Shown here: positions 1 to 64,000 of the stretch, one piece after another
Numbering within the stretch: position 1 is the stretch's first letter
Layout: each line of letters begins with the position of its first letter
Source: Caulobacteraceae bacterium
Lineage (GTDB): Bacteria; Pseudomonadota; Alphaproteobacteria; Caulobacterales; Caulobacteraceae
DNA length: 64,000 nt
NCBI GenBank assembly: GCA_947452365.1
Contig: CANGCO010000004.1
Location: 1-64,000, forward strand
Direction of reading: 5' to 3'
Notes under the pieces: model-generated
What the model saw: only the letters and a program-made list of their open reading frames with translations
Database searches by the model: none
Told to the model about the DNA's origin: nothing
Made by a program: the position numbers and the translations under genes

Positions 1-143
1 ACGGCAAGGAGGGCGCGACCTTGAATCTGGATATTGATCCCAAGACCCACCCGGCCTGGACCGGTGGCAATGCGCACCTGATGGACCGCGGCGGCCGCAT
101 TTCGCGCTTCTCGGCCAAATTTGGCGGCTTCATGAAGAAGTAA
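1..143 (+). CDS. rpmE: 50S ribosomal protein L31 (C-terminal part, cut by window edge)
   Basis: The reading frame is open from base 3 and gives 46 residues before TAA. The sequence contains [12 protein letters not shown] and ends [16 protein letters not shown] plus a short basic tail, the C-terminal signature of bacterial ribosomal protein L31, a component of the large subunit. The N-terminus lies outside the window, so it cannot be seen whether this is a zinc-binding (C+) or zinc-free (C-) form. A factor-independent terminator follows 64 bases downstream, so the gene ends its own transcript. Confidence 0.93.
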
Positions 144-206
144 GAAACCTTTCGGGCCAAGGACACAGACTGTCTTTAGCCTGGGTTTCTGTTATAAATC
201 AGAGCC

Positions 207-234
207 CGCCCCAGTCCTTTGGGGCGGCGTTTTG
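207..234 (+). terminator. Rho-independent terminator after rpmE
   Basis: A 7-bp GC-rich stem (CGCCCCA at 207-213 pairs with TGGGGCG at 220-226) encloses a 6-nt loop and is followed by GCGTTTT. It lies between rpmE and ppa on the plus strand and should separate their transcripts. Confidence 0.75.
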
Positions 235-303
235 CTGTCTGAGGGCCAGGCCGACCGACCTGATCGCCTGATCCTTGCCCCCAAAGACCTGCCGGAGTTT
301 GTT

Positions 304-849
304 ATGCGTATTGACGCCATCTCGATCGGGAAGAACCCGCCCTTTGACGTCAATGTCATTATTGAGGTGCCGATTGGCGGCGAGCCCATCAAGTATGAGA
401 TGGACAAGGAGGCCGGGGCCCTAGTGGTTGACCGCTTTCTCTATACGGCCATGCGTTATCCAGGCAATTACGGCTTTATCCCCCACACCCTGTCCGGCGA
501 CGGCGATCCTTGCGACGTGATTGTCGCCAATACCCGCGCCATTGTTCCGGGTGCCATTATCAGCTGCCGCATTGTTGGCGTGCTCTTGATGGAGGACGAG
601 GCCGGGGCCGATGAAAAACTGCTGGCCGTGCCCTCGTCCTGGCTAACCCAACGCTATGACAGTGTGCAAAACTATACCGACTTGCCGGAAATCACCCTCA
701 AACAGATCGAGCATTTTTTCGAAAGCTATAAGGATCTGGAGCCTGGCAAATGGGTGAAGTGCCGTGGCTGGGGCGATGCGGATCATGCTCGCAGGCTGGT
801 TTTGGAAGGCATTGAGGCCGCCAAGGCGCAAAAGGCTGCCAAGGCCTAG
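304..849 (+). CDS. ppa: Inorganic pyrophosphatase (family I)
   Basis: The product hydrolyses pyrophosphate to phosphate in the cytoplasm, pulling biosynthetic reactions forward. From the ATG at 304 it is 181 residues, normal for the hexameric bacterial enzyme. Residues 66-71 are DGDPCD, the metal-binding aspartate signature; the preceding YPGNYGFIP segment and the late [14 protein letters not shown] segment are also typical. An upstream in-frame start at 232 exists, but it would add an unrelated 24-residue leader that runs into the rpmE terminator; GGAG at 294-297 sits 6 nt before the 304 ATG. A single-gene unit is likely. Confidence 0.95.
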
Positions 850-940
850 CCATCAGCCCCTCGAATGGCGTAGTTTTTCTGATCTCAGGATCGCACTTGG
901 GCCATTGACGTCACCTTGCCTTCGGTAGACACCATGGCGG

Positions 941-1615
941 GTGAAAAAACATTTGCGGCATAATATTGAGTCCCGGTCTGGCTTCTCTGTGCTCGAGGCC
1001 ATGATTGCGCTGGTCATATCGGGCCTAGCCTTGACCTTGATTTTCTCGATCGGCAATCGCGCCAGCTCAAGTGGATTCAGTCTCGGCCGGCGTGTATTGA
1101 GCCTGTCTGATCGACAGATCGAGGCCCTGTCCTTTCGGGCCCTGATTGAGGCCTTGGTCGTGCCGAGCGGGCTAGATACGCCGACCACCGGGCTGGGCCT
1201 TCGCCGCTTGGGGCCGGAAAATCTCGTCGGATCGCCAGATCGCATTTCTGGCTCGGCCGTCCTGGCGCGCGATACCCTGTGCGCCGATGCCGGGCCCCTT
1301 GCCCATCTTGAACTGCAAATTCGGCAGGTGGGGGGTCGATGGCAGCTGGTCTGTCTAACCCCATTACAGCCTGAAACCGTCTTGATGACGCTTGGCCAAA
1401 AGCCCGCGAAATTTGCCTATTCCCAAGATGGCAATATCTGGACGGACACAATCGATATTCGCCCAGGCCCCACGGACCCAAAATCCTATGACAGCCGCTA
1501 TAGGGCGCGAACCTACTATATCAGGCTATCCAATGCGGACCTGACCATGCTGCTCATTGAAAGGACCACAACGGGCAGGCCCAGGCCTCCAGCCTTAACT
1601 GTGGAGACTATGTGA
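941..1615 (+). CDS. gspJ: Type II secretion minor pseudopilin GspJ-like
   Basis: This 224-residue protein starts at GTG and carries a prepilin-type N-terminus: a short basic leader ending at Gly14, then FSVLEAMIAL with the conserved Glu at mature position 5, then a hydrophobic helix to about residue 36. GspJ is a minor pseudopilin that with GspI and GspK forms the tip of the pseudopilus in the periplasm. Assignment to J rather than another minor pseudopilin rests on its length and its position directly upstream of gspK, with which it overlaps by one base (TGATG). The prepilin peptidase that would cleave it is encoded at 8372-9007. The body of the protein has no motif I can name. Confidence 0.8.
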   Translation: MKKHLRHNIESRSGFSVLEAMIALVISGLALTLIFSIGNRASSSGFSLGRRVLSLSDRQIEALSFRALIEALVVPSGLDTPTTGLGLRRLGPENLVGSPDRISGSAVLARDTLCADAGPLAHLELQIRQVGGRWQLVCLTPLQPETVLMTLGQKPAKFAYSQDGNIWTDTIDIRPGPTDPKSYDSRYRARTYYIRLSNADLTMLLIERTTTGRPRPPALTVETM

Positions 1616-2691
1616 TGCGCCTTCAGCGATCAATTACAGGCCCTGGCAAAGCGGGCTTTGCCCTGCCGGCGGTCCTAACCACCCTGACCATTTTGACCAT
1701 GATCTATCTCACCGTCATGGCCGCGGGCGACGATTTTTTCAAAGAAACCTTGCAGCAAAAGCGCGAACTCGATTTTCAGCAAGAGGCCCTATCCGCTGAG
1801 GCCGAGCTCGCCTATTGGGCCACAACCCAACCGCCCAACCGCAATGCCCTCGCGATTGGCGCTCCAAGAAACGGCGGGGTCACGACTGTGCCGGTTATTC
1901 GCGGGGCCGGGGAGGCGGGTCTGCAATTTCTAAAAATTGACGGAACCGATTATGCATGGCGATCACCAAGAGGGCAGGCAGACTCGGCCCTGGCGGTTTC
2001 GATTCAGGACGATGCCGGGCTTATCAATCTTGATTTTGCAACGGTGGAAACCAAGGCACGCATTTTCGAACTTGCCGGTCTTGGGACGAAAGAGGCGCAA
2101 ATCCTAGCGGCGCAAGCTCAAGACCTAATGGATACGGATGATTTCACCTCGCTAAATGGCGCGGAATACGAAGACTATCGCCGCGCCAATCGCGCGCCGC
2201 CGCTAAACAGGCCCTTGGGCAATCTATTTGAGCTTTACGGACTACTCGATTGGGGCAGGCTAAGGCCGCCGCATTGGAGCGACGTGTCAACCCTGCTCAC
2301 GGCCCAGTATGACAGCTCATCCTTCAATATTAACACAGCCCCGCCCCAAGCCCTGAGCTTGGCGCTGGGGCTCACGCCAGCGCAAGCCCAGGCCGCGATC
2401 GAGCGGCGGCGCATTAATCCGATTTATTCGATCACTGAGCTTGGATTAACCGATGACAATGAAAGGCTATATGCCTATCCAAACGGGCGTTTTCATTTCA
2501 CCGCTATAGATAATCAGTTTGGTTTGAAATACAGCTCAAGACTGACCCTAACGCCCGACGACCCAGATCGACCGATTTGGACCGATCTTGAGTCTGTTCA
2601 AAGGATGACCTTGCGTGGCAACCCAAAGCTTGACCAACTTCCTGCCTTTCCAAAGCCCGGCCCAGCTATTGACTCCAGCGGGGGACATTAA
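1615..2691 (+). CDS. gspK: Type II secretion minor pseudopilin GspK
   Basis: The product is 358 residues from the ATG at 1615; a GTG one codon earlier is possible. The N-terminus has a leader ending at Gly14 followed by FALPAVLTTL. There is no Glu at mature position 5, which is usual for GspK, the tip subunit of the pseudopilus. The middle contains LINLDFA and later SSFNINTAPPQALSLALG, which matches the helix-hairpin-helix-like region of GspK. GGAG at 1602-1605 is 9 nt before the start. The coding end overlaps the next gene by 77 nt, so J, K and L are probably one transcript with coupled translation. Confidence 0.9.
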   Translation: MRLQRSITGPGKAGFALPAVLTTLTILTMIYLTVMAAGDDFFKETLQQKRELDFQQEALSAEAELAYWATTQPPNRNALAIGAPRNGGVTTVPVIRGAGEAGLQFLKIDGTDYAWRSPRGQADSALAVSIQDDAGLINLDFATVETKARIFELAGLGTKEAQILAAQAQDLMDTDDFTSLNGAEYEDYRRANRAPPLNRPLGNLFELYGLLDWGRLRPPHWSDVSTLLTAQYDSSSFNINTAPPQALSLALGLTPAQAQAAIERRRINPIYSITELGLTDDNERLYAYPNGRFHFTAIDNQFGLKYSSRLTLTPDDPDRPIWTDLESVQRMTLRGNPKLDQLPAFPKPGPAIDSSGGH

Positions 2692-3721
2692 GCCGCTAGG
2701 CATAAGGGTTCGCGGGCTGAATGTTTCCGGAACATTGATCGCAGTCGCCGGTCAGAGATGCGTTTTTGCCATGTTTCGGGCACCAAACGGTCTAAAGGGC
2801 GGCCAAGCCCTCGCGGCGGCAAGGGTATTTGCGCAAAATGGCTCCCCCTTTCGCCAAACCGGGATTTTGATTTGCCGCCAGGACTCGCAATTTGGCGTTT
2901 GGTGGTGGGATAAGGCCTGGTGCGAACAGGCCGCGAGGGCGAGCGGAATTTCCAACGCCTTGACCTTGATACCAGAGCCGTTTTTTAAACAGACTGGTCG
3001 GGGTCCGCGGATTATCCGCTCAGGCGATGGTTTTGAGGCCCAGGTTTGGGATAAGGATTTTCTCCTGGCGCACCAATGGACACGCGCCTTGCCAAATGAT
3101 GATGACTGGACCGATTTTCTGCGCCTAGCGGGCCATGAACGCGTCGATCGGCCAATCACCGCGACCGCGCCCCATGTGTCGGCCAGCGCCTATATGGGCA
3201 CGATTGTTTCAAGCCTTAGCGCTGAGGCCTTGGCAAGATTGGCGGCGGCGATATCGGTCGGGCTAATCTTAATGACGACCGCGTTTTTTCTGGGTCAGGC
3301 CCTCAGTCTGACTCTGCAAGCGCGCAGCCTTGAAACCAAGATTGCGGCACTGACGCAACCCAATACCGATAAGGCCTTAGACTTGAAAAGTCAGATTACA
3401 AAACTGGATCAGTTGGCGCGCGAGCTTGATCGGCCCGATGCGCTGCTCGCCCTGCAAGCCGCCCAGACGATTATTAAGCCGTTTGGATACAAGCTTTCCC
3501 AGTTTTCAGTTAATCAGGACACGGTCTCGTTCGAATTGCCGCGCGAGGCGAGCGCGGGGGTGGATCTGCTCGTCGATGAGTTTGAAGCTTCGCCCTATTT
3601 CAGCAAGGTGGAACCGGTGATTGACCGCACCCGCAATAAGCTGGTCCTGACCATGTCGATTAGGGCAAATCCGAGCCTAGGGACGGCTAAAATGACGGAT
3701 AAGCTGGCATCGCTCGGTTAG
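2615..3721 (+). CDS. gspL: Type II secretion inner-membrane protein GspL-like
   Basis: This 368-residue protein has a cytoplasmic N-terminal region of about 205 residues, one hydrophobic helix at about 208-232, then a helical and ferredoxin-like periplasmic part. That is the architecture of GspL, which ties the ATPase GspE to the inner-membrane platform. The family is weakly conserved, so the call leans on topology and on its place after gspK. The GTG start at 2615 lies inside gspK with AAGGA at 2600-2604. The 3-prime end overlaps convergent gspH by 45 nt. GspM, normally the next gene, is displaced 1 kb away behind the opposing gspG-gspH pair. Confidence 0.75.
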   Translation: MATQSLTNFLPFQSPAQLLTPAGDIKPLGIRVRGLNVSGTLIAVAGQRCVFAMFRAPNGLKGGQALAAARVFAQNGSPFRQTGILICRQDSQFGVWWWDKAWCEQAARASGISNALTLIPEPFFKQTGRGPRIIRSGDGFEAQVWDKDFLLAHQWTRALPNDDDWTDFLRLAGHERVDRPITATAPHVSASAYMGTIVSSLSAEALARLAAAISVGLILMTTAFFLGQALSLTLQARSLETKIAALTQPNTDKALDLKSQITKLDQLARELDRPDALLALQAAQTIIKPFGYKLSQFSVNQDTVSFELPREASAGVDLLVDEFEASPYFSKVEPVIDRTRNKLVLTMSIRANPSLGTAKMTDKLASLG

Positions 3722-4126
3722 GGAAAGGTCAATCGGGCGCTTGCCTAGGTTTGACAAGTGAATATGGCTTGGCGTGCATAGGCCGTCTGGCCTTAGCTGG
3801 ACAGGGACCTCCAGCTTGGCCTCCCAACCGATCGGCAAGCGCGCTGCCGCAACCCCCAGACCCGATTCCGCCCCCTCGCCCGTCTGCGGTCCAATGACCA
3901 GGTCCAGCACGGTCTGGTTCACAAAGGCGCGGCGGCGCAGGTCTGAGATCTGCCTTTGAAGGTCGAATTGAAGAGTATGGACCACCATTTGGTCGAGCGC
4001 CGCACCGGCCCTTGGCGCCATAATGGATACCGAGACCGTCATGATCGCCAAGACAATCATGATCTCAAGAAGAGAATACCCGCCCCGAGACGGCAGCCCG
4101 TGTCTAGAGGCTAAGGTCGGCATCAT
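3677..4126 (-). CDS. gspH: Type II secretion minor pseudopilin GspH-like
   Basis: The 149-residue product has a prepilin N-terminus: leader ending in GG, cleavage before YSLLEIMIVLAIM with Glu at mature position 5, then a membrane helix. It follows gspG closely, overlapping it by 23 nt, and is of GspH size. Such minor pseudopilins sit below the GspI-J-K tip. Two adjacent ATG codons (4126 and 4123) could start it. It is on the strand opposite to gspL and overlaps that gene's 3-prime end. Confidence 0.78.
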   Translation of the reverse strand: MMPTLASRHGLPSRGGYSLLEIMIVLAIMTVSVSIMAPRAGAALDQMVVHTLQFDLQRQISDLRRRAFVNQTVLDLVIGPQTGEGAESGLGVAAARLPIGWEAKLEVPVQLRPDGLCTPSHIHLSNLGKRPIDLSLTERCQLIRHFSRP

Positions 4127-4559
4127 TGCCAGAGCCCCCGGATTTTCCGTCGGCCCCTAGGCTCGTGACGGTTGGGGCATCACTGCCCGACGCCGGTGGT
4201 GTATAGCCAAAAGGCCGCCCCCACGGATCCTTGGGTAGGCTGCCGTCCAGATAGGGGCCCGCCCAACCGGGCACAGCCGGGTTTGGATCGGTCTGTAATA
4301 GGGCCAGACCCTCCTCCGCCGAGGGGTAGCGGTCAATGTCTAGGCGCATGGTCGATAGAGCGGCCTTGATGCCCTGCATTTGCACCTTGGCGGCGGCGAC
4401 CTTGGACTTATCGAGTTGCGCAAACAGTCGAGGGCCGACCAGGGCAACAATCATGGCGATAATGGCCAATACGATCAAGATTTCCAGCAGACTATAGCCG
4501 CTGGCATTGTGCCGCTTTAGCCGGCTCAGTTTGTGGCCTAAATGATCATTCATTTTCAA
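4104..4559 (-). CDS. gspG: Type II secretion major pseudopilin GspG
   Basis: The product is 151 residues and forms the shaft of the secretion pseudopilus. The leader ends at Gly21 and is followed by YSLLEILIVLAIIAMIV, with Glu at mature position 5. The C-terminal half has YPSAEEGLALL, LPKDPWGRPFGY and SLGADGKSGG...DADL, the hallmark calcium-binding end of GspG. It is the first gene of a two-gene minus-strand unit (G-H) that faces the J-K-L block and diverges from M-C-D, with a 139-base divergent promoter gap. Confidence 0.94.
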   Translation of the reverse strand: MKMNDHLGHKLSRLKRHNASGYSLLEILIVLAIIAMIVALVGPRLFAQLDKSKVAAAKVQMQGIKAALSTMRLDIDRYPSAEEGLALLQTDPNPAVPGWAGPYLDGSLPKDPWGRPFGYTPPASGSDAPTVTSLGADGKSGGSGNDADLSL

Positions 4560-4698
4560 GTGTCCAGCGATTTTTAGTTAAGGGCCACCCATTATGATTT
4601 AGCAATCCATTTAGCGCTAGACAGCGCAAGAGAAAATACTAATAGATTTGCAAACATGTCCCCGAAGGTCGGTTGTATGTTAATCAGTACATAACTCT
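4560..4698. promoter_or_regulatory. Divergent promoter gap between gspG and gspM
   Basis: This 139-base A/T-richer gap lies between the starts of gspG (minus) and gspM (plus), so promoters for both units should be here. I could not pick a convincing -35/-10 pair on either strand. The location is an inference from gene orientation. Confidence 0.4.
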
Positions 4699-5289
4699 AT
4701 GAAAATTATGGCCGATCCTAGGGAATCAATTGATCTTTATATTGCAAAATTTTCGACGGCCGCCGCGAAATTGTCGCAAAGAGAGCGGTTATTGCTTTTG
4801 CTGCTCGCCGTCGCGGGCCTAGGCTTGGCACCAATCAGCGCGTTTGGTCTGGCAGAATCACAACGCGCTAGGCTGGAAACCGCCAAATTGGACCTGCTGA
4901 CCCGTTCAACACATCAGGCTGGATTTTCAGAGCAACAGTTTCGAGCCGCCAAGGACCAGCAGGCGCGGGTTTCGACCTGGGGCTGGAAGGCCAAAACGCC
5001 GGGAGTAGCGCAGGTCTTGGTCGAGCAACAGATGACCGCCTTGGCCATGACCGCAGGCCTTACAGCGATAAATATCGACGCCAACAAGACTTTAGAACAG
5101 CAAGGGCCGGCGACATTTATTCGGGTGCGGATCAATGCAGATTTTCGCTGGGAAACCCTAACCGCCTTCCTGACTGGGCTGAGCAAGACCGATAAGGCGT
5201 TTATTGTTCGCTCCTTGACCGTGACCGGTGACATGCCATCCAAGTTTCAGCTGGTTTTGGACACGGCCATAAGTCTGGACCCTGCCTAA
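4699..5289 (+). CDS. gspM: Type II secretion inner-membrane protein GspM-like
   Basis: This 196-residue protein has a short cytoplasmic start, SQRERLLLLLLAVAGLG leading into one membrane helix (about 30-52), a helical stretch, then a small alpha/beta periplasmic domain. This is the GspM/PilO plan; the R-E-R-x-L lead into the helix is a frequent GspM feature. GspM pairs with GspL and GspC in the inner-membrane platform. ATG 4699 and in-frame ATG 4708 are both possible. The stop overlaps the next start by one base (TAATG), so M, C and D are translationally coupled. Confidence 0.78.
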   Translation: MKIMADPRESIDLYIAKFSTAAAKLSQRERLLLLLLAVAGLGLAPISAFGLAESQRARLETAKLDLLTRSTHQAGFSEQQFRAAKDQQARVSTWGWKAKTPGVAQVLVEQQMTALAMTAGLTAINIDANKTLEQQGPATFIRVRINADFRWETLTAFLTGLSKTDKAFIVRSLTVTGDMPSKFQLVLDTAISLDPA

Positions 5290-5756
5290 TGTCGCCCCTC
5301 AGAATGACGATTGTTTTCGCCCTGATCGCCCTGCTTGGCTTGAGCATTGGCCTTATTGCGAATGACGATCCAAAGGCGGTTTTTCCTAAACGGATCGAGG
5401 GATTGCGCATGCCCAGCCTTGAACGGCCCGGCCGATCCATGGCGCCGGTTGCAGACTATTTCGCCAAACTAAACCCCCCGCCCCTGCCACCGCCACCGCC
5501 GCCGCCACCCCAACCGGATATTGGTTTGATCTTCCGTCAGCAGGTTCGCGCTGTGACGAAAGATAATGGCCAGTCTGTGCTGTTGATCGAACGTTTGGGG
5601 CGAATAGGGCGGGTGCATAAGGGCGAAGTCTTTCAGGACGGATGGGTCATAGCCGCGATTGACGCCCAGCAGGTCGAGCTTCGTAAGGGCGCCATTCACC
5701 GAAAGGTTGGACTGTTCGTGAAACCTCAGGAATTTGTTTCGGAGCCCCGATCATGA
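5289..5756 (+). CDS. GspC-like (PilP-like) platform-to-secretin linker protein, short form
   Basis: The 155-residue product has an N-terminal membrane helix (about 6-26), a proline-rich linker with a run of eight prolines near residues 66-74, and a small beta domain containing SVLLIERLGRIGRVHKG and DGWVIAAIDAQQVELRKG. The beta domain resembles the homology region that lets GspC/PilP contact the secretin. It lacks the PDZ or coiled-coil C-terminus of classical GspC. The order M-C-D mirrors pilO-pilP-pilQ of type IV pili, which supports a linker role between inner membrane and secretin. It overlaps gspD by ATGA. The role is a family inference; exact orthology is uncertain. Confidence 0.68.
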   Translation: MSPLRMTIVFALIALLGLSIGLIANDDPKAVFPKRIEGLRMPSLERPGRSMAPVADYFAKLNPPPLPPPPPPPPQPDIGLIFRQQVRAVTKDNGQSVLLIERLGRIGRVHKGEVFQDGWVIAAIDAQQVELRKGAIHRKVGLFVKPQEFVSEPRS

Positions 5757-8005
5757 GAATCGGACATTCAAGCGGCCTAGTCACTTATCTGGCGGTCGGC
5801 CTCGTATCTCTGGGCGGCTGCGCGGCCTTTCCGACCCTCAGAACGGGAACAAGTCTCGGAAGACCAGAAGCGGCCCGTAATGACAGTGCGCCACTGGCTG
5901 GTGCAACCGCCCAAGGTGCCGATTATTCGGCCGATTTTATCCAGATTCCAGACCGTAAGCCCAGCCCACCGCCCAAGCCGGACGCGGAAAAGGACAGCGG
6001 CGGGCTCGAGGCGCTTCTTGGCGATGGCGCCAAGATTAGTGTCAGCCTGCCGCCACAGGCCCTGCCGCAGTTTTTGGACACGGCGCTGGGGGAAATCTTA
6101 AAACTACCCTATGCTTTGGGACCCAATATCGGCAGTCGTCAGGAAATTGTTACCCTGCGCAGTAGCCCCGACATGTCGCGGGCGCAGTTTTTCAACCTGC
6201 TTAAAGCGGCGATGAAGGATTATGGCGTGCGCCTGACCGTTAGAGACGGTGCGGTGATTGCGCTCGACGAGCCAGGAACCGATGCGGCGGCGGCTATAGT
6301 CCTACGCAGCCGCTCGGCCAAGGACACGCCCGAATCCGCCCGCACTGTGACACAGTTTTTTCAGCTTCAAGCGCTCGAGGCCAATAGTGTCGAGCAAATG
6401 GTTCGCGAAACTTTTCCTGCGGCCAAGTCGGTTAATCTGCGCGTCGAGCAGTTTTCCAATACACTGATTTTGAGCGGCTCTGGACGTGATGTGCAGTCCC
6501 TGGTCAGCTTTTTGGAGCAATTGGACCGTCCCCTGTTTTCGGGCTCGACCGTTCTAAGACTTCGGCCGGAGTTTTGGAGCACGGATGCCTTTGCCAAGGC
6601 GCTCGAGGATACATTGACGATTGAGGGCTATAAGGTCTCACGGTCGGCCATGGTTCCCCGATCCATTATTATCTTGGCCATGCCCAGCAGTGGTCAGGTG
6701 CTTGTGTTTGTGAACGACCCCGCCCTGCTCGAGCGCGTTCAGACCTGGGCCCACGACCTCGACCAGCCTGGCCGGATTGGCGATCAGAAATCCAGTTTTG
6801 TCTATGAGGTGCGCAATACCAGCGCAGCGGAGCTTGGCAGCATAGCCCTAGGCAATTCCAGTGGCAGCATATCGGTCGCATCGGCGCCTGTAGGCGTTGC
6901 TGGTGGGGCGCCCGCTTCATCTTCGATTGCCAGCACGGGCCGCACCGTGGGGGGAGCGCTGCCAAGCGGGGGCACACTTTCGGTTGATGCGGCGGGAAAT
7001 CGGATCCTATTTACAGGGTCGGGTGAACAATATGCCGTCCTAAGAAGCCTGCTTGAACAACTCGACCGGCCGCCGCCCCAGGTCATGATTGAGGTGACGA
7101 TTGCTGAAGTGACCTTAACCGACTCCACGCGCCTGGGCCTAGAATGGTTCTTTAACCAGAAGGCTATGGGCGGAACTTTTAGCGGTGGAACCGAATCGAG
7201 ATTGGGCCTTGGCGGGTCAGGGATGCTCGCCTTATATGCTAGGAAAGACCTAAGGGCCGCCTTCAATGCTTTTGCATCCAATAACAAGGTCAACATCATC
7301 TCTCGGCCGCGATTAACCACAAAGAGCGGCGAGTCGGCCCGCATACAGGTCGGCACAGATATTCCCATCATTACCTCCCAGGCGGCGTCGAATCTGCAAT
7401 TGTCTAGCGGCACTCAGGTTTTGCAAACGGTCCAATACCGTCAAACGGGCGTCAATTTGGGGATTAAGCCTACGGTTTACGGCAATAACCGCATCGATTT
7501 GGAGATTTCACAAGAAATCTCCAAACAGGCGGGGGCCATAACTGGGTCCATTGCCAGTCCGTCCATCCTTAATCGGAGCCTGAGCACCAAGGTTTCTCTG
7601 GTCGACGGGGCAACCCATGTCATGGGCGGTTTGATGGACGATAATTTCAGCAAGTCCAATCAAGGCATTCCTATTTTGAAAGACCTGCCATTGGTTGGCA
7701 ATGCCTTTCGAACCGACACCCTAGACGGCACAAAGACCGAGCTGGTCTTGCTGGTGACGCCATTTATTCTTCGTGATGCCGATGACATGGCCGAACTGGC
7801 CGATCAGATGTCCGGAGAAATCAACCGGGCCCTTAAGGTCGGCCGCGGCGGCTCCTATACGCTGACGGGCATTAGTACGGGCCTTAATCTTGGCCTCAAT
7901 CTGCCGTCGGCAAGGCCGCCTGTGGCCGGATTGGGACGCCAGACATCGCCCATTAAAAAGGGGAAAAAGTCTCTAGGCGCTGCCAGCCCAGCCGTTCGAC
8001 CCTAA
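5753..8005 (+). CDS. gspD: Type II secretion outer-membrane secretin GspD
   Basis: The 750-residue product forms the outer-membrane gate. The signal peptide ends in a lipobox-like SLGGC with Cys23, suggesting the secretin may itself be lipidated. N0/N1-like domains follow (PPQALPQFLDTALGEILKLPY region), then repeated N domains, and a C-terminal secretin core with VMIEVTIAEV, RLGLEWFF and the classical IPILKDLPLVGNAF followed by TELVLLVTPFIL. A Gly/Ser-rich insertion of about 50 residues (near 365-410) interrupts the last N domain, as in other GspD. The last 53 nt overlap convergent gspI. No pilotin (GspS) or GspA/B gene is nearby. Confidence 0.95.
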   Translation: MRIGHSSGLVTYLAVGLVSLGGCAAFPTLRTGTSLGRPEAARNDSAPLAGATAQGADYSADFIQIPDRKPSPPPKPDAEKDSGGLEALLGDGAKISVSLPPQALPQFLDTALGEILKLPYALGPNIGSRQEIVTLRSSPDMSRAQFFNLLKAAMKDYGVRLTVRDGAVIALDEPGTDAAAAIVLRSRSAKDTPESARTVTQFFQLQALEANSVEQMVRETFPAAKSVNLRVEQFSNTLILSGSGRDVQSLVSFLEQLDRPLFSGSTVLRLRPEFWSTDAFAKALEDTLTIEGYKVSRSAMVPRSIIILAMPSSGQVLVFVNDPALLERVQTWAHDLDQPGRIGDQKSSFVYEVRNTSAAELGSIALGNSSGSISVASAPVGVAGGAPASSSIASTGRTVGGALPSGGTLSVDAAGNRILFTGSGEQYAVLRSLLEQLDRPPPQVMIEVTIAEVTLTDSTRLGLEWFFNQKAMGGTFSGGTESRLGLGGSGMLALYARKDLRAAFNAFASNNKVNIISRPRLTTKSGESARIQVGTDIPIITSQAASNLQLSSGTQVLQTVQYRQTGVNLGIKPTVYGNNRIDLEISQEISKQAGAITGSIASPSILNRSLSTKVSLVDGATHVMGGLMDDNFSKSNQGIPILKDLPLVGNAFRTDTLDGTKTELVLLVTPFILRDADDMAELADQMSGEINRALKVGRGGSYTLTGISTGLNLGLNLPSARPPVAGLGRQTSPIKKGKKSLGAASPAVRP

Positions 8006-8375
8006 ACTGATCCAGAGCGCCTTTTTGCGTATCGGCAGTGACAATGGTCAGCTCATACAACGCAACCATAAAGGCGCTGTCACGATCGCCAAAGCCGATG
8101 CCGCGAACCGGCGGCATAATGGTGCGCGATGTCCAGGAGACGGTCAGTCCCGGGGCAATCCTCATCTGGCCCGAGGCCTGGGCCATGGGGTTAATATCCT
8201 TGATCAGGGTCAAGGCGGCGCGCCTTAGGGCCAGACTGTGAAGCTTGGCCTCATTGCGCGCCTGGGACACAGCCAGCTGGTGCTGCAGGCTCAAGATCGC
8301 CGTTAGGCCAATCGCAGCAATCGCCATAGCAATGACGGCTTCAACCACGCTAAAGCCCGCGCGGGCGCGCCTCAT
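7953..8375 (-). CDS. gspI: Type II secretion minor pseudopilin GspI-like
   Basis: The start is the ATG at 8375, which overlaps the gspO stop as ATGA and gives 140 residues. The frame stays open far upstream, but that part is antisense to nothing recognisable and lies inside gspO. The N-terminus MRRARAG is followed by FSVVEAVIAMAIAAIGL: cleavage after Gly7, Glu at mature position 5, then the membrane helix. GspI is the core minor pseudopilin of the tip complex with GspJ and GspK, which lie 6 kb away on the other strand. Length fits GspI. Confidence 0.8.
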   Translation of the reverse strand: MRRARAGFSVVEAVIAMAIAAIGLTAILSLQHQLAVSQARNEAKLHSLALRRAALTLIKDINPMAQASGQMRIAPGLTVSWTSRTIMPPVRGIGFGDRDSAFMVALYELTIVTADTQKGALDQFRVERLGWQRLETFSPF

Positions 8376-9007
8376 AGGGACCTCGCCAAGGTAAGGCCGC
8401 CGCCAGCCAAGGCCAGAAATAGGCCAAATGGGACGAGCGGAACCTCGCCTTCTGGATTCAACCGCGACATGATCATGGCCCATAGGGCCCCGCTGCTGGC
8501 GGCTGCGGCCACCATCCAGAGGCCCGCCTCTAGCCCAAGCACCAGGCCAAATGCCGCGGCAAGCTTGATATCGCCTTGACCAAGACCGTCCGCCCCCTTG
8601 GCCTGATGCCAGGCCCAGGCCACGGCCGCCAACAGGCCCCCGCACAGGGCCGCGCCCCACAGAGAAGGGGTGGCTGTGCCCGCGTGCCAAAACAGTAGGG
8701 CGGCAAGGGCGATCCCAAGCGTTAAGATATTGGGGATTAATAGAAAGGCGGCATCGTAAAAGGCAACCGCCACACAGGCTATAACCAAAAGGCTCAAGGC
8801 CGCCGCTAGCCAAGGATTTAGAGGATTTAACAGGGCTTGGGCCAAAACGGCGGCGCCAAGCATGCCGGTCCAGAGCCCCAGCTGCCAGCCCTTGCTGGCT
8901 GTTAGATCAAGCGCACCAAGCAGGCTTTGCGGCGCCCAGGCAGCGATACTGGCCGTGATGAGACTGGTCATGGCCGCTGCGGCACACGGCTCAGATAACA
9001 GAGTCAT
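8372..9007 (-). CDS. gspO: Prepilin peptidase GspO/PilD-like, minimal form without the methylase domain
   Basis: This integral membrane aspartic protease (A24 family) would cleave the leaders of the five pseudopilins encoded here. It is about 211 residues with several hydrophobic helices. The two catalytic aspartates are visible: Asp85 in AFYDAAFLLIPN and Asp146 in GLGQGDIKLA. The N-terminal zinc-cysteine methyltransferase domain of full-length PilD is missing, as in short CpaA-type peptidases. The start at 9007 overlaps gspF by 17 nt; a second ATG at 8971 would lose 12 residues. It is coupled to gspI by an ATGA overlap. Confidence 0.88.
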   Translation of the reverse strand: MTLLSEPCAAAAMTSLITASIAAWAPQSLLGALDLTASKGWQLGLWTGMLGAAVLAQALLNPLNPWLAAALSLLVIACVAVAFYDAAFLLIPNILTLGIALAALLFWHAGTATPSLWGAALCGGLLAAVAWAWHQAKGADGLGQGDIKLAAAFGLVLGLEAGLWMVAAAASSGALWAMIMSRLNPEGEVPLVPFGLFLALAGGGLTLARSL

Positions 9008-10211
9008 AAACACTCGACAGGGCCAAGACCAAGGACAGGGCGACAATGCCGACCAGGATAGACACCATGCCAATAGCGAGCGGTTCGATTAGGGCCGTCA
9101 GACGCTTGAGCGCATCGGTTAATTTGGCGTCATAACCATCGGCGAGAAAGTCAAACATCTTGCCGAGCGCGCCGGAGCGTTGCCCCACCCTCAAGAGGCT
9201 AAGATCCATAGAGGTCAGCTGGGTGTGACGACCAAGTGACTGGTCCACCGAAATGCCCGCCCTAATATCACGCTCAAATTGTTCTAGGCTCCGACGAAAC
9301 TTGCCCTCTGGTGTGGCCTGACGCGCAAGATCGGAGGCTTCCAACAGACCGACGCCATTGCGCAGCGCAAACCCGGTCAGGCGCGACCAGGTGGTTATTT
9401 CGCGGTACCGCAGCAAGTCGCCGATCAGGGGCAGATTATGCCCAGCCTGATAGGCGCGCTGCCTTAGGCGAGGATTATTAAGCATGGCCATAATCGCCAT
9501 GCCCAGGCCAACCAAGCCAACCCATAGAAGCGGTAGATTATGGCTGGAAAATTCGCCCGTATCGATGACCCATCGGGAAATCATCGGCATCTTGTCGCGT
9601 TTATCGCCGATCATGGCCGCAAACCGCGGCACAACCGCCGTAAAGATGAACAAGACCGCTAAGAGGCCCGCACTGGCGAGGAAGGCCGGATAGGTCAGGG
9701 CATTGGCAAATTCGCGCCGCAAGCGGTCCTCATAGGCCATTTGCTCAGCAGCATCGCGCAGGACGAGGTCAAGCTGGCCCGTCGCCTCACCGACCCGGAT
9801 CATGGCATAAACATAAAATGGAAAGCCCGGTGCCTGGGTTTCCATGGCGCGGGCAAAGGTCTCGCCGCGTTTCAAGGCCTTGGCCAATTGTTCAAATTGC
9901 GCCCGGGTTGGGGCGGCTGTAATACCCAAGGATACGGTATCAATCGCCTCCAACAGGCCAACGCCCGCCTCGACCATCAGGGCCATTTGGCGCAGGACCG
10001 TGACTCGGTCGGTAAAGCTGATCTCGCCTGCCTTAACGTCACTTTTGGTGGCGGGCTTTTCGCTGAGAGATAGGGGGGTCAGGCCCTTGCCATTCAGACT
10101 ACGCAAGGCCGCGCGGGCATCAGGCGCGACCAGTTGGTCATCGATGCGGCGGCCAGCCGAATCGATGGCACGATAGACAAACACCCGGTCAACGCGATCG
10201 AGCGTCGGCAT
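8991..10211 (-). CDS. gspF: Type II secretion inner-membrane platform protein GspF
   Basis: The 406-residue polytopic protein is the platform on which the GspE ATPase acts. The N-terminus begins FVYRAIDSAGRRID. Two T2SSF repeats follow: the first contains LRQMALMVEAGVGLLEAID and RVGEATGQLD, and the second contains FALRNGVGLLEASDLA and RVGQRSGALGKM. Each is followed by long hydrophobic helices. The start overlaps the gspE stop (TAATG). It belongs to the minus-strand E-F-O-I unit. Confidence 0.95.
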   Translation of the reverse strand: MPTLDRVDRVFVYRAIDSAGRRIDDQLVAPDARAALRSLNGKGLTPLSLSEKPATKSDVKAGEISFTDRVTVLRQMALMVEAGVGLLEAIDTVSLGITAAPTRAQFEQLAKALKRGETFARAMETQAPGFPFYVYAMIRVGEATGQLDLVLRDAAEQMAYEDRLRREFANALTYPAFLASAGLLAVLFIFTAVVPRFAAMIGDKRDKMPMISRWVIDTGEFSSHNLPLLWVGLVGLGMAIMAMLNNPRLRQRAYQAGHNLPLIGDLLRYREITTWSRLTGFALRNGVGLLEASDLARQATPEGKFRRSLEQFERDIRAGISVDQSLGRHTQLTSMDLSLLRVGQRSGALGKMFDFLADGYDAKLTDALKRLTALIEPLAIGMVSILVGIVALSLVLALSSVYDSVI

Positions 10212-11935
10212 TAGGATGCGGCCCGATCATAAACCGGTTGGACCTGCTCGTCCTCGGGCTCGGGCACGCCGATCACACGATAAACCTCAGCCATTGTGGT
10301 CTGGCCAAGCGCGGCCTTATGCGCGCCATCTTCAAACATGCCGACAAAACCACGATCAATCGCCATCCGGGTCAGGTCGGCCTCAGAGGCGCGGCGGCGT
10401 ACGGATGAGGCCAATTCGGGTGTAAACTGGGCGATTTCATAAAGGCCAAGACGACCAAGATAGCCTGATCCGGAACAGGCCGTGCACCCCATGGCCCGCT
10501 TAAACCTTGGCGGCAGGGCGGTGAGGCGGGCCTTAAGGACAGGAGGCGCGAATTCAAGCCCCGCATAGCCTGGATCGTCCTTGGCACAGTGCGGGCACAA
10601 TTTGCGCACCAGCCTTTGACCGACCAGTCCGCGCAAGACATCGGCCAGCAAATAATTCTCAACCTCGAGGTCGAGCAGACGCGACACTGCCGCAATCGCG
10701 GAATTGGTATGGACGGTCGAGATCACCATATGGCCGGTCAAGGCTGCCTGAACCGCTATGCGGGCGGTTTCAGGGTCGCGGATTTCGCCAACCATGATGA
10801 CATCAGGATCTTGGCGCAGGATGGAGCGCAGGCCTGCGGCAAAACTCAAGCCAATGTCACTGCGCACATGCACCTGCACAACCCCGGGCAGGTCAAATTC
10901 GACCGGGTCCTCGACCGTGACAATCTTGCGCAAACCATCATTGAGGCCACTCAAAAGACGGTAAATCGTGGTGGTCTTGCCCGAACCGGTCGGGCCGGTG
11001 ACCAGTACAATGCCATTGGGTTGTTCAACCAGACGGGCCAGACCATCGGCATCGGCCTGGGGCAGACCCAGTTCGGTGAGTTCAGGGATCCGACTGGTCT
11101 TGCCAAGCAGGCGCATGACCAGGGATTCGCCCCAGGCCGCTGGCAGGGTTGAGACCCGCAGGTCGACATCCTGGCCCGATATGCGGATGGTTTGGCGACC
11201 ATCCTGCGGCAGACGCCGTTCGCCAATATCCATGCCGGACAGGAGTTTTAACCGAGAACAGACCGCATCAAACCCAGTGCGCGGGCCGGTGCGGACGGTC
11301 TGTAATATGCCATCGACCCGCATACGGATACTAAAACGGTCCTCGAACGGTTCAACATGAATATCCGAGGCCCGCCTTTGCAGGCTCTCGGCAAATACGG
11401 CATTTACAAAATCAATCACCGGCGCTTCCTCGGCCAGTTCGCGCAGATGGGCTGCGTCAGAGGCCATGGGACTGGCCGCCATGAGGTGGGGATGGTCGAG
11501 ATCATCCATGGCCGCCGAGACCAGGGCGCGGGAACATAGGCGCCAATGCACCGGCTCGGCCACGGCCTGTTCCAGAAGAGTGCGCAAGATCGGGGTCAAG
11601 GGATCGACTGCGGCACAGACCACGCCATTGGCCAGATCCGGGCAGCGCCAAACCAGGGCTTCTTGATCGGCCCACCAGCTGGCCTGGGTTTGGGTCTCAT
11701 CCATAAAGGCCTGAATCTGCTCCTTCGTCGGCATGTCATCGCGCGACTGGATCGGCAAGGCCAATTGTTCCGACAAGACCAAGAGCAGGGCAGCCTCAGA
11801 CAGGGCGCCGAGGCGCACGAGGATCATACCAAGGGGTCCGCCGACTGCAGTCTGGACGTCAAGCGCTGCGATCAGGTCCTTAGGGTCACATAGACCTCTG
11901 GACACTAACAGATTGCCAATGCGAATTTTGGACAT
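10211..11935 (-). CDS. gspE: Type II secretion ATPase GspE
   Basis: This 574-residue cytoplasmic ATPase powers pseudopilus assembly. The start MSKIRIGNLLVSRGL at 11935 fits the N1E domain of the family; an earlier in-frame ATG would add 13 unusual residues. Visible are Walker A GPTGSGKTT, an Asp box (TVEDPVEF), Walker B DVIMVGEIRD and a His box (HMVISTVHTN). The zinc-binding CPHC...CTAC tetracysteine motif lies near the C-terminus. It is the first gene of the E-F-O-I unit. Confidence 0.96.
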   Translation of the reverse strand: MSKIRIGNLLVSRGLCDPKDLIAALDVQTAVGGPLGMILVRLGALSEAALLLVLSEQLALPIQSRDDMPTKEQIQAFMDETQTQASWWADQEALVWRCPDLANGVVCAAVDPLTPILRTLLEQAVAEPVHWRLCSRALVSAAMDDLDHPHLMAASPMASDAAHLRELAEEAPVIDFVNAVFAESLQRRASDIHVEPFEDRFSIRMRVDGILQTVRTGPRTGFDAVCSRLKLLSGMDIGERRLPQDGRQTIRISGQDVDLRVSTLPAAWGESLVMRLLGKTSRIPELTELGLPQADADGLARLVEQPNGIVLVTGPTGSGKTTTIYRLLSGLNDGLRKIVTVEDPVEFDLPGVVQVHVRSDIGLSFAAGLRSILRQDPDVIMVGEIRDPETARIAVQAALTGHMVISTVHTNSAIAAVSRLLDLEVENYLLADVLRGLVGQRLVRKLCPHCAKDDPGYAGLEFAPPVLKARLTALPPRFKRAMGCTACSGSGYLGRLGLYEIAQFTPELASSVRRRASEADLTRMAIDRGFVGMFEDGAHKAALGQTTMAEVYRVIGVPEPEDEQVQPVYDRAAS

Positions 11936-12025
11936 GGCCAGACCATAGTCGAAGACGTGTAAAATTGAAAACACAATAAAGGATAGACGGTATTTGTTTC
12001 ATTAGTGCGACGCTAGGCACGCCAT

Positions 12026-12058
12026 ACAAAAAGAGGGGGGATTGCTCCCCCCTCTTCT
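12026..12058 (-). terminator. Strong Rho-independent terminator after the 568-residue secreted protein
   Basis: A perfect 10-bp stem (AAGAGGGGGG at 12031-12040 with CCCCCCTCTT at 12047-12056) has a 6-nt loop. On the minus strand it is followed by a T run. It separates the secreted-protein gene from gspE downstream on the same strand. Confidence 0.88.
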
Positions 12059-12081
12059 CCGTTCCGAAGGATCGGTTCGGA

Positions 12082-13788
12082 CTATTGGTTAGTCTTGCCA
12101 CCGTCCGTGACGAAGCCAAGCGACGATTCCGCTGCGACACCGCCGCTAAGAATGCGTTGCTTGATCGCGACATTGTCCGAGCTGCCCTGGAAGGTAATCC
12201 GCAAGTCACCGCGACGGAAGTTACCAAAGCAGGTCGTCACAGCTAGCGTATCCACAAGCAGTTCCGCGCCAGGCGCAATGCCCGACAAGGCTGGCAAGGT
12301 GCCGACATTGGGGCCGCCGGTCCCGGTACAGGTGCGCGGTGTGCCCGCAACGCCATCAACCACGCTTGACAAGGTCAGGCTGATCGGACCGGTCGATGCC
12401 GTACCATTATTGGTCAAACGAATAACCGACGGGAAGGTTGCCACATTGCCGCTGATCCAGGGGGCGTCGACATAGGTCCCCTGCTGACCAATGATTTCCA
12501 GAGGATTGGTAACCGTCGGGCTTGGGTTCAGATAGGTCGCTGTAGCGGTTGGTTTGACCCGGGCCGCCAAGCTGATGACCTGAGGTGTCGAGACCTGGAT
12601 GCTGTTCCCAGCATTAACCGCCACGGTCACATTGGTTACCGCTAGACCCGTCGCCGAATCGGCTGCAGTGCCGGTAATGGTTTGTTGCAGCGCGCCTGTG
12701 GGGGCCGAGATTGTGACGCCGGTCACGACGGGGCGGAATGCGGCAAACGAACCGGAATTGGTAAAGGTCAATTCAGGCGAGATCAGCGGCTTAAGCGCAC
12801 CGTTAATACCCGCGAATGTCAACTTGGTCGCACTCTGGGTACCATTGGTATTGGTTGAGTTGGAGATGCCAGGATAGTTGGTGGCATTGTCTGTAAAATA
12901 GCCAGCCCTTACGCTACCAATAATGGCGTCGTAACCGGTGGTCGTGACAAGGCTGATATAGCTGGGTGAGGCCGAACCCGCTGCGGCAATCGCAAAGGAG
13001 GTCGGCAGTGTGCTCACACCCGTGACCACATTGCTGACCAGAACTTCGGTCAGGGCCCGAGGCTCGGCCAAGATGGTCGTTCCCGAGGCACCACCGGCAT
13101 AGGCTTCGTACAAAAGCGTGGTGGTGTTCAGGCGTTCAATCTTAACCGAAGCCGTCACTGTACCCGGCGTCGTGGCCGTAACCTTCCAAGGATTGGTCGC
13201 CGGGAAGCTTAAACGAACACCCGTCGGGGCATTCGTACCATTACACCCGGCCGTGCCGGTCAAGGTGCTATTGACCGTCACGTCAACCACAGCCGTGCTG
13301 GAACCGATACCGCCGCCCAGGGATAGGGTGGGGGAGCCGACAACGCATTCGGCCGTTGCTGGGGTCGCAACGACAGTCGAGAAGTTGGCCGAGGTCAGGG
13401 CGGTTGCAAAGGTTGGGGCCGCTGTGCCGCCCAGATCGAATGTGAAGCGGTAAGTATTGACCGTGGCAACGCCGATACCCGAGCCGGCCAGGAAGTTCTG
13501 GGTCAGGCTGGTATCCACGCTGCCGACGATCTGATTAGCCGAGGTTGCGGGGGTAGCGCTGGTCCAGTAGGCGCCGATGCTGGAGCCGCCGGGGACGCCA
13601 TAGAGGTCGCGATTGGCGGCAACGGTGAAATCGACGGCGTTGGAATAGATCAGACGATCGGTCGGCGTTGCTGTTTGCGACAGGTCAATAGACGAAATGC
13701 GCGCGCTGGTGATCTGTGCGGCATTAGCAGCGGTGGCTGCGAGCGAGCCAACCGCAATGCCGGCCAGCAGAATTTTCTTCATGTTCAT
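12082..13788 (-). CDS. Secreted protein of unknown function, candidate type II secretion substrate or surface protein
   Basis: I do not recognise this 568-residue protein. It starts MNMKKILLAGIAVG and has a clear Sec signal peptide with a probable AxA cleavage near residue 23. The mature part is very rich in Thr, Ser, Ala, Gly and Val, poor in Lys and Cys, with alternating hydrophobic and polar residues that suggest beta sandwiches. No catalytic motif, membrane anchor, LPXTG or autotransporter end is visible. AAGGGG lies 9 nt before the start, a long A/T-rich leader lies upstream, and a strong terminator follows, all of which fit high expression. It sits directly upstream of gspE on the same strand, so export through the neighbouring secretion system is an attractive but unproven inference. 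An S-layer-like or adhesin role is also possible. Confidence 0.8.
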   Translation of the reverse strand: MNMKKILLAGIAVGSLAATAANAAQITSARISSIDLSQTATPTDRLIYSNAVDFTVAANRDLYGVPGGSSIGAYWTSATPATSANQIVGSVDTSLTQNFLAGSGIGVATVNTYRFTFDLGGTAAPTFATALTSANFSTVVATPATAECVVGSPTLSLGGGIGSSTAVVDVTVNSTLTGTAGCNGTNAPTGVRLSFPATNPWKVTATTPGTVTASVKIERLNTTTLLYEAYAGGASGTTILAEPRALTEVLVSNVVTGVSTLPTSFAIAAAGSASPSYISLVTTTGYDAIIGSVRAGYFTDNATNYPGISNSTNTNGTQSATKLTFAGINGALKPLISPELTFTNSGSFAAFRPVVTGVTISAPTGALQQTITGTAADSATGLAVTNVTVAVNAGNSIQVSTPQVISLAARVKPTATATYLNPSPTVTNPLEIIGQQGTYVDAPWISGNVATFPSVIRLTNNGTASTGPISLTLSSVVDGVAGTPRTCTGTGGPNVGTLPALSGIAPGAELLVDTLAVTTCFGNFRRGDLRITFQGSSDNVAIKQRILSGGVAAESSLGFVTDGGKTNQ

Positions 13789-14298
13789 TTTGGTAATCCC
13801 CTTAGAGGTCCATTTAGAGAGCCAAGTTTGACGCCATAGCGGTCACAGATCGTGATCCGCCACTCTGACGACCACAGCTGCACCCAAGGCCTCTGTAGGG
13901 TAGTATTGGATTTTTTACCTGTCAATGCGGATTTGAAAACAAGTTTCAGTAATTACATGTATTGTTTTATAGCGTTTACAGTTTTGTAATAATGATTAAT
14001 ATTTTAATAGCGATAACGCTTTAAATGTTAGGATTTGGTTTATATAGAAAGGAGATCATAACTATAGTCGTTAATCGCAAAATTCAAAACTAATTCAATG
14101 TAATAACGATATATATAATTATACCTATGCGAGAAGATTTTTTTGCTGCAGGTTATAAGCTATGAAAATCAAGCCCAAGCGCGGCATGACGCTTGACCCG
14201 CGCAAGTCGGATCGCGGACTTAGGGGGCCAGATCGCTTAACAAAAAAACTTTTTGGTGGCCGAGTGATAGGGTCGTTGCGGCGGCCTTTTGGCCTTGA
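13789..14298. other. A/T-rich gene-free region between the secreted-protein gene and the SleB-like gene
   Basis: This 510-base stretch is visibly richer in A/T than its neighbours, especially 13930-14160. It precedes the secreted-protein gene on the minus strand. On the plus strand there is a possible 58-codon basic ORF at 14162-14338 (MKIKPKRGMTLDPRKSDRG start) with AGG 10 nt before it. It overlaps the end of the SleB-like gene and has no recognisable relative, so I do not call it a gene. The region most likely carries promoter and upstream elements. Confidence 0.5.
13896..13925 (-). promoter_or_regulatory. Possible promoter of the secreted-protein gene
   Basis: On the minus strand TTGACA occurs at 13925-13920, about 130 nt before the start codon. 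The hexamer 17 nt downstream (TACCCT) is only a weak -10. If real, it implies a 5-prime leader of about 100 nt. This is tentative. Confidence 0.25.
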
Positions 14299-14940
14299 TC
14301 AGGACTTGTTGGCAAAAAAGATGTGTCGGCCAATCTGACCAAGGCGCTGCATTTGCCTCGCCCAGGCCGGCTGCACATAGTCGGCGTGATAATGGGTGGC
14401 GGCCAGATCACCTTGGGCCTGGCCAGCCATTACAGCTTGGGCCACCGACTGGCTTTGTTGCCAAAGCCGCATCTGTACCGGCCCGGCCTGGCGGTCGCCC
14501 TCGCAGGCAAAACTGAACTGGCAACCCGGGCGCGGCGCGCCTTGGAAAACGACCTCGCAAATCGTGCTAGGGCGTCCGGGCTGTCGGGTACGGTTGAGCA
14601 CCACCTGGGCCACAGCCACCTGACCGTCATGTGGCTCACTTCGGGCCTCATAATAGATTGCCTGAGTCAGGCATTCCAGATCGCTGGTCCCCGGGCGAAT
14701 AGACACGCCGTGAATTGGGGTGCGATGGGCGGGCGGCGCGGTCAGCAAGCGATAGCGCAATTGCAACGCTTGGTAATCGGCAAGGCGGCTGGTAAAGGCC
14801 TTGGCGCGATCGTGAGGGGCGCCATCCTGGCTTGCCGCCGCCCAACCCTGTGCGCCGACCCCCAACCAAAAAACGACGGCGAAAACCGGCGCGGCCAGGG
14901 TCCGCAGTTTTCGCAACAGAGTCGGGGATAGCTGGATCAT
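14299..14940 (-). CDS. SleB/CwlJ-type cell wall hydrolase (Hydrolase_2 family)
   Basis: The 213-residue product has an N-terminal hydrophobic signal or anchor segment (about 13-35). A C-terminal domain follows with LTQAIYYEARSEP, where Glu98 is the predicted catalytic acid, then GQVAVAQVVLNR and later FSFACEGDR. These are the signatures of the SleB/CwlJ lytic-enzyme fold found in many alphaproteobacteria. It would act on peptidoglycan in the periplasm. It is a single gene divergent from the giant glycan gene, and lies beside a secretion locus that must pass through the wall. The specific substrate bond is not evident. Confidence 0.88.
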   Translation of the reverse strand: MIQLSPTLLRKLRTLAAPVFAVVFWLGVGAQGWAAASQDGAPHDRAKAFTSRLADYQALQLRYRLLTAPPAHRTPIHGVSIRPGTSDLECLTQAIYYEARSEPHDGQVAVAQVVLNRTRQPGRPSTICEVVFQGAPRPGCQFSFACEGDRQAGPVQMRLWQQSQSVAQAVMAGQAQGDLAATHYHADYVQPAWARQMQRLGQIGRHIFFANKS

Positions 14941-15312
14941 TGGACAACACTATAGAGTGTACACGGCTACAGAGGCGAAGAAGCGTAGATAGAATATATT
15001 AAGAGATTAAAATTGTAGAGCAATAGGCGGCGCATTTTGACCCCATATCCATACCGGTATTAGGCAACAGCGCGGCCGGGGGAGGAAGGCTAGGCGATAT
15101 TGCACCGCTATTTATTGGGGGATGGGCGGCTTTGATGCTGGGCATTGTCACAGTTAAAAAATGTTTACGAGTTGCGTTTGCGCTGTTACATCCTTGGGTG
15201 TGATTTTGTCGGTGTTGAGATAACGCATGGCCGGTCAGGCTAGGTGACCCTAGGCTCTAGCGGGGCTCGTCTCGGCAAATTCCGCGCCCTTAAGTTTTGG
15301 ATGACGTAAACT
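14941..15312. promoter_or_regulatory. Divergent regulatory gap with a CtrA-like site
   Basis: This 372-base gap separates the starts of the wall-hydrolase gene (minus) and the giant glycan gene (plus), so promoters for both should lie here. At 15154-15168 the sequence is TTAA, seven bases, TTAC, a 7-of-8 match to the TTAA-N7-TTAA site of the alphaproteobacterial cell-cycle regulator CtrA. It lies about 145 nt before the giant gene. No small ORF with a credible ribosome-binding site was seen. Confidence 0.35.
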
Positions 15313-18300
15313 ATGCCGAGCGAGAATGAGCAGCGACTAATCCTTGTCCTTGGCATGCACCGATCGGGTACAAGCGCCATCACGCGGGGCCTACCCGTGC
15401 TTGGCGTCGATCTGGGGGAGAAATTATTGGCGACCGATATCGGTATTAATGACCGGGGCTATTGGGAAGACGCCGGCTTTGTGGACTTCAATATCGATCT
15501 GCTCGAGGCTGTCGGCCATGATTGGCACAGCCTGGCCCTGATACCGGACCAGGCCTGGCAGGCCCCGGCCCTCATGCAAAAGCGCCTGCCCGCGGTCGAA
15601 TTCTTACGCACACGCCTTGGCAATCATGCTGTGTTTGGACTGAAGGACCCGCGGATTGGTCAAACCCTGCCGTTTTGGCAAGACGTGTTTGACCATATGC
15701 GGCTCAAGGTCGGCTATGTGGTGCCGTTCCGCAATCCAGCCAATGTCGCGCGATCCTTGGCGCGGCTATACGGCTTTGAGCTGGAAAAGGGCTATCTGCT
15801 TTGGTACGCGCATATGCTGATGAGCCTAAGGGGAAGCGAGCAGGCGCCGCGGGTGTTTGTCGATTTCGACAAGATGTTGCAAGAGCCCGAACACCAACTG
15901 AAACGGATCGCCAAGGGGCTCGACCTACCGTTTGACCCACAAGGCGCAGCGCTTGCTGAATATAGGCAAGACTTCCTCGAAGCCGCCTTGCGGCACCATG
16001 ACTATCGCCTTGAAGACCTGCGGCTCGACCTTGCCACGCCCAAACCCGTAGCCGATCTGAGCGAGATCATCTTGGCCTTGGCGCATGATCAAAGGCCAGA
16101 TGATGACTCCATCCGGGCACTGACGCGCTTGCGGCATCAGGATCTGCTGCAACAGGACCGCGGTCTTGACCTGCTGCGTCGCTATGACAAGCGCGCCATT
16201 GACCTCAGCGAAAACCTGAAGACCGCCGCCGCGCACCTGAGCGCCCGCGACGAACGGGTTAGCCAGCTTGAACAGGCGCTTGGTGAGCGCCACGAACAGT
16301 TTGGTCAACTCGAACAGGCCCTGATTGAACGGCACGAACAGGTTCGGCAGCTCGAACAAACCCTTAGCGAACGCCATGAGCAGGTTCGGCAGCTCGAGCA
16401 TGCGCTTGCTGAGCGCCAAGACCATGCTGGCCGGCTCGAACAGGCGCTTGGTGAGCGCGATGAGCAGGTTTGCCTGCTCCAACAGACGCTTGTTGAGCGT
16501 CATGAACAAATAGATCAGCTTGAACAAGCCCTGCTTGAGCGCCACGGTCAGGTTGACCAGCTAGAACAAGCGATTATTGAGCGGCAGGGCGCGTTTAGCC
16601 AGATTGAACAGGCTCTTGATGCGCGCAACGAGCAGGTAAACCAGCTGGAACATGCCGTGGGTGCGCGGAACGAACAGCTAGTCCAACTTGAACAGGCCGT
16701 TAAGGCGCGCGATGAGACGATTGGCGCGCTCAAACAGACCGCCATAGACGATCGAGAGCAGATTGCGGGTCTGGAACAGGCCTTGGCCTTAGGAGGCGAA
16801 CAAGTCGCGCTGCTGGAGCGACTGATTGGCGAGCGGGACATAGAAATAGGCCAGACGCACATGATGCTCGCGCGCTATGGCGGCTTAAAGGTCCTTTCGA
16901 CGGCGCTGTTGCACAAGATTGCGCAACGTACGGGCCTCGAATACATCTATGCGGCGGTCAGCGTTAAAAAGCACTTGGTCCGCGCCAAACTCTTCGACCC
17001 GGCCTATTATCTTAATACCTATCTTGATGTGGCAAGGGCCGGTATTGATCCGTTCGAACATTATATGCGCCATGGGTGGCGAGAGGGCCGCAATCCATCG
17101 GCTGGGTTTTCTAGCCAGGCCTATCTGGCCCTGTATGGGGATGTGCGCCTAGGCGGCAAGAATCCGCTGATGCATTATATTCGGCACGGCCATAAGGAGG
17201 GTCGCTTCATCGAGACGGTTTCAGGGACAAGGATGCAGGTCCCGATTGCTCGGACCTATGGCCAAAAACTGGCTCAACTGCTGATCTTGCTGGTAAAGCG
17301 TCCCGGCCTTGGGCTCACCCTGCTCAAGGCTGCGACCCGCGGCAGTTTGGGCGCAACCGCGCGCTCGATCGTTCGGGCGGCGCAGCGTGCGCAAGCAGGT
17401 TTGCCCGCAAATTCATCGGTTCAGCCTGATGAATATGGGCTTATCCCGGCCCAATTCCTGAGCCAAGATTATGTCGACCCGGCCGTCGTGCCTTATTATC
17501 TCAATCCGGTATTATCTAATCCGCCGTCGCTCAAGCGGCGCGATATTGGGGTGCATATACATCTGTCGCAGCCCGATCTTGTACAAGATTGGATCCTGCG
17601 TTTGGCCTTTATACCCATGGCCTTCGACCTGTTCCTATCCATCCCGGACAATGCCGAAATCAGGGGGCTAGAGCAGGCCCTTGCCACAGCCCTGCCAAAC
17701 CTGCGCGACCTCATCATCAGGCCTGTGCCGGCAAACGGGGGGGCTGTCGCAGCCCTCATGATCGAGTTCGGCGGACGACTGGCAGATTATGATTATGTCG
17801 CCCACTTCCATACCAATTTTAGCCCAGCCGATCTGGATGGCCAGACCGCGCATGCGGCGGCCATGGACAGGCTGTGCGGATCGCTAAGCGGTGTGCAACA
17901 GGTCTTTTCGCTGCTCCAGAACGATGCCCGCATCGTCTATCCCGGCGCGCTAGCCGGTCGGCCTGATCTTGGCGCCTGGGCGCTCGACACCAGGTCCGTG
18001 TTCTTGGACAAGCTGCCAGACTTCGATCTTGAGGGTCTGCAGCGGGTTGAACCCGTCCATGGCATGATGTTTTGGGCCCGCGGCGTCTGCCTTGAGGAGT
18101 TTTTGGCCATACCGGCGCGCTATGACGAGTTTGTAGACACAAGCAGCGGCGGCGACACTATAGGCCAAACCCTCGGACGCCTTTTGGCCGCCTGTATTGG
18201 GCGCCATATGGGCCGGAGCTATCGGCTCGAATCCGCCGGACGAACCGAGCGGCCCTCTGTCTATTGCGAGACGCAACACGACTATTCGCGTCAGATTAAG

Positions 18301-20688
18301 CACACGGACATTAAGCTGCTGGCCTATTATCTGCCCCAATTTCACCCGACGCCGGAAAATGATGAATGGCACGGCAAGGGCTTTACGGAATGGCACAAGG
18401 TCGCCGCAGCAAACCCGCTCTTCTATGGCCATTACCAACAGCATGTACCCCACCCAGATATTGGGTATTATCATCTCGCCGCGCCCGAAGACCTAGCCAA
18501 GCAGGCCTTGCTTATGCAAAAGTCTGGGGTCCACGGGATGATATTTTATCATTACTGGTTCAGTGGTCGGATGATCCTGGAAAAACCAGCCCAGATGCTG
18601 CTGGATAATCCGCAAATCAATATGCCGTTCTGTTTTTGCTGGGCGAACGAAAACTGGACCCGGCGCTGGGATGGCAATGAGCGGGAAGTCTTGCTCGGTC
18701 AGACCTATTCGAGCCGAGATGCCAGGGCCTTTATTCGCTATCTCATCCCGTTTTTTAAGGATGAGCGGTATATCAAGGTCGGCGGGCGGCCAATGCTTCA
18801 TGTTTACCGGCCGTCTGACATCGAGGATTGTGAAGCCTATTTGTCGATTTGGCGTGAAGAATGCGAACGCCATGGCCTAAAGGCCCCCTATGTGGTCGCG
18901 ACCCTGGCGCGCGGCGCGGCCTCTCCCCGCGACTATGGGATGGATGCCGGGGTCGAACGAGTTCTCTATGACTGGACCGACGGAGCGGTTGGCGACATTT
19001 GCGATACCTTGCAGGCCTATTGGCCGCTCGATGGTGGCATGCTGGACTATGGCGAGGTCGCTGACCATTATATGAACAAGGCGCTCAATCCCGATTTCAC
19101 ACTGTTTCGGGCCCTGGTGCCCATTTGGGACAATACGGCGCGTTATGGCTCTCAGGCCCTTGGCCTTCACGGGTTCACGCCGAAAAAAATGCAGGCCTGG
19201 CTAGAGGCCTTGATGGCCTATGCCAAGGCAAGCCTACCATCCGACCGACGCTTTGTGGTCGTCAATGCCTGGAATGAGTGGGCGGAGGGCGCGCATCTGG
19301 AGCCGGATGTTCGCTTTGGGTATGGCTATCTGAATACGGTTGGCCGCGCCCTGTGTGATTATCGTTACGATTCGTCGGATTATGTTCAGATAAACCCAAA
19401 CCATGTTGTGCGGGTGACCCTTGAACCCGAGGTCCTAGGTCATCTCAATCGCGATCCCATAGTGCGGCGCAAGATGCTGCAATGTCTGGCCAATTCAACC
19501 GCCTTTAAGGTGTGTCGAATTCAGATCACGGATCCCGACATGGCTAAGGACCTAGCGGCCATAGGGATCGAGTGCGCCTTGCCCGACCAAGCTGATGCGG
19601 ATTTCGAGCTTGTTTTCAAGGCACCATACCTTTTTGGCGTTGAAGCGGTTGAACACATGCTGAAAATGGCGACGCGCTTTAGCGGGACGGTCGTGTCGGC
19701 CAGCGTCCTTAATGATCCTGACTATGTCCACGGGGATCGCGACCAAGGCCATTGCCCTAGCGGCCTCATCCTAGAGCCTGCGGGCCCGCATTTCAGTCAC
19801 CGGGCCTGTTATTCGGCTGCGTGCTTGCGCTTGCTGCCAGAGGGTGGACCGTCAGAACCGACAGATAAGGTCACAACCATTATTCGGTTGCACCGCCAAG
19901 GGAGCCCCGCCCTGCTTGAAAGGGCACTTTTATCCTTATTGACCCAGACAGGCTGCCGCGTCCAACCGCTCATAACCCTTCAGGATTTTAGTGATGACGA
20001 GGTCGCGCAGTTGCAGGCGTCCTGGGCTGCCATGCCCTGGGCGCAGGACTGCCAACCCATTATCAGGCGATATGCCTCCAAAGCGCAAAGCCCAGACCTT
20101 CGCTCGCTGATGATGAACGATGCATTGAAATCGATTGGGTCAGGTTATGTCGCCCTGCTCGACTATGACGACATTGTCTTCCCAGAGGCGTATCGCACCC
20201 TAATTGGGCAGCTTAAGGCCAGCGAAAAGGCCGTCAGCTTTGGGCGGGTCTATAGTGTTTATTTAGACGGTGTGAGCCAGAAAATCATTGAGCGGCACAA
20301 AACCTTTGTAGAAGGTCGTGGGTATCAAGAATTTTTGTGGAATAATCACGCACCCATTCACAGTTTCATGATGGATATTGGCAAACTAGACCTAACGAAC
20401 ATTAAATTCTACGATTTCATGAAATTCATGGAGGATTATTATTTCACTTTACAAGTGTTCACAGAAGATAATGTCGATTGGGACTCGCTAAAGACGAATG
20501 TGTTTGTTGGCGACTATACGCATTGGCGCGGTCTTGCGCGCAATACGGTGGCCGTCTCAGACGAGGCCGCAACCGCAGCCATCCTAACGGATGACCATTA
20601 TATTCGCTGCGAGGGTCGCATAAAGAGCCTGCAAAATCGGTTGCTTGCAGAGCTAAGGCGAAGATCGAGCGTCCAAGGCAGGGCTTGA
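15313..20688 (+). CDS. Giant multidomain glycan-assembly protein (sulfotransferase-like, coiled coil, RgpF-like, WbsX-like and GT2-like parts)
   Basis: The product has 1791 residues. Residues about 8-230 look like a sulfotransferase: GMHRSGTSAITRG is the 5-prime-phosphosulfate-binding loop, and FGLKDPRIGQTLPFW follows. Residues 315-510 are fourteen 14-residue coiled-coil repeats (QLEQALxERHEQ). Residues 561-632 hold two copies of the FDPAYYL..Y.DV...HY..HG..EGR motif seen in large polysaccharide glycosyltransferases. About 740-1000 resembles rhamnan synthesis protein F (VHIHLSQPDLVQDW, YDYVAHFHTNF). About 1001-1345 is WbsX-like, close to GH99 (AYYLPQFHPTPENDEWHGKG, FCWANENWTRRWDG, NAWNEWAEGAHLEPD). 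About 1518-1791 resembles a GT2 fold with LLDYDDIVFPEAY. No signal peptide is seen, so it is probably cytoplasmic. It most likely builds or decorates the glycan exported by the nearby ABC pair. The combination is unfamiliar to me. Confidence 0.82.
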   Translation: MPSENEQRLILVLGMHRSGTSAITRGLPVLGVDLGEKLLATDIGINDRGYWEDAGFVDFNIDLLEAVGHDWHSLALIPDQAWQAPALMQKRLPAVEFLRTRLGNHAVFGLKDPRIGQTLPFWQDVFDHMRLKVGYVVPFRNPANVARSLARLYGFELEKGYLLWYAHMLMSLRGSEQAPRVFVDFDKMLQEPEHQLKRIAKGLDLPFDPQGAALAEYRQDFLEAALRHHDYRLEDLRLDLATPKPVADLSEIILALAHDQRPDDDSIRALTRLRHQDLLQQDRGLDLLRRYDKRAIDLSENLKTAAAHLSARDERVSQLEQALGERHEQFGQLEQALIERHEQVRQLEQTLSERHEQVRQLEHALAERQDHAGRLEQALGERDEQVCLLQQTLVERHEQIDQLEQALLERHGQVDQLEQAIIERQGAFSQIEQALDARNEQVNQLEHAVGARNEQLVQLEQAVKARDETIGALKQTAIDDREQIAGLEQALALGGEQVALLERLIGERDIEIGQTHMMLARYGGLKVLSTALLHKIAQRTGLEYIYAAVSVKKHLVRAKLFDPAYYLNTYLDVARAGIDPFEHYMRHGWREGRNPSAGFSSQAYLALYGDVRLGGKNPLMHYIRHGHKEGRFIETVSGTRMQVPIARTYGQKLAQLLILLVKRPGLGLTLLKAATRGSLGATARSIVRAAQRAQAGLPANSSVQPDEYGLIPAQFLSQDYVDPAVVPYYLNPVLSNPPSLKRRDIGVHIHLSQPDLVQDWILRLAFIPMAFDLFLSIPDNAEIRGLEQALATALPNLRDLIIRPVPANGGAVAALMIEFGGRLADYDYVAHFHTNFSPADLDGQTAHAAAMDRLCGSLSGVQQVFSLLQNDARIVYPGALAGRPDLGAWALDTRSVFLDKLPDFDLEGLQRVEPVHGMMFWARGVCLEEFLAIPARYDEFVDTSSGGDTIGQTLGRLLAACIGRHMGRSYRLESAGRTERPSVYCETQHDYSRQIKHTDIKLLAYYLPQFHPTPENDEWHGKGFTEWHKVAAANPLFYGHYQQHVPHPDIGYYHLAAPEDLAKQALLMQKSGVHGMIFYHYWFSGRMILEKPAQMLLDNPQINMPFCFCWANENWTRRWDGNEREVLLGQTYSSRDARAFIRYLIPFFKDERYIKVGGRPMLHVYRPSDIEDCEAYLSIWREECERHGLKAPYVVATLARGAASPRDYGMDAGVERVLYDWTDGAVGDICDTLQAYWPLDGGMLDYGEVADHYMNKALNPDFTLFRALVPIWDNTARYGSQALGLHGFTPKKMQAWLEALMAYAKASLPSDRRFVVVNAWNEWAEGAHLEPDVRFGYGYLNTVGRALCDYRYDSSDYVQINPNHVVRVTLEPEVLGHLNRDPIVRRKMLQCLANSTAFKVCRIQITDPDMAKDLAAIGIECALPDQADADFELVFKAPYLFGVEAVEHMLKMATRFSGTVVSASVLNDPDYVHGDRDQGHCPSGLILEPAGPHFSHRACYSAACLRLLPEGGPSEPTDKVTTIIRLHRQGSPALLERALLSLLTQTGCRVQPLITLQDFSDDEVAQLQASWAAMPWAQDCQPIIRRYASKAQSPDLRSLMMNDALKSIGSGYVALLDYDDIVFPEAYRTLIGQLKASEKAVSFGRVYSVYLDGVSQKIIERHKTFVEGRGYQEFLWNNHAPIHSFMMDIGKLDLTNIKFYDFMKFMEDYYFTLQVFTEDNVDWDSLKTNVFVGDYTHWRGLARNTVAVSDEAATAAILTDDHYIRCEGRIKSLQNRLLAELRRRSSVQGRA
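16255..16842 (+). repeat. In-frame 42-nt tandem repeat (14 imperfect copies)
   Basis: The stretch encodes fourteen successive 14-residue units of the form QV.QLEQAL.ERHE, two heptads each, predicting a coiled coil. The units are diverged at DNA level but keep the 42-nt period without frame breaks. It lies inside the giant glycan gene between its sulfotransferase-like and glycosyltransferase parts. Copy number could vary between strains. Confidence 0.93.
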
Positions 20689-20865
20689 TAGCGAACTGGG
20701 TGTGGATTAGCTTGGCTGCCCGACATAGCCTCGGCACTTTAATTCCAGCAAGGTCGGCGACGCCGGTGACCTGTCCAATAGCGGCCTGGCTGGACGGGTG
20801 ATAGCGGGGATCGCAATGGCTCGGATAGGATGGATCATGGGCCAAGCCTATAGGGCAATGGCGTG

Positions 20866-23046
20866 ATGTTATCGCCAATCGCGCCAAGCCATCCCGTCGC
20901 CATTATCTTGCCGTTACATGATTGCCTAGACGTCACGCAGCCTTGCCTTATCGCAGCAATGCCGGGCGTTCTTGCGGTGCCAAACGCCAGGCTGTTTGCG
21001 ATTATTGACCCCAGCTGCGACCCGGCAATGCGCGACAGGCTTGAACAATTGGTCCGGCACTGGCCCGATCATTTGATTGTGCAAGAGGGCCCTGCCCAAT
21101 TAAGTCCTGGCCAGGCAGCGGGGCTGGCGCAAATAATCTGCCCAGATCATGATATTGTCGTCTTGAGGCCCGAGGCGATGGTGCCCGGCGATTGGCTAGT
21201 CCGATTGGTTGAAGACGCCTATTCGTACCCAGATATTGGAACGCTCATTCCCCTAACCAGTACCGCGTCCATTTGCGGCTTTCCATATCCGGGCATAGAC
21301 AATACCCGGCCCTTCAATCTCGATATTGAAGGCATGAATGCGGCCTTTCGAAACGATAGGCTGGCCTGTGTCGCGGCGCCGGCAACCGAAGGGGTATGCC
21401 TCTATATGCGGCGGGCCTGGCTGAACGCCATCGCGGATTTGGCATCGGGAATGGTCGAGTTTAGCGACCGCGTCGGGTCGGCCTCAAACGGGCTTAGCCA
21501 GGGCGGCAATTGGATAAATGCTGTAACGCCCAACCTCTATATCGGCCACCAGGGCACGCCTGAGCGTGATCAAGATCTTAGCCCCAAAGACCGAAATGGT
21601 CTGGCCGCCGTGCAAACAGACCCCCTAAGATCTGCACGGATATACCGGCATATTCGGCTGCTGGGCCAGGCCCCCGCCGCCAAGATCTTGCATGTTTCCC
21701 ATGCTATGGGCGGCGGAGTCAGCCAACATATTCACGAACTTGCGGCGCATTTTTCGCAGGAGGCGGCGCATATCCGCCTTTCACCCCATGGCGAGCAGGG
21801 CTTGGTACGCATTAGCCTGGGGATTGGTCCGCAGGCCGACCAGATCATTTTGCACCCACAAAAAGACCAGGCCGACCTAATCGGTTTGTTGAAATCAATC
21901 AGTATAACAGCCGTGCATATTCATCATATGATGGGTCTTGGGCCGGAGATTTTAGACTTAAGCGAGGCCCTCGGCGCAACCTGTCTGGTGACGGTGCACG
22001 ACTATTACGGTCTGGGCGGCAACATTACACTGACCGACCGTAGCGGGCGCTATCCAGGGCATTATTCGCCAAAATTGGGCAAGCCTGCGCGTCTTTTGCC
22101 AGTTGGACCGTCGCCAGCAAGCCTGCGGGCGCAGTTTCATCGTTTGGTAAATACCGCCGAAATGGTGATTTTCCCATCAAATGCGACAAGAATCATATTC
22201 GAACAGGCGGGCTTGCTGACGAATGCCTCTGTCGTCACCGCGCGCCATATTGAGCCCGCATCAAGGACGCAGATTGCGCCAAGGCGGTTCATTAAAAAGC
22301 CGATCTACAAGATTGGTGTTCTTGGCGCGATCGGTCGCGAAAAGGGCGCTGACCTTTTGCAGCAGGTTGCAAAACGCGCCAAGCGCCTAGGCCTTCCGCT
22401 GCGGTTTTGCCTGATAGGATATGCCAACAAACCCCTCCAGGCCGTTGAGGCATCGGGTCCGTATTCGCCGGAGGCCTTAGGGGGCTTAATTGAGGGCCAG
22501 AAGTTGGACCTGATTTTTTTTCCGGCCCAATGCCCAGAAACCTATAGTTACACCCTAAGTTCAGCCCTGGCCTGCGGGCTCGCCATTATCGCGCCTAATA
22601 TTGGCGCCTTTCCAGAGCGGTTATCGGGACGCGCCAACACGCTAATATTTGAACACCTAGCGTCCGTGGACAAGGTGCTGGCACAGATTACGGCATTTAT
22701 TGAGCGCATGGCTGATGGCCTGCCACAAACCGCGCCCCGGTTTGACGACGATGCGTGCCGACAAGATTTTTACATCAAGGACTATATTTCCATCGCATCC
22801 CGACGCGCCATAGACGCATCAGGCGGCCAAGATCCATACGAGAGATCTCAGCTCATTCGCTTAGCCGATCGGTCGGTCCATAGGCCTAAAGAATGGCGAA
22901 ACGCTTTAGCGCTTTGGATTTGGCGACTCTATACAAACCCCGCAATGCGCTGGATTGGTCTTCTTATCCCATACACAGTTTTGCGTTTCTTTAAGCGCGC
23001 ACTGACCCGTACCTCGATCCATGATCTAAATAAGACCAAGATCTAG
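20866..23046 (+). CDS. Two-domain glycosyltransferase (GT2-like N-terminus, GT4-like C-terminus)
   Basis: The 726-residue product begins HPVAIILPLHDCLDVTQPCL, like the first strand of a GT2 fold. The next 240 residues resemble a GT2 region with HDIVVLRPEAMVPGDWLVRL. From about residue 272 a GT-B (group 1) enzyme begins with KILHVSHAMGGGVSQHIHELA, then VHDYYGLGG, YKIGVLGAIGREKGADLL and the donor-site-like PETYSYTLSSALACGL. It would add sugars to a surface glycan in the cytoplasm. It follows the giant gene by 177 bases on the same strand and converges on the exporter genes. Start choice is ATG 20866 (or GTG 20863), with AGGG at 20852-20855. The substrate cannot be deduced. Confidence 0.82.
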   Translation: MLSPIAPSHPVAIILPLHDCLDVTQPCLIAAMPGVLAVPNARLFAIIDPSCDPAMRDRLEQLVRHWPDHLIVQEGPAQLSPGQAAGLAQIICPDHDIVVLRPEAMVPGDWLVRLVEDAYSYPDIGTLIPLTSTASICGFPYPGIDNTRPFNLDIEGMNAAFRNDRLACVAAPATEGVCLYMRRAWLNAIADLASGMVEFSDRVGSASNGLSQGGNWINAVTPNLYIGHQGTPERDQDLSPKDRNGLAAVQTDPLRSARIYRHIRLLGQAPAAKILHVSHAMGGGVSQHIHELAAHFSQEAAHIRLSPHGEQGLVRISLGIGPQADQIILHPQKDQADLIGLLKSISITAVHIHHMMGLGPEILDLSEALGATCLVTVHDYYGLGGNITLTDRSGRYPGHYSPKLGKPARLLPVGPSPASLRAQFHRLVNTAEMVIFPSNATRIIFEQAGLLTNASVVTARHIEPASRTQIAPRRFIKKPIYKIGVLGAIGREKGADLLQQVAKRAKRLGLPLRFCLIGYANKPLQAVEASGPYSPEALGGLIEGQKLDLIFFPAQCPETYSYTLSSALACGLAIIAPNIGAFPERLSGRANTLIFEHLASVDKVLAQITAFIERMADGLPQTAPRFDDDACRQDFYIKDYISIASRRAIDASGGQDPYERSQLIRLADRSVHRPKEWRNALALWIWRLYTNPAMRWIGLLIPYTVLRFFKRALTRTSIHDLNKTKI

Positions 23047-23107
23047 GCCGGCTCAGAGGATAAGAAGCGCCCCCAGTAAACTCGGCCTAGGTTTGCAGCG
23101 CCAAGAT

Positions 23108-23854
23108 CTAGGGGTGCAGGTGGTCGGGAAGGTCTTGTATCGACCCAAAATAGCGCATTCTACCCTTTTCCAGAACCAACAACTTGTTACAGGTTGCCTG
23201 AAGCAAGGCGAAATTGTGGGACGCCAAGACCATGATCCGAGCATGACCGACCAGTTCGTTCATCCGGTCAGTTGCCTTTTGAATGAACTGCGTATCCCCT
23301 GCGCCCAACCATTCATCCATGATCAAGATGTCGGATTTGAAGCTTGTGGCTAGGGTGAAGATTAGGCGCGCAGCCATACCGGCCGAATAGGTTTTCATTG
23401 GCAGGTCGGCATAGGCCCCGAGCTCTGAAAACGAAATAACCTCTTCCATTTGCGCATTGATTTGCGCCGCGCGCATGCCGCGAAGTCGCGACATGATTTT
23501 AACATTTTCGACCCCCGTCGCCTCCCAGTCTATTCCATTGCCGATATCCAGCATCGAGGCCACCACGCCCGTCATCTGAACATTGCCGCGGGTTGGCTCA
23601 TAAACCCCAGCCAGCACCTTAAGCAGTGTGCTCTTGCCCGCGCCATTGTGCCCCAACAGGCCCAGCCGGTCACCGTCTTCTAGGCGAAAGCTAATCCCCT
23701 CCAAGGCATTGACATGGACGACATCATTATTACCGCGCAACAACCGTCCGCCTATGGCGAGGTTGATCATGGTGTGGCGCAAAGATTGAGCCCGGACCGA
23801 ATAGATCGGATAGATGAGTTGAACATCGTCCAGGCGAATAGTTGCAACTGGCAT
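23108..23854 (-). CDS. Polysaccharide ABC exporter ATP-binding protein (short Wzt/KpsT type)
   Basis: The 248-residue ATPase has Walker A GHNGAGKSTLL, the signature YSAGMAARLIF and Walker B ILIMDEWLGAGD. The YSAGM form is typical of polysaccharide exporters of the Wzt/TagH/KpsT group. The ATG at 23854 is chosen because it lies 17 nt after the permease stop; the longer frame begins within the permease gene. The protein stops right after the nucleotide-binding domain, so there is no C-terminal glycan-binding domain as in classical Wzt. It pairs with the upstream permease to move a lipid-linked glycan across the inner membrane. Confidence 0.92.
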   Translation of the reverse strand: MPVATIRLDDVQLIYPIYSVRAQSLRHTMINLAIGGRLLRGNNDVVHVNALEGISFRLEDGDRLGLLGHNGAGKSTLLKVLAGVYEPTRGNVQMTGVVASMLDIGNGIDWEATGVENVKIMSRLRGMRAAQINAQMEEVISFSELGAYADLPMKTYSAGMAARLIFTLATSFKSDILIMDEWLGAGDTQFIQKATDRMNELVGHARIMVLASHNFALLQATCNKLLVLEKGRMRYFGSIQDLPDHLHP

Positions 23855-23871
23855 ACGGCGGGGCTTTCCGA

Positions 23872-24666
23872 CTAGATCCAAAATGCAATACGGCGACGCG
23901 CAGCGGAAAAACTCACAAACCACAAGAGGAGCGAGCCTGCGAGAATAGAGAGCGCGACCAGCCAGGTGAAGTTTGGCACGGGCTGGCCCAAGAGTGGCGT
24001 CCGCATGATTTCAAGCAAATAATAGAGTGGGTTATAGAGCACGATCGCAGATTTAGGCCCAACCAGGGTATTGGGGTGCCACCAAACCGGCGTAATAAAG
24101 AACAAGATTTGCGCCAAAAAGGGCAACATGAATCTTAAGTCTCTGTAACGCGCGGACGCCATTGCGATGACGGGCGTTAAGGCGAGCACGACCAAGGTCA
24201 GAACGATCACGCCTGGAATGATTTGCCAATTTGGCAGTTGCGGATTGCCAACAAAAAACGTCAAGGCAACGAATACAACAAGGTTATGCGCAAAAATAAA
24301 CAATGAGCGCATTGTGAATCTCAGCACATAAAACATGAACGGAAAAGCATTGTTGCGGATCGCCCCCTGAGAGGTGACGAAAAGGTCCGGCGCCTCGACC
24401 ACTAATGGGGCGATGAAATGGATCCAAACCAAGATCCCGCCCACAGCGAATGGCAAAAAGTCATGCAGGCTTTGTCCGGATATTGCACCCCAAGACACTG
24501 AAATCGCGAGCGATGTCGCGATCATACCGCCCGCGACCCATAAGGGTCCGAGAATGGACCTCCGGTAGCGCGATATGACGTCTTGCCAGGCCATATAGGT
24601 CCAGACGTGCCAGAGGCCTAGGGCACGGCCAAGATCATTGAGGGCCATTCGCATTTGGAAAAACAT
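23872..24666 (-). CDS. Polysaccharide ABC exporter permease (Wzm type, ABC-2)
   Basis: The 264-residue integral membrane protein has about six hydrophobic segments. It carries the ABC-2 family start WQDVISRYRRSILGPLWV, in which a short amphipathic segment (RYRRSxLGPxW) precedes the first helix, and RYRDLRFMLPFLAQILFFITPVWW in the loop between helices. These are the marks of Wzm/TagG/KpsM-type exporters. It starts the two-gene exporter unit that converges on the glycosyltransferase genes. The cargo is unknown but is probably the glycan built by them. Confidence 0.92.
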   Translation of the reverse strand: MFFQMRMALNDLGRALGLWHVWTYMAWQDVISRYRRSILGPLWVAGGMIATSLAISVSWGAISGQSLHDFLPFAVGGILVWIHFIAPLVVEAPDLFVTSQGAIRNNAFPFMFYVLRFTMRSLFIFAHNLVVFVALTFFVGNPQLPNWQIIPGVIVLTLVVLALTPVIAMASARYRDLRFMLPFLAQILFFITPVWWHPNTLVGPKSAIVLYNPLYYLLEIMRTPLLGQPVPNFTWLVALSILAGSLLLWFVSFSAARRRIAFWI

Positions 24667-25261
24667 GCTTGGTCCCTATTAATCTTTTAGCTCAGTCGAT
24701 GACAAACACTTAGAGAAATTCGAAATTTTCATGAACGACCCAGAGATTTGTGACGCCTAGCATATTGCCGAAAACCGCAGACCAGGCCCGCTTTAGAATC
24801 ACCCGCACGCTTGGGCTATTTGCTTTTAATAGGTGATCTAACGCATGGCGCAATGCAAAAGCGGTGTTGCGATTAGAGAATTTTTAAAATCCTGTGCACA
24901 GTGTGCGGCCTAATAATCCATGCCTTCCTTTATAGATTTAAGCGAATTAAAGCACTAGAATGCACCGGGCGCGCACAAATTTGATTTTTACCTACACTAT
25001 TGCCAACTATGTCAGGAAACTGACGAATTCATGATTTCAGCGTGAAACAATAGCATTCAACGCTCAAACGCATTGCCCGTCCGTCTTAGTGGGCCCTAGA
25101 TAGACCTTCCGGACCCGCAGAGCATTGATGTTGCACAAACCCAGGGCGCATTCTTGGTTGCGCAAATAGGCTGGAAGCGCGCAAGCTTGGCCATACCGCA
25201 TTGCTGCGGCGGCTTGGGGATGGTGGCTGGCTAGGCGCTTGCGAAATCGATCCGCAGACAA
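24667..25261. other. Gene-free region upstream of the ABC exporter
   Basis: This 595-base stretch is A/T-rich near 24870-25020 and includes the upstream region of the permease gene. A 65-codon minus-strand frame at 25064-25261 ends next to the tRNA but has no ribosome-binding site or recognisable sequence. No repeat, terminator or RNA gene was seen here apart from the tRNA that begins at 25262. It probably holds the exporter promoter. Confidence 0.5.
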
Positions 25262-25337
25262 TGGTGCCGCTTAGGTGACTCGAACACCTGACCCCCGCAT
25301 TACGAATGCGATGCTCTACCAGCTGAGCTAAAGCGGC
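25262..25337 (-). tRNA. tRNA-Thr (anticodon CGU), CCA encoded
   Basis: Read on the minus strand, the acceptor stem GCCGCTT pairs with AAGCGGC, followed by discriminator A and an encoded CCA (25262-25264). The D arm has AGCTGGTA, the anticodon loop is TTCGTAA giving anticodon CGU, and the T loop is TTCGAGT. All four stems form. It reads ACG threonine codons. Confidence 0.97.
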
Positions 25338-25442
25338 TAACCTGCTCGGCTATGTAGCGGGCCCAAGCGGACTTGCCAAGCGGCAAGGCGACCGCAATGC
25401 ACCTTGCGCTGAACCCAGGCGACGTCAAACCGTCCTGAACCG

Positions 25443-26972
25443 CTATTTTGCCGGCCGGGCGCCTGATCCCAAGCGACGGCGGGCTGGCGGCCGAGTGGCC
25501 GAAATCGGCTCGGCAGGCATCCGGTCGTCATCAAGAGGACCTGGGTCATCCGGCAGGGGCGCAAAAAAGCTTCCGGCCTCGGCCGCGGCCACAAACGGCG
25601 CCGAGGCCTTAAAAACGATCGGCAAGGCTGGCAATTCACTAATGCTGCGCTCGCGCCGCTCGAATCTGGGATGGATCAGCTCGCCGGTCTCGGCATAGGT
25701 GGTGGTCAGACGCGCCCAGTCAGCGGGGGAATAAGCAAATGCGCCGCCTTCCGGATCCAGATCTGACCAGTCGGGCTCTTGCGGTGCCTCAGTGCCCCTC
25801 GTCATCCAGGCCCGCGCCTCATCGGTCTGGGCATTGGCCAGGCATACCCGCGCCATTAGGCCGCAAAGCCGCGCGGTCGGCCCGGCGCCAGCCTCGGTCA
25901 GGGCCTGACCTATCGATAAGGCAAGCGACCGATCGCCGCTCAACAGGGCCTGTTCAATCATCAGAATCTGGCTTTCCCTATGCCCGGCATTAAGATTGGC
26001 CAGATGCAGAAGCCGCACAGCCCGCGCCTTGGGCGTCTCATTGGTTTTAAGGTCGCGATAGGCCAGCCATAGGGCCGGGTGCGGCCTTTCCTTCCAGGCC
26101 GCCTCGATCAGGCTGGTGGCGCGTGCCACCTTGCCGTCAACCGCCGAAAGGCGCGCAGCCATAACCACGCCCGGGGCAAAATCAGGCTTTAGCTTGACCG
26201 ATTGCAGCGCCAAATCCAGGGCACGGCTGCGCTCACGGGCCCCATCGGCGTTTTCTAGGCCTGCCGCGGTTGCCGCCAGCAAGGCCGCGCGCCCACGTTC
26301 GGCCACCACTGGCGGCACAATCTTGCGCTCCAGACCCCCTTGCAGCAGGGCCAGGGCCTCGGTCCAGTTTCCGGACTGCAAGGCATGTTCGAGCAGGGCA
26401 CGCCAGGCCCAGCGGGCGGTCTTGGCTAGGGCATAGGCCTCCTGGGCATGACGAAGCGCCATCAATCGGTCGCCGTGCCCAAGCGCAGCCTGCATCAGGC
26501 CCTTTAAGGCGGCCAAACGCATGTCTGGAAAACCCAGCATGGCCGTATAGGCGCTAACCACCGCAGCATGATCACCGCTGGCTTCAGCCGCCTGGGCTGC
26601 CAAGATTCGCACCAAACCGGGCATGTCTTGCGCCAGTTCCACCGATTTTTGCGTCAGGCGGCGCGCTTCTGAGCCATCGCCAGCCGAGGCCGCCAGAAAT
26701 CCGCGGGTCAGGGCCTCAATGCCCTGTCGGCGCAAGGCCTCAGCCCGAGCCTTGGCCGCCCTTTGCGGCATACCGACCAACCAGATGAGGGCGCGCCAAA
26801 ACAGGGTCGAGATCAGGGCCAGGGCCAAGACCAATAAGATGGCCGCCGCCGCGGTCATATCTAGCCGCCAGCCCAACCATTCCATACTGGCATGGCCAGC
26901 AGGACCAGACAGGGCCACGCCAATCACGGCCAGGGCCGCGACCAAAAACAAGATCAGGGCCGCGCGGATCAT
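25443..26972 (-). CDS. hemY: HemY-type membrane TPR protein
   Basis: This 509-residue protein has two N-terminal hydrophobic helices (about 4-22 and 40-62) that form the HemY N-terminal domain, followed by TPR-like helical repeats through the rest of the chain. Despite the name, this family is not a protoporphyrinogen oxidase; its role near haem genes is not settled. The C-terminal tail is proline and arginine rich. It ends the hemC-hemD-mic60-hemY unit and overlaps the previous gene by ATGA (26969-26972). Confidence 0.88.
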   Translation of the reverse strand: MIRAALILFLVAALAVIGVALSGPAGHASMEWLGWRLDMTAAAAILLVLALALISTLFWRALIWLVGMPQRAAKARAEALRRQGIEALTRGFLAASAGDGSEARRLTQKSVELAQDMPGLVRILAAQAAEASGDHAAVVSAYTAMLGFPDMRLAALKGLMQAALGHGDRLMALRHAQEAYALAKTARWAWRALLEHALQSGNWTEALALLQGGLERKIVPPVVAERGRAALLAATAAGLENADGARERSRALDLALQSVKLKPDFAPGVVMAARLSAVDGKVARATSLIEAAWKERPHPALWLAYRDLKTNETPKARAVRLLHLANLNAGHRESQILMIEQALLSGDRSLALSIGQALTEAGAGPTARLCGLMARVCLANAQTDEARAWMTRGTEAPQEPDWSDLDPEGGAFAYSPADWARLTTTYAETGELIHPRFERRERSISELPALPIVFKASAPFVAAAEAGSFFAPLPDDPGPLDDDRMPAEPISATRPPARRRLGSGARPAK

Positions 26973-27859
26973 TGGCTGCGTCCTTCCAGGGCGGCTCGGC
27001 TTAGGTCGCGCAGGGCCCGCGCGCGCACGGCACCGATCCGGCGGTCGATTTCAGTGCGACGCTCCAGCCCCCGACGCCAGTCGGCCATGGCCAAGCGGGC
27101 CTGGGGGGGCAGCCCATCAAGCGCCTTAATGGCGCCCTCCAAATCACCATCATCAAGCTGAACCTCTGCCCGTGCCAGGAGGGCGTCGGGTCCATTACCG
27201 GTGGTGCGATCAATGCGTCGCACCGTGATAATCGCGCTTAAGGCATGAACAGCATTGGCAAACCATCCCGCGCCCGGCTCTGGGCTGCGCGCTGCGGCGG
27301 CGGCCTTGGCGGCTGCGGCCGGAAAGGTCTTGGTTAGGGTCGCCCGCGTTGGGGCACCGGTTTCGGCCAATCGATGCAGGACGCGAAGATTAGTATCGGC
27401 TGGCAAAAGCGGCTCTATGGCCGCGAGATCATCCGGGAACGGACCAGAAGTCTGGGTCGCCCGGTCTAGGGCCGCAGCGGCAAGGGCCGCCGCCCCAGCG
27501 GCCGCTTGTTGTTGCTGGCTGGTTTCCAGATTGCTGACCCGCTGACGCAAGGCAAATAGGGCCGAATCCGATGCGGCCAATGTATTGCCCGCCCTGGCCG
27601 AGATCGGCTCAGTGCTGGCCTCCGGCGCCTTGGTCGGATCGCCGGGCAAGCTCGCCGCAGACGAGGCCGCGCGCGGGGCAACAGTACGATCGGGCGAAAA
27701 AACAAGCGGGCCATAATGCCAAACACCAAGACCGGCAAGAATACAGGCCAAGCCAAAGGCAATCATGGCCCAAAACCCCGCACCCAAAAGCGGTTTGCGA
27801 CGGCGATCACGCAGCGGATAGGTCAGGTCGTTTGCAGCGGGCGGGGGCACTTGGGTCAT
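26969..27859 (-). CDS. Mic60/mitofilin-like inner-membrane protein
   Basis: The 296-residue product has a basic cytoplasmic start (LRDRRRKPLL), one membrane helix (about 25-47), an Ala/Thr/Pro-rich low-complexity stretch, a coiled coil with LRQRVSNLETSQQQQ, then a helical C-terminal domain ending in a mitofilin-like region. Alphaproteobacterial Mic60 sits in exactly this place, between hemD and hemY, and in related bacteria helps shape intracytoplasmic membranes and contact the outer membrane. Sequence similarity is low, so the call rests on topology and gene order. Confidence 0.75.
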   Translation of the reverse strand: MTQVPPPAANDLTYPLRDRRRKPLLGAGFWAMIAFGLACILAGLGVWHYGPLVFSPDRTVAPRAASSAASLPGDPTKAPEASTEPISARAGNTLAASDSALFALRQRVSNLETSQQQQAAAGAAALAAAALDRATQTSGPFPDDLAAIEPLLPADTNLRVLHRLAETGAPTRATLTKTFPAAAAKAAAAARSPEPGAGWFANAVHALSAIITVRRIDRTTGNGPDALLARAEVQLDDGDLEGAIKALDGLPPQARLAMADWRRGLERRTEIDRRIGAVRARALRDLSRAALEGRSQ

Positions 27860-27909
27860 GGGCCTTCACATCTATAGTCTTGGGGGCAGGCTCGCCCATC
27901 TGATTGGAC

Positions 27910-28572
27910 TTATAACAGACTAAGGATTGACTCTTCATTGGCAAACCGTGCGATCGCGATTTTGGCAAAATTAAATGCTGCAAGTGGCATGACCGCTTCA
28001 TTCGACAGCCCATAAAGGCGCAAGATCTCGGTTTGGTGCGGCAAAATCATGGCGGCTACCGCTTTTGCGGCCTGGCCAGAATGGATCATTATCGCCTCAA
28101 CCTGATCGGGCATGGCCGCGATGGGGCTCGGTATCGTCTCATAAACCACAAGACGGCGTGCTGACCGTCCGGCTAGGGCCAGCGCGCCAACAAGATCGCC
28201 CGCAGGCAAAAGCGCACTGGCATGAAGGATTGGGCCAAGGCCTGAATGGGCAAGAATCAGGGCGACGAGATCCTCAACCCGGCCGGACGCTGAATAGACC
28301 TGGTCAAATCCAGCCAGACGTGCGGCCGTGGCGGTCGCATCCCCAACAGCAAAGACCGGTAGGGCGCATAGCCTAGGGGCAAACTCGGCAATGGCCGCCA
28401 CACCCGCCTGACTGGTAAGGGCCAGGGCCCCGGCACCGGCAAAATCTTCAAGCCCAAGGCGAGCGGGCCTGGCCTCAATCACCGGGGCCACCACCGGATC
28501 ATGGCCGCTTGCCGCAAGCCTAGCCGCCGTAGCGGTGGCCTGGGGCAGTGCGCGTGTGACCCAGATCCGCAC
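27910..28572 (-). CDS. hemD: Uroporphyrinogen-III synthase
   Basis: This cytoplasmic enzyme cyclises hydroxymethylbilane to uroporphyrinogen III. The 220-residue length and the start IWVTRALPQATATAARLAA are typical of HemD, and the internal ALALTSQAGVAAI matches the conserved A-x-x-x-T-S motif. The GTG start at 28572 lies 9 nt after the hemC stop, with AGGG about 7 nt before it. The family is poorly conserved, but position after hemC makes the call secure. Confidence 0.92.
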   Translation of the reverse strand: MRIWVTRALPQATATAARLAASGHDPVVAPVIEARPARLGLEDFAGAGALALTSQAGVAAIAEFAPRLCALPVFAVGDATATAARLAGFDQVYSASGRVEDLVALILAHSGLGPILHASALLPAGDLVGALALAGRSARRLVVYETIPSPIAAMPDQVEAIMIHSGQAAKAVAAMILPHQTEILRLYGLSNEAVMPLAAFNFAKIAIARFANEESILSLL

Positions 28573-28581
28573 CGCAGCGCC

Positions 28582-29553
28582 CTAGTGATCGCTGAGTAGG
28601 AGCGCGTCACCGCCTTCGGCCTTGACCGCAAGGCCAAGCGCCTGTCCCAAGGCCCGCGCCCGGACGTGCGTCTCGGCACTCAGATTTCCAGCCCCAATCG
28701 GCATAGAGCCAAATTGGCGAAACCGCAGGCCGCCATCCGGAGTCAGGGCCTCGACCGTTAAGCTAAGGCCATGGTCGGTAATCTGGGCATGCGCACCGAC
28801 CGCTGTGCGGCAAGAGCCTTCGAGCGCCTCGAGCGCGCCACGTTCGGCCGCCACCTGAAGCGCCGTCGGGGCATGGTTGAGGGCCGCCACCCAGGCCGCG
28901 CCCACATCTTCGATCCGCGTCTCGATCGCCAGTGCACCTTGGCCCGGCGCTGGCGGCGCGGCAATCGGATCGAGCAAGGAGCGAGCAAGGTGGCCGAGGC
29001 CCAGCCGATTGAGGCCGGACAGGGCTAGAAGGATGGCATCGGCCTCGCCGCGCTCAAGCTTGGCAATACGCGTATCGACATTGCCCCGGGTCATGACGAT
29101 ATCGAGATCAGGGCGAAGAAACAGGGCCTGGGCCTGACGGCGCAGGCTTGCGGTGCCAAGCCTTGCACCCTGTGGCAGGTCCTCAATGCGGTCATAGCCC
29201 AGGGATAAAAACGCATCGCGCGGATCCTCCCGTTCAGGGATGGCGGCAATCACAAGACCAGGCGGCAAGAGGGCGGGCACATCCTTTAGCGAATGCACGG
29301 CGCAATCAATCCGGCCGTCCAACAGCGCCTCTTCGATCTCCTTGGTGAACAGGGCCTTGCCGCCGATCTCGAGCAGGCGGCGATCTTGAATTCGGTCGCC
29401 TGTGGTAATGATTTCGACCAAGGGCGCAATGGCATCGGCATCACTGAGGTCGCCGCCAAGCGCTACCACAATGCGCGCCTGCATCATGCGGCTCTGGGTT
29501 AGGGCCAGCTTGGAGGCACGGGTGCCAATTTTGACTAAGGGTTGCTTGTGCAC
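28582..29553 (-). CDS. hemC: Hydroxymethylbilane synthase (porphobilinogen deaminase)
   Basis: The enzyme polymerises four porphobilinogens for haem and other tetrapyrroles. The 323-residue protein begins [13 protein letters not shown]. It has [18 protein letters not shown] and [15 protein letters not shown], where Cys248 should carry the dipyrromethane cofactor. The start is GTG at 29553. It diverges from tsaD across a 67-base gap that must contain both promoters, and leads the hemC-hemD-mic60-hemY unit. Confidence 0.96.
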
Positions 29554-29620
29554 GGGGGTAAGGTTACCTCGATGGGGCTATAAACAGCCTGCTACAGGAG
29601 AGGCGGCCGCGCCGCAACTT

Positions 29621-30733
29621 ATGAGCCTGACCACACACAGTTCGCAAGACCGCGTTTTTACGATTTTAGGCATTGAAACCAGCTGTGACGAGACGGCGGC
29701 GGCGGTTATTCGCCTGTGTGGCGACAAGACCGAGGTCCTGTCCTCGATCATAGACAGCCAGATTGCCCGCCATGCCCCGTTTGGCGGTGTGGTGCCGGAA
29801 ATCGCGGCCCGCGCGCATGTGGACTCGATCGACGGGGTGATTGCAGCGGCCATGACGGCGGCGGGACTTAGGTATTCCGAGCTTGATGGCATAGCCGCAA
29901 CCGCAGGGCCCGGCCTGGTCGGCGGGGTTATGGTTGGCCTGTCAGCAGGTAAGGCCATGTCGCTTGGCCTGAATCTGCCCTTAATGGCGGTTAACCATCT
30001 AGAGGGGCATGCGGTATCGGCGCGGCTGGAGGCCGACGTGCCCTATCCCTTCTTGCTGCTGCTAACCTCTGGTGGCCATTGCCAGTTGCTCGAGGTCAGG
30101 GGTATTGGCCAATGCTTGCGGCTTGGCACCACCATAGATGACGCGGCCGGCGAGGCGTTTGACAAGATCGCCAAGACCCTTGGCCTGGCCTATCCTGGCG
30201 GGCCGGCCCTAGAGCAACTGGCGGTGGGCGGTGATCCAGACCGCTATCCCCTGCCCCGCGCGCTTTTGGGCCGCGACGGCTGTGATTTTTCATTTTCCGG
30301 CCTAAAAACGGCGGCGGCCCGGATCGCCATCACCTTGAGCGAGGATCCGCAAAGGCGTGATTTGGCCGCAGGGGTTCAGGCCGCGATTGCCCGCCAATTG
30401 GCCGAGCGGACCGAGCGGGCCATGCTGCAATATGGCCAGGGCCTGACCTCAGGTGATAAGCGCTTTGTCGTGGCGGGCGGCGTTGCAGCCAATCGTGTCG
30501 TGCGCGCGGCCCTGCAGGCAGCCTGTGCCAAGCACGGCTTTAGCTTTGCAGCCCCCGCCTTACGCTATTGTACAGACAATGCCGCCATGATCGCCTTGGC
30601 CGGGGCGGAGCGGCTAAGGCTTGGCCTCATCGATGGCCTCGATGTCGCGGCAAGGCCTCGTTGGCCGCTCGATGCGGCCGCCGCGCTTGATCAGCCCATC
30701 CATAAGCTCAGTCGTAAGGGCGCAAAGGCATGA
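29621..30733 (+). CDS. tsaD: tRNA N6-adenosine threonylcarbamoyltransferase
   Basis: TsaD makes the t6A modification at position 37 of ANN-decoding tRNAs, with TsaB, TsaC and TsaE (not seen here). From ATG 29621 it is 370 residues. It starts [17 protein letters not shown] and has [11 protein letters not shown], a metal-site [12 protein letters not shown], and later [12 protein letters not shown] with the late CTDNAAMIA. The frame is open further upstream, but that part lies within divergent hemC. The stop overlaps gpsA (ATGA). Confidence 0.96.
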
Positions 30734-31749
30734 CAAGCGCTAGGGCCCAGACGTTTGACACCTTGGGCGTGATTGGCGGCGGCGCCTGGGGTACGGCCCT
30801 GGCCCAGACCTGCGCTAGACCTGAGCGCAAGGTCCTGCTCTGGGCGCGCGAGGCCGAGGTGGTCCAGTCCATCAATGTCAATCATCAAAACCAGATGTTC
30901 TTGCCCGGTATTGATCTGTCGCCCAGCATAGAGGCCAGCAGCGATCTGGCTGCACTCAGCGCCTGTGACCTGGTCTTGGCCGTGCCGCCCGCCCAGCACT
31001 TGCGTGCCACATTGACGCAATTTGCCGCCATAGCCCGGCCAGGCTGCGTGTTTGTGCTTTGCGCCAAGGGTATTGAGCAGGGCTCGCTCAAGCTGATGAC
31101 CGAGGTGGCGGCAGAGGTTGCGCCTAGCCATCCGCTGGCCGTCTTGTCTGGCCCCAGTTTCGCAGCCGAAGTGGCTAGGGGCCTGCCGACGGCCATAACC
31201 CTGGCCTGCGCCGATCTAGACCTTGGCCGCGCCCTCGCCGATCACCTGGCTAATCCCAGTTTTCGGCCCTACCTTTCCCATGACCTGATTGGTGCAGAAG
31301 CTGGTGGGGCGGTGAAAAATGTCTTGGCCATAGCCTGCGGCGTGGTCGAGGGCCGCGCCCTTGGCCGCAGCGCCCATGCCGCGGTCTTAACCCGCGGCTT
31401 TGCCGAAATGACCCGGCTGGCCGTAGCCCTGGGGGCTGAGGCCGAAACCCTGGCCGGGCTTTGCGGCCTTGGCGATCTGGTCTTGACCTGTTCTAGCCCG
31501 CAATCGCGTAATATGAGCGTGGGGCTAGCGCTTGGGCGCGGGCAAAGCCTCAATGAGGCCTTGAGCGGCAAGCTCAGCGTCGCAGAAGGCGTGGCCTCGG
31601 CCCCGGCGGTGCGGGCCCTAGCGGCCAAGCTTGGGGTCGAGACCCCGATATGCGAAGCGGTCGCTGGCGTATTGGCCGGGGAAACCGATCTAGACACCGC
31701 CATAGCGGCCCTGTTATCGCGGCCCCTACGCACAGAAACCGATTTTTAA
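30730..31749 (+). CDS. gpsA: Glycerol-3-phosphate dehydrogenase [NAD(P)+]
   Basis: This cytoplasmic enzyme reduces dihydroxyacetone phosphate to glycerol-3-phosphate for phospholipid synthesis. It has 339 residues, the nucleotide-binding [14 protein letters not shown], the active-site [14 protein letters not shown] with the catalytic Lys, and [16 protein letters not shown] with [12 protein letters not shown]. It overlaps tsaD by four bases and is followed closely by the YciI gene. Confidence 0.96.
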
Positions 31750-31767
31750 AGCCCAAAGGATCCCCAA

Positions 31768-32055
31768 ATGGCCCTCTATGTCCTGATCTGCCACGATCGC
31801 CCAGACTCGCTCGACCTGCGCATGGCGACGCGCGAGGCGCATCTGGCCTATGTGCGCGACCACAGCTTGCCGCTCAAGGTCGCTGGACCAATCCTGGATG
31901 CGGATGGCCAAATGGCCGGGTCGATTCTGGTGTTTGAAACCGATGACCAGGCCAAGGTCGCCGCCTTTGCCGATCAGGACCCCTATGCCCTGGCGGGTCT
32001 GTTTGAGCGCCGCGAAATCCTGCCCTGGAAGATCAGCCTTGGGGGGCTGGCCTGA
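31768..32055 (+). CDS. YciI family protein
   Basis: The 95-residue protein contains RPDSLDLRMATREAHLAYVRDH, with the conserved His and Asp of the YciI fold, and ends in a ferredoxin-like strand pattern. Members are small dimeric proteins, some with dehydrochlorinase-like activity; the reaction here is unknown. It lies 18 nt after gpsA and its stop overlaps the apparent start of the Rieske gene. Confidence 0.9.
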   Translation: MALYVLICHDRPDSLDLRMATREAHLAYVRDHSLPLKVAGPILDADGQMAGSILVFETDDQAKVAAFADQDPYALAGLFERREILPWKISLGGLA

Positions 32056-32402
32056 ATCCGGCCCAGCCAAAACCGGGCACCGTACTTTGCGCCTTAAGCG
32101 ATCTGGCCGATCCTGGCGCCAAAGGGTTTGTGTTTCGCCAAGATGAGGCCCTGTTTTTAGGCTTTGTCGTGCGGTACGGCGATCGCGTGCTGGGCTATAT
32201 CGACCATTGTCCGCATGCCGGCTGGCCATTAGCGGGCCAACCCGACCGCTATCTGACCAAGACGGGCGATAAGATTATCTGCAGCGCGCATGGCGCCTTG
32301 TTTGAGCCTTCAACCGGGGTCTGCACGTCTGGGCCCTGCGCAGGTCAGGCCCTGGGTGCCTGGCCGGTCAGGCTGGATGGCCCAAACGTGATCGCGGCCT
32401 AG
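32052..32402 (+). CDS. Small Rieske [2Fe-2S] ferredoxin-like protein, apparent CTG start
   Basis: The protein has the Rieske cluster ligands: CPH in IDHCPHAGWPL and CSAH in KIICSAHGALFEPS. It is a soluble cytoplasmic-type Rieske ferredoxin with no membrane helix; its partner is unknown. The first ATG/GTG/TTG in frame is a GTG at 32130, but a typical Rieske N-terminus (VLCALSDLADPGAKGFVF) is encoded before it, with no standard start between the upstream stop at 32004 and 32130. The CTG at 32052 overlaps the YciI stop as CTGA and has a G run 5-6 nt before it, so I place the start there (116 residues). The 3-prime end shares CTAG with the convergent gene. Confidence 0.82.
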   Translation: MNPAQPKPGTVLCALSDLADPGAKGFVFRQDEALFLGFVVRYGDRVLGYIDHCPHAGWPLAGQPDRYLTKTGDKIICSAHGALFEPSTGVCTSGPCAGQALGAWPVRLDGPNVIAA

Positions 32403-33148
32403 ACGAGGAAGGGTTCGCCGCCAAAACTGGCGACCTCCTCGATCAGGCTCAATGCGGCCTGATTGACCAGTTCACCGCCTTTTTGCGGGCTGGCCAGGGC
32501 CGGGTCAGAGCCCATACGGCCGTCGGGATAGCGGGCGCGGAAATCCAACGCTTCGCGGATCGGGCCGGTTGGGGCGATCTTGGGGCTATAATCAGCGGTC
32601 TTGATCGCATTGGGATAGGCCCATTGGGTCACGGAAATCTCCGACGGGGTGGCATGGCTGCCATGACCGACCGGAAACTGGGCCTCGGCCAACCGCATCA
32701 CGCCCTTTAGGTCCCACCAATTGCGCAATTTCAGCGAAAAGCCGCGCGGTTGGCGCAAGAACGAGGCCTCGGCATAGAGCTCTGAAAACGCCGCCTCAAT
32801 CGTGGCGACATTGCCGCCATGGCCATTCAAGAAATAGATCTTGTCAAACCCATGCGCGGCCAAGGACCGGGTCCAGTCGCCAATCGCGGCGATAAAGGTT
32901 GAGGGCCTAAGACTGATTGTGCCAGGAAAGCCAAGATGGTGCTGGGCCATGCCAATATTAAAGGTCGGGCCAACCAAGATATCAGCGGTTTTTTGCGCCT
33001 CGGTCGCAATGATTTCCGGGCACATCCAATCTGTTCCCAAAAGACCGGTGGGACCGTGTTGCTCATTAGAGCCAATTGGAATGATCACGGTCTTTGAGCG
33101 AGTCAAAAAAGCCTCGATCTCGGGCCAGGTCGATTGATGCAGCAACAT
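32399..33148 (-). CDS. Creatininase family protein
   Basis: This 249-residue protein has [36 protein letters not shown] and [16 protein letters not shown], the metal-binding and active-site segments of the creatininase/creatinine amidohydrolase superfamily. Many members hydrolyse other cyclic amides, so creatinine itself is not implied. Its stop codon lies on the same CTAG as the Rieske gene. It is a single gene divergent from acs. Confidence 0.9.
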
Positions 33149-33290
33149 ATGGCGGTCTCCCTATGGCCTTGGTTTAGACCCGCAAGCGCCCGGCGTCACG
33201 CCCCCGTCTCAACAGAATGTTTGCGCCACCTTGCCACAGGCCGCTTGGTCGGCATACTTCGCTCAAAACGTGAATTGCGGAGAAACCCCT

Positions 33291-35234
33291 GTGTCGCATC
33301 CTGATCAAGTCTTTGCCGTTCCCGCCGCCTGGGCTCAGCGCGCCCATATGGACACAGCGGGCTATGAGGCCGCCCTTAAAGCCGAGTCGGTGGATACAGA
33401 CGCTTTTTGGCGCGGCATTGCCGGGCGGCTGGACTGGATCAAGCCGTTTAGCGTGGTCAAGGATGTGTCCTTTAAGCGCGAGGATTTTCGCATCCGCTGG
33501 TTTGCCGATGGCGTGCTCAATGCCAGCGTCAATTGCCTAGACCGGCATCTGGCGGCCCGCGGTGATGATGTCGCGATTATCTGGGAAGGCGATGATCCGA
33601 GCCAAAGCGCCAAGATCACCTATCGCCAGGCCTATGAAGAAACCTGCCGCATGGCCAATGTGCTGAAAGGCCGGGGCGTCAAAAAGGGCGACCGGGTCAC
33701 CATCTATATGCCCATGATCCCAGAGGCAGCCTATGCCATGTTGGCCTGCGCGCGGATTGGCGCGGTGCATTCAGTGGTATTTGGCGGCTTTTCACCCGAT
33801 TCCATTGCTGGGCGCATGCAGGACTGCGACAGCCATGTGATCATTACTGCCGATGAGGGCCTACGCGGCGGGCGCAAGATTGCGCTAAAGGCCAATGTCG
33901 ATGAGGCCTTAAAATCCTGCCCCGATGTCACCACCGTCTTGGTGATTACCCGCACCGGGGCCGCGGTGCCCATGCAGGCTGGCCGCGATGTGTCCTATTC
34001 GGAGGCGCGCCACACCGTAGAGGCCGAATGTGCGCCCGAGCCCATGGGGGCGGAGGATCCGCTCTTCATCCTCTATACCTCTGGCTCAACCGGTAAGCCC
34101 AAGGGCGTCTTGCACACCACCGGCGGTTATCTGACCTGGGCCAGCTATACGCATGAGCTGATTTTTGATTATCGCCCGGGCGAGGTGTTTTGGTGCACGG
34201 CCGATGTCGGCTGGGTCACGGGCCACAGCTATATTGTCTATGGCCCGCTGGCCAATGGCGCCACCACCCTGATCTTTGAAGGCGTGCCCAATTATCCCGA
34301 TGCCTCGCGGTTCTGGCAGGTGATCGATAAGCATCAGGTCGAGATCTTTTATACCGCCCCCACCGCCATTCGCGCCCTGATGCGCGAGGGCGATGAGCCC
34401 GTGACCAAGACCTCGCGCAAATCCTTGCGCCTGCTGGGCTCGGTCGGCGAGCCGATCAATCCTGAGGCCTGGCTCTGGTACCACCGCGTGGTCGGCGAAG
34501 GGCGCTGCCCGATCGTCGATACCTGGTGGCAGACTGAAACCGGCGCGGCCCTGATTTCACCGCTGCCCGGCGCAACCCCGCTCAAGCCTGGCTCGGCGAC
34601 CAAGCCCCTGCCCGGCGTCAAGCCACAGCTGGTCGATGCCGAAGGCCAAGTGCTGGAAGGCGCGGTGGAGGGCAATCTTTGCCTGACCGATAGCTGGCCT
34701 GGCCAGATGCGCAGCGTTTACGGCGATCATGAGCGCTTTATCACCACCTATTTCACCACCTATCCCGGCAAGTATTTTACCGGCGATGGCTGTCGGCGCG
34801 ATCAAGACGGCTATTATTGGATTACCGGCCGGGTTGATGACGTGATCAATGTATCGGGCCACCGCCTCGGCACGGCCGAGATCGAAAGCGCCCTGGTCGG
34901 TCATAGTGGCGTGACCGAGGCGGCCGTGGTCGGCTATCCGCACGATATCAAGGGTCAGGGCATTTATGCCTATGTCACGCTGGCCCATGATCTGGAGCCG
35001 AGCGAGGCCCTGCGCAAGGAGCTGATCTTGTGGGTACGCCAAGAAATCGGGCCCTTTGCCGCGCCTGATGTCATCCAGTGGGCGCCGGGCCTGCCCAAGA
35101 CCCGGTCGGGCAAGATTATGCGCCGGATCCTGCGCAAGATTGCCGAAAATGAGCTGGGTGCCCTTGGCGATACCTCAACCCTGGCCGATCCCGCCGTGGT
35201 CGATGATCTGGTTAAGAACCGGGCGGTGAAATAG
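33291..35234 (+). CDS. acs: Acetyl-CoA synthetase (AMP-forming)
   Basis: The enzyme activates acetate to acetyl-CoA through an acetyl-AMP intermediate. From GTG 33291 it is 647 residues, the normal family size. GGAGA at 33279-33283 is 7 nt before it, whereas the longer frame adds a non-conserved leader. It has [52 protein letters not shown] and [15 protein letters not shown]. The Lys in the last motif is the known site of reversible acetylation in the family. Confidence 0.97.
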
Positions 35235-35251
35235 GGCTAGCGGGCCAGACT

Positions 35252-36091
35252 CTAGCGCGCCAGGCAGGCGACCCGAACCACGCGCATATCGCGCCGCAAG
35301 GTGTCGCCTACCCGGCCATAATTATCGACCGTTATCGGCTCGCCGACGGCAAAGGCGGCTGAGGCTGCTGGCACCTCAGCCGGTTTGGCCACGGCCAGGG
35401 CTGCGGTCAGGCTTTGCAGTGTTGAGGTATAGATCCGGCCCCGGCGCGGCGCGACCTCAAGCGTCACGCCAATCACCCGGCCGCTCAAATCCAGGGCCGG
35501 CGCGCCGCTCAGGCTTGACAGCGGGCCCTTTAGGCCCTCGGTGCGGCCGACCTCGGCAAAGTTTAAGACCGGTCTTGGCGCTTCGCCGCGCTTATTGCCG
35601 CCAAGCCTATTGGGGCCAAGATAGCGGCTCGCAGCCTCGCCCGCCGTGCCGCCCGAATAGCCCAGATGATAGGCCAGTTCACCCTGATGGGCGGGCGGGG
35701 CTTCAGCCAAGGGCAGGGCCGGGGCCCCGCCCTTGGTGATCAGAACGGCAATATCGTGTTGGGGTACGGGCCGGACACTGGCCACCACGCCGCGGCTTTC
35801 CGAGACCATCACAATCACCCGGGCGCAATGGTCGACGCCATGCAGGGCGGTTAGCCAAATGCCATTATCGGCGATGGAAAAGGCCGTGCTCATGCGCGAG
35901 GGCGACAGGTCTGGTGGCAATTGGATATGGCCAACCACGTTGGTGTCCAGCGACAGGGCTGCGGCCTCATCAGCACTGACCGGCGGCGGCGGCGGGGCAT
36001 CGACATTTTCTTGGCGGCCAATCGCGGCAATAATCAGGGCCAGCACCACAGCCAGATAGATCAACCAGTCGGGAAGTTTGGGGAAATGCAT
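35252..36091 (-). CDS. Membrane-anchored trypsin-like serine protease
   Basis: The 279-residue protein has an N-terminal membrane anchor (about 10-25) and a short proline-rich linker. A chymotrypsin-fold domain follows with the triad His84 (WLTALHGVDHC), Asp113 (QHDIAVLI) and Ser195 (SLSGAPALD). It has no PDZ domain, so it is not a classical HtrA. It should face the periplasm. It is 12 nt after a DUF350 gene and may be co-transcribed with it. Substrate is unknown; some such proteins are inactive scaffolds, but the triad here is intact. Confidence 0.82.
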   Translation of the reverse strand: MHFPKLPDWLIYLAVVLALIIAAIGRQENVDAPPPPPVSADEAAALSLDTNVVGHIQLPPDLSPSRMSTAFSIADNGIWLTALHGVDHCARVIVMVSESRGVVASVRPVPQHDIAVLITKGGAPALPLAEAPPAHQGELAYHLGYSGGTAGEAASRYLGPNRLGGNKRGEAPRPVLNFAEVGRTEGLKGPLSSLSGAPALDLSGRVIGVTLEVAPRRGRIYTSTLQSLTAALAVAKPAEVPAASAAFAVGEPITVDNYGRVGDTLRRDMRVVRVACLAR

Positions 36092-36103
36092 CAGGGTGAC
36101 GGA

Positions 36104-36517
36104 TCAGCCAGCCAAGGCGGCGGCCAGCACCATTGCGGTTGCCAGCTTGGCACTGACCAGCAAGGTTGCCGCCGCAAGCTCGCCCTCGCGAATGCGCTCA
36201 GGAAGGCCAGCCAGCAGCATATCGGTTAATCGAAAGATCAAGAGTTGCACCGCCACCGACATCACGCCCCAGAGCCCAACCTCGGCCAGGGTGTTAGAGC
36301 CTGCCAAAGACAAGGCCAGCGGTAAGGCCAGCGCGACAATCATGCCGCCAAACGACAGGGCCGCGGCCGTATTGCCCTCTTGAATCAGCTGAATCTCTTT
36401 ATGCGGAGTAATCAAGGCATAAACCGTCGCGCCGACGAATAACAGCACCAAGGTCAGGCCCATATGCGCCAAGGCAATGGCAATGGCATTGGTAAAGGCT
36501 TGGATTTCAGGGGACAT
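36104..36517 (-). CDS. DUF350 (YjfL/UPF0719-type) membrane protein
   Basis: This 137-residue protein has four predicted membrane helices, contains EIQLIQEGNTAAALSFGG and ends ATLLVSAKLATAMVLAAAL, the pattern of the DUF350 family. Function is unknown; homologues often sit next to stress-related genes. It lies between rlmN and the serine-protease gene on the same strand, with gaps of 32 and 12 nt. Confidence 0.85.
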   Translation of the reverse strand: MSPEIQAFTNAIAIALAHMGLTLVLLFVGATVYALITPHKEIQLIQEGNTAAALSFGGMIVALALPLALSLAGSNTLAEVGLWGVMSVAVQLLIFRLTDMLLAGLPERIREGELAAATLLVSAKLATAMVLAAALAG

Positions 36518-36549
36518 GGGCGGGGCTCGGCGGTTTGTTGAAAACAGAT

Positions 36550-37707
36550 TTAGTCGGCGGCCTGACGCAGGGCGCTGGCACGGATTTTTTCGCTCTCCGA
36601 CTTGAGCTGACCGCAGGCGGCTAGGATATCGCGGCCCCTCGGCGTGCGGATTGGTGAGGCATAGCCCGCCTTATTGATTACGGCGGCAAATTTCTCAATC
36701 GTCGCCCAGTCCGAGCATTCATAAGGCGAGCCAGGCCAGGGATTGAAAGGGATTAGATTGATCTTGGCGGGCAGGCCGCGGACCAATTGCACCAGGGCCC
36801 GAGCATCGGCCAGACTGTCATTTATACCCTTGAGCATGACATATTCAAACGTCACCCGCCGCGCATTGGACAGGCCCGGATAGGCCTTGATCGCGGCCAT
36901 AAGTTCAGCAATCGGATATTTGCGGTTCAGCGGCACCAGGGTGTCACGCAACTCATCCTGGGTCGCGTGCAAGGAAATCGCCAACATGGCATTGGTCTTG
37001 GTGCCAAGCGGCCCGATCTGGGGCACGACGCCGCTGGTTGAAACCGTGATCCGGCGGCGCGATAGGGCAATGCCCTCATTATCCGAAACAATGGTCATGG
37101 CCTCGGACACGGCGTCCAGATTATAGAGTGGCTCGCCCATGCCCATAAACACGATATTGGATAATTGCCGACCCTCTGCCGGAGATGGCCATTCTTCCAG
37201 ATCATCCCGCGCCACCTGGACCTGGGCGACGATTTCAGCGGCGGTCAGATTGCGCACCAGGGGCTGGGTGCCGGTATGGCAAAAGGTGCAATTGAGCGTA
37301 CAGCCGACCTGGCTGGAGACACACAAGGCCCCGGCCCGGCCAACGCCCGGAATAAATACAGCCTCAGCCTCGACGCCCGGGGCAAACCTTAATAGCCACT
37401 TTCGGGTGCCATCGCGGCTGACCTGACGCTCGGTGACCTCGGGCCTTGCCACCACATAGCGATCGGCCATGACCGCACGGACATCCTTGCCGATATCGGT
37501 CATGCGATCAAAATCAGTGACGCCGAAATGATGGATCCAGCGCCACATCTGGGCCGCCCGCATCCGCGCCTTGTCGGGCGCGCAAGCCCCACCGGCAATC
37601 AAGGCCGCCTTTAGCCCCTCACGCGTCAGGCCCGCCAGATTGATTGGGCCGGAACTTGGCTTTGCGTCTGCGATTTGAGATCGCGAAAGATCAAGGGTCA
37701 CACCCAA
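36550..37707 (-). CDS. rlmN: Dual-specificity 23S rRNA/tRNA adenine-C2 methyltransferase RlmN
   Basis: This radical-SAM enzyme methylates C2 of A2503 in 23S rRNA and A37 in some tRNAs. The 385-residue protein has the cluster motif C136-x3-C140-x2-C143 ([15 protein letters not shown]), preceded by ALCVSSQ. The second catalytic Cys is near residue 365 (ILAACGQL). [13 protein letters not shown] and ISLHA segments are as expected. It leads the rlmN-DUF350-protease run on the minus strand and diverges from the sigma factor gene. Confidence 0.96.
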
Positions 37708-37891
37708 GGCGCGGCTTCCTGTTACAAGTTAGGCGCTACATATCAGATAAGCGCCCGCTTCCAAACGCCCTTAGTCTTGCATGGCAATTTGCGGACCTGC
37801 GTCACTGCGCCATGCGGGTGATTGTTCCATACTGGCCAGAATGCTTTAAGACACAAGACGCACGCTCTGGGTCAAGCCCAAGGAACCTGTC

Positions 37892-38488
37892 TTGTCGGCC
37901 ACGCAAACTCCAAATGACGATCTAGGCCAGACCGAGGCTGGGCAGCGCAGCCACCTGGCCGATCTAATCGAGGCCATAGCCGCCCATCAGGACCGAACGG
38001 CCTTTGCCACCCTGTTTGCCCATTATGCGCCAAGGCTAAAGGGCTATTTGCTGCGCCTAGGACTTGATCCCGCCCAGGCCGAAGATCTTGCCCAGGAAGT
38101 CATGGTTACGGTCTGGCGCAAGGCTGGCCAGTTTGATCGCACTCAGGCCTCGGCCGCCACCTGGATTTATCGCATAGCGAGAAACCGGCGCATTGATGCG
38201 TTTCGGCGCGAACAGCGCGCGGTCTTGGATGCTGACGATCCTGGTCTGCAGCCCCTAGGTGAAATCGCACCCGATGCCGGGCTCGATGCTGCCGAGCGTG
38301 AAACCCAGGTTCGCACAGCCCTGGCCGAACTGCCGCCCGAACAGGTCGATCTGGTGCGGCGCGCCTTTTATGAGGGCCTGTCCCACCGCCAGATTGCCGA
38401 TGTCACCGGACTTGCGCTGGGCACAGTGAAATCGCGTCTAAGACTGGCCTTTCAAAAATTGCGCATACGGCTAGAGGGCGAGGCATGA
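37892..38488 (+). CDS. ECF RNA polymerase sigma factor, RpoE-like with ChrR partner
   Basis: The 198-residue protein has sigma region 2 (FATLFAHYAPRLKGYLLRLG, AEDLAQEVMVTVWRKAGQFD, ATWIYRIARNRRID) and region 4 (LPPEQVDLVRRAFYEGLSHRQIADVTGLALGTVKSRLRLAF). It therefore directs polymerase to a small stress regulon. The following gene is ChrR-like, as in the singlet-oxygen responsive RpoE-ChrR pair of Rhodobacter. The start is TTG at 37892 with AGGAA 7-8 nt upstream; no ATG or GTG fits. The downstream anti-sigma gene begins 105 nt after its stop. Confidence 0.92.
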   Translation: MSATQTPNDDLGQTEAGQRSHLADLIEAIAAHQDRTAFATLFAHYAPRLKGYLLRLGLDPAQAEDLAQEVMVTVWRKAGQFDRTQASAATWIYRIARNRRIDAFRREQRAVLDADDPGLQPLGEIAPDAGLDAAERETQVRTALAELPPEQVDLVRRAFYEGLSHRQIADVTGLALGTVKSRLRLAFQKLRIRLEGEA

Positions 38489-38593
38489 CCAAAAATCTTG
38501 GATTGGCCTTGAAACCTCGCCTTTGCGGCGCATATCACAGGGCTAATCGGGCAAAAAGTCCGATTTCCACCATCAGGACCGGGGTCCAAGTCT

Positions 38594-39247
38594 TTGATCG
38601 CCTCTTTGCAAAACCTCAGCCTTATGGCCCATGCCGAGCCGGGCCTCCAGCTCCTGATCGACACCGCAGCCACCTTGCGCGGCGCACCCGGTTTTGTGTC
38701 GCAAGAGCGCGACATTGTCGGCGGCCTTTTGCTGGAAGATGAATTGCCAGTGACCATGGCCCAAACCGCCCTAGCCGATAGTTTGGCCAGGATTGACCAA
38801 CTTGATCAGATCGATTTGCAAGCGCGCGATGCGGCAAAAGCGGCGGGGGCTGGCCTGACCGAACTGCTGGGCCTGCCTGAGCCTGTCCGAAATGCCGCGT
38901 TTGAGGCGCTTGACACCCAGGCTTGGAAATTTGCCGGGATCGGCGTTCGCCGTCTGCCCATGGATCTGGGCGGCAGCGCCCATGTCGAGCTTTTGCGCAT
39001 TAATCCCGGCGCCAGTGTGCCAAGGCACGATCACGCGGGTGATGAAGTGACCCTGGTGCTGACCGGCGCGTTCCATGATGGCCGGCACCATTTTGGCACG
39101 GGTGAGATCTCGATTGCCGGTGAAGGCATTGTCCACCAGCCTGTCGCAGATGCGGGCGAGGTTTGTTACGCCTTGGCCGTGTCCTTTGGCGATCTGCGTT
39201 TCCAAGGCGCGCTGGGCGTCCTGCAGCGGGCCTTGCGCCTGAACTAG
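38594..39247 (+). CDS. ChrR-like anti-sigma factor with cupin domain, zinc ligands of the anti-sigma domain absent
   Basis: The 217-residue protein has an N-terminal helical part that lines up with the ChrR anti-sigma domain (AEPGLQLLIDTAATLRG... IVGGLLLEDELP). Its C-terminal half is a ChrR cupin (WKFAGIGVRRLPMDL, HDHAGDEVTLVLTGAFHDG). In Rhodobacter ChrR the first part binds zinc through His and a His-x3-Cys-x2-Cys motif; here the matching positions read AATLRGAP, so the ligands are missing. The start is TTG 38594; ATG 38624 would remove more of the domain. It probably holds the upstream sigma factor inactive. Whether it still does so without zinc is open. Confidence 0.78.
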   Translation: MIASLQNLSLMAHAEPGLQLLIDTAATLRGAPGFVSQERDIVGGLLLEDELPVTMAQTALADSLARIDQLDQIDLQARDAAKAAGAGLTELLGLPEPVRNAAFEALDTQAWKFAGIGVRRLPMDLGGSAHVELLRINPGASVPRHDHAGDEVTLVLTGAFHDGRHHFGTGEISIAGEGIVHQPVADAGEVCYALAVSFGDLRFQGALGVLQRALRLN

Positions 39248-39257
39248 GCCAAGGACA

Positions 39258-39273
39258 GGCGGGTTGGCCCGCC
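39258..39273 (+). terminator. Weak hairpin after the anti-sigma gene
   Basis: GGCGGG (39258-39263) pairs with CCCGCC (39268-39273) around a TTGG loop, 10 nt after the anti-sigma stop. No T run follows, so it may attenuate or protect the mRNA end rather than terminate by itself. Confidence 0.35.
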
Positions 39274-39427
39274 CACCGAGCGGATGTTTGTGCGGTGAAA
39301 ACCCTGCCCGCTCCTGAATTTGCAGAATCAGTCTTTGATATCGCGCCGCCTTTGTGGGCTTGCGCTTGATGGCGTATGCGCTAGCGTCGCGGCAGTATCG
39401 AACAAGCGTTTAATCGGGAGCAAAACA

Positions 39428-40426
39428 ATGAAGGCAGTGCTGAGCAAGAGCGTCGGTGGCCCAGAAACCTTGGTGATTGAAGACCTGGCCGATCCCATAG
39501 CGGGGGCAGGCGAAGTGCTTTTGGCGGTCAAGGCCTGCGGGGTCAATTATCCTGACGTGCTGATTATTGAGGACAAGTATCAGTTCAAGCCCGCCCGTCC
39601 CTTTGCCCCCGGCGGTGAGGTTTCCGGCGTGGTTGAGGCGGTCGGCGAGGGCGTGACCCATCTCAAGGTCGGCGACCGGGTGATTGGCTCGACCGGCTGG
39701 GGCGGCATGGCGCAAAAACTGACTCTGGATGCCAAGCGCTGCATCCCCATGCCGGACTCCATGCCGTTTTCCGAAGGCGCCGCCTTCATCATGACCTATG
39801 GCACCTCGCATTATGGCCTCAAACAGCGCGGCGATCTTAAGCCCGGCGAGACCTTGCTGGTCCTGGGCGCAGCCGGAGGGGTTGGCCTGGCGGCCGTTGA
39901 GCTGGGCAAGGCCATGGGCGCGCGGGTGATTGCGGCGGCCTCATCGCAAGAAAAAGTGGATCTGGCCATTGCCCGCGGCGCCGATGCCGGCGTCGTCTAT
40001 CCGCACGGCCCCTTTGATAAGGACGGCAAAAAAGCCCTGGCCGACCTGTTCAAACAAGCCTGCGGCCCCAATGGCGCCGATGTGATTTATGACGCGGTCG
40101 GCGGCGATTATGCCGAGGCCAGCCTGCGCTCGATTGCCTGGGAAGGCCGGTTCCTCGTCATCGGCTTCCCGGCGGGTATCCCGTCCATTCCGCTAAACCT
40201 TAGCCTGCTCAAGGGCTGTCAGATTGTCGGCGTGTTCTGGGGCGCGTTTGTGGCGCGCGAGCCCAAGATCCATCAACAAAATGTGGCTGAGCTTATGGGC
40301 CTCTATGCACAAGGCAAGATCAAGCCGCATGTGTCCGAAACCTTTGCCCTGAAAGACGCTGGCAAGGCCATTGCCCATCTTGGCAGCCGCAAGGCCATGG
40401 GCAAGGTTGTGGTGACCATGGACTAG
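39428..40426 (+). CDS. NADPH:quinone oxidoreductase family protein (zinc-free MDR)
   Basis: The 332-residue protein from ATG 39428 (GGGAG at 39416-39420, 7 nt spacing) has the quinone oxidoreductase start VGGPETLVIEDL, APGGEVSGVVEAVGEGV, the dinucleotide site VLGAAGGVGLAAVELGKAMGA, and PLNLSLLKGCQIVGVFWG. Structural zinc cysteines are absent, as in this branch of the medium-chain dehydrogenases. It probably reduces quinones or enoyl/enone compounds with NADPH; the substrate is not evident. The longer frame to 39320 lacks homology. A terminator follows. Confidence 0.9.
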   Translation: MKAVLSKSVGGPETLVIEDLADPIAGAGEVLLAVKACGVNYPDVLIIEDKYQFKPARPFAPGGEVSGVVEAVGEGVTHLKVGDRVIGSTGWGGMAQKLTLDAKRCIPMPDSMPFSEGAAFIMTYGTSHYGLKQRGDLKPGETLLVLGAAGGVGLAAVELGKAMGARVIAAASSQEKVDLAIARGADAGVVYPHGPFDKDGKKALADLFKQACGPNGADVIYDAVGGDYAEASLRSIAWEGRFLVIGFPAGIPSIPLNLSLLKGCQIVGVFWGAFVAREPKIHQQNVAELMGLYAQGKIKPHVSETFALKDAGKAIAHLGSRKAMGKVVVTMD

Positions 40427-40435
40427 GACGAGAAA

Positions 40436-40458
40436 GGGGGCGTTAAGCCCCCTTTTTT
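40436..40458 (+). terminator. Rho-independent terminator between the oxidoreductase and fabI
   Basis: GGGGGC (40436-40441) pairs with GCCCCC (40447-40452) around GTTAA and is followed by six T at 40453-40458. It ends the plus-strand gene; on the minus strand the flanking run (CTTTCT) is weaker but it may also slow fabI transcription. Confidence 0.88.
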
Positions 40459-40459
40459 A

Positions 40460-41275
40460 CTAGGCTTCAAAGCCGTCCGGCAGGCCAACCATATGGAAGC
40501 CAGCATCGACATGCACGACCTCGCCGGTGGTTGAGCGGCCAAGATCGGACAAGAGCCAAAGCGCGGCCCCGGCCACGCCCTCCATTGAGGTGTCTTCTTT
40601 CAGGGCACTAAAGGCGCGCCCTTGCGAGAGCATGCCGCGGCCACCGGAAATCCCGGCGAGCGACAAGGTGCGCATGGCCCCTGCCGAGATCGCATTGACC
40701 CGAATGCCTTGCGGGCCCAGATCGCGCGCGACATAGCGGGTGGAGGCTTCCAAAGCCGCCTTGGCCACGCCCATGACATTGTAATTGGGGATGACCCGTT
40801 CGGCGCCCAGATAGGTCATGCAGATGATCGAGCCGCCATTGGGCATCAGCTTGGCCGCCCGGCGCGAACAATCGACAAAACTATAGGCCGAGATATTCAT
40901 CGCACTCAAAAAGCCTTCGCGCGTGGTGTTTTCCACAAACGAGCCCTTGAGTTGCTCCTTATCGGCAAAGGCGATCGAATGAACGAGAAAGTCGAGCGTG
41001 CCAAACTCTTTTTCGACCTCGGCAAAGGCCGCGTCCATTGAGGCGTCATCGGCAACATCGGCCTGGATCAGCAGTTTTGAGCCCACGCTCTCGGCCAAGG
41101 GACGGACCCGGCGCTCAAGACCCTCGCCCAGATAGCTAAAGGCCAGTTCCGCGCCCTGGGCGGCCATTTGGGCGGCAATACCCCAGGCGATGGAATTGTG
41201 ATTGGCAACGCCCATGATCAGGCCTTTTTTGCCCTTCATCAGATCGCCCTTGGGCAGGTCGTAGTCTTCGGCCAT
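40460..41275 (-). CDS. fabI: Enoyl-[acyl-carrier-protein] reductase [NADH]
   Basis: The enzyme catalyses the last reduction in fatty-acid elongation. It has 271 residues, the cofactor-binding GLIMGVANHNSIAWGIA, and the active-site pair Tyr and Lys (MTYLGAER..., YNVMGVAK). DLGPQGIRVNAISAGAMRTL follows. It is third in a fabA-fabB-fabI unit, 38 nt after fabB. Intact FabI is the target of triclosan-type inhibitors. Confidence 0.96.
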   Translation of the reverse strand: MAEDYDLPKGDLMKGKKGLIMGVANHNSIAWGIAAQMAAQGAELAFSYLGEGLERRVRPLAESVGSKLLIQADVADDASMDAAFAEVEKEFGTLDFLVHSIAFADKEQLKGSFVENTTREGFLSAMNISAYSFVDCSRRAAKLMPNGGSIICMTYLGAERVIPNYNVMGVAKAALEASTRYVARDLGPQGIRVNAISAGAMRTLSLAGISGGRGMLSQGRAFSALKEDTSMEGVAGAALWLLSDLGRSTTGEVVHVDAGFHMVGLPDGFEA

Positions 41276-41313
41276 GTTGGTCTCCTTGGCCGCAAGCGGC
41301 CCGGCAAATTTAA

Positions 41314-42528
41314 TCAGTCTTCAAGGCGGCTCATGACCAGGCAGCCATTGGTGCCGCCAAAGCCAAAGCTATTGGACATGACCGTATCAAGCTTGCGATC
41401 AATGCGCTTGCGCACGATCGGCAGGCCCTCAAAAGCCGGGTCGAGAGTTTCGATATTAGCGCTCTCACAGACAAAATCGTGATTGAGCATCAAGAGGCTA
41501 TAGACCGCCTCCTGCGCGCCCGCCGCCCCAAGAGAATGGCCGGTCAAGGATTTGGTTGATGAGATCAGGGGCGCGTCGGCGCCAAACACTTCGCGAACCG
41601 CATCCATTTCCTTGGCATCGCCCACCGGTGTGGCGGTGCCATGCGGATTAAGATAATCGATCTTGCGGTTTAGGCCCTGCATGGCCATGCGCATACAGCG
41701 CACGGCACCTTCGCCTGAGGGGGCAACCATGTCATGGCCATCGGAATTGGCGCCATAGCCCGTGACCTCGGCATAGATCTTGGCGCCGCGGGCGCGGGCA
41801 TGTTCCAATTCTTCGAGCACGAGAATGGCCGCGCCGCCGGCAATCACAAACCCGTCGCGATCCTTGTCATAGGCGCGCGAGGCCTTGGCCGGGGTGTCAT
41901 TAAAGTTGGAGGACATGGCGCCCATCGCGTCAAACAAGACCGACAAGGTCCAGTCTAGCTCTTCGCAGCCGCCAGCAAATATCACATCCTGCTTGCCCAT
42001 CATGATCTGCTCAGCCCCAGCCCCAATACAATGGGTCGAGGTGGCGCAGGCCGATGAGATCGAATAGTTGAGGCCGCGAATCTTAAACCAGGTCGACAAG
42101 GTTGCCGAGGGGCCAGAGCTCATGGCTTTTGGCACAGCAAACGGACCAACCCGCTTGGGGCCCTTTTCGCGGGTAATTTCCGCCGCCTGGACGATAGAGC
42201 GGGTCGAGGCACCGCCAGAGCCGACAATCAGGCCGGTGCGCTCATTGGACACCTGGCCTTCTGAGAGCCCACTATCCGCAACGGCCTGGTCCATAGCAAT
42301 ATGGGCATAGGCTGTGCCGGGGGCTAGGAATCGCGCAGCCCGACGATCGACCAGAGACTCCCAGTCCAGCTTGGCGGTGGCATGCACCTGGCAACGAAAG
42401 CCAAGCTCGGCATAGTCTGGGGCAGAGACAATGCCCGACTTGGCCTCTTTCAGCGAGGCGAGCACCTCGTCCGCATTGTTTCCAATCGAGGATACAATGC
42501 CGATCCCGGTAATGACGACTCGGCGCAT
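41314..42528 (-). CDS. fabB: 3-oxoacyl-[acyl-carrier-protein] synthase I
   Basis: This condensing enzyme elongates acyl chains and supports unsaturated fatty-acid synthesis. The 404-residue protein has the active-site triad segments [10 protein letters not shown] (Cys), [11 protein letters not shown] (His) and [12 protein letters not shown] (Lys and His). The N-terminus [17 protein letters not shown] is typical. It lies between fabA and fabI. Confidence 0.95.
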
Positions 42529-42607
42529 GGGCGCATCCTTCCTCTAAACACGTTCCGCTCTTGTCGCGCCCGAGATCGAGCGCGGCCTTAGCGATTTATC
42601 TCTAGGT

Positions 42608-43126
42608 CTAGACTAGGTCCTTCGCATCGAACAAGCCGACGCGAAGGTCCTTGGCCTCATAAATGGGCTTGCCGTCGGCGATCAAGACCCCGTCGGCAAC
42701 CCCCATGACCAGCTTGCGGATGATCACCCGCTTGAGGTCAATCTTATAGACCAGATTTTTGACATTCGGCGTGACCTGACCACTAAATTTGACCTCGCCC
42801 ACGCCCAGGGCACGGCCTCGGCCCGGCGCGCCGGACCAGCCAAGGAAGAACCCAACCAGCTGCCACATGGCATCTAGGCCCAGACAGCCCGGCATGACCG
42901 GATCGCCAATAAAGTGGCACTGGAAAAACCAAAGGCTGGGATCAATATCCAGCTCTGCCTCGACATGGCCCTTGCCAAACAGGCCGCCCTCCTTGGAGAT
43001 GGCCGTGATCCGATCCATCATCAGCATATTGGGCACGGGCAATTGGGCATTGCCGGGGCCAAACATTTCGCCGCGGCCACAAGCCAATAGCTCATCCTTG
43101 GAGTAATGGTCTTTTACAGGCATCAT
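42608..43126 (-). CDS. fabA: 3-hydroxydecanoyl-[acyl-carrier-protein] dehydratase/isomerase
   Basis: FabA dehydrates 3-hydroxyacyl-ACP and isomerises the C10 intermediate for unsaturated fatty acids. From ATG 43126 it is 172 residues, the usual length. The catalytic His is in [24 protein letters not shown] with the Asp a little downstream; [18 protein letters not shown] near the N-terminus is characteristic. The frame is open upstream; ATG 43135 and ATG 43123 are alternative starts, with AAGGA just before the first. It is the first gene of the fabA-fabB-fabI unit. Confidence 0.95.
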
Positions 43127-43222
43127 AAAACACATATTCCTTCGCGCAGCGGGCAAACGGTGCCGCGCTGATGATTTGTGGATCAGGCCTAGCACAGGCC
43201 AGCCCCGGGCCTCAACGACCCA

Positions 43223-43825
43223 TTATCGACTTGTGCGGCACAGGGCTTGGGTTTCGGTTCCCCAAACCGCCTTAGCGGGCACCCAGCCCTTAAGCTTATC
43301 AACCTTGATTTCGCACCAATCCTTGTCACAGCGCTCAAGGCCCGCAAGGGCTTTTGGCTTTAAATAAGCGACCACTGGGGCATCAAGCCTCTTATGTTTA
43401 AGCATGGGCAGGGGCTCAGCCTTAAGCCTCAGGACTGTGCGCCGTCCGTCGGTCAAGCGCTTGTGAACCCAAGACAATCCGCCGTCCGGGTCGCAAACCC
43501 TGCGCCATTCGCGGGTCTCGGCCACGACCTGGACGGGAAGGCCCTTAACGCGAAACACAAACAAAAGGTGGGTATCGTCGCCAGGCCCTGCCCTTGCATT
43601 TGTGGTGTCATATTTTAGCGAAACATAGCGCGGTACGGGCAGGCCAGATGGGGTCTGGCGTTCGGAAACCGGACCGGACGAAAAATTTTCAGTTCGGCCA
43701 AGGCCCGGTACAAATACCCATAGCCAAATGGCGGCCAACAGGATCGCGCGCTTAGCGCTTGGCGCTGCGCCATGTTTTTGGGCAATTTGCGGCCCGGCGC
43801 GCTGTTTTAGAGTGTCAAACATCAT
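43223..43825 (-). CDS. SH3-domain (SH3b) envelope protein
   Basis: The 200-residue protein has a short basic start, a hydrophobic anchor or signal (about 27-42) and two bacterial SH3-like units. The first has SLKYDTTNARAGPG and EWRRVCDPDGGLSWVHK. The second has VAYLKPKALAGLERCDKDWCEIKVDKLKGWV. Such proteins bind or sense cell-wall components in the periplasm. The role here is unknown. It is 97 nt upstream of fabA on the same strand and diverges from the next gene. Confidence 0.8.
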   Translation of the reverse strand: MMFDTLKQRAGPQIAQKHGAAPSAKRAILLAAIWLWVFVPGLGRTENFSSGPVSERQTPSGLPVPRYVSLKYDTTNARAGPGDDTHLLFVFRVKGLPVQVVAETREWRRVCDPDGGLSWVHKRLTDGRRTVLRLKAEPLPMLKHKRLDAPVVAYLKPKALAGLERCDKDWCEIKVDKLKGWVPAKAVWGTETQALCRTSR

Positions 43826-43931
43826 TCTTGCGCATCCAGAACGAAAAGCCTGCCTTGGCCCGGAGCGGACCGTTTGCTAAGGGTATTATATCGCGCCTTG
43901 AGCGCGCCGCCTCTTTTTTTCAGATTGCTTC

Positions 43932-44918
43932 ATGGCCGCCCGCAAGCCGAAAGTCATCATCACGCGCAAACTGCCGGACCCGGTGGAGACGCGCCTGCGC
44001 GAATTGTTCGACACAGAGCTTAATCTGAGCGATGAGCCCATGAGCCCTGACGCCCTGCTCGATGCCCTGCAAAGAGCAGAGGTCTTGGTGCCGACCATTA
44101 CCGACCGGATCGATTCGCGGCTCCTGTCGCGTGCGGGCGAGGGCCTGAAACTGATCGCCAATTTTGGCGCCGGGGTCGACAATATCGACGTCGCTACCGC
44201 CAATGCCCGCGGCATTACGGTTACCAATACGCCTGGTGTCCTGACCGAGGACACGGCCGATATGACCATGGCCCTGATCCTGGCCTCGGCCCGGCGCGTG
44301 GTCGAAGGCGCCCAGGTGGTGCAAAATGGTGGCTTCCAAGGCTGGTCGCCAACCTGGATGCTGGGTCGTCGGATTTATGGCAAGCGGCTTGGCATTGTCG
44401 GTATGGGCCGGATCGGTCAGGCCGTGGCCAAACGCGCCAAGGCCTTTGGTCTGCAAATCCACTATCACAACCGCAAACCGGTCAGTCCGCGCATTGCCGA
44501 AGAGTTAGAGGCGACCTATTGGGAAAGCCTAGACCAGATGCTGGCGCGCATGGATGTGGTCTCGGTCAATTGCCCCCATACCCCGGCGACCTTCCACCTC
44601 TTATCGGCTAGGCGGCTTAAGCTGCTTCAGCCGCATGCGATCTTGGTCAATACGGCGCGCGGTGAAGTGATTGACGAGGCGGGGCTGGCGAATATGCTGT
44701 CGCGCGGCGAGATTGCGGGCGCGGGCCTCGATGTCTATGAGCACGAGCCGGCCATTAATCCCAAGCTGCTCAAACTGCCCAATGTCGTGCTCTTGCCGCA
44801 TATGGGCTCGGCCACGGTCGAGAGCCGGGTCGATATGGGCGAAAAGGTCATTATCAATATCAAGACCTTTATGGACGGGCACCGCCCGCCCGATCGGGTC
44901 ATTCCGGCCATGCTTTAG
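43932..44918 (+). CDS. D-isomer 2-hydroxyacid dehydrogenase (glyoxylate/hydroxypyruvate reductase-like)
   Basis: The 328-residue cytosolic enzyme has the NAD-binding GIVGMGRIGQAVAKRAKAFG and the catalytic Arg (NTARGEVID), Glu (YEHEP) and His (LPHMGSAT). The closest familiar group is glyoxylate reductase (GyaR). It probably reduces glyoxylate or hydroxypyruvate with NADH or NADPH. The exact substrate cannot be set from sequence. It starts on an ATG 12 nt after a poly-T run. Confidence 0.9.
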   Translation: MAARKPKVIITRKLPDPVETRLRELFDTELNLSDEPMSPDALLDALQRAEVLVPTITDRIDSRLLSRAGEGLKLIANFGAGVDNIDVATANARGITVTNTPGVLTEDTADMTMALILASARRVVEGAQVVQNGGFQGWSPTWMLGRRIYGKRLGIVGMGRIGQAVAKRAKAFGLQIHYHNRKPVSPRIAEELEATYWESLDQMLARMDVVSVNCPHTPATFHLLSARRLKLLQPHAILVNTARGEVIDEAGLANMLSRGEIAGAGLDVYEHEPAINPKLLKLPNVVLLPHMGSATVESRVDMGEKVIINIKTFMDGHRPPDRVIPAML

Positions 44919-44930
44919 GGCCCCCACGGC

Positions 44931-45905
44931 CTAGCCAAGCCCCTTAAGCTTAAGCCAGGCCCTAAGGTCGGCTGCAGATTGCTCAGCCTTTTCTTCCATC
45001 GGAATATGACCGGTCGCGGGGTAAAGGATCAGGCTAGCGCCCGGTATGGCGCCGGCTAGGGCCTTGCCATCGGCAACCGGGATCAGGGCATCATCCTCGC
45101 CATGCATGACTAGGGTCGGCACCCTGATTGTGGCCAAAAGCGCCTTAGCCTGATCGACCGTCACGGGCTTGCGCGCCGTTTGCAAATTCATGATCAAGGC
45201 GCGGTGACCCTCAGCCCGGCCCAGTTCCACATAGCGGTCAATCATGGCCTGATCGACCAGGGCCTTGTTGTGGAAGGCGTCCCTTAGACCCGCCGCAACG
45301 ATGGATGAGGTATCCAATTGTTGGCCAAGCGCCCGGGCAATCGGAAAGCGCAAAAGCTTAAAGGCCAGAGGCGTGCGGGCATTGGCGCCCTCATGCGGCC
45401 AACCGGCGCTATCGACCAGGACTAGGCCATTAAGGCGCTCTGGATAGCGCGTCGCAAGGTTCCAAGCGACGCCGCCGCCCATGGAATTGCCCGCCAAAAC
45501 AAAGCGCGGCGCACCTAGCCTTGCCGTGGTCTGGGCCACCAGATCAGCATAGGCATCAATCGAGGGCTTATAATTGGCCGGGGCGCGGGTCAGACCATGG
45601 CCAGGCAGGTCGAGCGTTATAATGCGGTATTGGTTACCTAAGAGGCCAACCCAGGGCTCCCAGGTGTGCAAGGAGGCCGAAAACCCATGCACCAATACCA
45701 GAACCGGGCCCTTGGCATTGCCCTGATCGCGATAATGCACGTGCGCGCCGCTGGGCAGATCTAGATAGTGCGAGGCGCTATTGGCGTATTTGGCCTCTAG
45801 GGTCTTAAAGGGAATGTCAGGACGGCGCAGGGCCAGATAGGCCCCGGCCAAGAGCACGACGAGGCCAAGCACCCCAAACCCTGCCCATTTCAATACCGTC
45901 TTCAT
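44931..45905 (-). CDS. Membrane-anchored alpha/beta hydrolase
   Basis: From ATG 45905 the protein is 324 residues; the longer frame begins inside the moeB gene. An N-terminal helix (about 7-25) anchors it. The hydrolase domain has HGFSASLHTWEPW (oxyanion region), the nucleophile elbow GNSMGGGVAWNLA, an Asp in GEDDALIP and the catalytic His in TGHIPMEE. It is 13 nt after moeB on the same strand. The ester or amide substrate is unknown. Confidence 0.86.
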   Translation of the reverse strand: MKTVLKWAGFGVLGLVVLLAGAYLALRRPDIPFKTLEAKYANSASHYLDLPSGAHVHYRDQGNAKGPVLVLVHGFSASLHTWEPWVGLLGNQYRIITLDLPGHGLTRAPANYKPSIDAYADLVAQTTARLGAPRFVLAGNSMGGGVAWNLATRYPERLNGLVLVDSAGWPHEGANARTPLAFKLLRFPIARALGQQLDTSSIVAAGLRDAFHNKALVDQAMIDRYVELGRAEGHRALIMNLQTARKPVTVDQAKALLATIRVPTLVMHGEDDALIPVADGKALAGAIPGASLILYPATGHIPMEEKAEQSAADLRAWLKLKGLG

Positions 45906-45918
45906 GGCGCCCTGCCCC

Positions 45919-46668
45919 CTATAGATGACCGCCCGCACCGCAAGCCGGGCAGGCCGGGTCTGCGGACAATTTGACCGTCCGCGACTCTGCAGACAGACCA
46001 TCATAGATCAAGAGCCGTCCGGTCAAGGCCTCGCCTGCGCCGGTTATGGTCTTGATCGCCTCCATGGCCATCATAGCCCCGATCACGCCCGCCAAGGCCC
46101 CAACCACGCCAACCGCAGAACAAGTCTCGGCCTCGGGCGGAATATCAGGCACTAGACACTGGTAACAGGGCCGGCCTTCAAACACAGCGACCTGGCCGGT
46201 CCAGCGGCCAATTGCGCCGGACACCAAGACCTTGGCCTCATCCAGACAGGCCTGATTGATTAAGAACCGGACGGCAAAATCATCCACCCCATCAAGGATC
46301 AGGTCATAGTCTTTAACCAGATCACGCGCGTTCTGCCGGGTGAAGGCAACAGGGTGCGATACCAGTTGGATGTGGGGGTTAAGCGCCTCAAGGTGCCTTT
46401 GCCCCGCCTCGGTCTTGGATTGACCAATATCGGCGGTGGTAAACAGGACCTGTCTTTGCAGATTGGACAGGCTAACCGTATCGGCATCAACCAGGCCAAG
46501 CGTGCCAACCCCCGCTGCCGCTAGATAAAGTGCGGCTGGACCGCCAAGCCCGCCCGCCCCAACCACCAAGACCTTGGCTGCTTTTAGCTTTTGCTGCCCC
46601 GGTCCGCCGATCTCGCGCAGGACCAGATGGCGGGCATAGCGCTCGATTTCGTCTGGGCCAAAGGCCAT
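45919..46668 (-). CDS. moeB: MoeB/ThiF-type E1 adenylyltransferase
   Basis: The 249-residue enzyme adenylates the C-terminus of a ubiquitin-like sulfur carrier (MoaD or ThiS). It has VLVVGAGGLGGPAALYLAAAGVG, the Arg finger in LSNLQRQVLF, a possible catalytic Cys in PEAETCSAVGVVG, and zinc-type CYQC and CPAC pairs. The RPYQC or CPAC order cannot separate MoeB from ThiF with certainty. It is placed between the Ada-like gene and the hydrolase gene, 19 and 13 nt away. Confidence 0.87.
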   Translation of the reverse strand: MAFGPDEIERYARHLVLREIGGPGQQKLKAAKVLVVGAGGLGGPAALYLAAAGVGTLGLVDADTVSLSNLQRQVLFTTADIGQSKTEAGQRHLEALNPHIQLVSHPVAFTRQNARDLVKDYDLILDGVDDFAVRFLINQACLDEAKVLVSGAIGRWTGQVAVFEGRPCYQCLVPDIPPEAETCSAVGVVGALAGVIGAMMAMEAIKTITGAGEALTGRLLIYDGLSAESRTVKLSADPACPACGAGGHL

Positions 46669-46687
46669 GCTTGCCCTCCAAGACCCC

Positions 46688-47593
46688 TTAAGCCGAGGCC
46701 GTCATTACCGCTTCATGGCCCAGCATAGCGGCCTTGCGCGCCAAGCCCCAGTGATAACCGGTCAGGCGGCCGTCCCGAGCAATCGCCCTATGGCAGGGGA
46801 TCAGATAGCTGATCGGATTGGCCCCGATCGCCGCGCCCGTGGCGCGAAACGCCGCGGGCTTGCCAGTCCAGGCCGCGACATCCGCATAGGTTGCGGTCGC
46901 GCCGGCCGGGATTTTCAATAAGGCCTTCCAGACCTGAATATGGAAGGGTGGTCCCATCAAGGCCAGCGGCGGCGCAGGCCCGTCGCCTAAAAACACGGCA
47001 CCCGAAAGCTGCCTTGCCCCGGCATCATCACGCTGCCATTGGCCCGCTGGCCAGCGCGCCTGCATATCGGCCAAGGCCGCAGCCTCATCGCCCGCATCAC
47101 AAAAGGCCAGACCACACAGCCCGCGCGGCGAAGACACAAAAAGCGCCGTGCCAAACGGGCAGGGGGCATAGCCATAGGTCAAGGTCAGGCCCTCACCGCG
47201 CCGCCGAACCTCACCCGGCGTCACCGCCTCATGCGCGATAAACAGGTCATGCAGACGCGATGGACCCGAAAGGCCAATATCCAAGGCCGCATCCAGCACG
47301 CTGGTCCCGGCCTCTAGACTCTTGCGCGCCTGACCATGGGCTATGGCGGCCATGAAGGTCTTGGGGCTGACCCCGGCCCAGCGCGTAAACAGGCGCTGGA
47401 AATGAAATTCTGACAGGCCGACCGCTTCTGCGGCCTGTTCTAGGCGCGGCCGCTCACGCCAGTGTTCGGCCAGCCAATGCAGGGCCGCGCCCATGCGCGC
47501 ATAATCGGCGGCCTGTTGGTCAAGCCGGGCCGGGCCGCTAGCCGGGCCCGCAAACGGCTCAAGACTGGGGTCGTTTAAGGGATGTTGGGTCAT
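46688..47593 (-). CDS. Ada-like AraC regulator fused to O6-methylguanine-DNA methyltransferase
   Basis: From ATG 47593 the protein is 301 residues. Residues about 35-130 hold an AraC-type helix-turn-helix (LEQAAEAVGLSEFHFQRLF, followed by a second HTH). The C-terminal half is a methyltransferase with active site IPCHRAI and GAIGANPISY. The N-terminal zinc phosphotriester-repair domain of E. coli Ada is absent. It thus repairs O6-alkylguanine by suicidal transfer and may regulate the response. It may be co-transcribed with moeB. Confidence 0.9.
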   Translation of the reverse strand: MTQHPLNDPSLEPFAGPASGPARLDQQAADYARMGAALHWLAEHWRERPRLEQAAEAVGLSEFHFQRLFTRWAGVSPKTFMAAIAHGQARKSLEAGTSVLDAALDIGLSGPSRLHDLFIAHEAVTPGEVRRRGEGLTLTYGYAPCPFGTALFVSSPRGLCGLAFCDAGDEAAALADMQARWPAGQWQRDDAGARQLSGAVFLGDGPAPPLALMGPPFHIQVWKALLKIPAGATATYADVAAWTGKPAAFRATGAAIGANPISYLIPCHRAIARDGRLTGYHWGLARKAAMLGHEAVMTASA

Positions 47594-47654
47594 GCCCGCC
47601 GTCTTGCCGCAAACTTCGCGCCATTTCCGCCCGAATCTTGCTTTTTGGCAAATT

Positions 47655-48134
47655 TTATCCGTGCCGGGCGGCGCGTGCCGATCGAATTGCGGCCTCCAAG
47701 GCCCGGCCAAGGTCAGAGCGCTCTGGCGGGCTCAGGGCCTGGCCAATCGACAGGCGTCTTGCTGACATTTTCAGACTGATCTTGGCCTCATGCTCGCCAT
47801 CGTCCTCGATTTCGACCCGGGTAAAGGCGGTCGGTGAGGTCCAGACCGTGCGCGCTAGGGTGCCGATCTGATGCAAGACCCTGACCTCATCAGCCGTGAC
47901 CTGGACCCGCTCGGCCTGTTGACCAGCGCGATAATGGATCTTGAAGGCGATAAACACGCCCAGCACATCTAGGCCCAAAAACACCGGCACGGGCAAGGCG
48001 CCAATCGCGACAAAAAGCCCGGCAATCAAGAGGTTCAATACGATCAATATGGTCATAAGCACACGAAACCCGCCCCTAGACAGGGACCGGTTTGGGGTGA
48101 TGACGGCATCCATGAAATAGACGGCTGTGGACAT
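47655..48134 (-). CDS. DUF2244 membrane protein
   Basis: From ATG 48134 it is 159 residues with NRSLSRGGFRVLMTILIVLN leading into two membrane helices, then a soluble domain (RVQVTADEVRVLHQIG... ARRLSIGQALSPPERSDLGRAL). This is the pattern of DUF2244, a small conserved alphaproteobacterial family of unknown function. It diverges from nth, a pairing common in the group. Confidence 0.85.
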   Translation of the reverse strand: MSTAVYFMDAVITPNRSLSRGGFRVLMTILIVLNLLIAGLFVAIGALPVPVFLGLDVLGVFIAFKIHYRAGQQAERVQVTADEVRVLHQIGTLARTVWTSPTAFTRVEIEDDGEHEAKISLKMSARRLSIGQALSPPERSDLGRALEAAIRSARAARHG

Positions 48135-48211
48135 GCACTGACTATATGGAGCCAAGGCCCCGATTGACCAGCGGCCTTGGCGAAGGCGCGACAATAGAGC
48201 ATGGTTAGCCG

Positions 48212-48934
48212 ATGCGCGCCAAAGCCCCCCCCAGCACCCGTTCCCGAATTAAGTCCGGCTCCCATGACGGCCAAAGAACCAAGCCTGCGCGTAAGCGCAC
48301 CGCCGCCGAGCGCGAGCGCATCGAGGCGATTTTTGACCGATTTGCCGAGGCTGATCCCGCGCCCGCCACCGAGTTGAATGCGACCAGCCGCTATACCCTA
48401 TTGGTCGCGGTGGTCCTGTCGGCCCAGGCCACGGACAAGTCAGTCAATCGCGCCACGGAAGGCCTGTTTGAGGCGGCCGACACGCCCGACAAGATGCTGG
48501 CCCTAGGCGAGGCTGGCGTCGCCAATCATATCAAGACGATTGGTCTTTTCCGCACCAAGGCCAAGAATGTGATCGCCTTGTCGCAAATCCTGCTGCGGCA
48601 ATATGGCGGCGAGGTGCCAACCGAGCGCAATGCACTTGAGGCCCTGCCCGGCGTTGGGCGCAAGACCGCCAGCGTGGTCTTGAATGAGTGGGGGCTTGAA
48701 CCTGCCATTGCCGTCGATACCCATGTGTTTCGGGTGGCGCACAGGCTGGGCCTTGCCGACGGCAAGAGCCCCAACCAGGTTGAAAACCAGCTTAAAAGCA
48801 CCGTGCCCCCGCCCTATCTGACGCGGGCTCATCACTGGCTGATTCTTCAGGGCCGCTATGTCTGTATCGCCCGCAAGCCCAAATGCGGCGCCTGCCCGGT
48901 GGCCGATCTTTGCCCGTCCAAGGACGAATACTAG
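48212..48934 (+). CDS. nth: Endonuclease III (DNA glycosylase/AP lyase)
   Basis: The enzyme removes oxidised pyrimidines and nicks AP sites in base-excision repair. The 240-residue protein has the catalytic Lys region VLSAQATDKSVN, the helix-hairpin-helix LPGVGRKTASV, the catalytic Asp in AVDTHVFRVAHR, and the [4Fe-4S] ligand set C-x6-C-x2-C-x5-C in CIARKPKCGACPVADLC. It has a basic N-terminal tail of about 30 residues. Its stop shares CTAG with the convergent ATP-grasp gene. Confidence 0.96.
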   Translation: MRAKAPPSTRSRIKSGSHDGQRTKPARKRTAAERERIEAIFDRFAEADPAPATELNATSRYTLLVAVVLSAQATDKSVNRATEGLFEAADTPDKMLALGEAGVANHIKTIGLFRTKAKNVIALSQILLRQYGGEVPTERNALEALPGVGRKTASVVLNEWGLEPAIAVDTHVFRVAHRLGLADGKSPNQVENQLKSTVPPPYLTRAHHWLILQGRYVCIARKPKCGACPVADLCPSKDEY

Positions 48935-49806
48935 TCGATTGAGGCCATAATCGCGCCTGCAAAGGCCGCGCCCTGGTCGGGGGCGTGCTCTAAAAACAGG
49001 TTCGGCTCAATCAGTTCCAGCTCCATCAAACGAAGATCACCGTCTAGGCAGCGGATCAGATCGATCCGGGCATAGACCAGATCTTGATCCACGGCACGCA
49101 GAACCGACTGGGCCGCGTCAAAGGCCTCAGGGCTTGGCATAACCTGGCGCACCCGGCCGCCAAATTGCGGTTGGACGCGAAAATCGCCCGTCCGCGCCAC
49201 CTTGATCACGGCGTGGCTAAACTGACCGCCAAAATAAAACAGCGACCATTCCCCCTCCTCGCCCACGGCAGGCAAGAAGGGCTGCACAATGACCGGGCCC
49301 TGCGGCAGGTCGTCAGGCTCATCATCTGGAAAATGCACGACGGTCTGGTGCGAGCCGGCCGAAATCTGCGGCTTGATCACCAAGAGCTCACTATCAAACA
49401 TGGCCCGCGCCTGATCAAGGTCTTGCCAGGTCAGGTCCTCGGTCATCAGGCTGGGCACCACCGGCGCGCCCAGATCAGCCAACTGCGCCAGATAGGACTT
49501 GGTCGTGTTCCAGGCCAAGAGCCGGGCGGGGTGTGTCAACCGAACCCCCAATTCGTCCCAGGCCTTCAGCCGGTCCGCCCAGGCCTGGGCCTTAAGATGA
49601 TAGCCCCAGGCTAAAAGCGGCAAGACGCCATCATAGGCCAGCAAGGCCCTGGCCGGAGGGCCGCCAAACCAGGGCTCAGCCGTAACCTTGGCGCCCATGG
49701 CCTGTAAGGGCGCGGCCAGGGTTTCAAACAGTCCAGGCCAACTGGCGGCGTGTTGTTCGTTATCGGGCGAGGGGACCAGTATGGCCAGATGCGGATATTG
49801 GGTCAT
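48931..49806 (-). CDS. ATP-grasp family protein of unknown substrate
   Basis: The 291-residue protein has an N-terminal alpha/beta domain (HLAILVPSPDNEQHAASWPG) and an ATP-grasp-type body: TTKSYLAQLADLGAPVVPS, LLVIKPQISAGS and, near the end, the Mg-binding LMELELIEPNLFL. It resembles RimK/glutathione-synthetase-like ligases but I cannot place it in a named pathway. Such genes occur next to nth in related bacteria. It diverges from the adenosine-kinase gene by 123 bases. Confidence 0.75.
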   Translation of the reverse strand: MTQYPHLAILVPSPDNEQHAASWPGLFETLAAPLQAMGAKVTAEPWFGGPPARALLAYDGVLPLLAWGYHLKAQAWADRLKAWDELGVRLTHPARLLAWNTTKSYLAQLADLGAPVVPSLMTEDLTWQDLDQARAMFDSELLVIKPQISAGSHQTVVHFPDDEPDDLPQGPVIVQPFLPAVGEEGEWSLFYFGGQFSHAVIKVARTGDFRVQPQFGGRVRQVMPSPEAFDAAQSVLRAVDQDLVYARIDLIRCLDGDLRLMELELIEPNLFLEHAPDQGAAFAGAIMASID

Positions 49807-49929
49807 GGCTCTTGGCCTATCGCGTCAAAATCGGCGCGGCAAGCCTTGATGCCCGCTTGCGCCTTTGCCCTTAAGCCCAAGGCAGACTATAGCAGGGCTA
49901 GGTTTCGTATTTTGCGATTTGCAGGCCCC

Positions 49930-50919
49930 ATGACCGAGCTCTATGACGTCGCCGCTATTGGCAATGCTATTGTCGATGTGATTGCCCCGGCTGACGATCA
50001 GTTTTTGGCCGACCAGGGCCTGGTCAAGGGCTCTATGGCCCTGATCGATGACGCACGCGCCCTTTATCTTTATGACCAGATGGCGGCAGGCATTGAGGCT
50101 TCAGGCGGTTCGGCAGCCAATACGGTTGCCGGCATTGCCAGTCTCGGCGGCCGGGCGGCCTATATTGGCAAGGTGGCCAATGACCAGCTTGGCGATGTGT
50201 TTGCCCATGATATTTCAGCCATTGGGGTAGCTTTCGACGTTCCGCGCCTAGCTGACGGTGCGCCGACCGCCCGCTGTCTGATTAATGTGACCCCCGATGG
50301 CCAGCGCACCATGTCGACCTTTTTGGGGGCCTCCAACCAATTGACTGTGGCCGATGTGTCGCCAGACCTGGTGGCGGCGGCAAAGATTCTTTACCTCGAA
50401 GGCTATTTGTTTGATCCGATCGAGGCGCGCCGGGCATTTGCCAAGGCGACAGCCATTGCCCGCACCCATGGTCGCCAGATTGCCCTAACCCTTTCAGACT
50501 CGTTTGTGGTCGAGCGTCACCGCGCCGCCCTACTCGGCTTTATTGAGACCGAGGTGGATATTCTGTTCGCTAATGCCGCCGAGGTCTGCGCCCTGTTTGA
50601 GACCCAAGATATTGATGCAGCGATTGCGGGCCTAAACGGCAAGGTCGCGATTGCCGCCGTGACCCGCAGCGCGCATGGCTCTAGCCTGTTGGCCGGTGGC
50701 GCCGTCACCCATATTGAGGCCAGTCCCGTCGAAAAAGTGGTCGATACCACCGGCGCAGGCGATCAATATGCGGCCGGGGTCTTGTTTGGCCTGGCGCGCG
50801 GCCGATCCATCAGCCAGTGCGGCGCGCTGGGTTCGCTGGCAGCGGCCGAGGTAATTTCGCATTATGGCCCCAGGCCCTTTGTCTCGCTGCAAACCCTGGC
50901 CGCCAAGGCTGGGCTTTAA
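49930..50919 (+). CDS. Adenosine kinase-like PfkB sugar kinase
   Basis: From ATG 49930 the protein is 329 residues. It has a PfkB fold: [34 protein letters not shown] and the catalytic [19 protein letters not shown] with the conserved Asp. The alphaproteobacterial group next to hisB is annotated as adenosine kinase, but the acceptor is not proven. The longer frame to 49750 has no homology. The next gene, hisB, starts 14 nt downstream. Confidence 0.87.
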
Positions 50920-50933
50920 TCAAGGTTGGTGTG

Positions 50934-51530
50934 ATGACTGAGCACAGAACCGCGCAAATCCTTCGCGAAACCAAGGAAACCTTTATAAAGGTCTCGATCG
51001 ATCTCGATGGCACAGGCCAGGCCCAGGTCTCAACCGGGATCGGGTTTTTCGATCACATGCTGGACGCCTTTGCCCGGCACGGCGGCTTTGATTTGAATGT
51101 TGAGGCCAAGGGCGATCTGCATATTGATTTTCACCATACGGTCGAGGATGTCGGGATCGTGCTGGGGCAGGCCGTGGCCAAGGCGCTGGACGGTTTCAAG
51201 GGCATTCGCCGGTTTGGCCATGCCTATATCCCCATGGATGAGACCTTAAGCCGATGTGCGATCGACCTGTCCAATCGTCCCTATCTGATCTGGAAGGTTG
51301 AGTTTTCGCGGCCCAAGATTGGTGATTTCGACACAGAATTGTTCAAGGAATTCCATCAGGCCTTTGCCATGAATGCCGGGGCCTGTGTGCATCTTGAATG
51401 CGTATATGGTGACAATAACCACCATATTGCCGAAAGCGGATTTAAGGCCTTGGCGAGGGCCTTGCGGGTTGCGGTCGAGCTTGATCCCAAGACCCAAGGC
51501 CAGGCCGCCTCGACCAAGGGCGTGCTTTAG
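50934..51530 (+). CDS. hisB: Imidazoleglycerol-phosphate dehydratase
   Basis: HisB catalyses the sixth step of histidine synthesis. From ATG 50934 the protein is 198 residues, with [19 protein letters not shown], the metal-binding [16 protein letters not shown] and [20 protein letters not shown]. It is the monofunctional form without the phosphatase domain. AAGG at 50922-50925 is 8 nt before the start. It opens the hisB-hisH-hisA-hisF-hisE run. Confidence 0.96.
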
Positions 51531-51538
51531 GATCCTTG

Positions 51539-52183
51539 ATGCAAACCGTTACCCTGATTGATTATGGCTCTGGCAATCTGCGCTCGGCGCAAAAGGCCCT
51601 GATCGCGGCGGCGATGGGGCTTGGGCCGAGCTATGAGGTCAGTGTCTCGGATGATCCAGAGGTGATTGCCCGCGCTGACCGTCTAGTCTTGCCTGGCGTT
51701 GGTGCCTTTGCCGCCTGTATGCGGGCACTGGAAGAGCGTAGCGGCGTGATTGAGGCCATGATCGAAGCGGTCAAGGGCCGGGGGGTTCCGTTTTTGGGTG
51801 TTTGCGTTGGCATGCAATTGCTGGCCGATCGCGGGCTAGAATTTGGCCAGACCACAGGGCTTGGCTGGATTGGTGGCGAGGTGCGGCTTTTGGCCCCCAC
51901 TGACCCGCACTGTAAGATTCCACATATGGGCTGGAACGCGTTGGACACTATGCGCGATCATGCCTTGTTGGCGGGGCTAGAGCCCGGCGCCCATATGTAT
52001 TTCACCCATTCCTATGCCCTGTTTGCTAAGGACCCTAGCAGCGTCATTGCCACCACTGATCATGGCGGAGCCATGGTTGCGGCGGTTGCTAAGGACACGG
52101 TCGCAGGCATGCAATTTCATCCTGAAAAATCCCAAGCCGCAGGCCTTCGCCTGCTGGCTAATTTCCTGGAGTGGCGGCCATGA
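51539..52183 (+). CDS. hisH: Imidazole glycerol phosphate synthase glutaminase subunit
   Basis: HisH frees ammonia from glutamine for HisF. The start ATG 51539 (TTG one codon earlier is possible) gives 214 residues: [16 protein letters not shown], the catalytic Cys in [11 protein letters not shown] and the His/Glu in MQFHPEKSQ. It lies 8 nt after hisB and overlaps hisA by ATGA. The two subunits act as a channelling dimer. Confidence 0.96.
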
Positions 52184-52911
52184 TTCTTTATCCCGCCATC
52201 GACCTGAAAGACGGTCAGTGTGTGCGTCTGCTCCATGGCGATATGGATCAGGCCACCGTGTTCAACGCCTCACCCGCAGATCAAGCCGCACAATTTGTAC
52301 GGGCGGGTTTTGAATGGTTGCATGTGGTTGACCTTAATGGCGCGATTGAAGGTCGGCCCGTCAATGCCGATGCCGTGGGCGAGATCATGCGCGCCGTTTC
52401 GATCCCGGTTCAGCTCGGTGGCGGCATCCGCACCCGCCCCCAGATCGAGCACTGGATCGAGGCAGGGATCAGCCGGGTGATTTTGGGCACGGTCGCGGTC
52501 AAGGATCCCGATCTGGTTCGGCGCGCCGCCGCCGATTTTCCAGAACAGATCGCCGTGGCCATCGATATTCGCGACGGTATGGTTGCGGTTGAGGGCTGGG
52601 TTGGGGCGTCAGATCTGGATGCGGTAACCCTCGCCAAACGCTTTGAGGACGCGGGCGTTGCCGCCCTGATTGTTACCGATATTGGCCGCGACGGGGCCTT
52701 AACCGGCGTTAATGTTGAAGCGGTTGGCGCAGTTGCCGATGCGGTAAACATTCCAGTGATCGCCTCTGGCGGCTTTGCGTCTGTTGCCGATATTCGCAAT
52801 CTTAAGGCCCGGCCCGGGGTTGCGATTGCGGGCGCTGTTCTGGGCCGCGCGCTCTATAATGGCGCGATTAGCCCGGCCGAAGTGCTCGCCGCCGCGCAAA
52901 TGCGCCGCTAG
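52180..52911 (+). CDS. hisA: Phosphoribosylformimino-5-aminoimidazole carboxamide ribotide isomerase
   Basis: HisA catalyses the Amadori rearrangement in histidine synthesis. From ATG 52180 the protein is 243 residues, with [30 protein letters not shown] and [15 protein letters not shown]; the catalytic Asp residues are in AIDLKDG and TDIGRDG. It is a (beta-alpha)8 barrel related to HisF. Confidence 0.96.
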
Positions 52912-52931
52912 GGTTGGAGGCTCACACACCC

Positions 52932-53696
52932 ATGCTCAAGGTGCGCATAATTCCCTGTCTGGATGTTAAGGATGGGCGCGTGGTCAAGGGCGTCAATTTC
53001 CTTGACCTGCGCGATGCCGGTGATCCGGTCGAACAGGCTAGGGCCTATGATGCCGCCGGCGCCGATGAGCTCATGTTTCTCGATATCACCGCCAGCCATG
53101 AGGGCCGCGGGGCCATATTGGATGTGATTGCCCGCACGGCTGAGGTCTGTTTCATGCCGGTTTCGGTTGGTGGTGGGGTGCGGCAGGTTGGGGATGCCCG
53201 GCGTCTGTTAAGGGCCGGGGCCGACAAGGTCTCGATCAATACTGCGGCGGTTGAAAATCCTGACCTCTTGTCTGCGGCCGCCGATGCGTTTGGTTCGCAA
53301 TGCGTGGTGGTGGCGATTGATGCCAAGGCCAGGGCTGATGGCGCAGGCTGGGAGGTTTTTACCTATGGCGGTCGCCGCGCCACGGGGCTGGATGTGATTG
53401 CGTATGCAGAACTGGCTGTGGCCCGAGGGGCGGGTGAGATTCTGCTCACCTCTATGGACCGCGACGGGGCAAAGACCGGTTATGACAATGCCTTGCTGAA
53501 GGCGGTCACTGAGGCCGTACGGGTGCCGGTGATAGCCAGTGGCGGGGCCGGTTCATGCAGGGACCTGATCGAGGGCGTGCAAATGGGCGGCGCAGATGCC
53601 GTGCTCGCCGCCTCGATCTTCCATTTTGGCGAAATCAGTATTGGCCAGGCCAAGACGGCCATGGCCGAGGCTGGTATTGCCGTGCGCCCGATCTGA
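52932..53696 (+). CDS. hisF: Imidazole glycerol phosphate synthase cyclase subunit
   Basis: HisF joins ammonia from HisH to PRFAR, giving imidazoleglycerol phosphate and AICAR. From ATG 52932 the protein is 254 residues: [20 protein letters not shown] with catalytic Asp and [10 protein letters not shown] with the second Asp. GGAGG at 52916-52920 precedes by 11 nt; an in-frame TTG upstream at 52914 is less likely. It follows hisA by 20 nt. Confidence 0.97.
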
Positions 53697-53711
53697 TGCA
53701 AGTCTAGCGCC

Positions 53712-54047
53712 ATGTCCCAAACCCAGCGTTTTACCACCGCGCTTGACGCCCTGTTTTCGACCATAGAGGCACGCAAGGGCGGCGATCCTGCCCAATCCTA
53801 TACGGCCAAGCTCTTGTCCCAGGGCCCGATCAAGGCCGCGCAAAAGCTTGGCGAGGAAGCCATAGAGACCGCGCTCGCGGCTGCCTTAAACGATGCCGAC
53901 GGCATTGCGAGCGAAAGCGCGGACCTTATCTATCACTGGCTGGTGCTATTGTGCGCGAGCGGCGTGTCGCTCGATGCGGTTGCGGCAAAACTTGAAGCAC
54001 GGGTCGGGCGCTCTGGCCTTGACGAAAAGGCCTCGCGGCCGACCTAG
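53712..54047 (+). CDS. hisE: Phosphoribosyl-ATP pyrophosphatase
   Basis: HisE hydrolyses phosphoribosyl-ATP in the second step of histidine synthesis. The 111-residue protein has SYTAKLLSQG, KLGEEAIETALAA and ESADLIYHWLVLL, the metal-binding helices of the MazG-like fold. It is separate from HisI, which is not in this window. The stop shares CTAG with the convergent Smr gene. Confidence 0.95.
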   Translation: MSQTQRFTTALDALFSTIEARKGGDPAQSYTAKLLSQGPIKAAQKLGEEAIETALAAALNDADGIASESADLIYHWLVLLCASGVSLDAVAAKLEARVGRSGLDEKASRPT

Positions 54048-54622
54048 GGGTTTTGTCGCTTTTTGAGAGCAATATAAAGCGCGCCCTCGCCGCCATGCCG
54101 ACGATGGGCCTCCGACACCCCGGCCACAATACTGCGAAGGTGTGGCGCAGACAGCCAGTCTGGCGTGCGGCGGCGCAATATGCCATCACCCAAAAAGCCC
54201 TTGCCCGTAATCACCAAGACCGCCCTCAGTCCATCGGCCTGGGCGCGGACGAGAAAATCTTCTAATACGCGGCGGGCCTGGTCTTGGCCAAGGCCGTGAA
54301 GGTCAAGCCGCGCCGTGATCGGATCACGCTCACGGGCCAGTCTTTGTTTGCGTCGTGGCTCAATACGGTTTGGGCCGTGATAGGGCGCAGGTTTTGGCAC
54401 TGGTATTGGCACAGGGCTGGGTAGAATGGGTGCGGGGGCGGGAACAGCAGGCGTCTTGCCGGGTTTGGTCTTGCCGACCTTGACAGGCATTGCTGCCGGC
54501 TGTGGAGGGCTTGGGATTGGCTCGGCCGGCAATTTGGGTACGGTCCGGCCAGGCCGGGCGCGCACAGTTGCAGCCACCATGGACCAGATTTTTATGTCAT
54601 CAGGATTAAGCGGGCGGCGCAC
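54044..54622 (-). CDS. Smr-domain protein
   Basis: The 192-residue protein has a long proline and alanine-rich N-terminal linker and a C-terminal Smr domain (ITARLDLHGLGQDQARRVLEDFL, VLVITGKG, GEGALYIALKK). Smr domains have nicking or mRNA-binding activity in other proteins; the role here is unknown. It lies downstream of mltA on the same strand (6 nt gap). Confidence 0.9.
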   Translation of the reverse strand: MRRPLNPDDIKIWSMVAATVRARPGRTVPKLPAEPIPSPPQPAAMPVKVGKTKPGKTPAVPAPAPILPSPVPIPVPKPAPYHGPNRIEPRRKQRLARERDPITARLDLHGLGQDQARRVLEDFLVRAQADGLRAVLVITGKGFLGDGILRRRTPDWLSAPHLRSIVAGVSEAHRRHGGEGALYIALKKRQNP

Positions 54623-54628
54623 TTGGGC

Positions 54629-55891
54629 TCAGGGCGACAGGGTCTGGAAAGGCGCAACCGGCAACCCTTGGGCTTGCGGCGGCGATATCGCGGTGAGCGG
54701 TCTTGGCTTTAGCGCATAAAGTTTCAAGGTGTGGCGGATACGACCCGCCTCCAGACCCGCAGACGGGCCCTTGCCCAGATAAAGGTCAGCGCGGGCTGGG
54801 CCCTTAATGGCCCCGCCCGTATCGAGAGCCGTAACAATCCGGCGATAGGTTGGAAAGGCACCGTTCAAGACCGGGGCCTGGGCATCGATCCAATAAAGAC
54901 CGCCCATAGGGGTTGCACCGGGATCGACCGCGATCGCGCGACCAGGCGGCAGGGGCACACCCGCCGAACCGATCGGCTCTTGCCCATCATCGGCCGAAAC
55001 ACTGAAAAACACATAGCGTGGATTAAGCTGCATCAGGGCATTGGCCTCTGGCCCGCGATGGCTCAAGAGCCATTGGCGGATTTCCTCCGCAGAGGTGGCA
55101 TTGTCAGCCAAAAGGCCCCGCTCGCGCATAATCTTGCCAAGCCCGATAAAGGCGCGGCCATTGGAGCCATTATAGATCAATTTTCTGCGCTCGCCGCCCG
55201 GCAAGATTGCCGTGCCCGAGCCCTGGACCTGTAAAAAGAATAGGTCTTCGGGTCGCAACCACATCAGGGGCTGACCTAGGCCAAGATGCTCGATTTCCGC
55301 TCGGTCAGGATAGGGCACGAGCTGGCCATCCACCATGCGCCCCACAGCGGCATTGACCGAAGCGGTCGAGGCACCCGTCCCCGGGCTCGGTATGATCAGG
55401 TCTGAGGGCCTCGCCCGCAAGGGTGCCGAAAACTCAGCATCGGGCAGAAGTCTAGCCTCGTATTCTGGCGAGAAATAACCGGTCAGCAGGCCGGGCGTTT
55501 CGACAGGAACAATGTCAAAGCGGGTTTCGAAGAACAATCGCGCGGCCGCGGCATCGAGGGGCGCTTGGCGGGTCAGGTCCTGGCAGACGGCGGATAATTC
55601 CGGCACCTTGGCAATGCGGCACCCCGCCTTCAAACCGGCCAGGGCGCCCAGTGCGTCTTCTTGATCCCAACCTTGAAGTTTCAAAAAGTCAGGATTGGCC
55701 GCAGCGGGTTGGACGGCCGGTGCGGGGTCAAAATATTCACCCGCACGGGGCGGCGGCACCCAGGTCCGGCCCGCCGCTGGCGGCGGCACATAAGGCGGCG
55801 GCAAGATTTCGCAAGCCCCCAGCAGCAAGAGCAGGGCCAGCCCCACCGCAAAGCGGTGCGTCGGTTCAAGTGGCCTCGTCGGCTCGGACAT
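54629..55891 (-). CDS. mltA: Membrane-bound lytic murein transglycosylase A
   Basis: The lipoprotein cleaves peptidoglycan glycan strands with anhydro-muropeptide formation. From ATG 55891 it is 420 residues, with a signal peptide ending in LLLGAC (lipobox Cys). It has LTGYFSPEYEARL, the QVQGSGTAIL loop and the 3D domain with AIAVDPGATPMGGLYWI and the catalytic-type Asp in ALDTGGAIKGPARADLYLG. A second ATG at 55918 would lie over the tim44 stop. It is part of the minus-strand run tim44-mltA-smr. Confidence 0.95.
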   Translation of the reverse strand: MSEPTRPLEPTHRFAVGLALLLLLGACEILPPPYVPPPAAGRTWVPPPRAGEYFDPAPAVQPAAANPDFLKLQGWDQEDALGALAGLKAGCRIAKVPELSAVCQDLTRQAPLDAAAARLFFETRFDIVPVETPGLLTGYFSPEYEARLLPDAEFSAPLRARPSDLIIPSPGTGASTASVNAAVGRMVDGQLVPYPDRAEIEHLGLGQPLMWLRPEDLFFLQVQGSGTAILPGGERRKLIYNGSNGRAFIGLGKIMRERGLLADNATSAEEIRQWLLSHRGPEANALMQLNPRYVFFSVSADDGQEPIGSAGVPLPPGRAIAVDPGATPMGGLYWIDAQAPVLNGAFPTYRRIVTALDTGGAIKGPARADLYLGKGPSAGLEAGRIRHTLKLYALKPRPLTAISPPQAQGLPVAPFQTLSP

Positions 55892-55895
55892 AAGG

Positions 55896-56507
55896 CTAGG
55901 CCTGGGCAGCATCGACACGCATCAAGGTCCAGTTGGGATTGGCACTGGCCACCGGCCGCGCGAATGTCCAGACCTCGGCTGTGCGGCGATCATCCACACC
56001 CTCACCCTCGGGGCCCTTGGTGCGGCTACGAAACTCGGCCAAAAAACGTACCCGCGCGCGAACCTGATCACCGACCAGATCTATGCCTTCAAGATCGGCC
56101 CGCGGGGTCTGGAGAAATTCAACAGTTTCTGTGCGGCCCTCGGCTATTTTTTGGCCAATAGCCTTGTCAAAGGACGCAAACACATCGGTTGCCAATAGAC
56201 CGCGCAGGACATCACGATCGCCCGCCGCAAAGGCGCGGACGATCATTTCATAGGCAGACCGGGCGCCTGACAGAAAATGGGCGACATCAAAATTTGGCTC
56301 GCGCGCCCGCAAGGCGGCCAAACCCGTTAGGCCCGTCGCGGCCTCACCAGCCTCTGGTTCCGATAGCGGTGCTGGCGCTGGACGCTCTTGCGCGGATTGT
56401 GCGTCTTCACCCGGTTGGCGCCCGACCCTGCGGCCAAGAACATTATAGAGCTGATAAAGTACGACGCCGGCCAGGACCGCAAAGATCAAAAGTTGAAGCG
56501 CTTGCAC
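55896..56507 (-). CDS. Tim44-domain membrane protein
   Basis: From GTG 56507 (AAGGG about 8 nt upstream) the protein is 203 residues: a membrane helix (LQLLIFAVLAGVVLYQLYNVLGRRVG), a charged linker, then a Tim44-like domain with FLSGARSAYEMIVRAFAAGD and TLRVD-type end. The longer frame starting at 56681 has no conserved sequence. Bacterial Tim44-like proteins are named for the mitochondrial import factor; the role in bacteria is not known. It is upstream of mltA and diverges from secB. Confidence 0.87.
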   Translation of the reverse strand: MQALQLLIFAVLAGVVLYQLYNVLGRRVGRQPGEDAQSAQERPAPAPLSEPEAGEAATGLTGLAALRAREPNFDVAHFLSGARSAYEMIVRAFAAGDRDVLRGLLATDVFASFDKAIGQKIAEGRTETVEFLQTPRADLEGIDLVGDQVRARVRFLAEFRSRTKGPEGEGVDDRRTAEVWTFARPVASANPNWTLMRVDAAQA

Positions 56508-56779
56508 GAGCAGAACCCTTAATGAACCCGGGCCGTTCCATGGCCCAATTCGACCAAGATCACCCTTAACGGATATGGAGGCTGTTATATAGGCGATTGC
56601 TGGAAACAAGATAGGGATGAGGCTTGGCAATTGGCGAGGCCTGCCTGTGTCGGCATTGCCCAGAGCCGCCAGAGATTGCACAGGTTTGCGCCCTATGCTA
56701 GCAGCGCTTTTTCCAAGGCCGTGATCCCGTCTTTCGTCGGCACACCTTTGGCCTGATAACCAAGCGGATAAGCACGTCC

Positions 56780-57286
56780 ATGACTGACACAGTGGCCGAC
56801 GGCCAAATCAATCCAGCACCCGCCACCGATATTGCGAGCGGCCCCGGCCTGCGGATCTTGACCCAATTTATTCGCGACCTGTCGTTTGAAAACCCAAAGG
56901 CGCCAGAATCCATGCGTTCGGGCGGCGCCCAACCACAGATCGATCTGGGTGTCGAATTGAACGCGCGCAGCCGAGATGATGGGCTTTATGAAGTCGATCT
57001 TAAGCTGTCCGCGGGTGCAAACAGGGACGGCGAGTCGGTCTTTCATGTCGAACTGGTCTATGGCGGCCTGTTCCAAATTGAAGGCGTTCCCGAAAGCGAG
57101 ATGGAGCCCGTGCTCTTGATCGAGTGCCCGCGCTTTTTGTTCCCGTTTGCCCGGCGCATTATTGCCGATCTAAGCATGGAGGGGGGGTTCCCACCCTTTA
57201 TGCTAGATCCGATCGATTTTGCCGTCATTTATATGGCGCGCAAGGCCCAGGCTGAAGCCGAATCGTCTGGCTCGATATCGGTCTAG
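56780..57286 (+). CDS. secB: Protein-export chaperone SecB
   Basis: SecB holds precursors unfolded for the SecA/Sec pathway. The 168-residue protein has a polar N-terminal tail, then [30 protein letters not shown] and [32 protein letters not shown], all conserved in SecB. A long antisense frame (56693-57076) is not a gene. The stop shares CTAG with dnaQ. The upstream 272-base divergent gap (56508-56779) should hold promoters for both secB and tim44. Confidence 0.96.
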
Positions 57287-58008
57287 GTCTTAGGGACCAT
57301 AAGGCCCAGATCATACCAAACCGCCTTGTCCTTTAGGGTCTTGGCGATAAAGGCTTCATGTGCAGCGCGCTCAATCTCGGTGGCGCGTGCCGCCAAGGGG
57401 CGCGGCCGCTGGGCCTGGGCCGCGGCCTGAACTGTGTCGGGATTCAGACCGGGCGATATTGCCGGTCCGGCCAGATCAAGGCCCCGCTCCTTGCCGCCCC
57501 TAAGCTCCAGATAAACCGCAGCTAAAAGTTGGGAATCGATCAGGGCGCCGTGCTTGTCACGCTCGGCCAAAGAGATCTTGAACCGTTTACAGAGGGCATC
57601 AAGCGAGTTTGGCATGCCGGGAAAGCGCTTTTGCGCCATGGGCAGGGTATCAATCCAGCGCCCCGCCTCGAGCGGCGCGCGCCCGGCTAGGCTTAATTCA
57701 TTATTGATAAAGCCGCGGTCAAACCCGGCATTATGCGCAATCAATTGTGCATCACCGATAAAGTCCAAAAAGGCATCACAGACGTCTGGGTGTTCAAACC
57801 TCGGCTTGCCGACGAGAAAAGCATTGGAAATGCCGTGAACCCGCTCGGCATCCGCATCGATCGGCCTTTGCGGATCAACAAAGGCATGAAACTCTCGGCC
57901 TGTCGGCAAGAGATCAAACAGCTCAATACAGCCAAGCTCGATCAGCCTGTGACCCGATTTAGGATCAAGACCGGTGGTTTCAGTATCCAGAACAATTTCA
58001 CGCGACAT
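57283..58008 (-). CDS. dnaQ: DNA polymerase III epsilon subunit (3-5 exonuclease)
   Basis: The proofreading subunit has 241 residues. The DEDDh exonuclease motifs are visible: [23 protein letters not shown], and [22 protein letters not shown] with the catalytic His and final Asp. It ends in a variable tail for polymerase binding. It is 30 nt after coaE on the same strand. Confidence 0.95.
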
Positions 58009-58038
58009 GGTCGCTCCAAGGCTGAAAGGCTGGCATGC

Positions 58039-58647
58039 TTAGGTCGGTTTGACTGGGGCGCTAGACCGCAGACTGGCCAAGACGGCTTGAACCTGCTTGC
58101 GGGCGTGATCTAGGCCCTGTGCGGTATCAATGACAAAATGAGCGCGCGCGCGTTTATCAGCGTCTGGCGTTTGCCGCGCCAGTATCGCCTGCAATTTTTC
58201 ATCCGTCATGCCTGGCCGCTCAAGCACGCGTTGGCGCTGCAGGTCGGCGGTGGCAGACACGACAATCACCGCATCCATATGCGTCTCGCCGCCGGTTTCA
58301 AACAGGAGGGGTATATCGAGAATCGCCAGATCAGCGCCGTTTGCACGCGCTGCGTTTAAAAACTCAATCCGGCTTTGCGCCACAAGCGGATGCACAATCT
58401 GTTCCAGCGTCTTCATGGCCTCGGGCCTGCCCAATACCTGAGCGCTGAGCCGTTCGCGGTCAATCGCGCCGTCAATCACAGTGCCGGCAAAAGCCGCCTC
58501 AACCGGTGCGACCGCCGCGCCGCCCTTGGCATAGAGCGCGTGCACCGCGGCATCGGCGTCATAGATTGGCACGCCCTCATCCGCAAACAGCTTGGCTGTA
58601 GTGGACTTGCCCATTCCAATCGAGCCGGTGAGACCAATCAATTTCAT
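58039..58647 (-). CDS. coaE: Dephospho-CoA kinase
   Basis: CoaE performs the last step of coenzyme A synthesis, phosphorylating the 3-prime hydroxyl of dephospho-CoA. The 202-residue protein has the P-loop [25 protein letters not shown] and the LFETGGE lid. Its start overlaps the aroE stop by four bases, part of a tight ppsR-maf-aroE-coaE unit. Confidence 0.96.
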
Positions 58648-59522
58648 GATTTTGCCTTTTCTTCCGCCGCAAGGGCCGCAAGCGCCAAGGCCCGGACATC
58701 AATCGCTTGCGGCGGCGCATGACCAAACAGGGCTTCAAACGAGGGTATGGCCTGGCCTACCAACATATCAAGACCATCAATGGTCAAGTGTCCCCGCGCC
58801 CGGGCCGCCTGCAAAAACTGAGTATCAAGCGGCTTATAGACCATGTCCATAAAGGCGCAGGTGCTTGGCACGGCCTGCCAGTCAAGACCTGGGCCCTCAC
58901 CGCCATTAAGGCCAAGCGAGGTGGCATTAATCACCGCCACGGCCCCATCAAAAACGGCGCCGATCTGATCTTGACCATAGGCCAAAACCTTGTCGCCAAG
59001 GGCGTCGGCTATGGCAAGGGCTCGGTCAAAAGTGCGGTTTAGGATCCGGACCTGGGGCACACCGGCCAAGACGAGCGCTGCGGCCGCGCCCCGCGCCGCG
59101 CCGCCCGCGCCCAAAATCACCACCGGTCCGCTTTTCAGATCAAGGCTAGGGGCTTGGCGGGCAAAGGCATATAACAGGCCCTCGCCGTCTGTATTATCTA
59201 GCTCAAGACTACCATCAGTGCGAAACACCACCAGATTAGCAGCCCCGGCTAGGCTCGCTCGCGGATGAACAAAATCACGGCCAGCCTGGGCCAGGCCCAA
59301 GGCCTGCTCTTTAAACGGCAGCGTAATATTGAGGCCGCAAATCGCGCCACCGCGGCAGCCCTCAATCAGGGCCCTAAACCCGTCAAGACTAGGGCCAAAG
59401 GCAATATAGACCCCATCAAGACCCGCCGCCTGCAGCCAGGCATTATGCAATAGCGGGCTTAGGGAGTGACGCACCGGATGGCCAACCACGCCCGCCACTC
59501 GGGTTTTGGCTGAAATTGTCAT
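58644..59522 (-). CDS. aroE: Shikimate 5-dehydrogenase
   Basis: AroE reduces 3-dehydroshikimate with NADPH in aromatic amino acid synthesis. The 292-residue protein has [23 protein letters not shown], the catalytic Lys in NITLPFKEQ, the NADP-binding [14 protein letters not shown] and NATSLGLNG. It overlaps maf and coaE by four bases each. Confidence 0.95.
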
Positions 59523-60118
59523 GTCATCACCACCCCAAACTGCCGAAGCGCGCCAAGTAGGCCCGTAAGCGGTAGGCCCAGAATGGTGAAATAATCGCCA
59601 TCGATCTGGTCAAACAACTGCACGCCCGCCGATTCTAACTTATAGCCGCCGACACAGCCCAGCACGTCTTGGCCATGATCGGCCAGATAGGTCTGCAAGA
59701 ACTTGTCGGAAAAATCGCGCATGGTTAGATGGGCGCTAACCACCTCCTGCCACACGATCTGCCCGTCGCGCGCCAAGGCAATCGCCGAATGCAGGCTGTG
59801 GCGTCGGCCGCGCAATTGCGCGAGCTGATTACCAAGGTCTGCGATCGAGTTCGGCTTGTTAAATAGGGTTCCACCAAGATCCAAGGTCTGGTCGGCACCA
59901 ATCACCAGGCCCGGCTCGGTTTGCGAAACGTGTTCGGCCTTGGCCCCGGCCAAGCTAGCGGCAATGGCGATTGGCGAGGCCTGACCGGTCAGAAGCTGGG
60001 TTTTTAACGCCTCCTCATCCACCGCACTGACCTTGACCGAAAAGCGCAGGCCCGCCCCCAAGAGTAGGGCGCGCCGTGCGCTAGAGCCGGAGGCTAGGAC
60101 AAGGTAGGGTGCGCTCAT
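59519..60118 (-). CDS. maf: Maf-like nucleotide pyrophosphatase
   Basis: The 199-residue protein is of the Maf/Ham1 fold, which hydrolyses non-canonical or modified nucleoside triphosphates. It starts LVLASGSSARRALLLGAGL and has GADQTLDLGG with the metal-binding acidic residues and FLQTYLADHGQDVLGCVGGYKLE. It lies in the ppsR-maf-aroE-coaE run with four-base overlaps on both sides. Confidence 0.94.
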   Translation of the reverse strand: MSAPYLVLASGSSARRALLLGAGLRFSVKVSAVDEEALKTQLLTGQASPIAIAASLAGAKAEHVSQTEPGLVIGADQTLDLGGTLFNKPNSIADLGNQLAQLRGRRHSLHSAIALARDGQIVWQEVVSAHLTMRDFSDKFLQTYLADHGQDVLGCVGGYKLESAGVQLFDQIDGDYFTILGLPLTGLLGALRQFGVVMT

Positions 60119-60963
60119 GCCGTGGGTTCAATTTGGCCGCGCGCAGCCGATAATATATTGATCACGGCGGCGGCCGTTTCTTCAACCGAGCGGCGGGTAA
60201 CATCGATTACTGGCCAGCCTTGTTTTTCAAACAATCGGCGCGCCCGGACCGTCTCATCCCGAACCGCCTCGGTTTCGATATAGGCGCTTTCGCGGCCCTC
60301 GTTTAAACTCAAAAGGCGGTTGCGGCGGATCTGGATCAAACGGTCTGGCGACACGGTCAGGCCCACCACAAGGGCATGCTTTAGATCAAACAATTGCGCC
60401 GGCGGCTCTGCACCCGGAACCAGCGGCACATTGGCGGCTCTTACCCCACGATGGGCCAGATAAATGCAGGTCGGGGTTTTTGAGGTGCGGCTTACGCCCA
60501 CCAGGACCACATCGGCGCTTTCCAGATTTTGTGTGCCCTGGCCGTCATCATGGCCAATCGCATAGTTCAGCGCCTCGATCCGGTTGAAATAGTCGTGGTC
60601 TAGGGCATGCTGGGCACCGACCCGGTTGGAGATTGAGGCCCCCAGATAGCGCGACAGGGCTGAAACCAGCGGATCGAGCGCGGCAATACAGCCAATATCC
60701 AACTGGCGGCAGCCGTGTTCGAGCGATTCGCGCAGGCTTTTATCGACAATCGTGTGGATCACTATGCCCGGCGCGCCCTCAACCTCCTGCATGACCCGCT
60801 CAAGTTGGCGCTGGGACCGCACAAGGGCATAGACATGCTCGATCGGCAGAACTTGATCAAACCGTGCGCAAACCGCCTTGGCCATAGCATTCAGCGTCTC
60901 GCCGGTTGAGTCCGAGACCAGATGAACATGGAAATAGGTGGCGATGCGCGGTTGTTGGCTCAT
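60115..60963 (-). CDS. ppsR: Pyruvate phosphate dikinase regulatory protein (DUF299, RP001 type)
   Basis: This family phosphorylates and dephosphorylates PEP synthase or pyruvate phosphate dikinase. The 282-residue protein has FHVHLVSDSTGETLNAMAK, the P-loop-like VGVSRTSKTPTCIYLAHRG and IYAVTR... ; the YIETEAVRDE segment is also conserved. In Caulobacter the DUF299 gene flanks the replication origin opposite hemE, exactly as here. It starts next to the putative origin and runs away from it. Confidence 0.94.
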   Translation of the reverse strand: MSQQPRIATYFHVHLVSDSTGETLNAMAKAVCARFDQVLPIEHVYALVRSQRQLERVMQEVEGAPGIVIHTIVDKSLRESLEHGCRQLDIGCIAALDPLVSALSRYLGASISNRVGAQHALDHDYFNRIEALNYAIGHDDGQGTQNLESADVVLVGVSRTSKTPTCIYLAHRGVRAANVPLVPGAEPPAQLFDLKHALVVGLTVSPDRLIQIRRNRLLSLNEGRESAYIETEAVRDETVRARRLFEKQGWPVIDVTRRSVEETAAAVINILSAARGQIEPTA

Positions 60964-61013
60964 AGGTCTGTTTTGCCCTTTGAGACGAGGCTTCGCAAGG
61001 CGGCTGATTTTTG

Positions 61014-61022
61014 TGTGGATAT
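61014..61022 (-). promoter_or_regulatory. DnaA box (8 of 9)
   Basis: The minus strand reads ATATCCACA, one mismatch to TTATCCACA. It is the box closest to ppsR. Confidence 0.6.
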
Positions 61023-61135
61023 TGGGTGGGTACGAGGTGTGCCCGTGGGCAAATTTACGGCCTTGGGCGGGTATGGATTTAGCGATTTTTAGATTTGGTT
61101 AACCCTATGGGGACAAGCCTTAAGTTTGTCGTAAA

Positions 61136-61180
61136 ATCTTCACATCTTAGTCGGTTGGGGATGTTTGCATTTGTGAAGAT
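61136..61180. repeat. Inverted repeat in the origin region
   Basis: ATCTTCACA at 61136-61144 is repeated in reverse complement at 61172-61180, with 27 bases between. The arms are half similar to a DnaA box (TTCACA end). A binding site pair is possible. Confidence 0.5.
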
Positions 61181-61266
61181 CTGATCAGTATCAGGGCTGA
61201 CACAATTTTACAGGTCTTTGCTAATTTAAGCGCGCCAATAAGGGTTTTGATTTTGGCGGTTACGAT

Positions 61267-61275
61267 TTGTCCACG
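61267..61275 (+). promoter_or_regulatory. DnaA-box-like site (7 of 9)
   Basis: The plus strand reads TTGTCCACG, two mismatches to TTATCCACA. It lies 13 nt from the next, oppositely oriented box. Confidence 0.4.
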
Positions 61276-61287
61276 GTTTCAACAGGT

Positions 61288-61296
61288 TGTGGATTA
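61288..61296 (-). promoter_or_regulatory. DnaA box (8 of 9)
   Basis: The minus strand reads TAATCCACA, one mismatch to TTATCCACA. It is paired with the weaker site at 61267-61275. Confidence 0.6.
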
Positions 61297-61330
61297 GAAC
61301 AATCCGTTGCACGAAGAAGCCTGAACCTCT

Positions 61331-61339
61331 TGGGGATAA
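61331..61339 (-). promoter_or_regulatory. DnaA box (8 of 9)
   Basis: The minus strand reads TTATCCCCA, one mismatch to TTATCCACA. A 7-of-9 site in the same orientation lies at 61442-61450, on the other side of the A/T-rich stretch. Confidence 0.55.
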
Positions 61340-61401
61340 GATGGGAATGAACCCAATCGCCCTGTTCCATGCCCAGATTGCCCAGCCCAAACCACCGCCT
61401 C

Positions 61402-61435
61402 AAAAAATTTCTTTTCTTATTAAAATTTAACTTAA
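61402..61435. other. A/T-rich stretch, candidate DNA unwinding element
   Basis: Only three of 34 bases are G or C, in a region otherwise of mixed composition, and DnaA-like sites lie on both sides. Three TTAA motifs occur at its right end (61420, 61427, 61432). Such stretches are where the origin first melts. The role is inferred. Confidence 0.55.
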
Positions 61436-61492
61436 TGGCCAGATGGATAAAGCGGCCTTGAGTTTCGCCGCCGAACTGGGTTTAACCAATCC

Positions 61493-62539
61493 ATGAGCGC
61501 TTCAGATCAAACCCACGAAAACGGCCCTGCCCTATTGCGTGTGCTAGCGGGTCAAAGCTTAGCCAGGCCGCCAATCTGGTTCATGCGCCAAGCTGGTCGC
61601 TATCTGCCGGAATATCGCGCGCTGCGAGCCACAGCTCCGGACTTTATCTCTTTCTGCCTCAATCCAGAAATGGCAGCCGAGGCCACCTTGCAACCCATGC
61701 GGCGGTTTGAATTTAGCGCCGCCATTGTCTTTGCCGATATCCTGCTCTTACCCAAGGCGCTTGGCCAAGATGTGCGGTTTGAGGTCGGCGAAGGCCCCAA
61801 ACTCGGGGCCCTACCCTCGCTTGAGCGGATGCGAGACCGGATTGAGGGCGCTGCCGGTGCACTTGGCAATATTGGTGAGACCTTGGGCCGGGTGCGCGAA
61901 AAGCTAGACCCCTCAAAAGTCTTGATCGGGTTTGCCGGGGCACCTTGGACCGTAGCCACCTATATGATTGAAGGCGGATCCAGCGACCGGGTTGCCGTGC
62001 GGACCTATGCCTATACTCACGCCAAGGCGCTGGATGAATTGATCGATATTCTGGTCGATGCGACGGCACATTATTTGGTCATGCAGGCTAGGAGCGGGGC
62101 CCAGGTGCTCAAATTGTTTGAATCCTGGGCTGAAGGTCTGCCCGAAGATCTTTTCGAGCGCCTGGTGATCGGCCCGCATGCCCGAATTATTGCCCAGGTC
62201 AGGGCCGCTGGCGTCACTGCCCCCTTTATTGGCTTTCCAAGAGGGGCTGGGGCCTTGGTGCAAAGCTATGCCCAGAAGGTCGCGGTTCAGGCCGTAGCGC
62301 TTGACGTACAAGCCAGTGCCGCCATGGGCCAGGCCTTGCAAAAAACCGTTGCCATTCAAGGTGCGCTCGATCCCCTATTATTGCGGGCGGGCGGCAAGGC
62401 CTTGGATGTTCGGCTAGATCAATTGCTCGCCCAATGGGGACAAGGTCCCTATATCTTTAATCTTGGCCACGGAATCTTGCCGGACACGCCGATTGCGCAT
62501 GTCGAACAGGTCTTGGCGCGGGTGGTGCACGGGCAATGA
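61493..62539 (+). CDS. hemE: Uroporphyrinogen decarboxylase
   Basis: HemE converts uroporphyrinogen III to coproporphyrinogen III. The 348-residue protein has PPIWFMRQAGRYLPEYR and GFAGAPWTVATYMIEGG, the two family signatures. It begins the hemE-hemH-hemJ run leading away from the putative origin; its promoter lies in the origin region, as in Caulobacter, where it is linked to origin control. It overlaps hemH by four bases (ATGA). Confidence 0.97.
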   Translation: MSASDQTHENGPALLRVLAGQSLARPPIWFMRQAGRYLPEYRALRATAPDFISFCLNPEMAAEATLQPMRRFEFSAAIVFADILLLPKALGQDVRFEVGEGPKLGALPSLERMRDRIEGAAGALGNIGETLGRVREKLDPSKVLIGFAGAPWTVATYMIEGGSSDRVAVRTYAYTHAKALDELIDILVDATAHYLVMQARSGAQVLKLFESWAEGLPEDLFERLVIGPHARIIAQVRAAGVTAPFIGFPRGAGALVQSYAQKVAVQAVALDVQASAAMGQALQKTVAIQGALDPLLLRAGGKALDVRLDQLLAQWGQGPYIFNLGHGILPDTPIAHVEQVLARVVHGQ

Positions 62540-63594
62540 AGGCGCAGGACGCGATGGGTGATAAGGACAGGCCGCAACGCATTGCCGTGGTGCTGTTTAA
62601 CCTGGGTGGCCCCGATGGGCCAGATTCGGTTCAGCCCTTCTTGTATAATCTGTTTGCCGATAAGGCGATTATTGGCGCGCCCTTTGGCATTCGCCAGGCC
62701 CTGGCCTGGTTGATCTCGACCTTGCGTAAAAAATCAGCCCAGGCCAATTATGCGATTATGGGCGGCGGCTCACCGCTGCTGCCCCAGACCGTGGCGCAGG
62801 CTAAGGCCCTAGAGGCAGCTCTGAACGACCGGGCCAATCACCAGACCACCAAGGTGTTTATCGCCATGCGGTATTGGAAGCCGTTTGCCAAACACACAGC
62901 CAAACAGGTGGCTGATTTTGCGCCCGACCAGATCGTGCTCCTGCCGCTTTATCCGCAGTTTTCGACCACAACAACTGGGTCTTCAGTCGCCGAATGGAAC
63001 AAGGTCTATAAGGGCAAGGGCAAGACCCGCACGATCTGCTGTTATCCGATTCTGCCCTCTGTGATCGCGGCGCATGCCAAGGCGATCGAGGATGCGTTTA
63101 AGGCGGCGGGCTCGCCAGCCCATACGCGGCTGTTATTTTCCGCGCATGGCCTGCCAGAAAAAATCATTCAGGACGGCGATCCCTATCAGGCCCAGATTGA
63201 GGCGACAGCCGCGGCGGTGGCCGAAAGGCTCGGGGCGGGCTGGGACTGGCAGGTCTGTTATCAAAGCCGGGTTGGGCCCTTAAAATGGATTGGTCCTTCA
63301 ACGCCTGAAGCCCTAGAAGTCGCCGGCAGGGCTGGCCTGAATGTGATTATAACCCCCATCGCCTTTGTGTCTGAGCATATCGAGACCCTGGTCGAGCTGG
63401 ATCATGAATATGCGGAACTAGCGCTAGAGGTGGGCTGTCCAAAATTCATCCGGGTGCCGGCGCTTGGGATTGATCCTGTCTTTATAGAGGGCTTAGCCGC
63501 CTTGACCCAGGAGAGCCTTGACCGGGGCGGGACCCAGCCTTGCCAGGGTTGGACCTGTCCGGCGGATCGTTCAAAATGTCCGCGTAGGGCTTAA
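62536..63594 (+). CDS. hemH: Ferrochelatase, probable [2Fe-2S]-type
   Basis: HemH inserts iron into protoporphyrin IX at the inner membrane. The 352-residue protein has VVLFNLGGPDGPDSVQPFL, LYPQFSTTTTGSS and FSAHGLPEKIIQDGDPY with the catalytic His. The C-terminal tail has Cys336-x4-Cys341-x6-Cys348, as expected for a cluster-bearing tail. Ferrochelatase from Caulobacter is known to carry a [2Fe-2S] cluster, so these Cys are likely ligands together with another one. It ends 3 nt before hemJ. Confidence 0.95.
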   Translation: MKAQDAMGDKDRPQRIAVVLFNLGGPDGPDSVQPFLYNLFADKAIIGAPFGIRQALAWLISTLRKKSAQANYAIMGGGSPLLPQTVAQAKALEAALNDRANHQTTKVFIAMRYWKPFAKHTAKQVADFAPDQIVLLPLYPQFSTTTTGSSVAEWNKVYKGKGKTRTICCYPILPSVIAAHAKAIEDAFKAAGSPAHTRLLFSAHGLPEKIIQDGDPYQAQIEATAAAVAERLGAGWDWQVCYQSRVGPLKWIGPSTPEALEVAGRAGLNVIITPIAFVSEHIETLVELDHEYAELALEVGCPKFIRVPALGIDPVFIEGLAALTQESLDRGGTQPCQGWTCPADRSKCPRRA

Positions 63595-63597
63595 GAC

Positions 63598-64000
63598 ATG
63601 GCCCTTGCCCAGCACTATGACCTGCTTCGAGGCTTACATATCTTGGCCGTAATCGCCTGGATGGCTGGGCTTTTATATCTGCCGAGGCTCTATGCTTATC
63701 ATTCCGCTGCCACGGTCGGGTCAGAGCTGGACACCACGTTTCAGGTGATGGAGCTAAAGCTCCTCCGCATCATTATGAACCCCGCCATGTTGGTTAGTCT
63801 TATATTTGGCGGGCTCTTGATCTTGGCCGATAGCGAGATCCGCGGCTGGGCGTTTTTGCTCAAGCCCTGGATGGTGAGCAAGCTTTGCGGCGTGGTCTTC
63901 TTGCTCGGCTGGCACGGCTTTTTGGCCTCAGCGCGTAGGGCCTTTGCGGAGGGCCGCAATCAGCGCTCTGGCCAGTTCTGGCGCATGACTAATGAATTGC
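63598..64000 (+). CDS. hemJ: Protoporphyrinogen oxidase HemJ-like (N-terminal part, cut by window edge)
   Basis: The frame gives 134 residues to the window end and is still open. It begins YDLLRGLHILAVIAWMAGLLYLPRLYAYH, with the conserved His of the HemJ family, and has MELKLLRIIMNPAMLVSLIFGG and a third helix LLKPWMVSKLCGVVFLLGWHG. HemJ is a membrane protein that oxidises protoporphyrinogen IX in many alphaproteobacteria lacking HemG/HgpY. It completes the hemE-hemH-hemJ run. The last residues are missing from the window. Confidence 0.92.
   Translation, partial: MALAQHYDLLRGLHILAVIAWMAGLLYLPRLYAYHSAATVGSELDTTFQVMELKLLRIIMNPAMLVSLIFGGLLILADSEIRGWAFLLKPWMVSKLCGVVFLLGWHGFLASARRAFAEGRNQRSGQFWRMTNEL

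What the first reader, a model, noticed from the sequence alone, without database searches (positions are those of the whole stretch)
15313..20688. One protein combining sulfotransferase-like, coiled-coil, RgpF-like, WbsX-like and GT2-like parts
The 1791-residue protein carries at least four glycan-related modules plus paired FDPAYYL-HY-EGR motifs. The modules are known singly or in pairs, but this order is unfamiliar to me. A single assembly-line enzyme for a sulfated or modified glycan is an attractive idea.
Basis: partly seen in the sequence, partly recalled or inferred. Interest (0 to 1): 0.7.

Follow-up and report, generated by a model that had tools for sequence, protein, structure and literature searches.

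The report
Probable sulfate-capping, length-measuring sugar-chain polymerase
This single bacterial protein appears to build a surface sugar chain, use a long coiled rod to measure it, and stop growth by adding a sulfate cap; the overall plan is known, but a sulfate-adding cap enzyme in it was not found in the papers searched.

Summary
The 1791-residue ORF is real and its module order holds: sulfotransferase, coiled coil, FDP repeat pair, RgpF module, WbsX barrel, GT-A glycosyltransferase. It is not unique: one congener (83% identity) and five named Pseudomonadaceae and Burkholderiales genomes carry the same order (two lack FDP). In those five, Wzm and Wzt with cap-binding Wzt_C lie directly upstream; four also carry an APS kinase, which makes the sulfate donor. 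In Falsiroseomonas a methyltransferase replaces the sulfotransferase ahead of the same coil and polymerase.

Best reading: a chain-terminating polymerase like WbbB/WbdD, in which the N-terminal enzyme caps the chain, the coil is the ruler and C-terminal modules polymerise, here with sulfate as the probable cap. Coil length between two pairs of near orthologs differs by whole heptads (35 and 14 residues). WbsX has a GH99 hydrolase fold with an E-x-x-E pair in 60 of 60 rows.

Against: the window's own genome has no Wzt_C domain, so cap-checked export is not supported there; no activity is shown. "Assembly line" is partly right. New variant of a known kind.

The parts
15313..20688 (+). whole ORF, 1791 aa multimodule protein (P0001)
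   Evidence: full-length ortholog in G004 at 83% identity
15328..16017 (+). sulfotransferase module, residues 6-235; motifs GMHRSGTS (14), KDPR (111), RNP....S (140-148)
   Evidence: profile vs PDB E 7.6e-8; fold Z 15.5 to TPST1; G14, R17, S18, G19, S21, K111, R140, S148 in 23 of 23 rows
16105..16875 (+). coiled-coil rod, residues about 265-521; 42-bp/14-residue tandem repeats at 16252-16710
   Evidence: TRF, periodicity, predicted helices 265-368, 380-493, 497-521
16978..17229 (+). FDP repeat pair (FDPAYYL..DV..HY..EGR), residues 556-639
   Evidence: no Pfam or NCBIfam match there; own HMM finds it in 53 ORFs; pLDDT about 96
17257..17394 (+). helical linker, residues 649-694, possibly membrane-associating
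   Evidence: predicted helices 649-662, 664-675, 679-694; membrane role is inference
17518..18207 (+). RgpF-like module, residues 736-965
   Evidence: PF05045 E 1.4e-10; alternating strand/helix model; fold not searched alone
18304..19362 (+). WbsX module, GH99-like barrel, residues 998-1350
   Evidence: PF14307 E 5e-119; Z 23-25 to GH99-type structures; dN/dS 0.028
19276..19287 (+). E1322-W-A-E1325, candidate GH99-type acid pair
   Evidence: both Glu in 60 of 60 WbsX rows; equivalence to GH99 E333/E336 inferred from spacing
19375..19842 (+). linker module ('post'), residues 1355-1510, shared by close orthologs only
   Evidence: own HMM matched in 11 ORFs
19855..20646 (+). C-terminal GT-A glycosyltransferase, residues 1515-1778; LDYDD 1616, MEDYY 1706
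   Evidence: alignment A3; fold Z 14-15 to CgT, TarP, RmlT; dN/dS 0.055
20863..23046 (+). downstream GT4-type glycosyltransferase gene, 727 aa, 174 bp after the ORF
   Evidence: PF13439/PF00534 just below cut-off; synteny with G004 at 67% identity
23108..23923 (-). Wzt-like ABC ATPase, 271 aa, without Wzt_C
   Evidence: PF00005; no Wzt_C in the whole genome
23872..24666 (-). Wzm-like ABC permease
   Evidence: PF01061 E 9.7e-6, just below cut-off; PDB 9qfx O-antigen/LPS transport permease E 1.8e-40

Best explanation
The protein is a one-chain polymerase with its own ruler and chain terminator for an ABC-transporter-exported surface polysaccharide (O antigen type). Inferred steps: the C-terminal RgpF-like module, WbsX barrel and GT-A module extend a lipid-linked glycan at the cytoplasmic membrane. 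The coiled coil (about 225-250 residues, roughly 33-38 nm at 0.15 nm per residue) holds the N-terminal sulfotransferase away from the polymerase. Once the chain is long enough to reach it, the sulfotransferase transfers sulfate from PAPS to the non-reducing end and growth stops. In relatives with Wzt_C the capped chain is then selected for export; in this genome the transporter has no Wzt_C, so the cap would end growth without being checked by that domain. Shown here: modules, predicted folds, coil, gene neighbourhood, swap of the terminator domain. Inferred: catalysis, sulfate as cap, ruler function.
For: (1) Sulfotransferase fold with PAPS-site motifs (names recalled) conserved in 23 of 23 rows. 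(2) Long coil directly after it; of 32 ST-first ORFs of 700 aa or more in my loci, 27 have a proline-free run of 100 or more after the ST, 31 of 32 exceed same-length segments elsewhere in the same protein at p<0.05, and all 32 are richer in E/K/R/Q there. (3) Coil length differs between near orthologs by whole heptads: window against G004 35 residues, P. koreensis against P. sputi 14 (linker lengths 321/286 and 175/161). (4) All 5 named same-order orthologs have Wzm and Wzt+Wzt_C directly upstream. (5) 4 of those 5 have an APS kinase in the locus, standalone and directly downstream in the two Pseudomonas; the window genome has one APS kinase. (6) Terminator swap: Falsiroseomonas has Methyltransf_24-coil-FDP-RgpF-WbsX-GT2 beside Wzm/Wzt_C; among 28 of the 35 non-ST WbsX proteins with long N-termini, 10 match methyltransferase models, and two Planctomycetota carry another family, Sulfotransfer_2, in that slot. 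(7) Polymerase swap: ST-coil precedes GT2+GT4 modules in congeners G003 and G006. (8) Split form on Paracoccus plasmid pLM20P4: ST-coil gene, 42 bp, then GT gene. (9) The published plan is the same (PMC11231755, passages).
Against: No Wzt_C domain anywhere in the window's genome (97.75% complete), so cap-gated export is not supported in this organism; Vibrio cholerae O1 is a published precedent for a terminal methyl group with a CBM-less transporter (PMC10629545, passages). The ABC genes here are convergent, not in one operon with the ORF. Only 12 of 19 ST+WbsX ORFs in the named loci have a Wzm-like gene within 8 kb, against 25 of 72 other WbsX ORFs (Fisher p 0.035; 8 of 10 against 20 of 43, p 0.08, with flanks of 6 kb or more). 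These HMMs were built partly from the same loci and orthologs are not independent. The coil is shorter and less periodic in the Pseudomonadaceae MAG (p 0.066), and Pusillimonas is the one of 32 that does not pass the proline-free control (p 0.12). Aeromonas salmonicida has a sulfotransferase gene between wzt and wbbB, yet its authors report no sulfate in the O antigen (PMC4483657, passages). No glycan structure is available.
Confidence: 0.6

Rival explanations
1. Assembly-line reading: the sulfotransferase decorates every or many repeat units as they are made, and the coil is only a spacer.
For: In the sulfated capsule of Vibrio KMM 8419 sulfate is on the repeat-unit rhamnose (PMC11641403, passages), and PAPS-making genes sit in that cluster as they do near the orthologs here.
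Against: The sulfotransferase is held far from the polymerase by a rod that varies in whole heptads; the slot is shared with methyltransferases, as in known terminators; Wzt_C lies next to it in all 5 named orthologs.
Confidence: 0.2
2. The sulfotransferase fold is no longer catalytic and serves as a binding or scaffolding domain.
For: Pfam scores are below cut-off.
Against: Motif residues are invariant in 23 of 23 rows, module dN/dS is 0.12, and an APS kinase is in the locus of 4 of 5 named orthologs.
Confidence: 0.1
3. The protein makes a glycan unrelated to O antigen, for example a glycan added to secreted proteins or an exopolysaccharide; the nearby T2SS genes would then matter.
For: T2SS genes and a cell-wall hydrolase lie upstream, and window T2SS secretin and pilin-type genes have homologs near the L074 and L126 loci; no KpsC/S in the genome and only one Wzy_C-type protein.
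Against: No T2SS gene was among the neighbours scanned in P. koreensis or Delftia, whereas Wzm/Wzt and nucleotide-sugar genes were; an O-antigen-ligase-type (Wzy_C) protein exists.
Confidence: 0.1

Closest known systems
WbbB of Klebsiella pneumoniae O12 (Kdo terminator, coiled coil, two GTs in one chain)
   Same: N-terminal terminator, coil, C-terminal polymerase in one polypeptide; ABC-transporter pathway (PMC11231755, passages)
   Different: Terminator is a Kdo transferase, not a sulfotransferase; no WbsX/GH99 barrel or FDP repeat is described in the passages seen
ORF6 of K. pneumoniae O7 (methyltransferase-kinase, coil, two GT2 modules)
   Different: Methylphosphate cap; GT2 modules only
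WbdD/WbdA of E. coli O9a
   Same: Terminator plus coiled-coil ruler, cap read by Wzt (PMC3482155, passages; ruler)
   Different: Polymerase is a separate protein; methylphosphate cap
Falsiroseomonas homolog L071 (MT-coil-FDP-RgpF-WbsX-GT2)
   Same: Same coil and polymerase half, Wzm/Wzt_C next to it
   Different: Methyltransferase in place of sulfotransferase
GH99 endo-alpha-mannosidase/mannanase
   Same: Fold of the WbsX module, Z 23-24, and E-x-x-E spacing
   Different: GH99 enzymes cleave; WbsX sits inside a biosynthetic protein; 14-16% identity, not found by sequence
Pseudomonas koreensis, P. sputi, Pseudomonadaceae MAG, Delftia and Pusillimonas same-order proteins
   Same: Same module order (FDP absent in Pusillimonas and Delftia)
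   Different: 41-48% identity in the best segment; Wzt_C present; linker between ST and next module 161-218 residues except Delftia 320, against 321 here

Membership tests
[quoted passage not shown]
   sulfotransferase fold at residues 6-255, then helix from 265; capping itself not shown
WbbB/WbdD-type coiled-coil chain terminator-polymerase | extended coiled coil between terminator and polymerase | tested here: met
   14-residue repeats and heptad periodicity, predicted helix
WbbB/WbdD-type coiled-coil chain terminator-polymerase | polymerising glycosyltransferase modules in the same chain or complex | tested here: inconclusive
   one clear GT-A module by fold; RgpF-like module by Pfam; WbsX is a GH99-like barrel; activity not testable
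WbbB/WbdD-type coiled-coil chain terminator-polymerase | genes linked to a Wzm/Wzt ABC exporter | tested here: met
   window 23108-24666; directly upstream in 5 of 5 named same-order orthologs
WbbB/WbdD-type coiled-coil chain terminator-polymerase | cap stops elongation and coil length sets chain length | not testable with these tools
   needs biochemistry or LPS gels
Cap-gated (CBM-containing) Wzt export system | Wzt_C carbohydrate-binding domain that reads the cap | tested here: not met
   PF14524 absent from the window's genome; present in all 5 named same-order orthologs and Falsiroseomonas. The window system is therefore not filed as cap-gated
PAPS-dependent sulfotransferase | 5'- and 3'-phosphate binding motifs (names recalled) and fold | tested here: met
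PAPS-dependent sulfotransferase | sulfotransfer activity | not testable with these tools
   needs an enzyme assay
WbsX (PF14307) | profile match over curated cut-off | tested here: met
   398 bits, cut-off 25.1
GH99 | fold and catalytic acid pair | tested here: inconclusive
   fold Z 23-25 and E-x-x-E in 60/60 rows, but no sequence match to GH99 and residue equivalence not checked
RgpF (PF05045) | profile match over curated cut-off | tested here: met
   40.9 bits, cut-off 25, C-terminal half of model only
GT2 (PF00535) | profile match over curated cut-off | tested here: not met
   20.2 bits, cut-off 23.3 in the window protein; 25.5 in Delftia; filed as GT-A fold, not as a GT2 member

The most novel reading that the evidence does not exclude
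Sulfate is a further, widespread class of O-antigen terminator that arose at least twice (the type found here, and Sulfotransfer_2 in Planctomycetota) and is swapped with methyltransferases on a shared coil and polymerase, and the WbsX barrel is a hydrolase-fold enzyme that works in synthesis as a cytoplasmic transglycosylase or chain editor inside the polymerase.
Probability: 0.2. Interest if true: 0.8.

Novelty: new variant of a known kind. Interest (0 to 1): 0.6.

Why it matters
The caps named in the papers seen are methyl, methylphosphate and Kdo, with pyruvate as a candidate. A sulfate cap would add a charged, sulfated chain end to this list and predict sulfate-reading Wzt_C domains in Pseudomonas and Delftia that can be tested at once. 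The coil's tandem 14-residue repeats give natural length variants of a ruler. It also makes the unsolved role of WbsX (GH99 fold in a biosynthetic protein) directly testable.

Tried and rejected
Unique fusion or assembly artefact: rejected; a congener and five named genomes carry the order in one ORF. Phage or plasmid cargo: 152 plasmid records match parts but none covers 80%; the 11 viral-contig hits matched by WbsX only in the module search, though the profile search also finds RgpF in L031 and L034. Recombination as cause of the 97% identical WbsX module: its dS (0.59) is like that of other modules and dN/dS is 0.028, so purifying selection explains it. KpsMT capsule: no KpsC/S in the genome. 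Sequence search of the polymerase half against PDB gave nothing useful. A strict coil threshold (power 1.5 or more and p<0.01 in a 56-residue window) passed only 6 of 33 large ST ORFs; the proline-free and charge test was used instead, made after seeing that result and with one ORF dropped because its ST is not N-terminal. Literature: 10 searches listed no paper that I could see describing a sulfotransferase terminator; this is an open-access library, subscription papers were not searched, and three papers looked up by id were not held.

Full report
Observation. RgpF and WbsX pass Pfam's cut-offs; sulfotransferase and GT2 do not in this protein. Both weak calls were resolved: a 26-sequence profile of the N-terminal part finds sulfotransferases in the PDB (best E 7.6e-8), the predicted structure matches tyrosylprotein sulfotransferases (Z 15.5, rmsd 3.9 A, 212 aligned), and the C-terminal module matches GT-A enzymes CgT, TarP and RmlT (Z 14.6-14.9). 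The WbsX module matches a glycoside-hydrolase-like protein 5ngw (Z 25.4, 3.1 A, 292 aligned), human MANEA (Z 23.7) and BtGH99 (Z 23.3).

Anatomy. Residues 6-235 sulfotransferase; about 265-521 coiled coil; 556-639 FDP repeat pair; 649-694 helices; 736-965 RgpF-like; 998-1350 WbsX; 1355-1510 linker; 1515-1778 GT-A. The coil is built of 14-residue units of the form QLEQALxERHEQVx from about 304 to 513 (TRF 42-bp units), with no proline over 294 residues. Model confidence is about 95 for the sulfotransferase and the FDP pair, lower in the coil.

Selection. Against the 83% identical congener protein (G004), dN/dS is 0.12 for the sulfotransferase, 0.028 for WbsX, 0.055 for the GT and 0.32 for RgpF. 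The linker of these two differs by 35 residues, five heptads; that of P. koreensis and P. sputi by 14. Two pairs are few, and heptad-sized indels are usual in coiled coils.

Distribution. In 60 related genomes, 29 have some match but only G004 a full-length one; in the genus, 2 of 7 genomes including the window's own. Of 152 plasmid records with a match none covers 80%; the best, Desulfolutivibrio plasmid p1, has RgpF-WbsX-GT2 in one gene and sulfotransferases as separate genes.

Neighbourhood. In all 5 same-order named orthologs Wzm and Wzt with Wzt_C lie directly upstream. An APS kinase lies in 4 of 5 loci: standalone and directly downstream in P. koreensis and P. sputi, and within 629-631 aa proteins further off in Delftia and Pusillimonas. 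Across the 80 loci an APS kinase lies within 8 kb of 4 of 19 ST+WbsX ORFs against 2 of 72 other WbsX ORFs (Fisher p 0.016), but the four are orthologs. In the window the ABC pair is downstream and convergent, and the ATPase lacks Wzt_C; no Wzt_C was found in the genome. One APS kinase was, KpsC/S were not, and one Wzy_C-type protein was.

Domain swapping. Falsiroseomonas L071 has Methyltransf_24 (E 2.3e-23) in place of the sulfotransferase, followed by coil, FDP, RgpF, WbsX and GT2, and divergent Wzm/Wzt_C. Of ten scanned singly, L108, L136, L137 and L078 have methyltransferases, L143 and L144 Sulfotransfer_2, L127 and L131 DUF4915, L079 a sulfatase, and L122 only glycosyltransferase matches. 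Conversely the ST-coil half is joined to other glycosyltransferases in G003 and G006, and it is a separate gene before an FDP-bearing gene on Paracoccus plasmid pLM20P4 (glycosyltransferase by Pfam) and in G040. Of 32 ST-first ORFs of 700 aa or more, 27 have 100 or more proline-free residues after the ST; some were retrieved with a query that includes the coil, so this is not a blind sample.

Mechanism. In K. pneumoniae O12 WbbB and O7 ORF6, a terminator at the far end of a coiled coil caps chains made by C-terminal GT modules, and the coil acts as ruler (PMC11231755, abstract and passages; WbdD, PMC3482155, passages). The caps named in the sources seen are methyl, methylphosphate and Kdo (PMC9445017, passages), with pyruvate as a candidate (PMC10629545, passages). 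The present protein fits this plan with a sulfotransferase as terminator. In the window organism the absence of Wzt_C means the cap would not be read at export by that domain; V. cholerae O1 is a published case of a terminal modification with a CBM-less transporter. The main rival is sulfation of internal units.

WbsX. Pfam calls it a glycosyltransferase; the fold is GH99-like and E1322 and E1325 are present in 60 of 60 aligned rows. GH99 structures are listed as E333Q and E336Q variants, the same spacing; one-to-one equivalence was not checked. Why a hydrolase fold is the most constrained part of a synthetic protein is open.

Novelty. Ten literature searches in the open-access library listed no sulfotransferase terminator that I could see (calls under Tried and rejected). 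Databases already name homologs 'glycoside hydrolase family 99-like domain-containing protein'. I rate it a new variant of a known kind.

Noticed in passing
window 16978-17229; also L045 9492-13391, L050 14332-18279 and others: The FDP repeat (FDxxYYL..DV..HY..G..EGR) is widespread (53 ORFs in my loci), folds confidently, and drew no Pfam or NCBIfam match in P0001.
   Followed up: partly
L079:7571-14416: A Methanoperedenaceae archaeon protein of 2281 aa has a sulfatase domain (PF00884) at the N-terminus ahead of WbsX.
   Followed up: no
L143:6949-11628, L144:1525-6186: Planctomycetota WbsX proteins carry Sulfotransfer_2 in the N-terminal slot, another sulfotransferase family.
   Followed up: partly
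L127:3166-8391, L131:6977-11083: DUF4915 lies in the N-terminal part of these WbsX proteins; a possible unknown terminator.
   Followed up: no
window 12082-13788 (-): 568-aa secreted-looking protein without Pfam match next to T2SS genes; only 56% identical in the congener while T2SS neighbours are 94%.
   Followed up: no
Aeromonas salmonicida wbsalmo ORF19 (PMC4483657; not in the window or a locus): A published sulfotransferase-like ORF lies between wzt and wbbB and was left unexplained by its authors.
   Followed up: no

Follow-up and report, generated by a model that had tools for sequence, protein, structure and literature searches.

In Caulobacter crescentus, the chromosomal origin Cori adjoins hemE (PMC4468827; PMC4285127) and has parS within 8 kb (PMC4468827), and the hemE cluster is an accepted origin marker in alphaproteobacteria (PMC4741004). 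Cori carries five CtrA sites and is repressed by CtrA in swarmer cells, and C. crescentus origins in which all five of these sites are missing show only a mild perturbation in constant culture, yet are sensitive to antibiotic pulses (PMC4468827). In Hyphomonas neptunium, the origin has been mapped to the vicinity of hemE by marker-frequency sequencing, and two parS sites are located upstream of parAB, about 7 kb from hemE (PMC6650430). The DNA analyzed here (the window; 64,000 nucleotides) belongs to an 86,521-base contig (G000:C4) of a metagenome-assembled genome (MAG) of the family Caulobacteraceae (G000; 2.59 Mb in 133 unordered contigs). It contains a 529-base intergenic gap between the divergent genes ppsR and hemE. 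We consider it very likely that this gap serves as the chromosomal replication origin in this Caulobacteraceae species, at a position orthologous to that of C. crescentus Cori, and we infer its activity from the features described below. Such an origin is ordinary in kind and lies where origins of this type are known.

A reading of the sequence alone had recognized the gene order of the Caulobacter origin (maf, a DUF299 gene, a gap and hemE), and both the order and the coordinates proved exact (Table 1). To the left of maf lie aroE, coaE and dnaQ, each on the minus strand, while hemE is followed on the plus strand by hemH and then by a hemJ-like open reading frame; past the window, the contig continues with rho, mnmE, mnmG, rsmG, parA, parB, holA and leuS. 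The cluster at the locus thus reads maf-ppsR|hemE-hemH-hemJ-rho-mnmE-mnmG-rsmG-parA-parB, with some of the neighbors named from their protein sequences. The further claim that genes point away from the gap on both sides holds on the right; on the left it holds for only about 3.7 kb, secB being transcribed rightward. The encoded PpsR is 98% identical to that of a Caulobacteraceae MAG, and at least 80 of the family loci that were fetched (some of them duplicates) retain a gap between ppsR and hemE, 420-625 bases long. The gap has a G+C content of 46%, compared to about 59% for the window. Elsewhere in the window, the G+C fraction increases between 25000 and 26000, from about 0.55 to 0.63; the change lies near a tRNA-Thr gene (25262-25337) and is possibly the boundary of a segment that was inserted or is evolving differently.

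Table 1. Positions of the predicted origin, its flanking genes and its sequence elements, numbered from the first base of the window.
Feature	Position	Strand	Remark
Putative chromosomal origin (Cori-type)	60964-61492		Intergenic, ppsR/hemE
secB	56780-57286	+	Left side, rightward
maf	59519-60118	-	Left of ppsR
ppsR (PEP synthase/PPDK regulator, DUF299)	60115-60963	-	Left flank; NCBIfam NF003742
hemE	61493-62539	+	Right flank; TIGR01464
Predicted DnaA box ATATCCACA (1 mismatch)	61014-61022	-	Part of a 22-base run shared unchanged with the sister species
W-box TCCCCA	61108-61113	-	Inside the 40-base run identical to the sister species
W-box TCCCCA	61156-61161	-	Conserved in the sister species
Predicted DnaA box TAATCCACA (1 mismatch)	61288-61296	-	Sister species: TTATCCCCA, same offset
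Predicted DnaA box TTATCCCCA (1 mismatch; W-box core TCCCCA)	61331-61339	-	Sister species: TTGTCCCCA
Near-CtrA box TTTAGATTTGGTTAA (1 mismatch to TTAA-N7-TTAA)	61088-61102		Identical in the sister species
Near-CtrA box TTAAGTTTGTCGTAA (1 mismatch)	61120-61134		Degraded in the sister species
Near-CtrA box TAAAATTTAACTTAA (1 mismatch)	61421-61435		Within the AT-rich element; degraded in the sister species
Longest block identical to the sister species	61083-61122		40 bases; holds a near-CtrA box and a W-box
AT-rich element, candidate duplex-unwinding element	61402-61435		3 G/C in 34 bases, hemE side

The three predicted DnaA boxes that had been described as one mismatch from the consensus TTATCCACA are indeed present, all on the minus strand. 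Three such boxes compare to a mean of 0.12 in first-order Markov copies of the gap, none of 2,000 of which reached this number. Searching for TCCMCA, which combines the normal DnaA core TCCACA with the Caulobacter W-box TCCCCA (PMC4285127), yielded five cores in the gap (two TCCACA and three TCCCCA) versus 0.79 expected, a count reached in 3 of 2,000 Markov copies (0.15%); elsewhere in the window, no 529-base stretch contains more than two. All five cores share one orientation. As in Cori, then, the predicted DnaA sites are weak, comprising W-boxes and boxes that are one base off TTATCCACA. Cori additionally has two G-boxes TGATCCACA, whereas the gap contains no exact copy and a single site within one mismatch (TAATCCACA). 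Exact G-boxes are also absent from most of the family gaps and are not required for the wider hemE-origin class. Many family members carry a TTnTCCCC box on the plus strand just before an AT-rich block; the box is missing from this place in the window species (61364-61375) and its congeners, and 22 of 83 family gaps lack it in their last 200 bases.

The AT-rich block in question corresponds to the 34-base stretch with three G/C that had been noted from the sequence, and is the lowest-GC 34-mer of the whole 64 kb. By eye, it also shows possible DnaA-trio repeats, on which we base no claim. Among 20 aligned family members, most have an AT-rich block followed by CTTGAG before hemE. The window holds a second strongly AT-rich patch (13944-14120; down to 10 G/C in 60 bases), the sole rival in the window to the element in the gap.

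Partitioning sequences also lie close to the gap. The parS pattern TGTTYCACGTGRAACA has two matches in the whole genome. Both fall on the contig that carries the gap (positions 69670 and 69717), 8.2 kb away from it and with mnmE and mnmG on either side. This distance is similar to that at Cori, which has parS within about 8 kb, has the same hemE flank and belongs to the same family, and a parS pair together with a hemE-proximal origin is likewise found in H. neptunium. That origin was mapped by experiment, whereas the one described here is predicted, the likeness resting on position and parS.

GC skew was examined in this genome and in two closed relatives. Within the genome itself, which is a MAG in unordered contigs, skew could be followed along the 86.5-kb contig, where it is weak and has its cumulative minimum at 2676 rather than at the gap. 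On the left side, leading and lagging genes have nearly the same coding-strand GC3 skew (-0.035 vs -0.048); a clearly higher value in leading genes is seen on the right side only. Because the minimum is off the gap and the GC3 difference is clear on one side only, skew alone would not have found the origin here, and the same was true in H. neptunium (PMC6650430). In one closed relative (G024; a 5.55-Mb contig), skew calculated from twenty 20-kb samples is zero or less (mostly negative) below the equivalent gap and mainly positive above it, and it switches a second time at a distance of about half a chromosome. A near-zero value in the +252-kb sample shifts the best-fit switch to 0.3-0.5 Mb above the gap, a distance of one or two sampling steps. 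The sampled skew of the other closed relative (G016; 2.67 Mb) was too weak to give a usable signal, and no switch was visible in it.

In many bacteria, origins are marked by dnaA lying beside dnaN, recF and gyrB. These genes form one leftward cluster on another contig of this genome, separate from that of the predicted origin (G000:C9; L005 1062-7546); in C. crescentus, they are not known to be contiguous. This arrangement could be expected if the ppsR|hemE gap were only a divergent promoter region for its two flanking genes, regulated by DnaA, CtrA or both, with the origin elsewhere, for example at dnaA, and DnaA and CtrA do both regulate promoters in Caulobacter. Against this, the 8.6 kb spanning dnaA-dnaN-recF-gyrB contain a single near DnaA box, and neither the space between dnaA and dnaN nor the 1.0 kb preceding dnaA has a cluster of DnaA motifs, the search on this side being bounded by the end of the contig about 1 kb beyond the gene. 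Within these bounds, an origin at dnaA was rejected. Moreover, parS is found by hemE and not by dnaA, and the H. neptunium origin was mapped near hemE (PMC6650430). We regard a role limited to promoting transcription as improbable.

Taken together, the synteny, the sole parS pair of the genome, a DnaA-site cluster conserved in the sister species (see below), the AT-rich element, the lack of a rival cluster at dnaA and the change in skew sign near the equivalent gap of the closed relative all support the original proposal of an origin between ppsR and hemE. At such an origin, DnaA-ATP would bind the array of five weak, same-orientation sites, oligomerize towards hemE and melt the AT-rich element, where the replisome would be loaded; ParB bound to the parS pair would then segregate the new origin (ParABS).

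Alignment with other hemE-ppsR gaps, a check proposed alongside the sequence-only reading, showed that conservation extends to the predicted elements. In the sister species (G004; L007/L036), the gap is likewise 529 bases long, aligns without a single indel and is 80.3% identical, compared to 68-75% at third codon positions of the neighboring genes; this excess is significant (z = 3.1 against 74.5% and 4.7 against 71%), third positions being no more than an approximate measure of neutral change. Each of the five DnaA cores is kept at the same offset, and the one that differs (TGTGGA to TGGGGA) is DnaA-type in both species. The 40-base identical run is longer than expected at the identity of the gap (1.5% of simulations), and the AT-rich element is retained. 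Four congeners (G001, G002, G005 and G006) have a gap in the same place and of similar length (560-571 bases where complete), sharing the AT-rich block and the CTTGAG motif before hemE. These gaps are otherwise about 45% identical to that of the window, and their middle portions could not be aligned. So low an identity between species of one genus, together with the missing perfect CtrA boxes and GANTC sites described below and the weak contig skew, might suggest a former origin, or the end of a rearranged region, in a lineage where initiation has moved. However, the five cores, the AT-rich element and the 40-base block kept in the sister species point to present constraint on the gap, and parS is still at its usual distance; we judge a shift of initiation in this lineage to be very unlikely, and the least likely of the readings considered.

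In some relatives, the surroundings of the equivalent position differ. In the closed relative G016 (L019, L122), hemH adjoins the ppsR gap, and hemE is represented solely by a divergent copy (51% identical) located far from there, at 1.69 Mb; hemE is no longer at the origin in this genome. Many genomes of genus g21 in which FlhA was not found (L123-L130, L132) similarly have only a divergent hemE (44-50% identical) without an adjoining ppsR, and no ppsR match was obtained in G026. The origin neighborhood seems to be rearranged in these genomes, whose genus, at a guess from gene absence, may be Acaudatibacter.

The predicted origin differs from Cori in its CtrA sites. Whereas Cori has five, no perfect CtrA box (TTAA-N7-TTAA) is present in the gap of the window species or its sister. 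Three boxes with one mismatch do occur in the window species (0.47 expected), of which the one at 61088 is alone in being intact in the sister. The CcrM site GANTC, found in Caulobacter, is likewise absent from both gaps, while GANTC occurs once or twice, and a perfect CtrA box twice, in each of the four congeners. Cori also has an IHF site; the standard IHF consensus WATCAANNNNTTR, used as the query in place of Cori's own site, has no match in the gap and one site with a single mismatch, which is not conserved. The trans-acting factors are nonetheless encoded in the genome, which keeps ctrA (91% identical to the Caulobacter CtrA query), ccrM (78%), gcrA and chpT, the identities to the C. crescentus CtrA and CcrM queries being approximate.

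A survey of 84 family ppsR|hemE gaps (with some species represented twice) found a perfect CtrA box in 55 and none in 29, at least one near-CtrA box in nearly all, and GANTC in 77. The window species is thus not unique in having no perfect box, a possibility that we rejected on these counts (duplicates included); instead, they place it at the weak end of a continuum of CtrA boxes, and not alone there. Given that near-CtrA sites persist and that perfect boxes are missing from other members of the family too, we read the difference in CtrA and GANTC sites as turnover or weakening of the CtrA input rather than as a demonstrated loss. It is a mild surprise that, judged by their sequences, the CtrA docking sites look weakened relative to close relatives. 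A stronger version, in which CtrA (and CcrM) persist as proteins but have lost most of their control over the origin in the lineage of the window species and its sister, leaving a switch operated by DnaA only, seems doubtful to us. Were there such a DnaA-only initiation switch, which we think unlikely, it would sit in a genus whose other members still have CtrA boxes at their origins.

Loss of the dimorphic life cycle has been reported for Acaudatibacter and Phenylobacterium immobile (PMC12700997), and was considered as a cause of CtrA-box loss. This explanation was rejected: the window genome keeps ctrA as well as the flagellar export gene flhA. In addition, two genomes with no detectable FlhA, G009 (L114) and G321 (L110; P. 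immobile, at the same level of guesswork as above), each have a ppsR-hemE gap with two perfect CtrA boxes, indicating that losing flagella is not enough in itself to rid the origin of CtrA boxes.

These findings locate the predicted origin in an uncultured lineage of freshwater Caulobacteraceae and offer a natural comparison in which a sister species and congeners keep DnaA sites while CtrA and CcrM sites turn over. Species with naturally weakened CtrA sites would show when such control is dispensable.
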